The notes beneath the pieces are model-generated. The model was not told where the DNA came from, ran no database searches, and saw only the letters and a program-made list of their open reading frames with translations. Positions 1 through 43,775 of a DNA stretch of 43,775 nucleotides are shown piece by piece. Position 1 is the stretch's first letter. Every line of letters starts with the position of its first letter. The DNA comes from Candidatus Poseidonia sp. (GTDB taxonomy: Archaea; Thermoplasmatota; Poseidoniia; Poseidoniales; Poseidoniaceae): contig JAKMEE010000001.1 of the NCBI GenBank assembly GCA_022426155.1, positions 1 through 43,775 on the forward strand. Direction: 5' to 3'. The translations under genes and the position numbers were made by a program.

Positions 1-1
1 C

Positions 2-1681
2 GGCACAGAACTGTGGGCGCACCGTCCGTCGAGCATCGATTACAACACCAACACCGGTGGAGCCCTCACCTCATGGGCCATCAATGCAAGTCTGCCGACC
101 GGTGTCTCCTTTGGTTCAAGCAACGGAACGATTTACGGCACACCGACCGAACTGTGGACGCAAACCTCCTACATGGTCTGGGCCAACAACAGCGGTGGCT
201 CAAGCGTGGCCTACCTCAACATCACCGTGGTCGACGAAGTTCCAACGATTGCTTACTCACCAAACGACTTGAACATGACCAACAACACTGCTTCGAGCGA
301 TCTTCCACTCTCGCCAACAGTGACCGGTTCAGGCGAGATTGTCAGCTGGGCCATCAGCCCGAGTGTCCCAAGCGGACTGGCCTTCAGCACTTCCACTGGT
401 GTGCTCAGTGGAACGCCGACAGAATTGCTTACACGAAACATGTACACCATTACGGCGACAAACACTGGCGGAACGGCAACAGCCTACATCAACATCACAA
501 TTGTTGACGAATTGCCAGGTCCGTTCGAGTACAACCCAGAGAACAACACGTGGACCAACAACTCCGAAGTTCATCTTGCACCGCAATTCATCAATCAAAC
601 GACTGGAAACGGTTCCACATGGCTAGTGGCTGACATCAACAGCGGGTATACCGGCAGTAACCCCGGATATAACGGCATGGAGATACTCGTCGGTGATACG
701 CTCTACTTCAGTGCGCATGATGGAAGCAGCGGCTTCGAACTGTGGGCTCATGATACCTCAAACGCCTCAACGTGGCGGGTGGCTGATATCACCAGCGGGG
801 CTGGCAACAGATACCCCGGAAATTACATGGCGATACTCGTCGGTGATACGCTCTACTTCAGTGCGAATGATGGAAGCAGCGGCCACGAACTATGGGCTCA
901 TGATACCACAAACGCCTCAACGTGGCAGGTGGCTGATATTAGCAGCGGAACTGGAAGCAGTAACCCCGGATCTTTCATGGAGATACTCATCGGTGATACG
1001 CTCTACTTCAGTGCGGATGATGGAAGCAGCGGCACCGAACGGTGGTCTGATGCTCCAAGCCCCGCCACAGCGAGGCGGGGGGCTGAGATCAGCAGCGGGG
1101 CTGGCAACAGTAACCCCGGAAATTTCATGGATATACTCTTCGGTGATACGCTCTACTTCAGTGCGAATGATGGAAGCAGCGGCTACGAACTGTGGGCTCA
1201 TGATACCTCAAACGCCTCAACTTGGCAGGTGACTGATATCAACAGCAGCTCTGCCAGCAGTGGCCCCGGACAATACATGGAGATACTCGTCGGTGATACG
1301 CTCTACTTCGATGCGATTGATGGAAGCAGCGGCAGAGAACTGTGGGCTCATGATACCTCAAACGCCTCAACTTGGCGGGTGGCTGATATAAACAGTGGAA
1401 CTGGCGACAGTAACCTCGGAATACAAATGGAGATACTCGTCGGTGATACGCTCTACTTCAGTGCGTATGATTTAAGCAGCGGCTACGAACTCTGGGCTCA
1501 TGATACCTCAAACGCCTCAACTTGGCGGGTGACTGATATTAACAGCGGGACTGGCCACAGTCTCCCCGGACAATACATGGCGATCTTGGTCGGTGATACG
1601 CTCTACTTCGATGCGAATGATGGAAGCAGCGGCCAAGAACTGTGGGCGATGGATATTGAGCACAGCATCACGTATGACTGA
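2..1681 (+). CDS. Secreted protein with putative-Ig and ELWxxDGT-type repeats (5' end outside window)
   Basis: An open frame runs from base 2 to a TGA at 1679-1681, so the N-terminus lies upstream of the window. The first ~175 residues hold two putative-Ig (He_PIG-like) modules, each ending in a GTPTEL turn and an AYxNITxVDE strand. From about base 660 the protein consists of seven 50-residue repeats with the core GDTLYF-A-DGSSG-ELWAHDTSNASTW; this is the ELWxxDGT type of repeat seen in secreted bacterial and archaeal proteins. There are many NxS/NxT sequons. The visible part has no membrane segment and ends shortly after the last repeat (HSITYD), so it is probably released or held by its missing N-terminus. 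The fourth repeat is corrupted at 1041-1087. The role is unknown; an adhesive or surface protein is an inference. Confidence 0.8.
   Translation, partial: GTELWAHRPSSIDYNTNTGGALTSWAINASLPTGVSFGSSNGTIYGTPTELWTQTSYMVWANNSGGSSVAYLNITVVDEVPTIAYSPNDLNMTNNTASSDLPLSPTVTGSGEIVSWAISPSVPSGLAFSTSTGVLSGTPTELLTRNMYTITATNTGGTATAYINITIVDELPGPFEYNPENNTWTNNSEVHLAPQFINQTTGNGSTWLVADINSGYTGSNPGYNGMEILVGDTLYFSAHDGSSGFELWAHDTSNASTWRVADITSGAGNRYPGNYMAILVGDTLYFSANDGSSGHELWAHDTTNASTWQVADISSGTGSSNPGSFMEILIGDTLYFSADDGSSGTERWSDAPSPATARRGAEISSGAGNSNPGNFMDILFGDTLYFSANDGSSGYELWAHDTSNASTWQVTDINSSSASSGPGQYMEILVGDTLYFDAIDGSSGRELWAHDTSNASTWRVADINSGTGDSNLGIQMEILVGDTLYFSAYDLSSGYELWAHDTSNASTWRVTDINSGTGHSLPGQYMAILVGDTLYFDANDGSSGQELWAMDIEHSITYD
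660..1668 (+). repeat. Seven tandem 150-bp coding repeats
   Basis: The word cggtgatacgctctactt occurs at 691, 841, 991, 1141, 1291, 1441 and 1591, an exact 150-base period with no insertion or deletion between copies. Each unit encodes 50 residues of the ELWxxDGT-like module. Copies are nearly identical apart from short variable patches, for example around the S-G-T/A-G-x-S/R stretch. This implies recent duplication or gene conversion. Confidence 0.92.
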
Positions 1682-1760
1682 GCAACGATTCTAATCGGAA
1701 TGGAAACCTCAGGAGATGAATTGAACTTTCTCAACAAATGTTCATTGAAGATTACCTGTG

Positions 1761-1787
1761 TTTGGCAGAGGGGCCCCCTTTGCCAAA
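1761..1787. repeat. 27-base near-perfect palindrome downstream of the repeat protein
   Basis: The arms tttggcagagggg and cccctttgccaaa flank a single central c. Twelve of 13 positions pair; the other is a G-T. It lies 79 bases after the stop at 1681 and about 230 bases before the next gene. It has no T-run after it, so it is not a typical archaeal oligo-T terminator; it could be an RNA-stabilising hairpin or a site for a dimeric DNA-binding protein. Confidence 0.6.
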
Positions 1788-1969
1788 GAGGGTTGGCAGT
1801 CGGTAGGGTTCAAAATAGCCCACAGAAAGCAGTTGTACACCTATGAATCATACACAAGGGGGTTTAGGAGATGCCCTCACGAATACATGGAATTCAAATA
1901 TCCACTTCTTGTTAAGTCATGGTTATCATGAGAGGCGAGTGTGCGGGCTGTCAAACGGGCTAAACACTC

Positions 1970-1990
1970 CGAAAAAAGGTTTAATTTGAT
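1970..1990 (+). promoter_or_regulatory. BRE/TATA promoter for the four-helix membrane protein
   Basis: A purine-rich BRE-like stretch (cgaaaaaa, 1970-1977) is followed by the TATA-like box tttaattt (1980-1987). The box centre is about 32 bases before ATG 2016, which suits a transcript with a very short leader and favours that start over the upstream in-frame GTG 1941 and ATG 1992. The rest of 1682-2015 holds the palindrome at 1761-1787 and no credible gene. Confidence 0.5.
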
Positions 1991-2015
1991 AATGGAGGTG
2001 TCTTGTGGTATCTTT

Positions 2016-2849
2016 ATGAGCAGGAATGAGAAACCTCCTGAGACGTTTCAAAATCGGCCGATTCGAAATTTCTTCAAACTCGTTCCCATACTCGAATGGT
2101 TCTACCCTATTGACCATCGCCGTTTGTGGAAAGATGCTTACAACGAAGCCTATCCGAGTGGAAAAACGCTCAAAGAGAGCTACAAAGCGGTATGGGAAGT
2201 CAATACTCTAGCAGCGGTTTTGGTGTTGGCCATGAATGCATCTTTGTTCTTCAATCTGCTAACAGGAGAATCCAAAGACTTCTACTGGGCCTCTACTCCC
2301 TACACGAGTTTGGCTTGGTGGACCATGATTATGGGGGGTGTCATCGTTGTTATCAATTTCGTTCACCTCAACTGCCTCTTGGTGGTTCACGGCATATATT
2401 CGGCGGTGGACGATGACAACTTCCGAACCATTGTTAGTGCAAGGGGGCCAACTGGCCGCCTGGCAATGATACCGGATTATCTTGTGGTATGCTCTATGTA
2501 TGGCATGGCGATGTGGTGGTGCATGCTTCTTCTCGTACATGTCAAAGACCTCATTGGTTCCGCCATAATCATTGGTTTATTGTTGGTAATCGTGACTTTT
2601 TTGGTATCGTACTCGAGTTATGCGGCTCGTATCATTTACCACAGCGGGGCACACAAACCAGAGAGTATTTTCCAAGAAATCGCCGCCGACAGTCTCCCTC
2701 AAACCCACGAAGAATTGGGCGAGGCCATCATGCAGCGAGCGTTGAACGATATGCGACAAACGATGGAACCGCTTAACATCGGGTCGCAAATCCGAAAAGA
2801 CCTCGAGAATACCGAAGGATGGACGCAAACGAAAAGCGATCAAGAATGA
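2016..2849 (+). CDS. Four-helix integral membrane protein of unknown function
   Basis: I do not recognise this family. From ATG 2016 the product is 277 residues. A charged N-terminal region of about 65 residues contains FYPIDHRRLWKDAYNEAYP. Four hydrophobic segments follow: LAAVLVLAMNASLFF, a long one from SLAWWTMIMGG through VVINFVHL, DYLVVCSMYGMAMWWCMLLL, and GSAIIIGLLLVIVTFLVSY. A cytosolic-looking, charged C-terminal tail of about 75 residues ends the protein. The frame stays open upstream to GTG 1941 (302 residues), but the BRE/TATA signal favours 2016. It stands alone between two other + strand genes, with 149 bases before the next. No enzymatic motif is visible, so the function is open. 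Confidence 0.75.
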   Translation: MSRNEKPPETFQNRPIRNFFKLVPILEWFYPIDHRRLWKDAYNEAYPSGKTLKESYKAVWEVNTLAAVLVLAMNASLFFNLLTGESKDFYWASTPYTSLAWWTMIMGGVIVVINFVHLNCLLVVHGIYSAVDDDNFRTIVSARGPTGRLAMIPDYLVVCSMYGMAMWWCMLLLVHVKDLIGSAIIIGLLLVIVTFLVSYSSYAARIIYHSGAHKPESIFQEIAADSLPQTHEELGEAIMQRALNDMRQTMEPLNIGSQIRKDLENTEGWTQTKSDQE

Positions 2850-2965
2850 ACCCTTGTGAACAAACGTTATTCAAATCTCCCTTACATTATGCAGTACCAA
2901 GCAGGGGTATCATTACGACTGGCCCATTAGGTCTCCATTCTTGAAAGATGAATGAAAAAAGGCAG

Positions 2966-2976
2966 AAAATCAATAA
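2966..2976 (+). promoter_or_regulatory. Possible TATA element before the small zinc-ribbon gene
   Basis: The A/T-rich aaaatcaataa has its centre about 28 bases before ATG 2999, where a TATA box for a leaderless transcript would sit. The match to a consensus box is weak. The rest of 2850-2998 shows nothing else I can support. Confidence 0.3.
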
Positions 2977-2998
2977 GTGACCCTCAGTATTTGGTATC

Positions 2999-3211
2999 AT
3001 GAAGGAACTTGGAGCTTGTCCTCGTTGCGGTTGTAAAAAAATCAACTCGCTGGAATTATACTACCGGCGAGAAGAAATCTGCGACAAATGCGGATTTTGT
3101 GATACCTACAAATTACGTGGTGCGCAAAATGTAAAGAAAAATTTCATTGCTGGTATTATTCTCGGCACCATCTGTTCTGTTGCAGCATTATTATATCTTT
3201 ACTTTTTGTAA
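2999..3211 (+). CDS. Small zinc-ribbon, single-helix membrane protein
   Basis: This 70-residue protein starts with a compact zinc ribbon: CPRCGC at residues 7-12 and CDKCGFC near residues 28-34. A lysine-bearing stretch (NVKKN) and one C-terminal transmembrane helix (FIAGIILGTICSVAALLYLYFL) follow. The ribbon is predicted to face the cytosol, with the protein tail-anchored. Codon use and the tight start suggest a real gene despite its size. Partner and function are unknown; such proteins may act as small membrane-tethered adaptors, but that is inference. Confidence 0.65.
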   Translation: MKELGACPRCGCKKINSLELYYRREEICDKCGFCDTYKLRGAQNVKKNFIAGIILGTICSVAALLYLYFL

Positions 3212-3215
3212 TCCG

Positions 3216-3237
3216 GTGACGAAAATCACTCGTTTTT
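3216..3237 (+). terminator. Candidate terminator after the small zinc-ribbon gene
   Basis: A short hairpin (gtga at 3216-3219 with tcac at 3226-3229) is followed by a run of five T at 3233-3237. It starts 5 bases after the stop at 3211. Archaeal termination mostly relies on oligo-T, so the T-run may be the working part. The remaining 3238-3391, between two convergent genes, shows nothing else. Confidence 0.35.
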
Positions 3238-3391
3238 CTGACAAACTTGCCCGAGTCAAAGGCTTCTGTCTACGCACCTGCTTGCTCAACTGTTGGATTC
3301 ATGTCACTTGCAAAACGCCATGTCTATTGACTCAAGCGGTTTCTCCAGCGATACCGTCCTTAACCGTCACGAGAGATTCAGCATCAAGATT

Positions 3392-4099
3392 TCAGAAGTC
3401 TAGTGCAAATGAGCCGAGATAGAAGTCTGCCTCACAGTAATGGTTGTAGACATCCAACACTCCCTTTTCTTCAAACAAGTTAAGATAGGAATCGTAGCGT
3501 TGAATGATTAAATTCATCGCTTCTTCTTCAGTTTGATTGTCAGTACCTTGGTCAACAAAGAGATCATGATGGCTTGAGAGTTCTTTGTCGAGTCCGATGA
3601 AGCACATTTGCAAATTCCCATCATTGTTGACATCTGAGAGATTAACATCATCCGCCTTTGTCTCATTGAAGTTATATTGTGTAGTGAGAGAAAACGCAAT
3701 TCCCTGTTCAGTGAAAATAACTCCTGTGGCGAGGTCTTTTGTTTCAAAGAAATGGAACACAGATGAGTCAAAGGATCTATCATCAAACCAAATTCCGTCT
3801 GAAGGTGACGCTTCTGCTGGAACATCAAAGACAAAAGTTTGTCCATCTTGAATCTGGTCAATACAGCCGATGAATGGTTCCTCATCGCATGGCGATATAG
3901 ATATAGTTTCAAAAGTGACGTTGTATCCCTGTTTTATTTCGAGGTCAATTGCAAAATAATACTGAAAGTAGTACAGGTCGTTGATTTCCATTCCAACTTG
4001 TGTGTCCTCTTTAGACAGTGGATTGACGCATCCTGCTATGGACAGGATTGATGTCACGCACATGATGAAGAGTATTGTTCGTCGGTTGTGGATACCCAC
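3392..4099 (-). CDS. Predicted lipoprotein of unknown function
   Basis: The 235-residue product begins with a lipoprotein signal peptide: a basic start (HNRR), a hydrophobic core (TILFIMCVTSILS) and the lipobox IAGC with the lipidated Cys at residue 24. The mature part is acidic and polar with no further membrane segment, three or four cysteines, and a stretch resembling a secreted beta-rich domain (LSDVNNDGNLQMCF). I do not recognise the family. Its start is 10 bases downstream of the acyl-CoA synthetase stop on the same strand, so the two may be co-transcribed, though a functional link is not evident. Confidence 0.7.
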   Translation of the reverse strand: MGIHNRRTILFIMCVTSILSIAGCVNPLSKEDTQVGMEINDLYYFQYYFAIDLEIKQGYNVTFETISISPCDEEPFIGCIDQIQDGQTFVFDVPAEASPSDGIWFDDRSFDSSVFHFFETKDLATGVIFTEQGIAFSLTTQYNFNETKADDVNLSDVNNDGNLQMCFIGLDKELSSHHDLFVDQGTDNQTEEEAMNLIIQRYDSYLNLFEEKGVLDVYNHYCEADFYLGSFALDF

Positions 4100-4109
4100 C
4101 CCTCCTCTA

Positions 4110-6026
4110 TCAACCGATGGCTTGGATTTCTTCGTCGTGCTTCTTCAAGAGATTGCGTAGTTTGACCTTCATTGATGGCGTCAACATGTCGTTGTCAGTC
4201 GTCCACTCTTCTGAATCAAGAATGAGGGTGCGAGGTACCTCGTATCCCTTCCAAGCAGGGGCAACCATGTTGTTGTCCTTGAGGTTCTTGAGAACAAAGG
4301 AACGCACATCAGCGCTTGCACAAAGGGCTGCATCATCGCCAGAAGAATCGATTCCCGCATCCTTCATTGAAGCACGCAAGGCATGCATGTTTGGATGAAC
4401 GATCATGAAGGTATTCAACATGTTTCGACCATCGAGCACGGCTTGTTCAACCAATGGGTTGAGTTTGACAGTTTCTTCAAGAGACGAAGGAGAAACATAC
4501 TTTCCGTTTTCCAACTTGAATTGAGACTTGACACGGCCTGTGATACTGAGGTAACCGTCTTTGGTCAATTTACCCAAGTCACCAGTGCGGAAGGTACCAG
4601 GTTCAATGATGACTTCCTCGGTGGCTTTCTCATTGTTCCAGTACCCAATCATGACGTTGGGGCCGGTCACCACAATTTCACCTTCGTCGGCTCGGTCAGG
4701 GTCGTCCCATGCATCGGTATCGATGGTTACGGTCACGCCGTTAGCAACACGACCGACCGTGTTGAGTTTGCTCGTACCAGGTCCAGACCAACCGTTGGCG
4801 GAAACCAAGGGTGAAGTTTCGGTGAGTCCGTAGCCTTCGTAGCAGTTGAAGCCGACCATCTGAATGAAAGCGGCCACATCAGGGGAAAGTGCAGCTGCAC
4901 CGGACATACAGAAACGGATGTTGCCACCGAATCGTGCACGAACCTTGGCCCAAACGAGTTTATCCCAGAGTTTGTCAAAGAATCCGCTTGGTGGAACAGC
5001 ATCACACTCAACACCAGCCTTGGCGATGCGCTTAGCAGCGGATTTCTGAGCTTTGTTCACAAAGACCTTCTTGAGGCCCGTTGCGCTCTCAAACTGTGCA
5101 TTCACTCGGTCGTAGAACTTGTTCCACACACGAGGGACGGCCAAAAGAACGGCAGGTTTGATCTCAATGCATTCATCGGCAATGCGAGTCAGGTCAGAAA
5201 TGAGGTTAATGTGAACGCCGCATCGAATCATCCAGTGCAAGTCAAAGGTGGAACCGAAGGAGTGTGCCCATGGGAGGAACGCGGCGTTCTTGTCCCCCAC
5301 ATAGATGGTGAAGGCGGATTGGACGCAGAGGATGTTAGACAGCGTGTTCCAATTCGAGAGCATGACTCCCTTGGGGTTTCCAGTGGTACCGGAGGTGTAG
5401 ATGAGGGTGTTGAGTGCAAACGGGTCATCTGCAGGTTCAAAGGAATCAGCTGTGCGTCCTGCATTAACGAAATCGGTCCACATGTGAACGGTCACGCCTT
5501 CAGGAGGCAATTCATTGGCCTCTTCTTCACCGAGCAAGAGAATACCACTGGAGGGCCATGCATCGGCTTCTTTGGGCATGTTTTCAACCAACTTGTCCAG
5601 CACTGTAGTGTCGGCTACAGCGATCATCGAAGGAGTTGAATCATTGAGGATAAAGGCCCATTCCTGTCCGTGCTGATGAGTGTACATGGCAGTGTAAGCG
5701 GCTCCAATGCCATTGGCTCCGTAAGCGATGGCAGCCCATTCAACGGAGTTGTTCAGAATCAGAGCGACTCGGTCACCAGATTCGACACCAACAGCACTGA
5801 GTTGCTTACCAACGGATGTGGCAAGTTCACCGAATTGGTTGTAATTGATATGTGTACGAGGCATTCCTTTTTCGGGGATGTATCCAAAACATGGAAGGTC
5901 GCCAAATCGGCTGACGCTGGTCATCAACATTTGGTAAAGTGTACGAGGGTCATCGCCCTCAGGCTTCTTCCATTGGCGGTCATTCGGTTGTCGTTCCCAT
6001 GCAAGTTCAGAGGGTTCCATGGACAT
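4110..6026 (-). CDS. Long-chain acyl-CoA synthetase (AMP-forming)
   Basis: This is an ANL-superfamily adenylating enzyme that activates fatty acids to acyl-CoA using ATP. Counting from the upstream GTG 6056, the AMP-binding motif YTSGTTGNPKG is at residues ~220-230, the YGLTETSP motif at ~409-416, TGDLG at ~491-495, and the hinge and C-terminal lysine region GRVKSQFKLENGKYVSP at ~508-524. The length (~640) matches the FadD15/long-chain family rather than acetyl-CoA synthetase. I chose ATG 6026 (MSMEP; ATG 6020 is equally possible) because the GTG lies directly against the stop of the SMUG1 gene at 6053. It probably works in fatty acid scavenging and beta-oxidation in the cytosol. Acyl chain preference cannot be read from the sequence. 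Confidence 0.9.
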   Translation of the reverse strand: MSMEPSELAWERQPNDRQWKKPEGDDPRTLYQMLMTSVSRFGDLPCFGYIPEKGMPRTHINYNQFGELATSVGKQLSAVGVESGDRVALILNNSVEWAAIAYGANGIGAAYTAMYTHQHGQEWAFILNDSTPSMIAVADTTVLDKLVENMPKEADAWPSSGILLLGEEEANELPPEGVTVHMWTDFVNAGRTADSFEPADDPFALNTLIYTSGTTGNPKGVMLSNWNTLSNILCVQSAFTIYVGDKNAAFLPWAHSFGSTFDLHWMIRCGVHINLISDLTRIADECIEIKPAVLLAVPRVWNKFYDRVNAQFESATGLKKVFVNKAQKSAAKRIAKAGVECDAVPPSGFFDKLWDKLVWAKVRARFGGNIRFCMSGAAALSPDVAAFIQMVGFNCYEGYGLTETSPLVSANGWSGPGTSKLNTVGRVANGVTVTIDTDAWDDPDRADEGEIVVTGPNVMIGYWNNEKATEEVIIEPGTFRTGDLGKLTKDGYLSITGRVKSQFKLENGKYVSPSSLEETVKLNPLVEQAVLDGRNMLNTFMIVHPNMHALRASMKDAGIDSSGDDAALCASADVRSFVLKNLKDNNMVAPAWKGYEVPRTLILDSEEWTTDNDMLTPSMKVKLRNLLKKHDEEIQAIG

Positions 6027-6052
6027 TGTGTAAGCATGGGAGCATTTGAATA

Positions 6053-6829
6053 TCACCCCTTCATTTTCTGAAGCACCTTTGTGACGTTTTCACGCCAATC
6101 TGCCCCATCGTTACGATTAGCCAAGGGGCTGGCAGGGCTTGGATGCCAACAGGTGGTAATCTCGATGGTACGCCCATCTCGTGTCATTCCTGAGCCTTTT
6201 TTACCCGCCCCAAAGGCTACTTGAGCTCGCTTTTCGGCATACTTTCCAATCCCTACGATTCGGGTGATGCCCATGATCTCAACTACTTCTCTGAGATGGT
6301 CATCGCAGGCTTGGAGTATTGGTTCAATCAGCGCCTTTGGTAAGTTATCAGGTGTGATATTTTGCCCTCGTTCTCCAAGAAGTAACAGTGGACAATGATT
6401 GACGACGAAGAGGTTACCAAACGTAGCTTCTGGTGAACCGTATAACTTTTCCATGAGGTTCCAAAGACGCGTTCCAGAAACCTCTTGTCGCTCGAGAGCA
6501 AGCCCAACAATCGGGCGCTTTGGGTGGGCATTGGAAGGTGTTTCAAGCTCGCAGGCTCTGATGCGAAGGAATTCTTTTGCGACCGATGTTGCTCCAAATG
6601 GGACGCCTGTTTGAGCCATCCCCCAAGGGCCAGGATTCATCCCAAGCAAGAGTGTTGTTGCGCCAAGTCCCCCCCATTGTTGGAGGTATTGTTCGTGATG
6701 ATTCCATGCATAATTCAAAGGATTGGTAGCATGGGCTACATGCCCTCCTGCCTCAAGGGATGAAATGGCTTCATCACAGATGGTTGACAATCGACGCGCA
6801 GCGTCTCGCAATCGCTCAACGGTGCTCAC
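6053..6829 (-). CDS. SMUG1-type uracil-DNA glycosylase
   Basis: The enzyme should remove uracil (and oxidised pyrimidines such as 5-hydroxymethyluracil) from DNA at the start of base excision repair. The SMUG1 hallmark GMNPGPWGMAQTGVPFG lies at residues 63-79, with Asn65 at the catalytic position. FVVNHCPLLLLG (141-152) carries the base-binding Asn144. WHPSPASPLAN (228-238) is the leucine-loop/HPSP motif with His229. At 258 residues it is close to the vertebrate enzymes. It starts with GTG, 41 bases below the large surface protein. SMUG1 is mainly known from animals and scattered bacteria, so its presence here is notable. Substrate range is inferred from the family. Confidence 0.9.
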   Translation of the reverse strand: MSTVERLRDAARRLSTICDEAISSLEAGGHVAHATNPLNYAWNHHEQYLQQWGGLGATTLLLGMNPGPWGMAQTGVPFGATSVAKEFLRIRACELETPSNAHPKRPIVGLALERQEVSGTRLWNLMEKLYGSPEATFGNLFVVNHCPLLLLGERGQNITPDNLPKALIEPILQACDDHLREVVEIMGITRIVGIGKYAEKRAQVAFGAGKKGSGMTRDGRTIEITTCWHPSPASPLANRNDGADWRENVTKVLQKMKG

Positions 6830-6870
6830 ATCAATCCCACACGGGTGGGGTTTGATTATGCTTCGTTTAC

Positions 6871-9800
6871 TCAGTCATCCTTGCGTCGGCTCAAGCCAAC
6901 ACCGAAGGCGATGGCCAATAGTGTACCCACTGAACCAAGTGATGGCAAGAAACCACCATCTGCTTGTTCAACGATTTCACTGGGCAGAATTGTTACCGTG
7001 CTGGTTACGGGAGACCCACTATCGATCCCATCGGATGGTGTGATGATACAGGTCACCTGGTCACCAGATGTGAATCCACTGCTGAGCGTTCCGTCTGGGC
7101 TACTAACGGCTACGCCGTTGACTGTCCACGTTGTGGTTGATGCATCCATGTTGTTCTCGGCATCGCTGTAGGTGTACAAGCATGTCAGGAAATCAGCGTC
7201 AGTCGGGATCACCGGACTTATACTCACGGCTGTAACAGAAGGTGCGGTATTGGTCGGTGGAGTGGTTGTGTTACCACCAGTGTTGTTACCACCAGTGTTG
7301 TTACCGCCAGTGTTGTTACCGCCAGTGTTGTTACCGCCAGTAGTAGAATCATCACATTCCCAAGCTGCTTGGTCAAATACTTCGGCAGGAATATGTCCAG
7401 ACCAATTTGCATCGTCTTCAAACACAACCATTGGGTTTACGAAACCAATGATATCTGACATTGGATTATAACTGAAATGATCTAACTGAAGGCCATTACT
7501 GTTTTTGACAGACCAACTGGTAATATTGTTGAAATCACCTGCATTGCCTCCTTCGGAATACACCCATGTGGCAAATACATTCACTGTATGGCCGTTGTTA
7601 ACGGAACATATTTGTGACAATTCATAAGGCGAATTATCAGACATTGGTGGTGCAGGGAAATGCAGAGATAATGGGAATTGTTCAGCAATTCCAGACCCGT
7701 GGATTCCAGATTGGATGTAGACAAACATAGCTCCATGGGTATTGTTGTTGCCGCCAGTGTTGTTTCCTGTGCCGTTTCCACTGGTACTGTTGCCCATTTG
7801 GATGTAGGTTGTATCGTCTGAAATCCAACCTGCACTCGAATCTGACCAGAGGTATGCTTCAAACGTATACAAACCATCTTGTAGATTGCTAATGGTGCTG
7901 TTTTCAATACTGCTGTTGTACATGGCCGTCCACGATGCATTGCCGTTGTAAACAACGCTACCCGTGGAATCTCGCAAGGTCCAGTCCATGCTGTAATTTG
8001 TTCCAATGTTCAAATTGGCACTCTCAAACTGGACATAGACATCGGTTCCAGAAGTCCACACCTCCAATCCTTCGGATGTTTCTGATGCGTATCCCGAATG
8101 GTCAATGTCAATGTATTCTGAGAGTTGAGAATTGTTTCCGCCAGTGTTGTTGCCCCCAGTGTAATTCACGGTAACAGGCGTCATGGTCATGAGCACATTA
8201 TTGTTGTTCGTGAAATTCAAACCGGTCACGAAGGCATTGGAATCGTTCGGGTCGAGTTCTTCGTAGGCTTCAATTCCTCGAATGGAAAGGCGGTCAACAC
8301 CGAATTCTTCGCTAAATGTATGCGTGAACCCTCCGTAAAGGTCAGTATTGGTATCGTACCAACCTGAGCCATTCCACATGAAGAGATCAAAGACGTCATC
8401 ACCGTATCCGGTTGGAAGAGTAACGGAGGTGATGTTAGGGCCACTCCAAACGATGTAGTCGTATCCGATAGCGACCACAGGGTCAATCCAGAAGGTGCCA
8501 CCAGTTTGATTAAAGACAAACCAGAAGGCATCAGGATTGTTTTGACAATCCTGAATTGTCACCGTTGTAGCATTCCAATTAATGTCCGAGCAGTTGAATG
8601 GCATGAGCGGATTGCTCGGACTTGAACCAGGTGCTGTCGAGGTATTGGAAATGACCGTGAAGTTGAACCAACCTTCGTCAACAAAGGTGTTAACTCCACT
8701 TTGGTTGAGGTTCCATTCGACATAAAAAGTGTACATGCCAACTTCAAGGTTACTCCAGCTCTGATATTGAGTCCCTGGGGGATGGCCGGATTGGACGTAA
8801 GTATCCATCGTGAAGGTGGAATAATCGTTTGCTGACGGGCCAGAGAGGTATCCTGAGAAGGAATGGTTCATCTCGTAAAGGGAACACATTGGGCGGTAGG
8901 TGCCAGTGAATGTTTGGTTTTCGTACAAGAGAGGCATGTTCATTTGGTAAGCCCCGACGAGAATGTAAGAGTAATTGAGGTCGTAATAACATCCAGTATT
9001 ATTGCCACCGCTGTTATTACCACCGCTGTTATTGCCGCCTGAGTTATTTCCTCCATTTGAGGAGCACTCCATGTTCACGCCAAATTCGAATCCAACATTG
9101 TCAAAAAACATCCCATCGTCATCATCGGTAAGATTGAACGATACGAAATAACAAGAGGTTGACAAAGTGTTTGATGGAATTGTGAATACATCGAGTTGTG
9201 AAGGGCCGTTAGGGCTGAACGTATGCCCCATGGACCAGACGATGGACGTGGTGTTGTTTGCTGCATCGTGACCGTACACATCTGCCGTTACATTGTAGTT
9301 AATGCTCATGTTCCATACTAAATCACTCGCAGCATAAATGAGGTCGATGGCATCGGATGAACTGTAATTTGAAGAATTCGTCCATGCATCAATCGATTCC
9401 ATGACGCCGCTGTTATTGCCACCGCTATTATTGCCACCGCTGTTGTTGCCGCCAGAAGCATTCCCAATTTCCATGTAGGACATGTCACTGTCAAGGAAAT
9501 TTCCTGAAGCGGTGTAAAGATAGATTTGGAACATATATTGGCCATCTGCGAGGCTGGTAAAGTTGACATTCTCAGTGCTGGAATTGGTATAAGCATACCA
9601 TGATGCGTTTCCTTGGTTGATGATCTGTGTAGAGGACCACCCTGACAAGAGCGCCCATGTCATGGAATAGTTGGTTTGATTGAGATTTGAACTAATAAAT
9701 TCACCACCCAAGGCAGCACCAGATGCCCAGGTGCCCATCGAGCCCGCTTGGTTGATGGTTGAGTATCCAAGGAGGTTGATGTTGATACTTTCCGAAGGCG

Positions 9801-10338
9801 TAGAGTTGTTGCCTCCCCCACCACTGGTCATGTTCATGACAACAAATGATTCGTAATCAGTGTCCACCAATTCCCACGTCATTGAACTGTTATTGTACCA
9901 ACTGAAGGTGACATCGAAAGAATAGTTGCCTACTGGCGAGGTCGAGAGGGCACTGGAGTTTAGGTTGGTCTGGAGATACACGCTTGTTGTGACAGTCCAA
10001 TTGTAAGAACCGACATCTATCGATGTGTTGGAGTCTTGATTATGGATGTTCCAATCAATCATCATTTGGGCGTTGTAAATTCCACAGTTGGTTTGAATGC
10101 CTCCAAAGAACGTGTCGCCAATGTCGTATACAGAATACGATGAATAGGCGGCAACGGAGGCATTAGTTAGATCATGCCCGCATCCGCTTGAGGAGTTATT
10201 TTGGGAGCGCGCTCCGGATTCAAGAATGGGTCCATTCCATGTATCTTCATTGGGTTGGCCCGGTGTCACATAGAGTGCAGCAGACATGGCTTGGATGAAA
10301 AACAAAAATGCAAAAGTCCAGGCAGTACGGGTGTTCAT
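6871..10338 (-). CDS. Large N-glycosylation-rich cell-surface protein with GGNN(S/T) linkers
   Basis: The 1155-residue protein has an N-terminal signal peptide (TAWTFAFLFFIQAMSAALY). It then carries a series of beta-sandwich-like modules separated by flexible GGNNSGGNNS or GGNNTGGNNT linkers. Two modules are clear relatives of each other, sharing NYSMxW, GNASWxAxxNSSxEN and LxDGxYxFxxYLxS. A PKD/Ig-like module (TAPSVTAVSISPVIPTDADF) precedes the end. The C-terminus has GGFLPSLGSVG, a hydrophobic helix and RRKDD, a tripartite anchor or sorting signal. Dozens of NxS/NxT sequons suggest dense N-glycosylation. An S-layer-like or adhesive role is inference. It starts 66 bases below the radical SAM gene and has its own promoter candidate. 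Confidence 0.82.
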   Translation of the reverse strand: MNTRTAWTFAFLFFIQAMSAALYVTPGQPNEDTWNGPILESGARSQNNSSSGCGHDLTNASVAAYSSYSVYDIGDTFFGGIQTNCGIYNAQMMIDWNIHNQDSNTSIDVGSYNWTVTTSVYLQTNLNSSALSTSPVGNYSFDVTFSWYNNSSMTWELVDTDYESFVVMNMTSGGGGNNSTPSESININLLGYSTINQAGSMGTWASGAALGGEFISSNLNQTNYSMTWALLSGWSSTQIINQGNASWYAYTNSSTENVNFTSLADGQYMFQIYLYTASGNFLDSDMSYMEIGNASGGNNSGGNNSGGNNSGVMESIDAWTNSSNYSSSDAIDLIYAASDLVWNMSINYNVTADVYGHDAANNTTSIVWSMGHTFSPNGPSQLDVFTIPSNTLSTSCYFVSFNLTDDDDGMFFDNVGFEFGVNMECSSNGGNNSGGNNSGGNNSGGNNTGCYYDLNYSYILVGAYQMNMPLLYENQTFTGTYRPMCSLYEMNHSFSGYLSGPSANDYSTFTMDTYVQSGHPPGTQYQSWSNLEVGMYTFYVEWNLNQSGVNTFVDEGWFNFTVISNTSTAPGSSPSNPLMPFNCSDINWNATTVTIQDCQNNPDAFWFVFNQTGGTFWIDPVVAIGYDYIVWSGPNITSVTLPTGYGDDVFDLFMWNGSGWYDTNTDLYGGFTHTFSEEFGVDRLSIRGIEAYEELDPNDSNAFVTGLNFTNNNNVLMTMTPVTVNYTGGNNTGGNNSQLSEYIDIDHSGYASETSEGLEVWTSGTDVYVQFESANLNIGTNYSMDWTLRDSTGSVVYNGNASWTAMYNSSIENSTISNLQDGLYTFEAYLWSDSSAGWISDDTTYIQMGNSTSGNGTGNNTGGNNNTHGAMFVYIQSGIHGSGIAEQFPLSLHFPAPPMSDNSPYELSQICSVNNGHTVNVFATWVYSEGGNAGDFNNITSWSVKNSNGLQLDHFSYNPMSDIIGFVNPMVVFEDDANWSGHIPAEVFDQAAWECDDSTTGGNNTGGNNTGGNNTGGNNTGGNTTTPPTNTAPSVTAVSISPVIPTDADFLTCLYTYSDAENNMDASTTTWTVNGVAVSSPDGTLSSGFTSGDQVTCIITPSDGIDSGSPVTSTVTILPSEIVEQADGGFLPSLGSVGTLLAIAFGVGLSRRKDD
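7271..7342 (-). repeat. 15-bp minisatellite encoding GGNNT linkers
   Basis: Four full copies and a partial fifth of ttaccaccagtgttg (or ttaccgccagtgttg) stand head to tail. On the minus strand each encodes GGNNT. The near-identity of the copies makes slippage likely. Confidence 0.85.
8995..9053 (-). repeat. 15-bp minisatellite encoding GGNNS linkers
   Basis: About four degenerate 15-base units (gttattgccaccgct type) encode GGNNS and GGNNT between two domains of the surface protein. Third-codon positions vary more than in the 7271 cluster, so this array is probably older. Confidence 0.75.
9406..9453 (-). repeat. 15-bp minisatellite encoding GGNNS linkers
   Basis: Three 15-base units of the same kind as at 8995 encode GGNNS linkers. 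Single or double units occur also near 7741-7766 and 8140-8160 in the same gene. Confidence 0.75.
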
Positions 10339-10360
10339 GGTTACTGGGCCGGGTTGGAGT

Positions 10361-10373
10361 ATTTGTTATTAAT
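10361..10373 (-). promoter_or_regulatory. Probable TATA region for the large surface protein
   Basis: On the minus strand the A/T-only patch attaataacaaat is 23-35 bases before ATG 10338. That is the expected place for a TATA box driving a leaderless or near-leaderless transcript in a 66-base intergenic gap that is otherwise G/C-rich near the gene. Confidence 0.5.
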
Positions 10374-10404
10374 GGTCAAAAAGGGTATCAGATTTGTACA
10401 GCCA

Positions 10405-12192
10405 TCATTGTGTGTACGGTTTCACGAAGTAGGGTTTAAATTCTTCTCTGAAGGTAATGTTTGTCGCAGTAAACCAATCTTCAGCACTTTGGTAGGGAGG
10501 GACATGATTTGTTTTTCGTTGGGCTTTGACTCTGGAACTGATTAAATTCCACGCCGTCTTATCGCCAATTCCAGGGATGGCTGAAAGTTGTTTTTCGGTC
10601 ATCTGGTTGTGGTCAAGGTTCACTTCCATGCCTGTAATCGAGCGAGCACCATGGCCTGTTACGACCACATCGGATTGGGTCTCAAGGGGTATTTTGTATT
10701 CCACCCCAACCAAGATTGGGTAGGCGCCGATTTGTCGTCCAAATGTGATGCCTGCCTTCCCATGAATTTGCTGCCCAGTGTGTTCTTCAGTCTGATGAAC
10801 TGGAAGTCGTGTACGCCCATCGTGGGTTTCCCAATGGACTCCACGGATTACTCCACCGAGAGGGAATAATTCCTCCAGCAAGGGCCTGTCAATCGTTTCT
10901 CTGCAGGCTTCTTTGAAGGAATTGAAAGCCGAGGTTGGTATTTCCTGAAACCCCTCACCCTCGACTTGGCGGATGTTGATTCTGCGCAGTAGCAACCCCT
11001 CCTTCCGAATCTCATGCAACAAGTCGAGATTCATTTGGTAGGTCGCTTCAGACTCTCCGTTCAATCCTGCAATGAAGTTCAGCCCGGGCAGTAATTTGGG
11101 TAAGCCACGTTCGCCTCGAACACTGCCGTGTTTATTGATAAGTCGAATGGCCTGTTTCAATTGGCCTGGGTCGCAATTCAACCAATTGGCTTCGTGAACG
11201 CTTGGGTCGGCAGACTCCAATCCAAAGGACAGAACAGCTCCGTCGGAGAGGGTTTCAACGAGTGTTTTGGTGATGGCCTCTGAAGGTTCAAGATGTTCGG
11301 CAATGATGGAAGGGTTGCCGTTATCGGTGTGGAGAATACCAAGACGTTCATCTTCACGAAGGCCGTGCAATAAGGCTGCTATTGGTTCAGGGTTGGGGAC
11401 GGGATATTCGAGTTCTTTCACCCCATCAGCCATGTAGGTGTAGGTGTCAGTCATGCCGCCGAGTCGCACATGGTGTACGCCTGAATCATGAGCTCGGCGA
11501 ACCTCTTCGATGATGTCCTCGGGTTCTCTCCAAATCGGGACGCCCTTCTTCGGTTCAATGCAGAATTTACATCCACGTTTGTATCGGACGCATCCCTGAT
11601 ACACTTCCACTTCATAGGTGAGAGGGCCGGGTCGTTCTTCTGTTCCAAGGTCAGGGTGTTCAGTTACGGCCTTGCTGATCGCACCTGCCTGAGCCCATGC
11701 AGTCCACTGTTCTCCCGTTCTTCTTGCATGGCTCCATTGGCCCTTTGAGAGAAATCCATTCAATGTGGCATCGGTATCTTGGACGGCTAGAAACAGGTTG
11801 GCACGCAAGGGGGTCCAACCCTGTTGTTTCCATCCACGAATGGCCCAGCCTCCAAAGAGTGCAGGCATACCATGAGGGAGCATCCGAATGATGTGTTGTG
11901 TTTCATTGAGTGAGATCGGTGTGCCTCTCAGATACCTTCCGGGGACAACGGCTCCAGCTATGCACACTACACCAAGTGATCGATTGACCAAGTCCTCGGT
12001 CCTTTCAGGTTCGTTTTTGAGCATGTGTCGCCATTGGTCGATGGTGATGTAGGTGTAAGGCGTTGACGTTGTTTCGAAAACCCCACACACATAGCGTATG
12101 TGAAAGCCCACGTAGGGTGGAACGCCGAAGGCTGCAGGCTCATCTTCGTAGCCGTCAATGACAAGCCATTCGGATGCAAATGACTCAACCAT
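10405..12192 (-). CDS. Radical SAM protein with C-terminal helix-hairpin-helix (COG1031-like)
   Basis: The 595-residue protein has an N-terminal domain (1-190) of unknown fold. A radical SAM core follows, whose cluster cysteines sit in YQGCVRYKRGCKFC (Cys201, Cys208, Cys211). This spacing is wider than the canonical CxxxCxxC. The downstream core features RLGGMTDTYTY, SFGLESADPSV and LNFIAGLNGES fit the radical SAM barrel. A C-terminal helix-hairpin-helix (SAIPGIGDKTAWNLI, ~537-551) suggests nucleic acid contact. This layout matches the archaeal family described as radical SAM with a C-terminal HhH motif, whose reaction is unknown. It starts 26 bases after the Csl4-RRM gene on the same strand, so an RNA- or DNA-linked modification is a reasonable guess. 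Confidence 0.85.
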   Translation of the reverse strand: MVESFASEWLVIDGYEDEPAAFGVPPYVGFHIRYVCGVFETTSTPYTYITIDQWRHMLKNEPERTEDLVNRSLGVVCIAGAVVPGRYLRGTPISLNETQHIIRMLPHGMPALFGGWAIRGWKQQGWTPLRANLFLAVQDTDATLNGFLSKGQWSHARRTGEQWTAWAQAGAISKAVTEHPDLGTEERPGPLTYEVEVYQGCVRYKRGCKFCIEPKKGVPIWREPEDIIEEVRRAHDSGVHHVRLGGMTDTYTYMADGVKELEYPVPNPEPIAALLHGLREDERLGILHTDNGNPSIIAEHLEPSEAITKTLVETLSDGAVLSFGLESADPSVHEANWLNCDPGQLKQAIRLINKHGSVRGERGLPKLLPGLNFIAGLNGESEATYQMNLDLLHEIRKEGLLLRRINIRQVEGEGFQEIPTSAFNSFKEACRETIDRPLLEELFPLGGVIRGVHWETHDGRTRLPVHQTEEHTGQQIHGKAGITFGRQIGAYPILVGVEYKIPLETQSDVVVTGHGARSITGMEVNLDHNQMTEKQLSAIPGIGDKTAWNLISSRVKAQRKTNHVPPYQSAEDWFTATNITFREEFKPYFVKPYTQ

Positions 12193-12218
12193 GTGTCACA
12201 GGAAGGAGGATGGCTCCT

Positions 12219-13694
12219 TCAATCCTTCTTGCTTTGAGGCTTGCGACGACGCTTGTTGCCTTTGTTTTCTTCTTCCCGGAGGGCTTGAAGTTCGCGAGAT
12301 GATTTTCCGCCACCGTCTCCCGAAGAACCCCGTCCTCGGTTATTGCCGCCTTTGGCCTTGGCTTTGGCGATGTCAACCTTGATTTTTCGTCCTTCGAGTT
12401 CAGTCCCTGAGAGCGTTGAAACTACTGCTTCGCCATTATCCGTCTCTTTGATGAAAGCAAAAGCAAACCCTTTGGATTTACCAGAGGGGTCAGTGGCCAT
12501 CACAACTTCGCTGACGGTCGCATGAGGTGCGATGAGGGCAGTGATTTGTTCCTGTGTTGCGCTGAATGGAAGGTTTCCGATGTAGAGTTTTAGTCCTTCA
12601 GGGTCTTTTCTATTTGGCTTCTTCTTCTTGTCATTGCTATCTGCGTCACGAACACCGATTCGTCGCCCGTTGATTCGGTGACCGTCCAAGGCTGCAACAG
12701 CAGTGTCCGCCATGCCCTTTGAGGCGTAGGTGACGAACCCGAAGCCACGGTTGGCTCCAGCATCATCCACGAGGACGATACAATCGGTCATTTCACCATG
12801 AGGCGTGAAGAGTTCTCTCAATTGATCGGTGCCAACTTCTCGGGGAAGTCCGCCAACGAATAGACGGCAACCTGGTGCCGCTTTTTGAGGACGACCACCT
12901 CGACCACCTGCTTGTCCTTCGAATTTGAAATATGTGCGTTCTCGGCCGTCTTCACGTACATCTGCGGCGATGAAGGTCGCTCGACCAGCAGGACCTTTGG
13001 CAAACATGGCTTCTGCTGCCGCACCCCAACGCTTTCCCGCATTGTTGAGGGCGCTTGCTCCTTCCTCAAGTTCAGCCCATCCTGCGCCATAATTGTCGGC
13101 GAGAGCTCGATAGGATTGATGGCCACACGTTGAACAAATCACGTTCCAATCGCCGTCAAGATGCGCTTCAAGCGTGCTTCCACAAGGGGGGCAAATTGCG
13201 TGCAATACGCCACAGTCATCACGGTCTCGGAAGTCCAAACGAACCACAGGTTCAACTTCCTTGACAAGTGCGCGGCACACGTCACGGCGACGCATTGCAT
13301 CGGCGGTTTGATGCATGAATCTGTCAACCAATCCAGTGACAAAGAATTGACCGTACAAGTGTTGAGGTTGAATAGAGCCCGTTTGTCCTTCAATGGCCAA
13401 AATCATGGCCTCACCGTGTTTTTCGTTCAACTTCACAACTTCACACAAAACGGTGTCTCCAATGCTTGGACTAACAATGGGTTTTGTAGGTGAGACCATG
13501 ATGGTTCCATCGCTGATTTCGACTTGACCAATCACCGTTGAGATGATGTGGCCATCCGATAGGACAGTTCCTTCACCGAGTGTATGTTGACCTTCTTGGC
13601 CGATGATGCTTCCTGGGGTGACGAGGCTCGCCGTCATGTATCTCATTCCTGTAGCAAGCATGGCCCGAGGTGGGACGCACACTGTTTCGCTCAT
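12219..13694 (-). CDS. Exosome Csl4-like protein fused to two RRM domains
   Basis: Numbering from the TTG at 13721 (the ATG 13694 preferred here is residue 10). The N-terminal Csl4 domain (~31-80, VTPGSIIGQ then GQVEISDGTIMV) and the S1-like domain (~84-165) are followed by the Csl4 zinc ribbon CPPCG/CSTCG (Cys177, 180, 196, 199). A linker of about 80 residues comes next. RRM1 (~286-358) has RNP2 LFVGGL and RNP1 RGFGFVTY. RRM2 (~378-452) has RNP2 LYIGNL and RNP1 KGFAFAFI. The tail is Gly/Arg- and Lys-rich. Archaeal Csl4 normally ends after the zinc ribbon at about 190 residues and caps the RNA exosome. The RRMs would add RNA binding. ATG 13694 avoids overlap with the methyltransferase gene; the TTG alternative overlaps it by 4 bases. 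Confidence 0.9.
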   Translation of the reverse strand: MSETVCVPPRAMLATGMRYMTASLVTPGSIIGQEGQHTLGEGTVLSDGHIISTVIGQVEISDGTIMVSPTKPIVSPSIGDTVLCEVVKLNEKHGEAMILAIEGQTGSIQPQHLYGQFFVTGLVDRFMHQTADAMRRRDVCRALVKEVEPVVRLDFRDRDDCGVLHAICPPCGSTLEAHLDGDWNVICSTCGHQSYRALADNYGAGWAELEEGASALNNAGKRWGAAAEAMFAKGPAGRATFIAADVREDGRERTYFKFEGQAGGRGGRPQKAAPGCRLFVGGLPREVGTDQLRELFTPHGEMTDCIVLVDDAGANRGFGFVTYASKGMADTAVAALDGHRINGRRIGVRDADSNDKKKKPNRKDPEGLKLYIGNLPFSATQEQITALIAPHATVSEVVMATDPSGKSKGFAFAFIKETDNGEAVVSTLSGTELEGRKIKVDIAKAKAKGGNNRGRGSSGDGGGKSSRELQALREEENKGNKRRRKPQSKKD

Positions 13695-13717
13695 GTGAGG
13701 CGAGGCCTCCCTCCTTT

Positions 13718-14395
13718 TCAACCCCCCTTATTGGATTCATCATCGTCATCCTGTGGAAGACGAGCGTCACCAGAGCGGTGAATACGCCAACACAAGACAT
13801 CTGTGAATGCTTTCCGTTTGGCATGATGGGCATATTGTGCAGGAAGTCGGAACTCGGTTCGCAAGAGGTGCTCACTTTCCCAACCCGCATCACGGATTAA
13901 GCCAGAAAGATGGCCAGCACGCTCATGATGAAGGACATGAATCACATCGACTTGAGATTCCAATGCGAGGTCAAAGAATGGGCGGTCGGCTTTGGGGACT
14001 TGAGCCCCCCATGGAGGATTCATCACGATGAGGGAAGCATCTTCCAAGGGAATAGGATCACGGCCAACATGAGCCTGATGAACCGTCCATCGCCCATGAA
14101 ATTCAGGATGACTGGATAGGTTGGTTTGAATGACTCCAACGGCTGAGGCATCTGATTCAACAAAGATTACATGGCTTGCTCCCATGAGCAAGCAACCAAT
14201 ACCGAGTACACCGTTTCCACTCCCCAGGTCGGCAACAACACGATTGCTGATACCATCGATTTGGTCAATGGCTAGGGTCCAATATGCGGCGAGGTCTCCC
14301 TCGGTTGCGTATTGTTCAAGTTCAACGTGAAGACAAGGATGCGGTTGAAGTTTGGAGAGTTGGATGGCCAAATGTTTGGGCCGCATCCACCTCAC
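13718..14395 (-). CDS. METTL5-like N6-adenine RNA methyltransferase
   Basis: A SAM-dependent methyltransferase of COG2263 type. The LEQYATEGDLAA motif (26-37) resembles the METTL5 LEQYxT signature. Motif I is DLGSGNGVLGIG (56-67) and the catalytic motif IV is NPPWG (126-130), the NPPF-type tetrapeptide of N6-adenine enzymes with Trp in place of Phe. METTL5 methylates an rRNA adenine in eukaryotes, and the archaeal relatives are presumed to do similarly. The stop lies just before the Csl4-RRM start and the start overlaps the small zinc-ribbon gene by 4 bases, so the three are probably co-translated. In eukaryotes METTL5 needs the zinc-containing partner TRMT112. Confidence 0.85.
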   Translation of the reverse strand: MRWMRPKHLAIQLSKLQPHPCLHVELEQYATEGDLAAYWTLAIDQIDGISNRVVADLGSGNGVLGIGCLLMGASHVIFVESDASAVGVIQTNLSSHPEFHGRWTVHQAHVGRDPIPLEDASLIVMNPPWGAQVPKADRPFFDLALESQVDVIHVLHHERAGHLSGLIRDAGWESEHLLRTEFRLPAQYAHHAKRKAFTDVLCWRIHRSGDARLPQDDDDESNKGG

Positions 14396-14580
14396 CAGCG
14401 TGGGGGTTGTTGGTACTGATTGGCTTGTTGAGCCTGCATTTGAAGGCGAATGCCGTGAATTTGTTGAGCCTCAATACGAAGACGTTGAAGCAAAGGCTCT
14501 CCAGGTTGTTGATTGCCGCAAAATCGGCAAAACCGAGTACCATCTGCATGTTGTTGACCGCAATTGATACAGAAACCCAT
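14392..14580 (-). CDS. Small double zinc-knuckle protein
   Basis: The 62-residue protein begins MGFCINCGQQHADGTRFC and continues RFCGN, giving two CxxC pairs that form one zinc ribbon at residues 4-21. A Gln-rich tail follows (IEAQQIHGIRLQMQAQQANQ), ending QYQQPPRW. It has no membrane segment. Its stop overlaps the methyltransferase start (ATGA, 14392-14395), a sign of translational coupling. The function is not known; a partner or adaptor for the downstream RNA methyltransferase is an inference from the coupling. Confidence 0.75.
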   Translation of the reverse strand: MGFCINCGQQHADGTRFCRFCGNQQPGEPLLQRLRIEAQQIHGIRLQMQAQQANQYQQPPRW

Positions 14581-14625
14581 ACGACTCCCTCATTCTCCCC
14601 TTGCAGTGATTTGATTTGAACCTTC

Positions 14626-15654
14626 TCAACCCAAGGATGCCATTTCAAGCAGGATGGGCCATGTCTCAAGTCCTTCAGCCAGTGCTCGTTCACCGATGTC
14701 TTCCCATCGGGGGTCGTCCATGAATTCAGCAGGTTCAATCCCTGCATCAATGAGTTCTTGGAAAAAGGATCGAACTTCTCTTTCAAGTTCCGAGAGGATT
14801 TCTTCTTCCTCAATAACTTCGGGTAGCGCAACATCGTCTTCTTCCGAGATTTGAGTTGGAACCTCAGGGTCAGACGCAACCGGTTGCTCGAATGGTGATT
14901 CTTGTGCTGGCGTAGCGCCAGGTGGTAGGGGTACGGAGGTTCTCGAAGGTACGACATAGGGTTCCGGTTCAACGGATGGTTCCTCTGAGGGTTCAGACTC
15001 AGTGTTCTCAATTTGGGCTTCGACAGGTGCTGGGACTGGAGTGGGTATGGGTTCGGGATCAGCTACTGGAGTTGAAACTGGTTTTTCCAAACGCCCTACG
15101 CCCAAGACCTCGGCTTGTTGGCGAGCCATTTCAGCGGCGGCTCTCCGTGGGAGGCTCACGAAGCATTTTCCAGGAAGGGAATCTGGAGGGAATGGAAGGA
15201 AATAGCGATCCAATTTTGGCAAAGATGGATGGCGGAAACATAAGGTTTTGATCGTTTCAAATGGTCGCTGTGAAGGAAGGCCAACAGAGAACGGGGTGGA
15301 GGAGATTTCAATGGAACCTCGCATCCATCCTTCAGTAGTGATTAGGTGTTGCATCCATATTCCTAAATCCGCTGTGGCAATATCAACAAATTGGAAGGAC
15401 GCAGCTCGTGGGTCAAATCCTTGTTCAACGAGCAACGGTGCCTCTGCTCGAGGCCGATGAAACACTGTCATAACGGGCTGACCATGTTCGACCATATCAC
15501 CATGCAGCTCCATCATTTTACGTTCCTTCCGGGGGCAAAGAAGCAAGATGACCATTCGGGTAGCGTTTGAGTCCCAAATTTCACCCCAACGCTCTATTGC
15601 TTCAAGCGTTAATTGGCCGATGGTCATGTCCGGAATCATTGCTGTAATACCCAT
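14626..15654 (-). CDS. Hypothetical protein with Pro/Glu-rich linker
   Basis: I do not recognise this 342-residue protein. Residues 1-175 look globular, with mixed alpha/beta character (RMVILLLCPRKERKMMEL; FVDIATADLGIWMQHL). Residues ~195-280 are a disordered Pro/Glu/Ser-rich linker (PIPTPVPAPVEAQ; EPSEEPSVEPEPYVVPS). Residues ~285-342 form an acidic helical C-terminal domain (EEEEILSELEREVRSFFQEL). No signal peptide or membrane segment is visible. A linker between two small domains suggests a scaffold or adaptor. It sits between asd upstream (62-base gap) and the zinc-ribbon/METTL5/Csl4 genes downstream (45-base gap) on the same strand. In-frame ATGs at codons 6 and 10 are alternative starts. 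Confidence 0.65.
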   Translation of the reverse strand: MGITAMIPDMTIGQLTLEAIERWGEIWDSNATRMVILLLCPRKERKMMELHGDMVEHGQPVMTVFHRPRAEAPLLVEQGFDPRAASFQFVDIATADLGIWMQHLITTEGWMRGSIEISSTPFSVGLPSQRPFETIKTLCFRHPSLPKLDRYFLPFPPDSLPGKCFVSLPRRAAAEMARQQAEVLGVGRLEKPVSTPVADPEPIPTPVPAPVEAQIENTESEPSEEPSVEPEPYVVPSRTSVPLPPGATPAQESPFEQPVASDPEVPTQISEEDDVALPEVIEEEEILSELEREVRSFFQELIDAGIEPAEFMDDPRWEDIGERALAEGLETWPILLEMASLG

Positions 15655-15716
15655 GCTCTCACCGAATACAAGGGGGCGGTTCCACCCTTTAGGGATAGGG
15701 GTGTTTCGTGATGGAT

Positions 15717-16778
15717 TTAGAAGAGGTCCATGCTTGCTGCAAGTTCTGCCAAGTAGATGACACCGCCTGCAGCCCCTCGTAACGTGTTGTGTGAATAGCC
15801 TTCAAAACAGACTGTATGTGGGTTTGGACAGGAAATCGCTCCCACAACGACACCCATTCCTGCTTGAAGATCGAGCGCAGGGTTGGGTGCATCTTCAAAC
15901 GACAGGCCGTCGCTAAAGAGATGCTTTTCTATGTCAATTTGTTCAACGATGTGCAATGGAACAATCGGCGCACTTGGGTGTGATTGATCCATAAATGAGG
16001 CATTCCATGCTTCTAGGCATGCTTTTGCCGAGTTGGGCGTGACTGCGTGGTCAAAGGTGGCCTCGACAAAAACATGGTGCCCGTCGTTACGTCGGACTCG
16101 CTCACAACGGATCGATATTGGTCCATCCCAGGCGAGAATGTGCTTCAATTCTGCAGCAGTTTTTTCGGCTTCACCAGGGATCTCTGAGTTGAATTGGTGT
16201 TTGAGTTCATTTATCTCGTCCATCAATCGATAACCTCCGCCAGAGATTGCCTGCTCACTGCGCATTTTGACCTGAGTCAAACCAAAGGTTTGGTTCAGGG
16301 GTGCAAGGGGCAGGATGAGTGGCAACAGCGTGCAATTGGTAGCGCATGCGAGGGGGTATCCCACTTGGCCAAAAGATCTCAAATCATGGGAGTTGATTTC
16401 TGGTATGACTAACGGAACACCCTCCTTGCCTCTGTGGGCGCTTGCATTTGAGAAGACAGCAATGCCCGATGACGCCCAATGTGGCTCAAGTGTCTGTGCT
16501 TGTTCTGAAGGCAATGCCGAAAACGCCACGCGGATTCCCATCTCAAACAAACGTTGAGGAAGTCCATGGTCATGGATATCCGCGATTTGGAGGGGTGGGA
16601 ATTGAGGTCGTGGGTCGTCAAGGCGCCATGGAATGTCCAACAAAGCACTCCCCGCACGTTCGGAACTTCCCGCGACTGCACTGAGCGTGAACATTGGATG
16701 ATGCATAAGCCGTTGTTGAAGACGTTGAGCCACCAGGCCACTGGAACCCAAGACCACGGCTTGGTATCGTTCCTGCAT
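15717..16778 (-). CDS. asd: Aspartate-semialdehyde dehydrogenase
   Basis: The enzyme reduces 4-phosphoaspartate to aspartate-4-semialdehyde, the branch point to lysine, threonine and methionine. Numbering from the upstream GTG 16799: the NADP-binding loop is VVLGSSGLVAQ (15-25), the catalytic cysteine is Cys156 in CATNCTLLP, the substrate loop SGGGYRL (186-192) follows, and the second catalytic region is RVRRNDGHHVFVEA with His241. The order and length (~353) match the archaeal/fungal branch. ATG 16778 (MQERYQAVVLG) is preferred because it begins right at the Rossmann strand. The GT2 gene ends 46 bases upstream. No other lysine or threonine gene is in the window. Confidence 0.87.
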   Translation of the reverse strand: MQERYQAVVLGSSGLVAQRLQQRLMHHPMFTLSAVAGSSERAGSALLDIPWRLDDPRPQFPPLQIADIHDHGLPQRLFEMGIRVAFSALPSEQAQTLEPHWASSGIAVFSNASAHRGKEGVPLVIPEINSHDLRSFGQVGYPLACATNCTLLPLILPLAPLNQTFGLTQVKMRSEQAISGGGYRLMDEINELKHQFNSEIPGEAEKTAAELKHILAWDGPISIRCERVRRNDGHHVFVEATFDHAVTPNSAKACLEAWNASFMDQSHPSAPIVPLHIVEQIDIEKHLFSDGLSFEDAPNPALDLQAGMGVVVGAISCPNPHTVCFEGYSHNTLRGAAGGVIYLAELAASMDLF

Positions 16779-16824
16779 GATGGACCGACTCACCCGCACC
16801 CTTTGAGGCCTTTTGTAATGGAAT

Positions 16825-17532
16825 TCAGAGAAGAGCTTCGGGGAAAAGGCGACGAGTCAATAACTTGCGAAAAATCCGCCATCCATCTGCAGTTGAATTC
16901 AATTTCGCGACTCCGATACGCCGACGATAAGAAATCGGATGGAAGTGGAAAGATACATCTCTGTGCACCATGGATGCAAACATTTCTGCTTCAATTTCGA
17001 ATGAAGTGCTGTTGAGTATGAGGCGGTCAATGCTGCTGCGATTAAAAGCCCAATACCCCGAGCATACATCTTTCGTTGTGATTCCAAACATAGCAGTTGC
17101 AGACCATGTCAACAAATGATTTCCGAGAAAATTGAAACGACTCATCGCGCCTTCCTGAATGTTGCCACCTAAACGATTTCCAATCATAACATCGGTGTGA
17201 TTCAAACCCTTCAGAAGATGGAGTATTTCACGAGGGTGATAGGTCCCATCAGCGTCTAACATGACTACTTCATCCGCATTGCGCGCTATGGCCGTGCGGA
17301 ATCCATGGCGAAGTGCCGCCCCCTTCCCCTTTCCTTCTTGGCGAAGAAATACGACTCCATATCGCCCAGCTACGTCTGCACTTTCATCCGTGCTTCCCCC
17401 ATCCATGACAATAATCGTGGTTTTGTATCCTCGTGAAGACAGAGCCTTGCTTGGCATGTTGTTGAGTACCCATTCTAATCCCTGCGCCTCATTGAGCACA
17501 GGAAGCAGGACGATGAGGTGCTTCATGGTCAT
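16825..17532 (-). CDS. Family 2 glycosyltransferase, polyprenyl-phosphate sugar synthase type
   Basis: This 235-residue GT-A fold enzyme begins with LIVLLPVLNEAQGL and has VMDGGSTDESADVA (donor nucleotide binding), RQEGKGKGAALRHG, and the DxD-type metal site MLDADGTYHP. NRLGGNIQEGAMSRFN and DVCSGYWAFNRS match dolichol-phosphate mannose/glucose synthases. There is no C-terminal membrane domain, so it resembles the short, soluble or peripheral DPM1-like forms. Its ATG overlaps the stop of the GT-C-like gene (ATGA at 17529-17532), so the two are coupled. The likely role is to make a lipid-linked sugar that the membrane partner uses for surface glycosylation. Sugar identity cannot be read. Confidence 0.87.
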   Translation of the reverse strand: MTMKHLIVLLPVLNEAQGLEWVLNNMPSKALSSRGYKTTIIVMDGGSTDESADVAGRYGVVFLRQEGKGKGAALRHGFRTAIARNADEVVMLDADGTYHPREILHLLKGLNHTDVMIGNRLGGNIQEGAMSRFNFLGNHLLTWSATAMFGITTKDVCSGYWAFNRSSIDRLILNSTSFEIEAEMFASMVHRDVSFHFHPISYRRRIGVAKLNSTADGWRIFRKLLTRRLFPEALL

Positions 17533-19859
17533 GCCACCGTCTCATTCCACATTGTATTTTCTTTGAATTCCCACTCAATCCAGTGTAAACGTAACCCTGT
17601 TTGATCGAGGAAACTTGAATCCCGCCCAGAGAGGGCCAATGGATTCAACCAAGAATCTGGTGAGGGGTTCTCCCAATTGATTTTAATTTCTGTCAGATTG
17701 GAAGATTCGGTCAGTTCCATGCAGGTGATATGGTATCCTGCTTCTCGGTTTAACGGCTGTTCGAGCTGTTGAATGCCAGCATTGTTGCTAAAGTATACAC
17801 CTCCAGTATTGCCAATCGTTTCGTAGACCAAACAGAGACTGGAGGCCCCTTCAACGGCTTTCAGTTCAAGCAAACCCGTTTGCCCTTCCGGCAAAAAAGC
17901 CCTCACCTCTCCCAATTGAAGGGGGTCGCGGAAGCGGTGATTGCGCCACGGGTCCAAGCGTTCTTCGCAACCATCGCAATCGCTTTGTGAGATGCCCACT
18001 AATTGATTCACTGAGGCGTTACCTTCAGGTTGCAGAAGCCACAATGCGCTTGCATCGACGGTCCAATGCTTGGTCCAATAAGGGGATTGAGAAAGAACCC
18101 ATTGAATTGAGCCGAGGGGGGAAGTTAGAGCGTAATGCATGTCGTGTTCAAGGAAGTAACTAACATTGTCATGATAGATTGCTTGAGTAGCATTGATTTG
18201 TTCACTGTGCTCAAGATACACCAATCCAAGGGTTGGCAAACTGGTAGAATCCATCGAAGAGGGGAGGTTCCACAAATGGCCCCAATGACTATTTTCGGTG
18301 TAGATATTTGCTTCACCGAGTGTGGTGAGGCGGTCCCTCAATTCCAAATCACTTGGTGTTAGCGCTTGTAATTCGTGATGTTCATCCAACATCAAAGCCA
18401 TGCTTTGAGCACCCAAAGTTGCCACGAGTAAACATGCGGCAACTGTCCGGGTAAATCCTTCTGGTACAGAGCGCAGAGAGGTGTTTGGAATACCTTCAAT
18501 CGGATAGAGCTCAGTGAACGGTGACCACCTCAAGGCAATTAATGCCGCTAACGGGATGTGAAACGCATGTAGGGCCATGGAATAGAGGGTGTAAGACAGC
18601 AATGAAAGCAATGGAATGTCTTGTAACCCTTCAACCAAATGGATGGCACTCAGTAACCATAGCGAAGCGAACCATGTTATGAGAATACGCCCCTCAAGGG
18701 TCATTCGTAGGTCCCATGCGGCCAGACAACCGAGCAACACTAGGAGCCCGTTGTAGACCAACATCGGGCGCCCACCCTGCCAACCATATTCTGAAAACAC
18801 GGCCTCAGCGAAGAGACGCGGAGCCATTACGAGAAGAGCAATCGCAAATCCTACGGTGATGAAGATAGAGGCCACCAAAGCAATTTTCCGCATCAATTCC
18901 TGATGGACTTCATCCTTCAATTGAATGCCGTACAAGACATGTGCGAATAACAAGGCAGCGAGATAGATGGCACCCGTAGGATGGATGAGCGTCACACATG
19001 CAAGGGCGATCACAAGACCAACCGTATGATGTCGATGTCGGTGTTTGACGGGGCGCAGGAGGACCAAGATACCGACCACCAAACCCAATTGACTCGCCAC
19101 GGTTGGATAGCCGGAATCAAAGGTTTTGGCAAAGAGACCAATTCCGAGGGCCATTGAAAGTATGCCATGTGGCCCTGCACCGTGGCGGTCAAAGGCCCCC
19201 ATCATACCCAGCAATAAAACGAAGAGACTGTAATGTCCAAGATGAAAAACCGCTGTTGCTGCATCAACAGACGTAATAATGGCCACCCAAGCCGCAATAG
19301 AGGGAAAGGCAGGAGGGTAGGTCCAGAATCCTTCATTGAGCCCAGAAAAAACAAGGCCCCCGTGCATCATAATATTCTGAGTGATGACTGAAAACCCAAT
19401 CCAGTCCACCCCAAACGGGATGGATTGCAAGAATGGAATCAGTAAAGCTGTAGCCGCAATGAAGCCACTGAGGTAAAACAAGGGAATTTGTCGTGTTTTA
19501 CGAACATCCCGTTGCCGTTCAGCTTCTTCATTGAGATGTCCGTTTTCGACATCACTTACTTCACCATGCATGGCTGCTTCCAACATTTGCCACCGTGTTC
19601 GTTTGGCCACTTCTTCATGTCGTTTGGTCATTACGCGGTAGGCGGCGAAATTCATGAGGAGCATAGCCAAAAAGAGTGAGAAGATTGACCAAACATTGAG
19701 CAAAAGTAAGGACCCAGATACTCCAAAGAACAACAACAAACCTAGGGCAGGGGCGAGCAAGGATTTTCGCAAACGGTCGCTCGTTCCATCAAGCACGGTT
19801 GCAAGACCCCATCCAGGGAGTAAACTCGGGGCCAATACCACCACAGCACTCCCAAGCAT
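17529..19859 (-). CDS. Polytopic membrane protein, GT-C glycosyltransferase-like
   Basis: The protein has about 11-12 hydrophobic helices over the first ~510 residues (for example LAPALGLLLFFGVSGSLLLL, FYLSGFIAATALLIPFL, VGLVIALACVTLIHPTGAI) and then a soluble, presumably extracellular region of about 280 residues. That layout, and the aromatic/Asp-rich loop GVDWIGFSVITQN after the helix near residue 165, resemble GT-C enzymes that use lipid-linked sugars. I cannot point to a firm catalytic motif. Start-stop overlap with the GT2 gene supports a joint role in glycan assembly. ATG 19859 is chosen over GTG 19916 because it leaves 72 bases for promoters against the divergent M23 gene at 19932; the longer form adds 19 residues. 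Confidence 0.72.
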   Translation of the reverse strand: MLGSAVVVLAPSLLPGWGLATVLDGTSDRLRKSLLAPALGLLLFFGVSGSLLLLNVWSIFSLFLAMLLMNFAAYRVMTKRHEEVAKRTRWQMLEAAMHGEVSDVENGHLNEEAERQRDVRKTRQIPLFYLSGFIAATALLIPFLQSIPFGVDWIGFSVITQNIMMHGGLVFSGLNEGFWTYPPAFPSIAAWVAIITSVDAATAVFHLGHYSLFVLLLGMMGAFDRHGAGPHGILSMALGIGLFAKTFDSGYPTVASQLGLVVGILVLLRPVKHRHRHHTVGLVIALACVTLIHPTGAIYLAALLFAHVLYGIQLKDEVHQELMRKIALVASIFITVGFAIALLVMAPRLFAEAVFSEYGWQGGRPMLVYNGLLVLLGCLAAWDLRMTLEGRILITWFASLWLLSAIHLVEGLQDIPLLSLLSYTLYSMALHAFHIPLAALIALRWSPFTELYPIEGIPNTSLRSVPEGFTRTVAACLLVATLGAQSMALMLDEHHELQALTPSDLELRDRLTTLGEANIYTENSHWGHLWNLPSSMDSTSLPTLGLVYLEHSEQINATQAIYHDNVSYFLEHDMHYALTSPLGSIQWVLSQSPYWTKHWTVDASALWLLQPEGNASVNQLVGISQSDCDGCEERLDPWRNHRFRDPLQLGEVRAFLPEGQTGLLELKAVEGASSLCLVYETIGNTGGVYFSNNAGIQQLEQPLNREAGYHITCMELTESSNLTEIKINWENPSPDSWLNPLALSGRDSSFLDQTGLRLHWIEWEFKENTMWNETVA

Positions 19860-19931
19860 GTCACGAGCAGGAGAGGCTATGATTTCATGCTTCTCCGAAG
19901 TCTCAAGTAGAATCACCCATCATCGAGGGGT

Positions 19932-20552
19932 ATGTCGAACCCCAACGCCGGCTTCCATCCGACGGTTGAATTCGATGGCCCATACTGGGTGTATGACTTT
20001 ACACGGCCAACTCAAATTTCATGGTCCGCTCCGACCAAGTACAGCGTGGGGCGGTTTGATGAACACCGCCCGGGGATGTACACAACTGAATTGTTTCAAG
20101 GAAAACGAGATCACCATGTTGGATTGGATCTTGGGGCTCCTGCCGGTACAGCCGTCCATGCTTTTGAGGAAGGGACTGTGTACGAAACCGGAATCAACGA
20201 CCAGGACGGTTCTTATGGCCCCACACTCATCACTGAACACTGCCTTGCATTGCCTACCAAGCCTGGCGGCGATACTTACGAAGGTGTGAACAAATTTTGG
20301 GTATTGTACGGTCACCTGAATTGGGAGAGCATCAAACATCACCAATCAGGTGATGCCTTCGGTAAAGGGGCCCTCCTTGCAACAATGGGGGCTGAGGATG
20401 AAAATGGAGGATGGCCACCGCACGTTCATGTGCAAATCTCCACCAAGAAACCGCTTGTATGTGACATGCCAGGAGTGGTTCATCAAGATGAGCGGGATGC
20501 TGCACTTGAGCAATATTTGGACCCAAGGCTCATTTGCGGTCCACTTTATTGA
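19932..20552 (+). CDS. M23 (LytM-fold) metallopeptidase domain protein, no signal peptide
   Basis: The 206-residue protein has the M23 zinc site: HHVGLDLGAPAGTAVHA (first His and the Asp, residues ~61-77), VLYGHLNW (~123-130) and WPPHVHVQIS (the HxH pair, ~161-170). M23 enzymes cut peptidoglycan cross-links in bacteria, but archaea lack murein. No signal peptide or membrane helix is visible, so it is likely cytosolic. M23 domains also occur fused to class III aminotransferases and kinases in some bacteria, so a non-cell-wall substrate is possible. The gene stands alone on the + strand; its 3' end overlaps the convergent isomerase gene by 7 bases (20546-20552). Transfer from bacteria is plausible but not shown. 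Confidence 0.83.
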   Translation: MSNPNAGFHPTVEFDGPYWVYDFTRPTQISWSAPTKYSVGRFDEHRPGMYTTELFQGKRDHHVGLDLGAPAGTAVHAFEEGTVYETGINDQDGSYGPTLITEHCLALPTKPGGDTYEGVNKFWVLYGHLNWESIKHHQSGDAFGKGALLATMGAEDENGGWPPHVHVQISTKKPLVCDMPGVVHQDERDAALEQYLDPRLICGPLY

Positions 20553-21652
20553 ACGGAATCGAGGTGATTCTTGAGCGATGCAATTGGAGCGATCGCAGCG
20601 GGGTCCTTTCCTTGTAAGAGTGCCAGCGTAACCGAAAGCCAATCCATAATCAAACACTGGTAAAGCAAGGCCTCCATCAAAGAATCTCCTTCTCCCACCA
20701 AGTTCCAAGCGAGTTCAGTCGAAGCATGAGCAATCATCCACTGGAGTCTTTGCTCAACGCGCGGGTGCATGTGGTTCCATGTCAGGAACAGTAGAACCTG
20801 GTCTGCTCGAGCAGGGTCACCATCTTCTCCAATACCGCCCCATGCTACACTTTCGTTATGATTCATCTCTGGCAAGACCGCCATGCGAACAAATCTTCCA
20901 GCGTTTTCATTCACTTGATTCTTGAAGCGATTGAGCGCTGGCATCATTTCAGTAGGGCCAATGATGGCAAGAGGTTGGTCGACCATGGCAGCCGCGAGCA
21001 ATGCCACATCCCCTTCTGGGTTTCGTGTGATGTCAAAGTGCTTGTTCACTTCCTCAAGTCGTTCAAGCATGTTTTCCCGACCGTTTTCAGAGGAGGGGAG
21101 TATCCCAAGTGATTCCATGCAGGCCACTTGCCGGCTGAAGATATGACCAAATGCAGAACGTGGAGGTTGGCCTCCGACGGTCGGAATTAAATGGCATCGA
21201 GGCGATGTTTCAGCCAATCCGGCCAAGACCCCACCTGTCGCAATCACAATGACGGTTGCTCCTTTGGCCAATGCAGCCTCTGCGGCTTGCACAGTTTCTT
21301 CGGTATTTCCACTGTGACTTGTGGCGAGGACCAAATACGATTCATCAAACCAGGCAGGTAGGCGATAGTCGCGATGTACATGAAGGGGCATGGACCCATG
21401 GTGTGAAGCGAGTGAAGCAAGGAAATCTCCGCCTGCGGCACTCCCTCCCATGCCAATGCATAGGACGCCGTTCCAATGCTGCCGTCGAATTTCTTCAAGC
21501 CATGGCATGGTATCGTCTTGAATTGCCGTGAAGCCCTGACGCATGTCTTCAACAAAGCGTTGAACGTATCCAACCATTCCTTGGTGATCCAGTTGTTCAG
21601 CCAAATCAAGGAGACTTGGGTCCTCATTGTTTTCCGTAGTTTCTTCCATCAT
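20546..21652 (-). CDS. Bifunctional phosphoglucose/phosphomannose isomerase
   Basis: A two-SIS-domain sugar isomerase of the archaeal PGI/PMI family, interconverting fructose-6-phosphate with glucose-6-phosphate and mannose-6-phosphate. SIS1 has LCIGMGGSAAGGDFL and ATSHSGNTEET (the phosphate-binding serines). The family signature GGQPPRSAFGHIF follows, where the PR[ST]A block marks bifunctional enzymes. SIS2 carries the RFKNQVNENAGRFV segment with the conserved Glu-Asn and a C-terminal region ending SLKNHLDSVQ. Length (368) is slightly above the family norm. Start and stop overlap with the NMD3 gene (ATGA at 21649-21652) shows one transcript. It supplies mannose for glycans and links to glycolysis. 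Confidence 0.88.
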   Translation of the reverse strand: MMEETTENNEDPSLLDLAEQLDHQGMVGYVQRFVEDMRQGFTAIQDDTMPWLEEIRRQHWNGVLCIGMGGSAAGGDFLASLASHHGSMPLHVHRDYRLPAWFDESYLVLATSHSGNTEETVQAAEAALAKGATVIVIATGGVLAGLAETSPRCHLIPTVGGQPPRSAFGHIFSRQVACMESLGILPSSENGRENMLERLEEVNKHFDITRNPEGDVALLAAAMVDQPLAIIGPTEMMPALNRFKNQVNENAGRFVRMAVLPEMNHNESVAWGGIGEDGDPARADQVLLFLTWNHMHPRVEQRLQWMIAHASTELAWNLVGEGDSLMEALLYQCLIMDWLSVTLALLQGKDPAAIAPIASLKNHLDSVQ

Positions 21653-22740
21653 CCATCCTCCTTTTGTCCAGTTTCAACCGGTAATTCATCAACGGACATG
21701 TGATGGAGAGCCACCCATTCACCATCGATACGGGCTAAAATACCATTTCGCCCTGTACTGTGATCAAACGGCAATTTGACCGACTGCATGGTCCATACCG
21801 TTGGATCGAGAAATTCTCCGACCGATGAATCTTCGTTAATGAACTCGACTGAAACGAAATCATGCCGTTGAGCGATGACGTTTGCAGACTCCAAATCTCT
21901 CCATGAAGCCCCTGTTCGCTCCAGACGATCAATCCGCTCCATGATGGCTCCTTCCTTGGTCCATGATGAAGGCCTCCAAAGATGATCACGCCAGGACACG
22001 ACATCCCCGATTTCGTAACCTGGCTTTCGATAAAGCAAGGTCAGCCGTGTGACGTCCACGCCGTCTTTGCGTCCAACAGTGGAATTGGTTTCGACAATCA
22101 ATCCGCCGTATTCACTAACCAGGTGGCGACCCCATGTGCGAGCTAATCCTTTGCTCCCTAACACCACATCGTACCCCCCAGTAACGGGTCCTTCCGAGGT
22201 GATGAAGAACATAGGGTCGTCAGCCAATTTTTCCAATACATTGTCCAATGTTCGGCGTAAGCGATTGAATTCTTCTTCGGATAATCGCCTTGCACTCGAG
22301 CGTAATTGCACGGTTGCTTCAAAATAATTTCCAGCTCTTCGAGTGCATGTTAAGCAAACCCCGTTGGCCATTCTGGCTCTCATCGTGTGTTCTTCTTGGA
22401 ACAACAAATTGTCAATGACGCCTTCAATTTGGAGATGAAGCAGCGTGTGACGGTCAGAAACGGTTTGAGGTTCCATTCCTAACTGAATCTCTTCCGCTCG
22501 TTCATGGACGATGAGATTGCGATGGACCAATTCATCCCAAAGCTCGGCTTCTGTGATATTTTCCCATTTCCCTTGAATTTCAACGATACCACATCGGGCG
22601 CAGCGAACCCATGGGGCGTTTTCAGGGAGTTTTGCCAGTGTGGTTCTCGCCCGGAGACAAGGTTCACACATGCGGTCCCCGAACAGCGGCGGTTCTGCAC
22701 CGCACACCAAACAAAAATCACCACCTAATCGGCTTGACAT
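21649..22740 (-). CDS. NMD3-family ribosome biogenesis protein
   Basis: The N-terminal zinc region has CLVCG (10-14), CEPC (25-28) and CARCG (~47-51), with a later CLTC (~129-132), as in NMD3. The NYFEATVQLR motif matches the NMD3 signature YYEAxxQLR. The central region (YDVVLGSKGLARTWGRHL) matches the core NMD3 domain. In eukaryotes NMD3 is the adaptor for 60S subunit export; archaea have no export, so the archaeal protein is thought to act on late large-subunit maturation. The 363-residue length is in the archaeal range. It is upstream of and coupled to the sugar isomerase, a link without obvious biochemical logic, and 61 bases downstream of ccmD. Confidence 0.87.
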   Translation of the reverse strand: MSSRLGGDFCLVCGAEPPLFGDRMCEPCLRARTTLAKLPENAPWVRCARCGIVEIQGKWENITEAELWDELVHRNLIVHERAEEIQLGMEPQTVSDRHTLLHLQIEGVIDNLLFQEEHTMRARMANGVCLTCTRRAGNYFEATVQLRSSARRLSEEEFNRLRRTLDNVLEKLADDPMFFITSEGPVTGGYDVVLGSKGLARTWGRHLVSEYGGLIVETNSTVGRKDGVDVTRLTLLYRKPGYEIGDVVSWRDHLWRPSSWTKEGAIMERIDRLERTGASWRDLESANVIAQRHDFVSVEFINEDSSVGEFLDPTVWTMQSVKLPFDHSTGRNGILARIDGEWVALHHMSVDELPVETGQKEDG

Positions 22741-22801
22741 ACGACGGTCCCACCCCTCGGTTCAAGGCATGACCTTTCAAGATGTGGCACAGAATCTCCG
22801 T

Positions 22802-22969
22802 TCAAGGTCCTGATTTGATTTCTTCAGTTGGGTCGCCACTCAATGATTCTATGGCTTCTTCCATGGCTTCAACCCGACGAACCAATTGGCGACTTCGTTG
22901 CATGACGGTGAAGGTCCAAATGCCGATGGCAATGACCATCCCAACATAGGCTACGGCGAGATATGTCAT
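22802..22969 (-). CDS. ccmD: CcmD-like haem exporter subunit
   Basis: A 55-63 residue protein with one N-terminal transmembrane helix (YLAVAYVGMVIAIGIWTF) followed by a charged cytosolic stretch (MQRSRQLVRRVEAMEE). This is the layout of CcmD, which stabilises the CcmABC haem-release complex. It directly follows ccmC on the same strand. Two starts are possible: ATG 22993, overlapping ccmC by 14 bases, or ATG 22969, chosen here because it leaves four residues or fewer before the helix and follows a ggaagga stretch. Identification rests on size, topology and position, since CcmD sequence is poorly conserved. Confidence 0.75.
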   Translation of the reverse strand: MTYLAVAYVGMVIAIGIWTFTVMQRSRQLVRRVEAMEEAIESLSGDPTEEIKSGP

Positions 22970-22979
22970 TCCTTCCAAC

Positions 22980-23729
22980 TTACATTCCTCCATCCATTTT
23001 CTTCTGTAAACGTTCCATGCTTTGTTCGATGGACGTGATCTGCATCGACATCATGATGTGTCCAAGAATCAAGAGTGTGAATGAAATCGCTCCAATGAGA
23101 AGAACCAAACCCATATCGCCGTTGAGCGAACTTCCCTCGCTGGTTGCAACAACTGGACCTGGGTGACGAACAGCCCAAATTCGAGTGGCTACATAGGTGA
23201 AGGGGACAAGCACAAACCCATACAACCCGAATCCTGCAAATGTATCACGGGTTTCCACTCCGTCCGGTTGACTGTTGCGACCGAGTACAAGGTACACTGC
23301 TAGGAGGGTAAGAAGGCCAAAGGTGTTCAAACGAACATCACTCCAATCCCATGGAGTACCCCATTCAGCAGCACCCCAGACGCAGCCAGACCACACCGTC
23401 ATGAGGCCTGTTGCCAAGCCCGCCTCAGATCCAGCAATGTGCAATCGCCACATCCGTTCAGATCTCCAAAATAACCATCCAGCACTCCCGGCAAAAAGGG
23501 CTCCAAATGCGATGAATGCCGCCCATGCCGCGGGGACGTGCCAGTAAAAAATTCGTTGTGCTGCGGGAGATTCAAACGCATCAATCGACACGCTGGGAGC
23601 CCAAAGAAAAGCGAGAAGAAGGGTCCCTGTGATCCCAAAGAACCCGAGTAAGAGTAAACCCTCACCAACGCTCCGCTTCATGATACTAGGGGGCGGGTCG
23701 TCCTTCTTGAAGGTGGAGGTATCAACCAA
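22980..23729 (-). CDS. ccmC: CcmC haem chaperone/exporter subunit
   Basis: CcmC presents haem to CcmE in System I cytochrome c maturation. The protein has six hydrophobic segments in 249 residues. The two haem-ligating histidines lie in FYWHVPAAW (His64) and AVRHPGPV (His189). The tryptophan-rich WWD-type motif is WGTPWDWSDVR (123-133), in the variant form without a second WW. The start overlaps the CcmAB fusion stop by 8 bases (23722-23729), and ccmD follows. ATG at codon 17 is a shorter alternative. No ccmE, ccmF or thioredoxin partner is in the window, so they must be elsewhere if the pathway is complete. Confidence 0.92.
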   Translation of the reverse strand: MVDTSTFKKDDPPPSIMKRSVGEGLLLLGFFGITGTLLLAFLWAPSVSIDAFESPAAQRIFYWHVPAAWAAFIAFGALFAGSAGWLFWRSERMWRLHIAGSEAGLATGLMTVWSGCVWGAAEWGTPWDWSDVRLNTFGLLTLLAVYLVLGRNSQPDGVETRDTFAGFGLYGFVLVPFTYVATRIWAVRHPGPVVATSEGSSLNGDMGLVLLIGAISFTLLILGHIMMSMQITSIEQSMERLQKKMDGGM

Positions 23730-24939
23730 TCAAGAGGTCCAGAAGCAAGGCGTAGGGGAGCAGGAGAACGGGGGTGAGCAAGCCAACAAAAACTGCATTG
23801 GGCCTGGCGAGTTGGTCCATCGCTTGTTGAGCAAAGCGCAAGAGGTGGCTGACGACACCGGTAAGGCACGCCCCGACGAAGACCAATGTCACATCCACTC
23901 CGTTAATCAGTGCCAGCGAACTCAGCAGTGAAACTCCACCACCGATGAGGAAGGGAAGCCAACCAGCATGGGGTGTTCGATGAGCTACACCGCGCCACCA
24001 GGTATTGGCCCGCTCTTCTCTGAGCATTGTCACCGTGCCATCACCGCACAACCCAGCCGCAAGAGCAGGGGCGAGAAAACATCCAACGCCCTGAAGAGTG
24101 GATACATCAAGTGGAACCTCAAGAACTAACAAAACGATGCCCAATGTCAAGAGTGCGGCCACCCCGTTTTGATTCAACCAGCCCAAAGTTCTCCATTGCA
24201 TCCGCCATCCAAATTTCATTGGTGAGACAGCCTTCATCGGACTTCGTGAAGGTGCTTGGGCCGCCGTGGTTTGTTCACGGTCTATTTCCTCTGTGACTCC
24301 TTTTGGTAATCGATGAAGGGCGGTAGCACAGGTTTTGACGCGTTGATCGTGTGTGACGATGAAAATCCCATGGCCAAGCTGTCCCAAAGCATCAATCCAA
24401 TCGCACAAGGCTTGTACTGCATCATCATCAAGCCCAGCATCGGGCTCATCGAGGAACACCAAGCATGGCTCAGGGCTCGCAAAGGCAGGGAGAAGGGCTG
24501 AGAGAACTGCTACCTTTCGCGCTTGCCCTTGTGAGAGATGTGCGACGAGGTCGTCTCTTCGATGAAGGAGGTTGAACGATTTGAGATAGGGTGTAGGGTC
24601 AACTTTGAATTTTGACATTGACATGGCCATCTCAAGATGCTCATTCACACGTTCACTACCCAAGATGCCGTTTTTTTGCAGAACCAATGTCACATTCAAT
24701 GGAGAGGCTTTCTTACGCCCTTCATGGTCATGAATGACGGTTTCACGGTGCGCCACGTCACCTTTTTCGAGCGAAATTAAACCGGCTGCAGTTTCCAAGA
24801 GCGTGGATTTTCCCGAACCATTTGGTCCTTCAACAACCATGACTTGGCCGCCACTTAATGTCAAAGAATGGTCGGAAAGAACAACACCCATACCTCTGCG
24901 TACTTCCACACCATTCAGCGTGAGCAGGGGGCTCGCCAT
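23722..24939 (-). CDS. CcmA-CcmB fusion, haem-release ABC transporter
   Basis: The N-terminal ATPase (residues 1-~215 from ATG 24939) has Walker A GPNGSGKST (38-46), the ABC signature LSQGQARKV (135-143), Walker B CLVFLDEPDAGLD (159-171) and the switch His197 in VTHDQR. A linker of about 30 residues leads to a CcmB-like permease (~245-405) with five or six hydrophobic segments (VAALLTLGIVLLVL; AVFVGLLTPVLLLPYALLLDLLIG). CcmA and CcmB are normally separate polypeptides. Position directly before ccmC and ccmD identifies the fusion. The frame is open to 25020, but ATG 24939 (MASPLLTLNG) begins at the ABC domain and leaves room for a promoter against the divergent rhomboid gene. Confidence 0.85.
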   Translation of the reverse strand: MASPLLTLNGVEVRRGMGVVLSDHSLTLSGGQVMVVEGPNGSGKSTLLETAAGLISLEKGDVAHRETVIHDHEGRKKASPLNVTLVLQKNGILGSERVNEHLEMAMSMSKFKVDPTPYLKSFNLLHRRDDLVAHLSQGQARKVAVLSALLPAFASPEPCLVFLDEPDAGLDDDAVQALCDWIDALGQLGHGIFIVTHDQRVKTCATALHRLPKGVTEEIDREQTTAAQAPSRSPMKAVSPMKFGWRMQWRTLGWLNQNGVAALLTLGIVLLVLEVPLDVSTLQGVGCFLAPALAAGLCGDGTVTMLREERANTWWRGVAHRTPHAGWLPFLIGGGVSLLSSLALINGVDVTLVFVGACLTGVVSHLLRFAQQAMDQLARPNAVFVGLLTPVLLLPYALLLDLLIG

Positions 24940-25029
24940 GAAACGGGGACTTAGGCATGAAGAATGAATCCTCCTGTTTGAGCGGCTGGGAAGCATCAAC
25001 TCCAAAGAGGAACACCTCAAGGGGTGGTC

Positions 25030-26079
25030 ATGGCCTTTGCCGCCTCTTTGTTTAGCACGGCCGAGTGGTGCGTGCTCGCTTTGTGGTTTGTGGCGATCCT
25101 CTCACCCCTCGTCTATGCATTGCGGACCCAGACCTCACTAGCGATGGGCATTACGGTCAGCGTCTTGCTTGGTTCGGTAGTTCAGGTTCTGTGGCAGCTA
25201 CTCTGGTCGTGGGGCTGGTTGGAATATTGGGTCTGGTATGATTTCGTTTTGGTGCCTGTTCGCACAAGTGCACCTGCATTTTGGCATACGACAGTATCTG
25301 CGGGCTTTCTCCACAGTCAAACTGATTTGATGCATGTACTTGGAAATGTCATCATCCTTGCGTTGGTTGGTGTTCCTCTGGAGCAACGCCTTGGCAGCAG
25401 GCGCTTTGCAGTCATTTACCTCACCGGCCTATTGGGGGGTTCGTTGGGTTGGGTGATGTTTAATGCAACCTCAAACACACCCGCATTGGGTGCATCCGGT
25501 GCAGCCTTCGGATTGCTGGGCGCTTATTTGGCTGGATGGCCAAAAGATGAAATCCCCTTTCCATTGATTCTTATCCGACCTTGGCCCGTTGTGTTCATTG
25601 CCTTGCTGTATTTTGGACTTGAATTGGCTCGCGCCTTGTCAACCATGGATTCTGGCGTTTCAAGTGGTATTGCTCACATGGCGCACATTGGTGGTTTCAT
25701 CGCTGCTTACGCTGTGCTCCCATTCGTGGCCAAGGGTGGGCCTGTGGAATTGGGGGTGTTGGATGGTGGGCCAAGCGGACAGGACGCTGTATCGGCTCGA
25801 TTGAAGCAGATGAAATCAAACATGACCGATATGACCTCAATCGAAGATCCATGGTCGCAACGTGGCCTCACGATTCCAAAACATCTCCGTGAGCCATTCA
25901 AGAATTTGGTTCAAGCAAGCGATGAGCCTGAAACCCGTATGGCATGGATGGAACACATCGCACAGGTTGGTGTGTGCCCCGATTGCGAGGCGAAATTAGG
26001 CATGGTGGAGCGTCGCTCAGGCCCTCATCTCCAATGTTCGGCAGATGTGTCTCATTTTGAGTGGCCCTCATCCTCTTGA
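25030..26079 (+). CDS. Rhomboid intramembrane protease with C-terminal zinc-binding tail
   Basis: Rhomboids cut transmembrane helices of other proteins. Numbered from GTG 25024, the catalytic serine is Ser158 in ALGASGAAFG and the catalytic histidine His221 in HMAHIGGF. The HxxxN oxyanion motif is His104/Asn108 in MHVLGN. At least six helices span residues ~12-236. A cytosolic tail of about 115 residues ends in a possible zinc site: CPDCEAKLG, then PHLQCSADVSHFEW. GTG 25024 and ATG 25030 are two codons apart; ATG is chosen. The large subtilase starts 135 bases downstream on the same strand, so a substrate relationship is worth considering. Confidence 0.9.
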   Translation: MAFAASLFSTAEWCVLALWFVAILSPLVYALRTQTSLAMGITVSVLLGSVVQVLWQLLWSWGWLEYWVWYDFVLVPVRTSAPAFWHTTVSAGFLHSQTDLMHVLGNVIILALVGVPLEQRLGSRRFAVIYLTGLLGGSLGWVMFNATSNTPALGASGAAFGLLGAYLAGWPKDEIPFPLILIRPWPVVFIALLYFGLELARALSTMDSGVSSGIAHMAHIGGFIAAYAVLPFVAKGGPVELGVLDGGPSGQDAVSARLKQMKSNMTDMTSIEDPWSQRGLTIPKHLREPFKNLVQASDEPETRMAWMEHIAQVGVCPDCEAKLGMVERRSGPHLQCSADVSHFEWPSSS

Positions 26080-26214
26080 ATCGCTTCTTTCCTCGTTCAG
26101 ATTCATCAGCACCTTTGACGGCTGTCAATGCCTCAAGAAGGTGCTGAACAGAGCCATCTTCCCAATAGGCTCAAAGGTGGCCATGATATGGAAAAGATGC
26201 ACAGGTGATGAGCA

Positions 26215-29200
26215 ATGGGCAGGGGAGGGCAGAATCGTTTGAGAAAAGGTGCTGTGTTCTTCTCACTGCTAGTTCTTTTTGCAGATATGAGCGGTCTTGT
26301 TCTCGCTTCGGATGTTTCTGAAGTGGAAACTCCTTCTTTTGCACCACCCATTTTGATTGATGGCTTACCACCATTGATGTGCGATGATGAACTCTGTGAA
26401 CGACCAACTCGCATGCTCGATCGAGGTGAACGTCCAGCTGCTGAGGATGACTTCTGGTGGCTTTCGTACGGGCCAGATCTTGACTGGAACGGCGTGGATG
26501 ACCGACTTCAACGTGTGATTGATGGTGCTGAATCTGATTCTCCTACCGCCATCATTGGCCCTGATGGGCACAAAACCGTTGCCATCGTCATCGACTTTGC
26601 TTGGCATCCACAAGCGACAGATGTTCAAGCGGTGCGTACGATTCTCAAGAATCATGGTTGGGTGGATGAATCAGGTGGCGCTTGGTTCCAAGTGCTTGAC
26701 TCATTGGACTCCATAGTCGTGGACAAAGTCCCAGTTAGTTCTCTTATGCCCCTCTATTTTATCGAAGGAGTTGTAGTCCTTGAGATGCAGAACATTATGG
26801 TTCCCTTCAACGGTGTTGCTTCCCAAGCCTCACGTGCCATGCCTTCCGATGTTTACAGCGCCACCAATTACGCTCGTGGATACACCGGTGAAGGTGTAGT
26901 GATTGCTGTCTTGGACACGGGAGTTGACAATGAACATCGTGCACTCAATGATTTCGATGACGCCGATGATGAACCTGATTCAGATGCGACATCGTATAAC
27001 GATCAAAAGTGGGTGGCTGGATTTGATGCAACCTCGTCCGCTTCAAATCCTGACGGCACGGTTGACCCAGACGACGGGTCTGGACACGGAACTCACGTAG
27101 CGGGTACTGCGCTAGGAACTGGAGGGCCGAGTCGGGTTCATACTGGAACGGGTATGGGTGCCTACTTGGTTGATATCAAAGTCCTCACAGATGCTGGCGG
27201 AACAAATTCTCAAGCCTCGTTGAATGGAATTCAATGGATGATTAACAATGTCGATACCGATTGGGGGAACAACGACTCAAGTCGAGGCATTGATATCGGG
27301 CAAATGTCATTTGGTTCAGTATCATCGCCACTCAATCCTGGCGATGAGGGCGACAACGGTTCAGGGGCAGAAGCCCGATTGGTGAACGATGCTACCGATG
27401 CTGGAATTGTCTGTGTAGTGGCTATGGGTAACGATGGAACCAAGCGTGTCCCGTCTCCTGCAAGTGCAGATGGAGCGATTTCAATTGGAGCAGTGAATGA
27501 TCGAAATTCAGTCAACCGAACCGACGATGTCCTCGCCGATTATACCAACTGGGGCCCCCGTTTGGACGATGGTGATGACGATGAATGGGATGAACTCAAA
27601 CCTGACATCACCTCATTCGGAACAGGAATCATGTCAGCCTCTGCTTCAACGGGGCCGACCATTCCTGGTGCACCCGAGCGACCACTGGCTGACGATGATT
27701 ACGAATCCAAAGATGGAACCAGTATGGCCACCCCAGTAGTGTCTGGAATCGTAGCGACTCTCCTCCATGCCGATGACAATCTCTCTCCCGAGGAGATCAA
27801 AGATATCCTTCGTAATTCTTCCGAATCTCGGGGCGTTGCATCAGAACCTGATATCTCCAATCGTTGGAATGAAAAGTGGGGCTTTGGATTGGTAGATGCT
27901 TCCTGTGCTCTTGATTTTGTTTTGGATCGCTCATGCACACCTCTTGAAGACGACGGTGGTGTCGTCGTTGACCCTCCGCCGGGAGGAGAGGGATTGGGTT
28001 CTCACATCTCGATGAGTGGGCCAAATAACGGGTCAATGCACCTCTCAGGAGATACCATGTCCATTGAGGGGACGGCCGACCTTGAAGGGGCTGAGTATGT
28101 TGAGGTACAAGTGAAACTTGAACAGTATACGGACGATGGCGAGAGTGAAGATTTGACCATGTGGATGTCAACAGACGGGACCATTGAGAATTGGTACCTC
28201 GACCTCACCATTGATGACGGTTGGATTGCATCCAATGAAGAATACACAGTGGTTTATGCTCGTGGCTTGACCAGCGAAGGAGAAGCATCCACCGTCGATG
28301 TCCGAGTCATCCACCTTGCTCGAATGGCCGTCACGTTCACCAGCCCCTCCCTCGGGACTGATCTGGTAGGTTCAGTTGAATTTACAGGGACAGCAGAAGG
28401 TACTGAACACGAACGTGTCGAATACAAAATCAATAACGAAGCATGGGTTACGGGAGAAAATTTACAGCCTCAAGAAGATGGTATACAAGACTGGTCCTTT
28501 TCTTGGGATTCCACCACGGTCGAAGATGGCTCTCACCGGATTAGTATTCGCATGGTAAACGAGAGTGGAGCCATGAGTGATGCACTTCGGCGAACCTATA
28601 ATGTCGACAATCTTCCTGCAGCCCCCAACTTTGGATTTTACGGTTCCGTTGAAATCTTTGATGCTGGATTGCCTGTGAATTCTGCTGTGGCTGGTACGGT
28701 CCTTGAAATCCGCTTTGGGATTCGAAATATTGGTGACCTTGAAGCAGAGGATGTACTGGTCAAAGTTGACGCTTCAGGGACTGCTTCAACCACCTATCCT
28801 TCAGAAACGCGACTTCCTAGCATTGGAGAAGGCGACTCTCAGCAGGTTACGCTGTACTGGTTGGCAACAGAACCCGGGTTACAAGATGTCATCATCTCCA
28901 TCGACCCGTCCAATCAATTCAATGACCCGGATCGTGAGAATAATGCCTATTCCTTTACGTTCCAAGTCGATGAACGACCCCTCGAACCAATGCTTCGCTT
29001 CTTGCCAGGTGCCGCTCGGTTATCTCCATCTGGAATTCCCAATCCGGGAGTTCCGTTTGAGTTGAAAATCCGAGTTGATAATCTCGGCCAAACTGAAGCC
29101 ACTGGACTTAATTTAGGGCTTGAGCGACTGAACGATGACATTGGGGCTTGGGATCGGATTGATGATTCTACTTTGGCGATCGTCCCTGGTTCGAGCACAG

Positions 29201-31104
29201 CCTCGGGCTTCGCTTATGCTTCATTCAACGATGTTGTGGACGATATAGGTGGTGTCTCTTATCGCGCCATCCTGAGTGGCTCCGGAGTCGAAATTGGCCA
29301 TAATGAACTACGGTTCAACCTCACGGTCTCAGACGAAAGCGTGGGTGGCTCAGGAGTGGGCGTTGATCTGGATACTGGAGAAGTCCCCGTTGAATTCATC
29401 GGCCTGGATGATGGAGCGTTGTTATTCACCACGCTCGAAGGGCAGTTGAGAGTCCGGACGGTCAGTTCAGCAATGTCCCTAGAGGGTGATGTCATTCTTG
29501 AATCGAATTGGGGAGGTGAATTAGCTGTTCATCAGAGAGAGGACGGGTTGATTCAAGCTGCTTGGACGCGCAAAGCCCTGTCCACCGATGGCTACATGCT
29601 CACTGACATCGCCATGACCTCCATCTCCGCCTCAGGAAAAACCACTCCGAAGCATTATCACATGCCAGCCTTGAAACTAGTTGAGGGCTCATATTGGGGG
29701 CTTGATTTCGATGAATATGATGGTACCATGGTGCTTGCGGGTTACCATCGGAATTTGGCCACAGGGGGTTCGTGGCAAGACATCACCTCCATCTTTGTTC
29801 TCAGTTCTTCAAGCCCAGACAGGGGCCCATCATGGGGCAATGCTACGACAGTTTTGTCCAACATTGACATCCGCGCAGCTGATGGCCAATCATTGGCTAT
29901 TGGGCTGGGAGAGGAATACCTTCACGTGATGTATCAGGAATACCGTGACGATGTCACAGGGATAGAACGTGTTGGATTGATGTACACGCATGGTAGTCCA
30001 ACTGAATCCTCTTGGGGATTCCAATCATCCATTGGTGATGAAGCAACTAGTCCTGTATTGGAAGTATTGGTTGTCGAGGGTGAAGACCGGTTGATTGCCG
30101 CTTGGGGGGAAGGCCGTGGGAAGACAGCAGAACTCGTGACGGCAGTGACCGATTCAATTTGGTCGCTCTCAGAACCTAATCGCCTCCTCTCTCCTGGTAT
30201 CCAAGGCGTTGAGCTATCAGTACGTGAAGAAGGCGTCTATGTCTATCATGATGAAATCAATGTGTTCGGGCCAATCACACGCATGGGGCTTGTGTCGGAT
30301 ACCGAAGGACAGCCCGTGGATGGCTTGTCGAACATTCTAGGATTAGGCTTCCTCTTTGGAATCGCTCCTCTTGAAAGCGATACGTTGGTTAATACAATCA
30401 CGGTTGGGGGCTCATACAATTTACGAAAGGTCGTCTCTTTGTCTTCTTCCAATAAGCCCATTGATGCCCCATCGTTCATCGACCTCTTACTCGAACCACT
30501 GCCCGGTTCACCAGCAACTCAGCGTATGATTTTGGGTGGTGTTGCTTTGTTCACGGTTCTGTTTTTACTGGGCGTTGTTGTTGCAGTTAGACGGGGTCGC
30601 TCAGAAGTCGAGGATTTAGTGTTCGAAGAAGATACCTCGGACATGGTGGAATTAATGATTCAACCAGAAGATGATAGTGGCCCCTTGCTCTCCATTGATG
30701 AAGATGCACAAGACGACATGACCGTGAGCGGAAGTGTAGTCGCGGTCATGGATGATGAATCCGATGAGCCAACTTTGGCTGAGGAATTGGAGATGAAGGT
30801 CGATGCTGGTGAAGGCAATGCGAGGCTTCAACGAAGAATGCAACGAAAGCAGCAACGAGAGTTCGCTCAAATGGCTGCTTCCTTGTCATCGCCTCCTGCA
30901 CCAATGCCTACCACGGAGTTACCGCAGATTCTTCCACTTCCAGAACTCCCGCTCCCTGATCTTCCACTCCCGGCCCCAATGATGCCTCTGCCCGATTTGA
31001 AACGTGAAGCAAAGTGTCCTGAATGTCAAGCAGCGTTCACTGTAAAAGACCTCTTGGTCAAACGATTGGTCTGCCCGATTTGTTCGAATTCATTTAATCT
31101 CTGA
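26215..31104 (+). CDS. Giant membrane-anchored subtilisin-like protease with cytosolic zinc ribbon
   Basis: The 1629-residue S8 protease has a signal peptide (GAVFFSLLVLFADMSGLVLA) and a propeptide region to ~215. The catalytic domain has Asp234 (AVLDTGVD), His291 (GSGHGTHVAG), the oxyanion Asn406 (VAMGNDG) and Ser503 (DGTSMATPVVSG). Acidic patches (DDADDEPDSD) suggest Ca2+ or marine salt adaptation. Beta-sandwich and CARDB-like modules follow from ~640 to ~1100 (GLRDI/NFGDLEAEDVLV type), then a beta-rich region. One transmembrane helix (~1437-1459) and a cytosolic tail of about 170 residues follow, which is Pro-rich and ends with the zinc ribbon CPECQAAF...CPICSNSF (~1601-1629). Protein digestion on the cell surface is likely; the ribbon suggests signalling or anchoring inside. 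Confidence 0.9.
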   Translation: MGRGGQNRLRKGAVFFSLLVLFADMSGLVLASDVSEVETPSFAPPILIDGLPPLMCDDELCERPTRMLDRGERPAAEDDFWWLSYGPDLDWNGVDDRLQRVIDGAESDSPTAIIGPDGHKTVAIVIDFAWHPQATDVQAVRTILKNHGWVDESGGAWFQVLDSLDSIVVDKVPVSSLMPLYFIEGVVVLEMQNIMVPFNGVASQASRAMPSDVYSATNYARGYTGEGVVIAVLDTGVDNEHRALNDFDDADDEPDSDATSYNDQKWVAGFDATSSASNPDGTVDPDDGSGHGTHVAGTALGTGGPSRVHTGTGMGAYLVDIKVLTDAGGTNSQASLNGIQWMINNVDTDWGNNDSSRGIDIGQMSFGSVSSPLNPGDEGDNGSGAEARLVNDATDAGIVCVVAMGNDGTKRVPSPASADGAISIGAVNDRNSVNRTDDVLADYTNWGPRLDDGDDDEWDELKPDITSFGTGIMSASASTGPTIPGAPERPLADDDYESKDGTSMATPVVSGIVATLLHADDNLSPEEIKDILRNSSESRGVASEPDISNRWNEKWGFGLVDASCALDFVLDRSCTPLEDDGGVVVDPPPGGEGLGSHISMSGPNNGSMHLSGDTMSIEGTADLEGAEYVEVQVKLEQYTDDGESEDLTMWMSTDGTIENWYLDLTIDDGWIASNEEYTVVYARGLTSEGEASTVDVRVIHLARMAVTFTSPSLGTDLVGSVEFTGTAEGTEHERVEYKINNEAWVTGENLQPQEDGIQDWSFSWDSTTVEDGSHRISIRMVNESGAMSDALRRTYNVDNLPAAPNFGFYGSVEIFDAGLPVNSAVAGTVLEIRFGIRNIGDLEAEDVLVKVDASGTASTTYPSETRLPSIGEGDSQQVTLYWLATEPGLQDVIISIDPSNQFNDPDRENNAYSFTFQVDERPLEPMLRFLPGAARLSPSGIPNPGVPFELKIRVDNLGQTEATGLNLGLERLNDDIGAWDRIDDSTLAIVPGSSTASGFAYASFNDVVDDIGGVSYRAILSGSGVEIGHNELRFNLTVSDESVGGSGVGVDLDTGEVPVEFIGLDDGALLFTTLEGQLRVRTVSSAMSLEGDVILESNWGGELAVHQREDGLIQAAWTRKALSTDGYMLTDIAMTSISASGKTTPKHYHMPALKLVEGSYWGLDFDEYDGTMVLAGYHRNLATGGSWQDITSIFVLSSSSPDRGPSWGNATTVLSNIDIRAADGQSLAIGLGEEYLHVMYQEYRDDVTGIERVGLMYTHGSPTESSWGFQSSIGDEATSPVLEVLVVEGEDRLIAAWGEGRGKTAELVTAVTDSIWSLSEPNRLLSPGIQGVELSVREEGVYVYHDEINVFGPITRMGLVSDTEGQPVDGLSNILGLGFLFGIAPLESDTLVNTITVGGSYNLRKVVSLSSSNKPIDAPSFIDLLLEPLPGSPATQRMILGGVALFTVLFLLGVVVAVRRGRSEVEDLVFEEDTSDMVELMIQPEDDSGPLLSIDEDAQDDMTVSGSVVAVMDDESDEPTLAEELEMKVDAGEGNARLQRRMQRKQQREFAQMAASLSSPPAPMPTTELPQILPLPELPLPDLPLPAPMMPLPDLKREAKCPECQAAFTVKDLLVKRLVCPICSNSFNL

Positions 31105-31114
31105 GGTGCCATGT

Positions 31115-32938
31115 ATGTGCGGCATCTTCGGTTATATTGGTCATCAACAGGCCCTTGGTTTGTTGGTTGAAGGCTTACGACGATTGGAATACCGCGGGTA
31201 TGATTCAACCGGCGTTGCTTTGTTGAATGATGGTGAGATTTCCTATCACAGAACCGTTGGCAAAGTGGGAAATCTCCAATCCATCCTTCCAGCCAATGTC
31301 CCCGGGTCACAAGGCATTGCTCATACCCGATGGGCTACACATGGTGGCGTGACGCTTGAGAACACCCATCCACACCGTTCTTTTGATGGGAAGGTCACAT
31401 TGGTCCACAATGGAATCATTGAGAATTATCGGGCGTTGAGCAAGTCACTCATTGCCCGAGGTATTGAGATGGTTGGCGAAACCGATTCGGAAGTCTTGGT
31501 TCACAGCATCGCCTTGGAATTGGCCAAAGGAGTCTCACCTGAGACTTCAGTTCGCCGCACCCTCAAACGGGTTCGGGGGACATGGGGATTGTGCGTTATG
31601 TTTCTCGAGCATGATTTGTTAATTTGTGCTCGAAACGGCTCTCCTCTCATTATTGGGACAGGGAATGGTGAGATGTTCATCTCTAGTGACCCACACCCCC
31701 TTACCTCACACACTCAGCAAGTTGTTTACCTCGAAGATGGGGATTTGGCAGTCGTGACCAAAGATTCTCTCAAATTGAGCTCATTACAGGGTGGGTCACA
31801 AGAGGCTAACATCAGCACGCTGGATGAGGATTGGGGGGAATCAGATTTGGGAGATGCTCCTCATTTCATGCTCAAAGAGATCTATGAACAACCCGACGCT
31901 TTACGCCAATGTATTAGCGGACGAATTGATCGTGAGATGGGTTCAGGTCGTCTTGGAGGAATGCAACTCCAGCATAACACCCTCATTCAAGTGCCACATG
32001 TCCGCTTATTGGGCTGCGGAACAGCTGCAATTGCCGCCGAGATCGGTCAGATGTTGATTGAACGCATGGCTCGTATTCCTGCCGTCACCCATATCGCAAG
32101 TGAATACCGGAACAATGACCCTGTCATCAATCCGAAAGCACTCTATCTCGCAGTTTCACAATCTGGTGAAACAGCCGATACCATCGCGGCAGTCAAAGAA
32201 ATCAAACTCAAAGGAGGACAAGTGTTTGGTGTAGTCAATGTCGTTGGTTCTAGCATTGCGAGATTATGTGGTCAAGGTGTTTACATTCATTCAGGGCCTG
32301 AACAATCGGTCGCATCAACGAAGGCTTTCACCAACATGGTAGGGGCCTTGACCATCTTCGCCATGCAACTTGGCAGAACACGTCACCTTTCCAAAGATCA
32401 AGGTCGTGAGCTCATCCAAGAACTTCAACAGGTTCCGCATTTGATGGAATCATACCTTGAAAATGTTGGACCCATTGATGAGGCCGTGGAACTCGTTTCT
32501 TCTGCGTCCTCCGTCCTTTACCTCGGAAGGGGGCTCTCAGCTCCGGTAGCCAAAGAGGGTGCTCTGAAGTTAATGGAACTCGCCTACATTCCATGTTTAG
32601 CGTATCCAGCTGGTGAAATGAAACACGGGCCTATGGCTCTGCTCGAAGAGGGGAGTCCTGTTGTGGTCGTTGCACCCAACGACCATCTCAAGGAAAAAAC
32701 GCTCTCTGCGATACATGAATGCAAAGCTAGAGGTGCGAAAATCATCCTCATTCACGAACAAGGAGACGAGATTGCCGAAGAAGCCCATGTTTCCATTCCA
32801 GTCCCCAAGGTCCATCCTTTGCTCACGCCTCTATTGACGGTTTTACCGTTGCAATTGATGGCTTACAGAACCGCTGTATTACTCGGGAAGGATGTTGACC
32901 GACCAAGGAACTTAGCAAAATCAGTCACGGTAGAGTGA
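31115..32938 (+). CDS. glmS: Glucosamine-6-phosphate synthase (isomerizing)
   Basis: GlmS makes glucosamine-6-phosphate from fructose-6-phosphate and glutamine, entering amino sugar synthesis for glycans. The nucleophile must be the residue after the initiator Met. ATG 31115 gives M-CGIFGYIG with Cys at position 2, which fixes this start over GTG 31106. The glutaminase part has EYRGYDSTGVAL, HTRWATHGG and HNGIIENY. Two SIS domains follow with SQSGETADT (with the phosphate serines), EQSVASTKAFT and YPAGEMKHGPMAL. The canonical C-terminus is PRNLAKSVTVE. The length (607) is standard. It follows the subtilase stop by 10 bases and its end is 3 bases from the convergent KaiC-like gene. Confidence 0.95.
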   Translation: MCGIFGYIGHQQALGLLVEGLRRLEYRGYDSTGVALLNDGEISYHRTVGKVGNLQSILPANVPGSQGIAHTRWATHGGVTLENTHPHRSFDGKVTLVHNGIIENYRALSKSLIARGIEMVGETDSEVLVHSIALELAKGVSPETSVRRTLKRVRGTWGLCVMFLEHDLLICARNGSPLIIGTGNGEMFISSDPHPLTSHTQQVVYLEDGDLAVVTKDSLKLSSLQGGSQEANISTLDEDWGESDLGDAPHFMLKEIYEQPDALRQCISGRIDREMGSGRLGGMQLQHNTLIQVPHVRLLGCGTAAIAAEIGQMLIERMARIPAVTHIASEYRNNDPVINPKALYLAVSQSGETADTIAAVKEIKLKGGQVFGVVNVVGSSIARLCGQGVYIHSGPEQSVASTKAFTNMVGALTIFAMQLGRTRHLSKDQGRELIQELQQVPHLMESYLENVGPIDEAVELVSSASSVLYLGRGLSAPVAKEGALKLMELAYIPCLAYPAGEMKHGPMALLEEGSPVVVVAPNDHLKEKTLSAIHECKARGAKIILIHEQGDEIAEEAHVSIPVPKVHPLLTPLLTVLPLQLMAYRTAVLLGKDVDRPRNLAKSVTVE

Positions 32939-32941
32939 ATC

Positions 32942-33670
32942 TCACAGAATCGTGAAGCGCTGCTCGTTTTCCTTCCAGTTGAATGGTTTGTAACCGAGCA
33001 GGTGGTTGGTATGGCGCATCTTGACAACACCAATTTTTCTCATAACATCGTCGCCGTGACGTTCCATCACAAGATGAACTACGCCATCTGAAAGATAATC
33101 TTCAACACCGTATTCTCCAAATTGCTTGTGGTCCTCTCCTGTCATTTCACAGATGAAGAACGAGGTCAGTTCCAGTCGCCGAACTGCTTCAAACAAGCGG
33201 AAAATTTCATCTCGGGGGTTTTCCATCTTGGTCAAGGTGAAGAAGGCACCAAGTGAATCGAATACGAGGAGTTCAAATCCAATGGATTGCCGATATGAGG
33301 TCAATTGGCTGATCAGTTGTCCCATCCAATCAACACGATTGCTCATGCCTTGTTCATCGAGCTGAACACGTAAGTCTGCAAGGTCAATGATGGCAATACG
33401 GTTACGAACACGGGGGTCATCAACGTTCATTCCCATGTTAGCCATGTGAGAGCGCAAAGATTCCTTGCCTTGTTCCAATGTCACGTAAATCCCACTGGTT
33501 TCCCCATACAACACAGCGTTGTAGAGCATGGAAAAAGTGAGGCTCGATTTCATTGCACCAGACGAACCTGCAACGATGCAAATGTGGCCTTGAGGAATTC
33601 CACCTTGCATTTTTTCATCAAGTCCTTCGATATGGGTTGGGATTCGTTCCAAGTCACTCATTTGGCTCAC
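32942..33670 (-). CDS. KaiC-like single-domain ATPase
   Basis: A RecA-fold ATPase of the archaeal KaiC family. Walker A is GSSGAMKSSL (residues ~34-43), Walker B is FELLVFDSLGAFF, and the LEQGKESLRSHMANMG segment after strand 2 matches KaiC. The C-terminal VVKMRHTNH motif corresponds to the KaiC KMRGSxH. It has one domain (242 residues) rather than two, like many archaeal relatives and the archaellum protein ArlH. No archaellum genes are nearby. These proteins act in signalling or motility control, but the specific role here is unknown. The gene diverges from maf. Confidence 0.85.
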   Translation of the reverse strand: MSQMSDLERIPTHIEGLDEKMQGGIPQGHICIVAGSSGAMKSSLTFSMLYNAVLYGETSGIYVTLEQGKESLRSHMANMGMNVDDPRVRNRIAIIDLADLRVQLDEQGMSNRVDWMGQLISQLTSYRQSIGFELLVFDSLGAFFTLTKMENPRDEIFRLFEAVRRLELTSFFICEMTGEDHKQFGEYGVEDYLSDGVVHLVMERHGDDVMRKIGVVKMRHTNHLLGYKPFNWKENEQRFTIL

Positions 33671-33761
33671 TCATTTGGCGGTGCACCTTTCAATTCTTCA
33701 ACCTCACCCATGATTTTAATGGGGGGAAATGACAATGTTGGGGTTTTGTTACCAGAGTTTC

Positions 33762-34334
33762 ATGCAGCTCTGGCTTGCTTCTGCCTCCCCTCGTAGAAAA
33801 GCGATGCTGGAACCTTTGTTTTTCAATTTTCGAGCGGAGGGTCTCTTGGGAGTGGATGAAACTCCTCCCCATGGAACGGTTGAATACCAAGTTTCAGAGA
33901 TTTGTCAGCGTAAAGTAGGAGCAATTCCAGAGGAGCATGGTTTCGACCTTGTGTTGGTGTGTGATACAATGATTGCAGACCCTGATGACCATTCATTGAG
34001 TCTTGGAAAGCCGAATGATGAACTCGAAGCGGCCATGATGCTTCATCGTCTCTCAGGGCGACGTCACTTGGTTTGGACTGCGAGCAGTATGTGGTATCAG
34101 GGTCGTTGGCTCCATAGTTGTGAATCCTCGGTGGTTGAAATCCCTTCACTTTCAGTTGAAGATTTTACTGATTTATTGTCCTCGGGTTCTTGGCAGGGAA
34201 AAGCTGGAGGATATGATTTGCATGGGAAGATGGGAGAACACGCTTCAGTGATCGATGGGAATACATCGGTGGTCCTCGGTATCACAAGGGAGGTCATGAA
34301 CCTGCTTGAAACCTTAGTCGCAAGTCAATTGTGA
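33762..34334 (+). CDS. Maf-like nucleotide pyrophosphatase
   Basis: Maf proteins hydrolyse non-canonical or methylated nucleoside triphosphates. The N-terminal LASASPRRKAML is the phosphate-binding signature; VLVCDTMIAD holds the catalytic Asp, GKPND follows, and WQGKAGGYDLHGKMG matches the family GKAGGYxIQ motif. ATG 33762 (MQLWLASASPRR) is preferred over ATG 33729, as the extra 11 residues precede the first strand and match nothing in the family. The length (190) is typical. Its end is 3 bases from the convergent sepF stop. Confidence 0.85.
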   Translation: MQLWLASASPRRKAMLEPLFFNFRAEGLLGVDETPPHGTVEYQVSEICQRKVGAIPEEHGFDLVLVCDTMIADPDDHSLSLGKPNDELEAAMMLHRLSGRRHLVWTASSMWYQGRWLHSCESSVVEIPSLSVEDFTDLLSSGSWQGKAGGYDLHGKMGEHASVIDGNTSVVLGITREVMNLLETLVASQL

Positions 34335-34337
34335 TGT

Positions 34338-34904
34338 TCACATCAATGGGGTAAGGCCCAATTCATGCTTCTCCATGTCGACGACGACCTCGATGCCTGG
34401 AACCATTAGCAATTTGTCTTCCCGATCCAACGAAAATACATTGACTCCGGCTTCATCTCCCATGTATTTGAGTTCTCTTCGACAAGCCATTTGATGACTG
34501 TCCATGTGGACGAGTGGACGTAGATCGACAATGACGGTATCACCATGGAGCACTCGTTCGAGAATAGCGCGTGTATGAATGCGCTTCATTTCATCTGGGG
34601 CGACATAGCGAAGCGCTTGTTGCGGCAGTTGTTGTGGGCGGCCTCGGTGTAAACCGAGATCGTGAAAAGGCTCTCCATCTGGAGTGATTGGTCCTGTCCA
34701 ATTCAACGGTGGAGTCAGGCGTGACCTGCTTGTGAGTTGACCATTGGATGCGGGCTGTTTGACCGGTGGTGGAAGTTCCTCTTCTGGCATCACTGTGGTG
34801 GTTGAAAGTTCTACAGGCTGAGGTTGTGGAGATGGTTTCGGCTTTGCTTTCTCAATGGTTCCCTCAGGGTCGGGAAGTCCAAAAAACTGCCAAAGGTTCG
34901 CCAT
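34338..34904 (-). CDS. sepF: SepF-like cell division protein
   Basis: Archaeal SepF anchors FtsZ to the membrane. The N-terminus MANLWQFFGLPDPEG is a short amphipathic helix of the SepF membrane-targeting kind. Residues ~16-95 are a Pro/Gln-rich disordered linker. The C-terminal domain (~110-188) has the SepF (DUF552) pattern GDTVIVDLRPLVHMD, then a helix RRELKYMGDEAGV, then LDREDKLLMVPGIEV. It starts 10 bases after the 1198-residue PKD protein on the same strand, so the two are probably co-transcribed. No ftsZ is in the window. SepF assignment is firm for the fold and moderate for function. Confidence 0.82.
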   Translation of the reverse strand: MANLWQFFGLPDPEGTIEKAKPKPSPQPQPVELSTTTVMPEEELPPPVKQPASNGQLTSRSRLTPPLNWTGPITPDGEPFHDLGLHRGRPQQLPQQALRYVAPDEMKRIHTRAILERVLHGDTVIVDLRPLVHMDSHQMACRRELKYMGDEAGVNVFSLDREDKLLMVPGIEVVVDMEKHELGLTPLM

Positions 34905-34914
34905 TTTTCGTGCC

Positions 34915-37900
34915 TCAGAAGTCTAAATCATCGAGCAATGATTGCAACTCTGATGGGGCAGAGGTCGGTTGGGTTTGAGAAACTATGGGTTGTTGAACGG
35001 CTTGAACGGGCTGATTGGTAACCAACCATTGTTCTCCGTAGTAATTCCATTGTTCCATTGTCCATCCCTGAGGTAGTCCAGTAGCCGGGAGTGGAGGGCC
35101 AGAGTTGGCTTGTTCTGCAGGAGCCATTGGTGGTTGCTCTACGGGAGCGGGGGCTGAAGGGGCGAGTGATGTTGGAGGTGCCTCGTAGGGAGTTGGCGAA
35201 TTCGATGGCATGCCCATCGGCCCTTGCTCGAATACGGAGAGGCTCTCCAAAGAATCATCCGAACCAGGGCGGGTGAGGAACAAGAAGACTAGCAGCCCGG
35301 CAATCACGATTCCCAACACCATAATGGCCAAAGTAGTCGTAGTTCCAAAGGTTTGGCTCACACTCTCAAATAATCCCTCAGCAGGTGCAGCCTTGACAAC
35401 GAAGGTAATTTCCTCTTGAGAAAATTCTCCGTCATCATCGGTAACTGTGAGGGTTACTGTCCAGGTGCCCACAGGGAGGTTTTCAATGGTCCAAGTGCTT
35501 CCCACAAAATCGACATCCCCTGTTTTGCTTCCATCTAAATCCATATCAAGATGGCTGCTATCCCACTGGAAGATTAATTCGCTTTTGTCCCCGGCTGTAT
35601 CCGACGAGTTCTCTCCGGTGAGGGTGAGGTTTTGACCTTCCATCAAGCCTTCAATCCCTTTCGTACGAAGAGGGGTGATGATTGAGGTGGGGGGAATATT
35701 GAGTACACTGACATTCATTGATTGCGTTGCTGTTGCTCCATTGTCATCGGTAACTGTTGCTGTAATCCAACGAACACCAGAGGTGATCCAGGAGCGCTCA
35801 ATTGATGTTCCATTCATTTCACAATCATTTTGCATGTCTCCATCGTTGTCAACATCTACGGTAGCATCGAAGTCCCAACAGACTTCGAGTGAATCGATGT
35901 CAGAGGCGGTGTCACTCACCGTAACTGAAAGGTTGAGCGGGTCGTCTTCAAAGATCGGAGTGTTACCGGGAAGGCCGGTGATGCTGGGTGCAACATTGTG
36001 GATCATGATATTGGCCTCCCTGAATTCTGAACTTGCTCCATCGGTGTCAATGGCCCGTACCCGAATGAGGTGAGGCCCGTCAGTTCCCCAAGAGACCGCT
36101 TCTGAAGAAGACGAACCCACACTCGTGATGGTCCAATCTTCATCATCCATGGATGGATACCATTCGATGAGAAGTGTTGGCAAATCGTTTCCAGTATCAT
36201 TTCCAACAGCTCGAAGCAAGGCTACTTCATCTTCGTTCAGATGCCAGGAACCGTTGAGGTCGGGGTACTGTTGTTCTCCTCCTGTCCATAATTCAGGGAA
36301 TCCAACCGTAGGTGGTACGTTGAGCACCGAGAGATTACTGAGGACGGTCGTTGTTGCACCATCATCGTCTGTAGCGATGGCTGTGATGTTGAATTCACCT
36401 TCGTAGGACGGAATGAAAGTGCAGGTTGGCTGTGTTAATCCCTCTGAACAATCCAATCCAGGCCATGAAATCGAGACTTGTTGGCCAGTGGGCGAGGATG
36501 TGTCGATATCAACAATATCCACGGCTTCAATGGTGACTTGTTGTTCAACAACGACAGATTCTGGATGAGTGAGGTTAAACGATGGAGCTCGATTGAGGAC
36601 TTCCACTTCGATTTCCAATTCATCAACATCCAATTCATCATCGGTTACAATCACTTTGACAGACCACATACCACTGTTGGTCCAATTCCAGTGTGTGAGG
36701 CAATCCGGAGCCTCAATCACATCGATCAGAGCCAAACGAGATTCAATCTCAAATCGACAACCCACATCACCTCCGTCTTCATCGAAGCTTGCTGATGCAT
36801 CCAATGTGATGTTCTCAAATGTGTATTTTCCAGTGCTGACATTGATTGAGCCAACCGGTGCTCGACCGATAAAGATGGCAATGGTTGCTTCGTTGTTGGT
36901 ACGGTTAGCATCGGCTGTGACGTTCATATCAGGGTCAACAGTAAAACGCATGGATTGCATGCCAATCGTCATATTTTCTGGCACCGACCAGTCCACATCG
37001 ATGCGTTCCACCCCGTAAGGTTGGAGGCTTGGAAGAGGTTTGGTTATGATGGTTCCATCGGGAGTTTCAATTTCCATGGTCGTTGCTGGGGCGGGTAAAA
37101 CGCCTCGGTTTTGAGCAGGTAATGAGAAACTCAGCACATCACCTGGCAGAGCATTGAAGCCGATGGATGCGCCAAGCGTTGAGGTTTGTCCATCACGTGT
37201 TCTCTCAACGATGATGGAGCCTGATTGTGCCAATAAATCAACACCTACCACACTCAAATCTTGAACGATGGTGGTTGCGCCAATAATTTTTGCCATTGGG
37301 TCCCACGCCACGACACCGTTGCTTGTATGGTCGTCACTACTTGGAGTGGTATCTGTTTGGTTTGAGACATCAAGCCATAATCCAGCCTTCCCATCAACGG
37401 AGTCGGTAGTTGGATTGGCGATGGTTCCGTTGATTTCATACCGTAATTGGAGGTTGGTATTGGTGACTGGATTGGGCGGTGAGCCAGCCACGACGTATTC
37501 GATAGAGATGTTTTCATTAGCATTGGGGAGTGTAGCCGAAAAAGTAGTTCCAACATGAATGTTAGTATTTCTTCCACCCGGAGAAGATTGTGTGTCCACA
37601 CTGTTGGAATCAGCGGGGTCATATTCCTTCAAAATCCAATCAATGGTGAATCCAGCAGAGTTTGAAATCCGAGTCCATGCATCACCCCGAACTGCGGGGC
37701 AATACCAGTTGAATCCAGCACTCACGCCAGTTTCATTCCACTCCACAATTTTGTAAGAATCATCACATCCTGTGTAATCTGGAACATCTCCGTCCTCTGA
37801 GGGAGCTTCGTTTTTGATGATTTGCCATGAATTGTTTTCATCCGAAGTATCATCGAATTCTGAAGGGTCAAAATAATCGGAGGTGCCAGTGACTTGAGTA

Positions 37901-38511
37901 TCCATCTCAAAAGGCATGTACCATTGATCTCCTGTTCTCAAGGGGAAATCATGACGTTCTTTGGCAGGGGTGTATGTGTTGTCAAAGGTCACATCTCCCA
38001 AGGTTATTTCTAGAAATCCTAGGTTGAAGGGTGCAAATCTGACATCCAAGTTGAAATTTGAAGTCATAACGGCCAAATCACGAGCCCGCAAGATGTCAAC
38101 TCCATCATAATCAATGTTCAATCGTCCCGTAGTTCCTTCCAATGTGGCTCCGCTATTCCCAGAAGAAAACGCGCCTTCGATGGTGATCTCATAGACCAAG
38201 ACTTGTTGTCCAGTTTCGTCGGTTTCGAACATGATGTCCGTGACTTTGTTGGTGGTTTCTCCTGTTAAGGTGTTGAGGGATGCCGAAACGTTGGCCTGTG
38301 CAAGCAATTGAGCCACATCGAACTGTGTATCATAGACCCATTCATCTCCAATGCGATAATTTGGAACATCTGGCGCTTGACCAAGATTCCCAGTGCTTGG
38401 TGAAACTGCTACTGTCTCCTCTGCGAGTTGAGATGACTGAATCGCTGCCAGCATAGGAGCAAAAAGCAGGAATACAAGAGTCAAGGCAATCGTCGTTCGA
38501 CTTCCCTTCAT
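34915..38511 (-). CDS. Giant PKD-repeat surface protein A with GWTxEQW cytosolic tail
   Basis: The 1198-residue protein has a signal peptide (IALTLVFLLFAPMLAA). Its N-terminal domain begins YRIGDEWVYDTQFD and covers ~50-330. A CARDB-like segment follows (~440-560). At least four PKD-type modules (ASASFDEDGGDVGCRFE; VTDDDGATATQSMNVSVLN; VTLTVTDDDGEFSQEE) run to ~1070. One transmembrane helix (LAIMVLGIVIAGLLVFLFLT) and a cytosolic tail of about 105 residues end the protein. The tail is Pro/Ala-rich and carries GWTMEQWNYYGEQWL near residue 1150. It is a paralogue of the next gene upstream. NxT/NxS sequons are frequent. A surface adhesion or envelope role is inferred. It is adjacent to sepF (10-base gap). 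Confidence 0.82.
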   Translation of the reverse strand: MKGSRTTIALTLVFLLFAPMLAAIQSSQLAEETVAVSPSTGNLGQAPDVPNYRIGDEWVYDTQFDVAQLLAQANVSASLNTLTGETTNKVTDIMFETDETGQQVLVYEITIEGAFSSGNSGATLEGTTGRLNIDYDGVDILRARDLAVMTSNFNLDVRFAPFNLGFLEITLGDVTFDNTYTPAKERHDFPLRTGDQWYMPFEMDTQVTGTSDYFDPSEFDDTSDENNSWQIIKNEAPSEDGDVPDYTGCDDSYKIVEWNETGVSAGFNWYCPAVRGDAWTRISNSAGFTIDWILKEYDPADSNSVDTQSSPGGRNTNIHVGTTFSATLPNANENISIEYVVAGSPPNPVTNTNLQLRYEINGTIANPTTDSVDGKAGLWLDVSNQTDTTPSSDDHTSNGVVAWDPMAKIIGATTIVQDLSVVGVDLLAQSGSIIVERTRDGQTSTLGASIGFNALPGDVLSFSLPAQNRGVLPAPATTMEIETPDGTIITKPLPSLQPYGVERIDVDWSVPENMTIGMQSMRFTVDPDMNVTADANRTNNEATIAIFIGRAPVGSINVSTGKYTFENITLDASASFDEDGGDVGCRFEIESRLALIDVIEAPDCLTHWNWTNSGMWSVKVIVTDDELDVDELEIEVEVLNRAPSFNLTHPESVVVEQQVTIEAVDIVDIDTSSPTGQQVSISWPGLDCSEGLTQPTCTFIPSYEGEFNITAIATDDDGATTTVLSNLSVLNVPPTVGFPELWTGGEQQYPDLNGSWHLNEDEVALLRAVGNDTGNDLPTLLIEWYPSMDDEDWTITSVGSSSSEAVSWGTDGPHLIRVRAIDTDGASSEFREANIMIHNVAPSITGLPGNTPIFEDDPLNLSVTVSDTASDIDSLEVCWDFDATVDVDNDGDMQNDCEMNGTSIERSWITSGVRWITATVTDDNGATATQSMNVSVLNIPPTSIITPLRTKGIEGLMEGQNLTLTGENSSDTAGDKSELIFQWDSSHLDMDLDGSKTGDVDFVGSTWTIENLPVGTWTVTLTVTDDDGEFSQEEITFVVKAAPAEGLFESVSQTFGTTTTLAIMVLGIVIAGLLVFLFLTRPGSDDSLESLSVFEQGPMGMPSNSPTPYEAPPTSLAPSAPAPVEQPPMAPAEQANSGPPLPATGLPQGWTMEQWNYYGEQWLVTNQPVQAVQQPIVSQTQPTSAPSELQSLLDDLDF

Positions 38512-38527
38512 AGACAGACGAGGCCGT

Positions 38528-38538
38528 CATTATACTTG
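38528..38538 (-). promoter_or_regulatory. Possible TATA box between the two PKD genes
   Basis: On the minus strand aagtataatga lies 17-27 bases before ATG 38511, in a 47-base gap. It suggests that the downstream PKD gene (with sepF) can also be started separately from the upstream one. Confidence 0.4.
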
Positions 38539-38558
38539 AGGAAATGTCCCAAATGTTC

Positions 38559-41500
38559 TCATGTTTGTGAATCGAGCCATTGTTGCCCATAATGTTCCCA
38601 TTGTTCCAAAGTCCAACCCTCTGGTAAACCTGTTTCGGGGACCATTGGCCCTGTTTCGTCGGTGGTCTCAGTGGATGTCTGAATTGAATCAGGGGCTTGC
38701 TCTAAGGCGGCTTGGAAGAGATAAGCAGGTGGAGGTCCTTCGGGACGAATTCGTTCCAACCTTTCATCTCTGTCCTCCATGGATTGGGCTTGTTCATGCT
38801 GACTGACTTCGTCCCAAATTTCTGTGGATTCTTGTCCAGACTTCCGTCGTGTGAACAGGAGCAAAAGCAGTAATATCATTGACAGCAATCCCAATTGCAT
38901 CAATGGATTCGCATTTTCTCCGACCAGTGAAGCCCCGAGATTTTCAAGTGGAGTGCGATCTGCTGGTGCGATAGCGAACGTGACCACCTTGGAACCAGGT
39001 CGTTCTGGGTCTTCGTCCCATGCAATGACTTTGACCGAATGAGCACCTGATTGCTTGAACGTGTAGGTGACAATTTTTCCAATAAGGTCAGCGTCGTTGT
39101 CAGCGATTCCATCTTCATTGCTATCATCGGCTATATCAATGTCCCAAACCACCGTCAATCCGTCGACATCGGTGAGTGCATCAATGGTGGAAGAAGCATC
39201 TAGGGTACAAGGTTGGTAGGCTACACATGCAATGGCCGCAGTGCGCACCAAAGGCGGGGTGTTGAGAACTGTGACCGTCAATACTTCACTCGCATGGGCT
39301 CCATCATCATCGGTCACGTGATAGACCAATTTGTGGGTGCCGCTGCGATTCCATGCGATGGTCAAATTATCGCCTCTGACATCACAATCATCGTCAGCAC
39401 TTCCCAAGTCATCCGAGTCGCTACTTGGATCAATGTCCCAACATCGTACCAATGAGACAAGGTCGGAAGGAGAATCGGTGGCTGAGCCCGTCACTTGAAC
39501 GGTTTGCCCTTCTGCAACGGGGAGGATTTCTATGAGTGGTTCAATCACGGGGGCTAAATTTCGTACACTCACCCACCGTTCCTCGATACCGCTTGATGCT
39601 CCTTCAGTATCGAGCACCTCCAGTCGCATTTTGTGCAAGCCAGCCTTTTCCCAAACCATGTCAAATTCTGAGGTTCGTCCATCAAAGGTGAGGATCATAC
39701 TTGGCTGCGCATCATCCGGCCACCATGTGTGAGTTAGACCGAGAACATCATCCATGGAGTCTTGTGCCTGTCCTTTGACCGTTACCGTCTGGTCCTCATC
39801 AACATGCCAAGTTTGTTGGCTGTCCATGGGAATTGGTTCGTCATCCACCAGTTGGATGTTGATCCCGTGAGGGTTGATGTTGGTGAATTTGATGTCGATG
39901 GTGGCCGTAGCTTGCTGGCTATCGTCATCAATTCCTACGGCCGTGAACGTTTTCCAACCTTCAACATTCGAAGTTGTAGTGCACACACGAGTGTAATAAC
40001 CCTCTTTGCAATTCGCTCCGGGCCAGTAGATGTCCACCACTCCTGGCCAAGGTTTCTCGGAATCTGAATCATTGGCGAATGCAAACAACGTGATGGGGTG
40101 TTCGACTTTCGCTTCACTTCTCATGGATTGAACTTCGATAGCGGGGGCTTGATTTAGTACATTCACTGAAACAGTGATTGATGTTTCATCTCGTTCTTCA
40201 TCTTCAATCATGATTTCAACAGGATAATCTCCGTCGTCAATCCACGAGTAATTAAGGATACAATCCTCACGAATAAGGGTGATTTCAGTCCATGTTCGGG
40301 TGCCATCATCGTAAGGAACGATGAATGTGCAAGAAACATCACCTCCGTCTTCATCATAACTCTGTGAGGCATCAAGAGTGATGATTTGGTTGGTTAGGCC
40401 AGAGGTGTTGTTGACCATTGGCGTAGGAAGTCGCCCAACGAAGAGCCCGATGTCTGCACGATTGTTTGAAATATTTGCATCTGCCAAATTCAAGCCATCA
40501 GGGTCCGCTTCCCAGGAGAGGGTGAGGTTGCCAATCTCTTGACCAATTGGGACAGTCCAATTTAGGTTCACCTTGTGGACTTCGTAAGTTTGCAAAGCGG
40601 GCAGTGAAGTTTCAATGGTTTGACCATTGGGGAGAATGACCAATCCTGTGGTTGGGATAGAGGTAGTAATTCCACGATTGTTGAATGAGACTTCAACGTC
40701 CAACATGTCCCCAGGAAGCACATTGTAGCCCGATAGCGCATTGAGTGGTGTGACAACTCCGCTTCTATTCCGAGAGATTTGTGCAGCCTCCGCATCTGCG
40801 AACACGTCCAATCCGACGAGGTATTCATCCAATGTGACGGTTGTGGATCCGACAAAATTCCCTGAGTGGGCAACCAATCCATGGCTTGCATAATCCAATT
40901 GTGAGGCAGTGGAGTCAAGGGCATCACCAATGTCAATTTCTGCCCAAGCACTACCATTGCTTGCTGTGGTCAACGAAGTTGTCAAGCCTTCATGTTCGTG
41001 ATGAAGGTCAACATTGATTCCAGCTGGGTTAGAAAAACAAGAACTGGATGCGTTGACCCACACTTGTAGAGGGGTGTTGAGGGCCGTAATCTCACGTTCA
41101 GGGGTTACAGCCAAACATGAATCACGTGTGCCTGGATTGCTGTACGGGGCCACTCCCGTTGCTCCGACGGGGTCGTATCGCTTGAGGCGGAAATCGATGG
41201 TTAGCCCGATCTCATCTTCTGTGTGGAGCCAAGCATAATTCCCAATTTCAGGGCAGTACCATCTGTATCCATCGGAATCTCCGTCCCTGTTGTAAGAGGT
41301 CAGTTCATAGGAACCATTACAGCCACCATAATCGATGCTTTGACCGATTGAATTCGAGGGTTTTCCGACATCAGAAACAACCCATGTGGTTTGATTGGTA
41401 TCGGTGACGGGAGGGGGGAACGGAGTGATGTAGTCGCTTGAACCAGACCACTGTGTGTAGGATGTTGTGGTGGTCGTCCATCGTTCATCGGCTCGAAGTG

Positions 41501-42059
41501 GGAAATCATAGGTTTCACTCACAGGTGAATACGTCGTAGAGATTGTGATGTCACCTAAGATCTGTTCAAGGAATGAAATGCCGCTTGGAACAAACCGAAT
41601 GTACATGTCAAGATCGCTACGAATGGCGCCCAAATCACTCACTCGTAAGTATTCAGTCTGAGTGTATTCGATGTAGACATTGCCCGTATACCCCTCGAGG
41701 GAGACGCCAGATTTGTCAAAATTCGCCGAGGAACGTAAGGTATACGCCATCACAGTCATGTTGTCAACGGTTTGCTCTGAAATCGCCATGACTTCAGTGG
41801 TTGTATCTCCCTGAATTTCCCCGACCGTTGCCTGAACGCCTGTATTGGTCACAAGGATGGTCGGGTCAAAGGTTCCAGAGTAAACCCAACGGTCACCTAC
41901 CCTCCATTCTGGGATGTCAGAAACGCCAGGGTCATGCCCTCCACTCTCGAAGGTCAGAGGGGCTTGTGGGAGTGGCGCATGTGTCGGCGGGACGATGCTA
42001 AAGCACAACAGGAATGTCAGCGCGAGGGGCAGAAACCAACGTTGCCGGAGAGCCCCCAT
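38559..42059 (-). CDS. Giant PKD-repeat surface protein B with GWTxEQW cytosolic tail
   Basis: A paralogue of the downstream protein with the same layout: signal peptide (FLPLALTFLLCFSIVPP), an N-terminal domain starting WRVGDRWVYSGTFD, a CARDB-like part (NLTLSWEADPDGLNLADANISNN), several PKD modules (SYDEDGGDVSCTF; VTDDDGAHASEVLTVTVLN), a transmembrane helix (LGLLSMILLLLLLFTRRKSG) and a cytosolic tail ending GLPEGWTLEQWEHYGQQWL. Matching stretches at the same positions show a tandem duplication that has since diverged. ATG 42059 is preferred over GTG 42071. TBP ends 45 bases upstream on the same strand without a clear promoter between, so read-through from tbp is possible. Confidence 0.82.
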   Translation of the reverse strand: MGALRQRWFLPLALTFLLCFSIVPPTHAPLPQAPLTFESGGHDPGVSDIPEWRVGDRWVYSGTFDPTILVTNTGVQATVGEIQGDTTTEVMAISEQTVDNMTVMAYTLRSSANFDKSGVSLEGYTGNVYIEYTQTEYLRVSDLGAIRSDLDMYIRFVPSGISFLEQILGDITISTTYSPVSETYDFPLRADERWTTTTTSYTQWSGSSDYITPFPPPVTDTNQTTWVVSDVGKPSNSIGQSIDYGGCNGSYELTSYNRDGDSDGYRWYCPEIGNYAWLHTEDEIGLTIDFRLKRYDPVGATGVAPYSNPGTRDSCLAVTPEREITALNTPLQVWVNASSSCFSNPAGINVDLHHEHEGLTTSLTTASNGSAWAEIDIGDALDSTASQLDYASHGLVAHSGNFVGSTTVTLDEYLVGLDVFADAEAAQISRNRSGVVTPLNALSGYNVLPGDMLDVEVSFNNRGITTSIPTTGLVILPNGQTIETSLPALQTYEVHKVNLNWTVPIGQEIGNLTLSWEADPDGLNLADANISNNRADIGLFVGRLPTPMVNNTSGLTNQIITLDASQSYDEDGGDVSCTFIVPYDDGTRTWTEITLIREDCILNYSWIDDGDYPVEIMIEDEERDETSITVSVNVLNQAPAIEVQSMRSEAKVEHPITLFAFANDSDSEKPWPGVVDIYWPGANCKEGYYTRVCTTTSNVEGWKTFTAVGIDDDSQQATATIDIKFTNINPHGINIQLVDDEPIPMDSQQTWHVDEDQTVTVKGQAQDSMDDVLGLTHTWWPDDAQPSMILTFDGRTSEFDMVWEKAGLHKMRLEVLDTEGASSGIEERWVSVRNLAPVIEPLIEILPVAEGQTVQVTGSATDSPSDLVSLVRCWDIDPSSDSDDLGSADDDCDVRGDNLTIAWNRSGTHKLVYHVTDDDGAHASEVLTVTVLNTPPLVRTAAIACVAYQPCTLDASSTIDALTDVDGLTVVWDIDIADDSNEDGIADNDADLIGKIVTYTFKQSGAHSVKVIAWDEDPERPGSKVVTFAIAPADRTPLENLGASLVGENANPLMQLGLLSMILLLLLLFTRRKSGQESTEIWDEVSQHEQAQSMEDRDERLERIRPEGPPPAYLFQAALEQAPDSIQTSTETTDETGPMVPETGLPEGWTLEQWEHYGQQWLDSQT

Positions 42060-42103
42060 GATGAAACCCACACAGGGCGAAGAACATCAACGCTTCTCTT
42101 GCT

Positions 42104-42718
42104 TCAAAGCAAGTCTGCAAGTTCGTCCTTGATGATTTCGACAGCCTCGAGAATCTCGTCCTTGTGTCGTGCCCCGGTAATCACCATCTTTCCTGATCCG
42201 AAGATGAGGCAGACGACTTTGGGGTCGTCAAGGCGATAGATGAGGCCTGGGAATTGCTCTGGCTCGTACTCGACTTTGTCGAACGGCAAGTGGAATGTAA
42301 GATGGTTAAGGTTCAATTTTCGTGGGACTCCTGCTTGAGGTTCTCCAGTGAACTTGTCGAGTCCATCGTAATCTTCGGGATAGTGCAGAGCGTAGGTAGC
42401 TACCATGTTTTGAACTTCGATGGTGACGTCCTTCAAATCCCATGTTTCAATTCCAGCTGCACGCAAATCCTTGATCATGCGGTCGATACCTGTGTGGATG
42501 TTGTCTTCGTCCTTTCCGCCGGTGCAGACAGCACGGCCGGAGCGGAACATCAGGATTGCAAGTTTTGGTTCGGTGACACGGTAGACTACACCTGGGAATT
42601 GTTCTGGTTCATACTCACAATTCAATTGGATAGCAATGTCGGGAAGATCGAGTTCTTCCGCAACACGGGTACTTGCAACTACATTGACAACAGTTAGGCG
42701 TTCTTCATCGGTGGTCAT
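42104..42718 (-). CDS. tbp: TATA-box binding protein
   Basis: TBP recognises the TATA box and nucleates archaeal transcription. The two pseudo-symmetric halves are clear: VVNVVASTRVAEELDLPDIA and VEVQNMVATYAL-like VTIEVQNMVATYAL begin each repeat, and the phrase EYEPEQFPGVVYR recurs as EYEPEQFPGLIYR. Each half has the fluid core (LAILMFRSGRAVCTGGK; VCLIFGSGKMVITGAR). Length 204 is slightly above the ~185 norm because of an insert of about 13 residues (PEDYDGLDKFTGEP) at the join. It has a strong promoter of its own just upstream. Mevalonate kinase lies 73 bases upstream. Confidence 0.95.
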   Translation of the reverse strand: MTTDEERLTVVNVVASTRVAEELDLPDIAIQLNCEYEPEQFPGVVYRVTEPKLAILMFRSGRAVCTGGKDEDNIHTGIDRMIKDLRAAGIETWDLKDVTIEVQNMVATYALHYPEDYDGLDKFTGEPQAGVPRKLNLNHLTFHLPFDKVEYEPEQFPGLIYRLDDPKVVCLIFGSGKMVITGARHKDEILEAVEIIKDELADLL

Positions 42719-42738
42719 ATAAAAGGCGAATAACCCTT

Positions 42739-42760
42739 AGTATTTAAAAGGGATTTCGGA
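42739..42760 (-). promoter_or_regulatory. BRE/TATA promoter of tbp
   Basis: Read on the minus strand, the BRE cgaaatcc (42751-42758) is followed by the TATA-box ttttaaata (42741-42749). The box centre is about 27 bases before ATG 42718, so the transcript should be leaderless or nearly so. This is the clearest promoter in the window. Confidence 0.75.
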
Positions 42761-42791
42761 CCCATAGTTTGCAGTCGTGGAGATCGGATAC

Positions 42792-43775
42792 TCACTTGGA
42801 CCAAAAAGCCTCTTTTGGCGCTGTGATGAGGGTGGCGCCTGGGTTTCCGAGCCGTGAGATGAGAGTCCGTCCACCAGCGAGTTCAATGGCTTCACTCGTG
42901 GCCTTGGGGTTGCGTGTTAATGCAACCATACACCCTCCGCCTCCGGCACCCGTCAGTTTCGCTCCGAGAGCTGTTGGTAGTGCTGCTGAAATCAGGGTTT
43001 CAAGTTCATCCGATGATACGCCAAGATTTCGTAAAATAATGTGATTTTCGCTCATGGCGTGTCCGACTGCATCGTAATTTCCTACTTGGAGCGCTTTCAA
43101 CCCACGGCGAGCGATACTTCCAATGGCTCGTATCTCGTTAATTCGGCTTGGATTGGCTTCAAGAGCAGCAGCAACCAAGGCGACTTGATGCGAAGTGGGT
43201 GCGTGAACTCCTGTATTGCCTAATACGAGGTACACATCATCCTGGGGTGGTGTCATTGTATGAATCTCCCAAGTTCGTTGACCATCGGGAGTTTCGAGTT
43301 TACGAGTGAAGACCCAATCGCATCCATCTTCTTTCTTGTCTGAGAGGACCACAATCCCTCCAAGGGTGCTGGTTGAGGTATCCATTGGAGATGCACGACC
43401 GGATTGGGCCGTTGCTTCAGCCAAATGGGCGAGATGGCTCATTTCATCGTGCCCAAGTTGGCCTTCTGAATTTGGTCTGCTCGCATCTAAAGCAGTGCAC
43501 AAAGCAACGCTTAATGCAGCACTTGACCCAAGACCCGATGCCCGTGGGATATCTCCCGATACATGGACGGATAGTGGCTTCGGATCGCTCGTTGTGGACC
43601 ATAGTGCATGAACGAGATGATGGATGTGAGGGTGACGTTTTGCGACAAGGGAGCTGCCGTCAATGCTCCACGAACTGGCGGGTGTAACACGGACTTGGAG
43701 GCGTTGCTCAAGAGCAACAGCAACCGCTGGCTCACCGTACACAACCGCATGTTCTCCAAAGAGAATGCATTTGGC
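42792..43775 (-). CDS. mvk: Mevalonate kinase (5' end outside window)
   Basis: A GHMP kinase that phosphorylates mevalonate for isoprenoid (archaeal lipid) synthesis. Reading in frame to the window edge gives AKCILFGEHAVVYGEPAVA, the conserved mevalonate kinase N-terminus, so the gene continues beyond 43775 and GTG 43742 is not a start. The ATP-binding motif PRASGLGSSAALSVA is present, and the C-terminal GHMP motif TGAGGGGCMVAL is near the end. The catalytic Asp region is PMDTSTSTLGG. The gene ends 73 bases before tbp on the same strand. Confidence 0.92.
   Translation of the reverse strand, partial: AKCILFGEHAVVYGEPAVAVALEQRLQVRVTPASSWSIDGSSLVAKRHPHIHHLVHALWSTTSDPKPLSVHVSGDIPRASGLGSSAALSVALCTALDASRPNSEGQLGHDEMSHLAHLAEATAQSGRASPMDTSTSTLGGIVVLSDKKEDGCDWVFTRKLETPDGQRTWEIHTMTPPQDDVYLVLGNTGVHAPTSHQVALVAAALEANPSRINEIRAIGSIARRGLKALQVGNYDAVGHAMSENHIILRNLGVSSDELETLISAALPTALGAKLTGAGGGGCMVALTRNPKATSEAIELAGGRTLISRLGNPGATLITAPKEAFWSK

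Follow-up and report, generated by a model that had tools for sequence, protein, structure and literature searches.

An order-wide fusion of the exosome subunit Csl4 to RRM domains in Poseidoniales, a candidate built-in arm for RNA capture

How the archaeal exosome chooses its substrates is poorly understood; eukaryotes use separate cofactors that carry RNA recognition motifs (RRMs). A gene in a 43,775-nucleotide stretch of DNA from Candidatus Poseidonia sp. (the window, by which we mean this whole stretch) raises the question of whether one archaeal lineage has joined RRM-type recognition to the exosome itself. An earlier note on this DNA had placed the exosome subunit Csl4 and two RRMs in one frame, a claim that Pfam, NCBIfam and an alignment with Archaeoglobus Csl4 (2BA1_A) all bear out; its coordinates, 12219–13694, are correct and the strand, left unstated there, is minus.

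The gene and its Csl4 part

The gene is a single unbroken frame (12219–13694, minus strand). Csl4 comes first; a segment of 59 residues and a Gly-rich linker separate it from the two RRMs, and a basic tail closes the protein. Its parts and neighbours are as follows.

10405–12192, minus strand: downstream neighbour, a radical SAM protein (PF04055 43.2 bits, over cut-off)
12219–13694, minus strand: whole Csl4-RRM1-RRM2 fusion gene, 491 aa from ATG 13694
12222–12356, minus strand: basic Gly/Lys/Arg tail, residues 447–491 (SSRELQALREE motif, conserved in alignments)
12357–12596, minus strand: RRM2, residues 367–446 (RNP2 LYIGNL, RNP1 KGFAFAFI; PF00076 47.2 bits)
12597–12638, minus strand: inter-RRM linker, residues 353–366 (median dN/dS 0.258)
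12639–12869, minus strand: RRM1, residues 276–352 (RNP2 LFVGGL, RNP1 RGFGFVTY; PF00076 67.5 bits)
12870–12908, minus strand: Gly-rich linker, residues 263–275 (60% identity, median dN/dS 0.27)
12909–13085, minus strand: post-zinc-ribbon segment, residues 204–262 (most conserved part; no known domain)
13086–13214, minus strand: zinc ribbon, residues 161–203 (Cys168, Cys171, Cys187 and Cys190 invariant)
13215–13469, minus strand: Csl4 S1-like part, residues 76–160 (inside the NF034126 match and the 2BA1_A alignment)
13515–13625, minus strand: Csl4 N-terminal domain ECR1_N, residues 24–60 (PF14382 31.6 bits, cut-off 27)
13718–14395, minus strand: upstream neighbour, a small-domain methyltransferase with NPPWG (PF05175 35.4 bits, over cut-off)

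The true start is probably Met20 (13637) rather than the ATG at 13694, because all 35 proteins in the alignment, among them the one from the window, have Met20. The radical SAM neighbour has a possible C-terminal helix-hairpin-helix, for which HhH models score under cut-off. Further away on the same strand, we noted what looks like a secreted or surface protein (6871–10338, 1155 aa), in which GGNNSGGNNTGG linkers recur and a hydrophobic stretch lies at the C-terminal end, and a 342-aa Pro/Glu-rich protein (14626–15654) with no Pfam match over cut-off. Scanning of 12100–16900 gave one promoter-like site (3.2 expected) and 12 terminator-like sites (5.5 expected), and a search of a defence-system library gave no match.

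Residues 24–203 match the NCBIfam Csl4 equivalog NF034126 at 91.4 bits (hmmscan) or 94.4 bits (genome search), only just passing the cut-off of 90, and residues 24–205 align with residues 3–177 of the 179-residue 2BA1_A (E 1.6e-11). The likeness to archaeal Csl4 (2BA1_A; NF034126/PRK09521) extends over the N-terminal domain, the S1-like part and the C4 zinc ribbon; unlike the Archaeoglobus fulgidus protein, which stops after the zinc ribbon, this one goes on for about 290 more residues with two RRMs. The S1-like part scored 13.0 bits against EXOSC1, under cut-off, and had no Pfam S1 match in the Pfam scan. The four zinc cysteines (Cys168/171/187/190) are invariant, both in 12/12 proteins aligned across two families of the order and in 35/35 from the window's own family. 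In the window's draft genome (1.99 Mb, 48 contigs, 89% complete) the single full Csl4 match is the fusion gene; a second, weak match at C10:30916-31149 proved to be Rrp4, not another Csl4. Judged from sequence, the protein is most likely the Csl4 subunit of the Poseidoniales exosome, into which it would assemble.

Recurrence and two architectures within Poseidoniales

A Csl4-family match was found in 190 of the 193 genomes of the order, with a family model that also weakly picks up Rrp4. Among the 150 best rows listed from these 190 genomes, the Csl4 frame is at least 400 aa long in 146 (median over the 150, 472 aa). The four short frames were each accounted for: G081 (308 aa) starts at base 292 of its contig, its locus L021 being shortened on that side; G174 (394 aa) and G183 (371 aa) run off contig ends, the former after RRM1 and the first part of RRM2, the latter after a zinc finger and the first part of an RRM; and in G090 (213 aa) the frame breaks where the sequence has ambiguous bases, the RRM lying in the next frame.

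A contig scan with patterns taken from the Poseidoniales Csl4 part returned 263 relatives, of which the 80 that were kept, here called the named loci, carry titles naming only Poseidonia, Poseidoniaceae, Poseidoniales, Euryarchaeota or euryarchaeote; within these 80 the closest named relatives of the window protein (up to 79% identity) are from Poseidonia or Poseidoniaceae. The fusion is present in all 80 as fetched: 79 show both RNP1-like motifs, and the remaining locus is cut where its contig ends. Absence from close relatives, which the earlier note had named beforehand as refuting its claim, was not seen, and the fusion recurs throughout the order. An assembly join or frameshift artefact, which a draft in 48 contigs might invite, is refuted by this recurrence (the same architecture in 80/80 named loci and 146 of the 150 rows listed, with three contig-end cuts and one broken frame behind the four short frames), and we give it practically no credence.

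RRM_1 was found in 184/193 genomes. Two of the nine without it (G109 and G162) have no Csl4 match and six (G157, G165, G176, G192, G015 and G191) have matches of E 4.8e-11 or worse; because the Csl4-family match is absent or weak in them, the fusion gene is probably missing or truncated in these eight drafts. The ninth is G183, with its Csl4 gene cut inside its RRM. In G145, an RRM lies in a 126-aa frame with no Csl4 match.

The surroundings recur with the gene: where the flank is long enough, the gene immediately upstream encodes a methyltransferase in 74/74 loci and the one immediately downstream a radical SAM protein in 76/76 (L112 left out of both counts). Among viral contigs, 80 stretches matched the search pattern and none encoded a relative.

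The survey of Poseidoniales proposed in the earlier note upheld an order-wide Csl4–RRM fusion and restricted the two-RRM form to one family. That family (f1), the window's own, is by inference the Poseidoniaceae; the other (f2) is by exclusion the Thalassarchaeaceae. Two RRM matches per genome are usual in f1 (exceptions: G029 with three, G066 with four, G081 with three, G174 with one and five genomes with none) and one per genome in f2 (exceptions: G023 with two and four genomes with none). The radical SAM gene also adjoins the fusion in the f2 loci L137, L138 and L143. In the three f2 proteins scanned, a CxxC-x17-CxxC treble-clef finger sits between the conserved segment and the RRM, scoring 37.9–49.9 bits with PF23477 (cut-off 27) and 40.4–50.0 with TIGR04272 (cut-off 36). 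The segment after the zinc ribbon aligns across f1 and f2, with N217, R222, W223, D245 and R247 invariant in 12/12 proteins, which suggests that a single C-terminal extension, with an RRM already in it, existed in an ancestor and later diverged into the two forms.

RNA-binding domains, exosome partners and function

The Pfam RRM_1 model matches two stretches of the window protein, which scores 106.6 bits as a whole (cut-off 20.7), and no further RRM_1 match was found in the draft genome of 1.99 Mb. The positions expected to contact RNA are retained in both RRMs, as the earlier note's motifs had implied: F279, F318 and F320 of RRM1 and Y371, F410 and F412 of RRM2, six aromatics in all, are invariant in 35/35 aligned f1 proteins, and the sister-family RRM (four proteins) has F, F and F at the RRM2 positions.

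A single AlphaFold2 run on the whole protein, with a 35-sequence alignment, gave low overall confidence (mean pLDDT 57.2, pTM 0.28). RRM1 is modelled as beta-alpha-beta-beta-alpha-beta (pLDDT blocks 79–87) and RRM2 with RRM topology (blocks 76–84); outside them the S1 part is moderate and the remainder poor, with residues 195–274 below 50. Structure prediction, a check the earlier note had suggested, thus supports the expected fold of both RRMs and leaves the parts other than the RRMs and S1 poorly modelled. Foldseek against the PDB ranked tandem-RRM structures first (Sxl, HuR, HuD, hnRNP A2/B1), with no Csl4 among the best 50 matches listed.

Selection was gauged with Nei–Gojobori dN/dS on 35 sequences as the median of pairwise ratios, which are rough because dS is near saturation (medians 1.2–1.7) and many pairs were unusable (168–355 of 595 used). 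Medians were 0.114 for the Csl4 N-terminal domain plus S1, 0.081 for the zinc ribbon, 0.046 for segment 204–262, 0.067 for RRM1, 0.127 for RRM2 and 0.25–0.27 for linkers and tail, which places RRM1 under stronger purifying selection than the N-terminal and S1 parts. RRM2 is more divergent (62% identity). Segment 204–262, at 86% mean pairwise identity, exceeds the RRMs in conservation and has no Pfam match over cut-off. The best-conserved stretch of the protein thus has no predicted fold: it may be a docking motif, or its low model confidence may reflect the limit of a shallow alignment. In the tail, eight Poseidoniaceae-type proteins share a conserved [ST][SA]RExxAxxEE motif that is absent in four aligned sister-family proteins.

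The expected partners are encoded in the same genome. Contig C10 holds a cluster of psmA, SBDS, Rrp4, Rrp41, Rrp42 and L37Ae, in which Rrp41 scores about 325 bits (325.2–325.5), over cut-off, and Rrp4 (154.8, cut-off 200) and Rrp42 (231.7, cut-off 280) fall under theirs, both being near full length and beside Rrp41. Archaeal DnaG is present (350.9 bits, cut-off 300). Across the order, DnaG was found in 64/67 genomes and an Rrp41/Rrp42 pair was indicated, by at least two RNase PH matches, in 37/40. The other three, G007, G023 and G028, have one RNase PH match each though the Csl4 fusion is present. Draft gaps are the probable cause: in G007 only 99 bases of contig remain beyond the SBDS match, and G023 and G028 also lack SBDS; for these last two this is not proven. 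The window's genome also encodes, on contig C2, a bacterial-type RNase PH (L136:2818-3639, minus strand; TIGR01966 247.8 bits, cut-off 141.5).

Scores were compared with those from five genomes of another order of the same class (f3), probably Marine Group III. Csl4 has diverged in the window's genome (94.4 bits vs 132.8–158.5 in four f3 genomes), as has DnaG (350.9 vs 461.9–490.3 in the four f3 genomes listed), and Rrp41 is near normal (325.2 vs 327.5–343.3 in five f3 genomes). Poseidoniales DnaG (L150:961-2193, plus strand) also scores below most of the remaining phylum on the archaeal model, in parallel with Csl4. Divergence of Csl4 and DnaG out of proportion to the catalytic ring would fit a remodelled cap; it could also be general drift. 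Rrp4 and Rrp42, both without an f3 comparison, score low too.

Work on Sulfolobus offers a close parallel. In S. solfataricus, Csl4 shows no strong binding of poly(rA); its N-terminal domain anchors it, DnaG requires it, and the poly(A) preference is supplied by Rrp4 and DnaG (PMC4227792, in excerpt). When the N-terminal RNA-binding domain of DnaG was engineered onto the Csl4 C-terminus (Csl4-NT), the product bound poly(A) and the exosome degraded poly(A) faster (PMC4227792, in excerpt). The Poseidoniales protein resembles Csl4-NT in carrying an RNA-binding module on the Csl4 C-terminus, with an expected gain of RNA capture; it differs in that Csl4-NT, on that partial account, is an artificial Sulfolobus construct with a DnaG domain, and the Poseidoniales fusion is natural, order-wide and built with RRMs.

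Since that construct embodies the same design, we propose that here RRMs make up a tethered arm that captures RNA above the pore. As in other archaea, the ring of Rrp41 and Rrp42 would be the docking site of the Csl4 N-terminal domain, with the S1 domain and zinc ribbon forming part of the cap; the conserved, probably unstructured segment and the Gly-rich tether would hold the RRMs and basic tail above the entry pore, where the RRMs, by binding single-stranded RNA, would concentrate it locally and pass its 3′ ends into the pore to be phosphorolysed or tailed. In favour are the arrangement of the domains, conservation throughout the order, the signs of purifying selection, the retained RNA-contact residues and co-occurrence with exosome genes. 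Several things count against it: the most conserved part is the segment before the RRMs, not the RRMs themselves, RRM2 being the more divergent, and 3/40 genomes of the order have the fusion without an Rrp41/Rrp42 pair, probably through draft gaps. On balance we consider it reasonably probable that Csl4 with its own RNA-capture arm serves as a hard-wired substrate-capture subunit of the exosome, with assembly, RNA binding and substrate selection as putative steps; built-in targeting by the RRMs, probably without a separate helper protein, is plausible.

Some RRMs bind proteins instead of RNA, and protein-binding RRMs often lose their aromatic RNA-contact positions. An arm that chiefly recruits proteins or ribonucleoproteins (e.g. 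DnaG, ribosomes or the Nop5 methylation complex) rather than selecting RNA would suit segment 204–262, which resembles a docking motif in being conserved yet of low confidence in the model, as well as the unusual divergence of DnaG, a protein that needs Csl4 in Sulfolobus (PMC4227792, in excerpt), beside a near-normal Rrp41. With all six aromatic RNA-contact positions invariant, we think such an arm unlikely. A second job outside the exosome, in mRNA storage or translation control like that of bacterial single-RRM Rbp proteins, seems to us unlikely as well: no unfused Csl4 was found in the draft genome, which keeps its exosome operon, so that if the exosome needs Csl4 the fusion has to supply it, even if a separate Rbp-type RRM gene in the other order of the class, a Gly-rich tether that could act by itself and the three genomes with the fusion but no Rrp41/Rrp42 pair, probably draft gaps, lean the other way. 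Improbable, finally, is a Csl4 part that has left the exosome as a mere scaffold for RRMs, with Rrp4 alone as cap, as its diverged score and the reconstitution of Rrp4-only caps with other archaeal proteins (PMC4227792, in excerpt) might suggest, given a near full-length Csl4 match, four invariant zinc cysteines, a median dN/dS of 0.114 over the N-terminal and S1 parts and the retention of DnaG, which depends on Csl4 in Sulfolobus.

Capture by a fused arm would have working counterparts in eukaryotes, where Nrd1–Nab3 are RRM cofactors of the exosome and RBM7 contains an RRM. RBM7 in the NEXT complex likewise brings RNA to the exosome (PMC5146272, in excerpt), a likeness of working for which we claim no homology. 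The eukaryotic RRM cofactors are separate proteins acting via other factors, unlike the Poseidoniales RRMs, which are part of a core cap subunit. In this natural covalent fusion, RNA recognition of the RRM type is linked straight to the exosome cap, which mirrors a fusion made in the laboratory as proof of a similar principle (PMC4227792, in excerpt). We found no description of a natural Csl4–RRM fusion in the open-access literature, and one may be in print elsewhere; we rate this known subunit and known domain as a new, order-wide combination. RRM-guided targeting is testable with four or five purified proteins.

Unfused relatives and the source of the RRMs

Within the Thermoplasmatota sample, the Csl4–RRM fusion is confined to Poseidoniales. 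Csl4 is complete and unfused in 4/5 f3 genomes (frames 185–214 aa; the fifth match is cut at a contig start) and adjoins the same kind of methyltransferase in the two genomes read. Elsewhere in the phylum, too, Csl4 ends without RRMs, unfused and mostly in frames of 185–225 aa, as the earlier note had held of known archaeal Csl4. Long Csl4 frames in six other Thermoplasmatota (G213, G333, G266, G353, G275 and G221) were examined as possible fusions and none shows an RRM, the extra length being mostly open frame ahead of the Csl4 start; this check took in those six genomes and left out G209, G355, G205, G256 and G208 (297–360 aa). The same note's view of RRMs as uncommon also holds: RRMs occur in 17/174 Thermoplasmatota genomes outside the class, always in frames of 81–158 aa, too short for a Csl4 fusion.

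Every f3 genome (5/5) has one separate single-RRM gene. Two f3 RRMs tested scored 115.6 and 110.9 bits with the bacterial Rbp model NF058537 (cut-off 100), and one tested against plasmids was 60% identical to an Ideonella protein. The fused RRMs are like bacterial Rbp proteins in having an RRM of about 79 residues and unlike them in context, the Rbp-type RRMs standing alone in frames of 81–158 aa in Thermoplasmatota. NF058537 is the best-scoring NCBIfam model for the window's RRM2 and for the sister-family RRM tested; taken singly, fused RRMs scored 47.1 (window RRM1), 52.6 (window RRM2) and 87.1, all under the cut-off of 100. As whole proteins, the window's scored 94.1, also below 100, and 3/6 relatives passed (L003 146.1, L006 138.3, L010 113.7). 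For the window's RRM1, the eukaryotic splicing-factor model SF-CC1 (50.1) and NF058537 (47.1) are about equal.

Phylogenetic analysis left the deep forks open. The RRM tree was built from 57 rows and 79 columns; its bootstrap had not settled and its eukaryotic branches are long. Separate clades were recovered for f1 RRM1, for the f2 RRM and for the f3 RRM, f1 RRM2 forming none; RRM1 grouped at 96/85 with one f1 RRM2 and the RRMs of hnRNP A2, amid long branches. The AU test rejected neither a clade of all fused RRMs (p 0.24), nor fused plus f3 RRMs (p 0.215), nor f1 RRM2 plus the f2 RRM (p 0.196); a single clade of all prokaryotic RRMs came near rejection (p 0.067). With these alternatives standing and Rbp-type genes occurring alone in the class and phylum, the earlier description of the RRMs as eukaryote-like is not established; a eukaryote-like origin is possible for RRM1. 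A simple reading would have csl4 fused with a previously separate Rbp-type gene in the Poseidoniales ancestor, which the tree neither shows nor rejects. We offer more tentatively, as a doubtful extension, that an RRM arm fused once in that ancestor took substrate selection over from the DnaG/Rrp4 poly(A) system, with segment 204–262 as a new docking element to the ring or to DnaG.

Among 141 Thermoplasmatota genomes outside the class, seven show no clear Csl4 and no clear Rrp41; a standalone RRM is present in six of these seven (G211, G225, G230, G252, G255 and G258; not G219) vs 10 of the 134 others.
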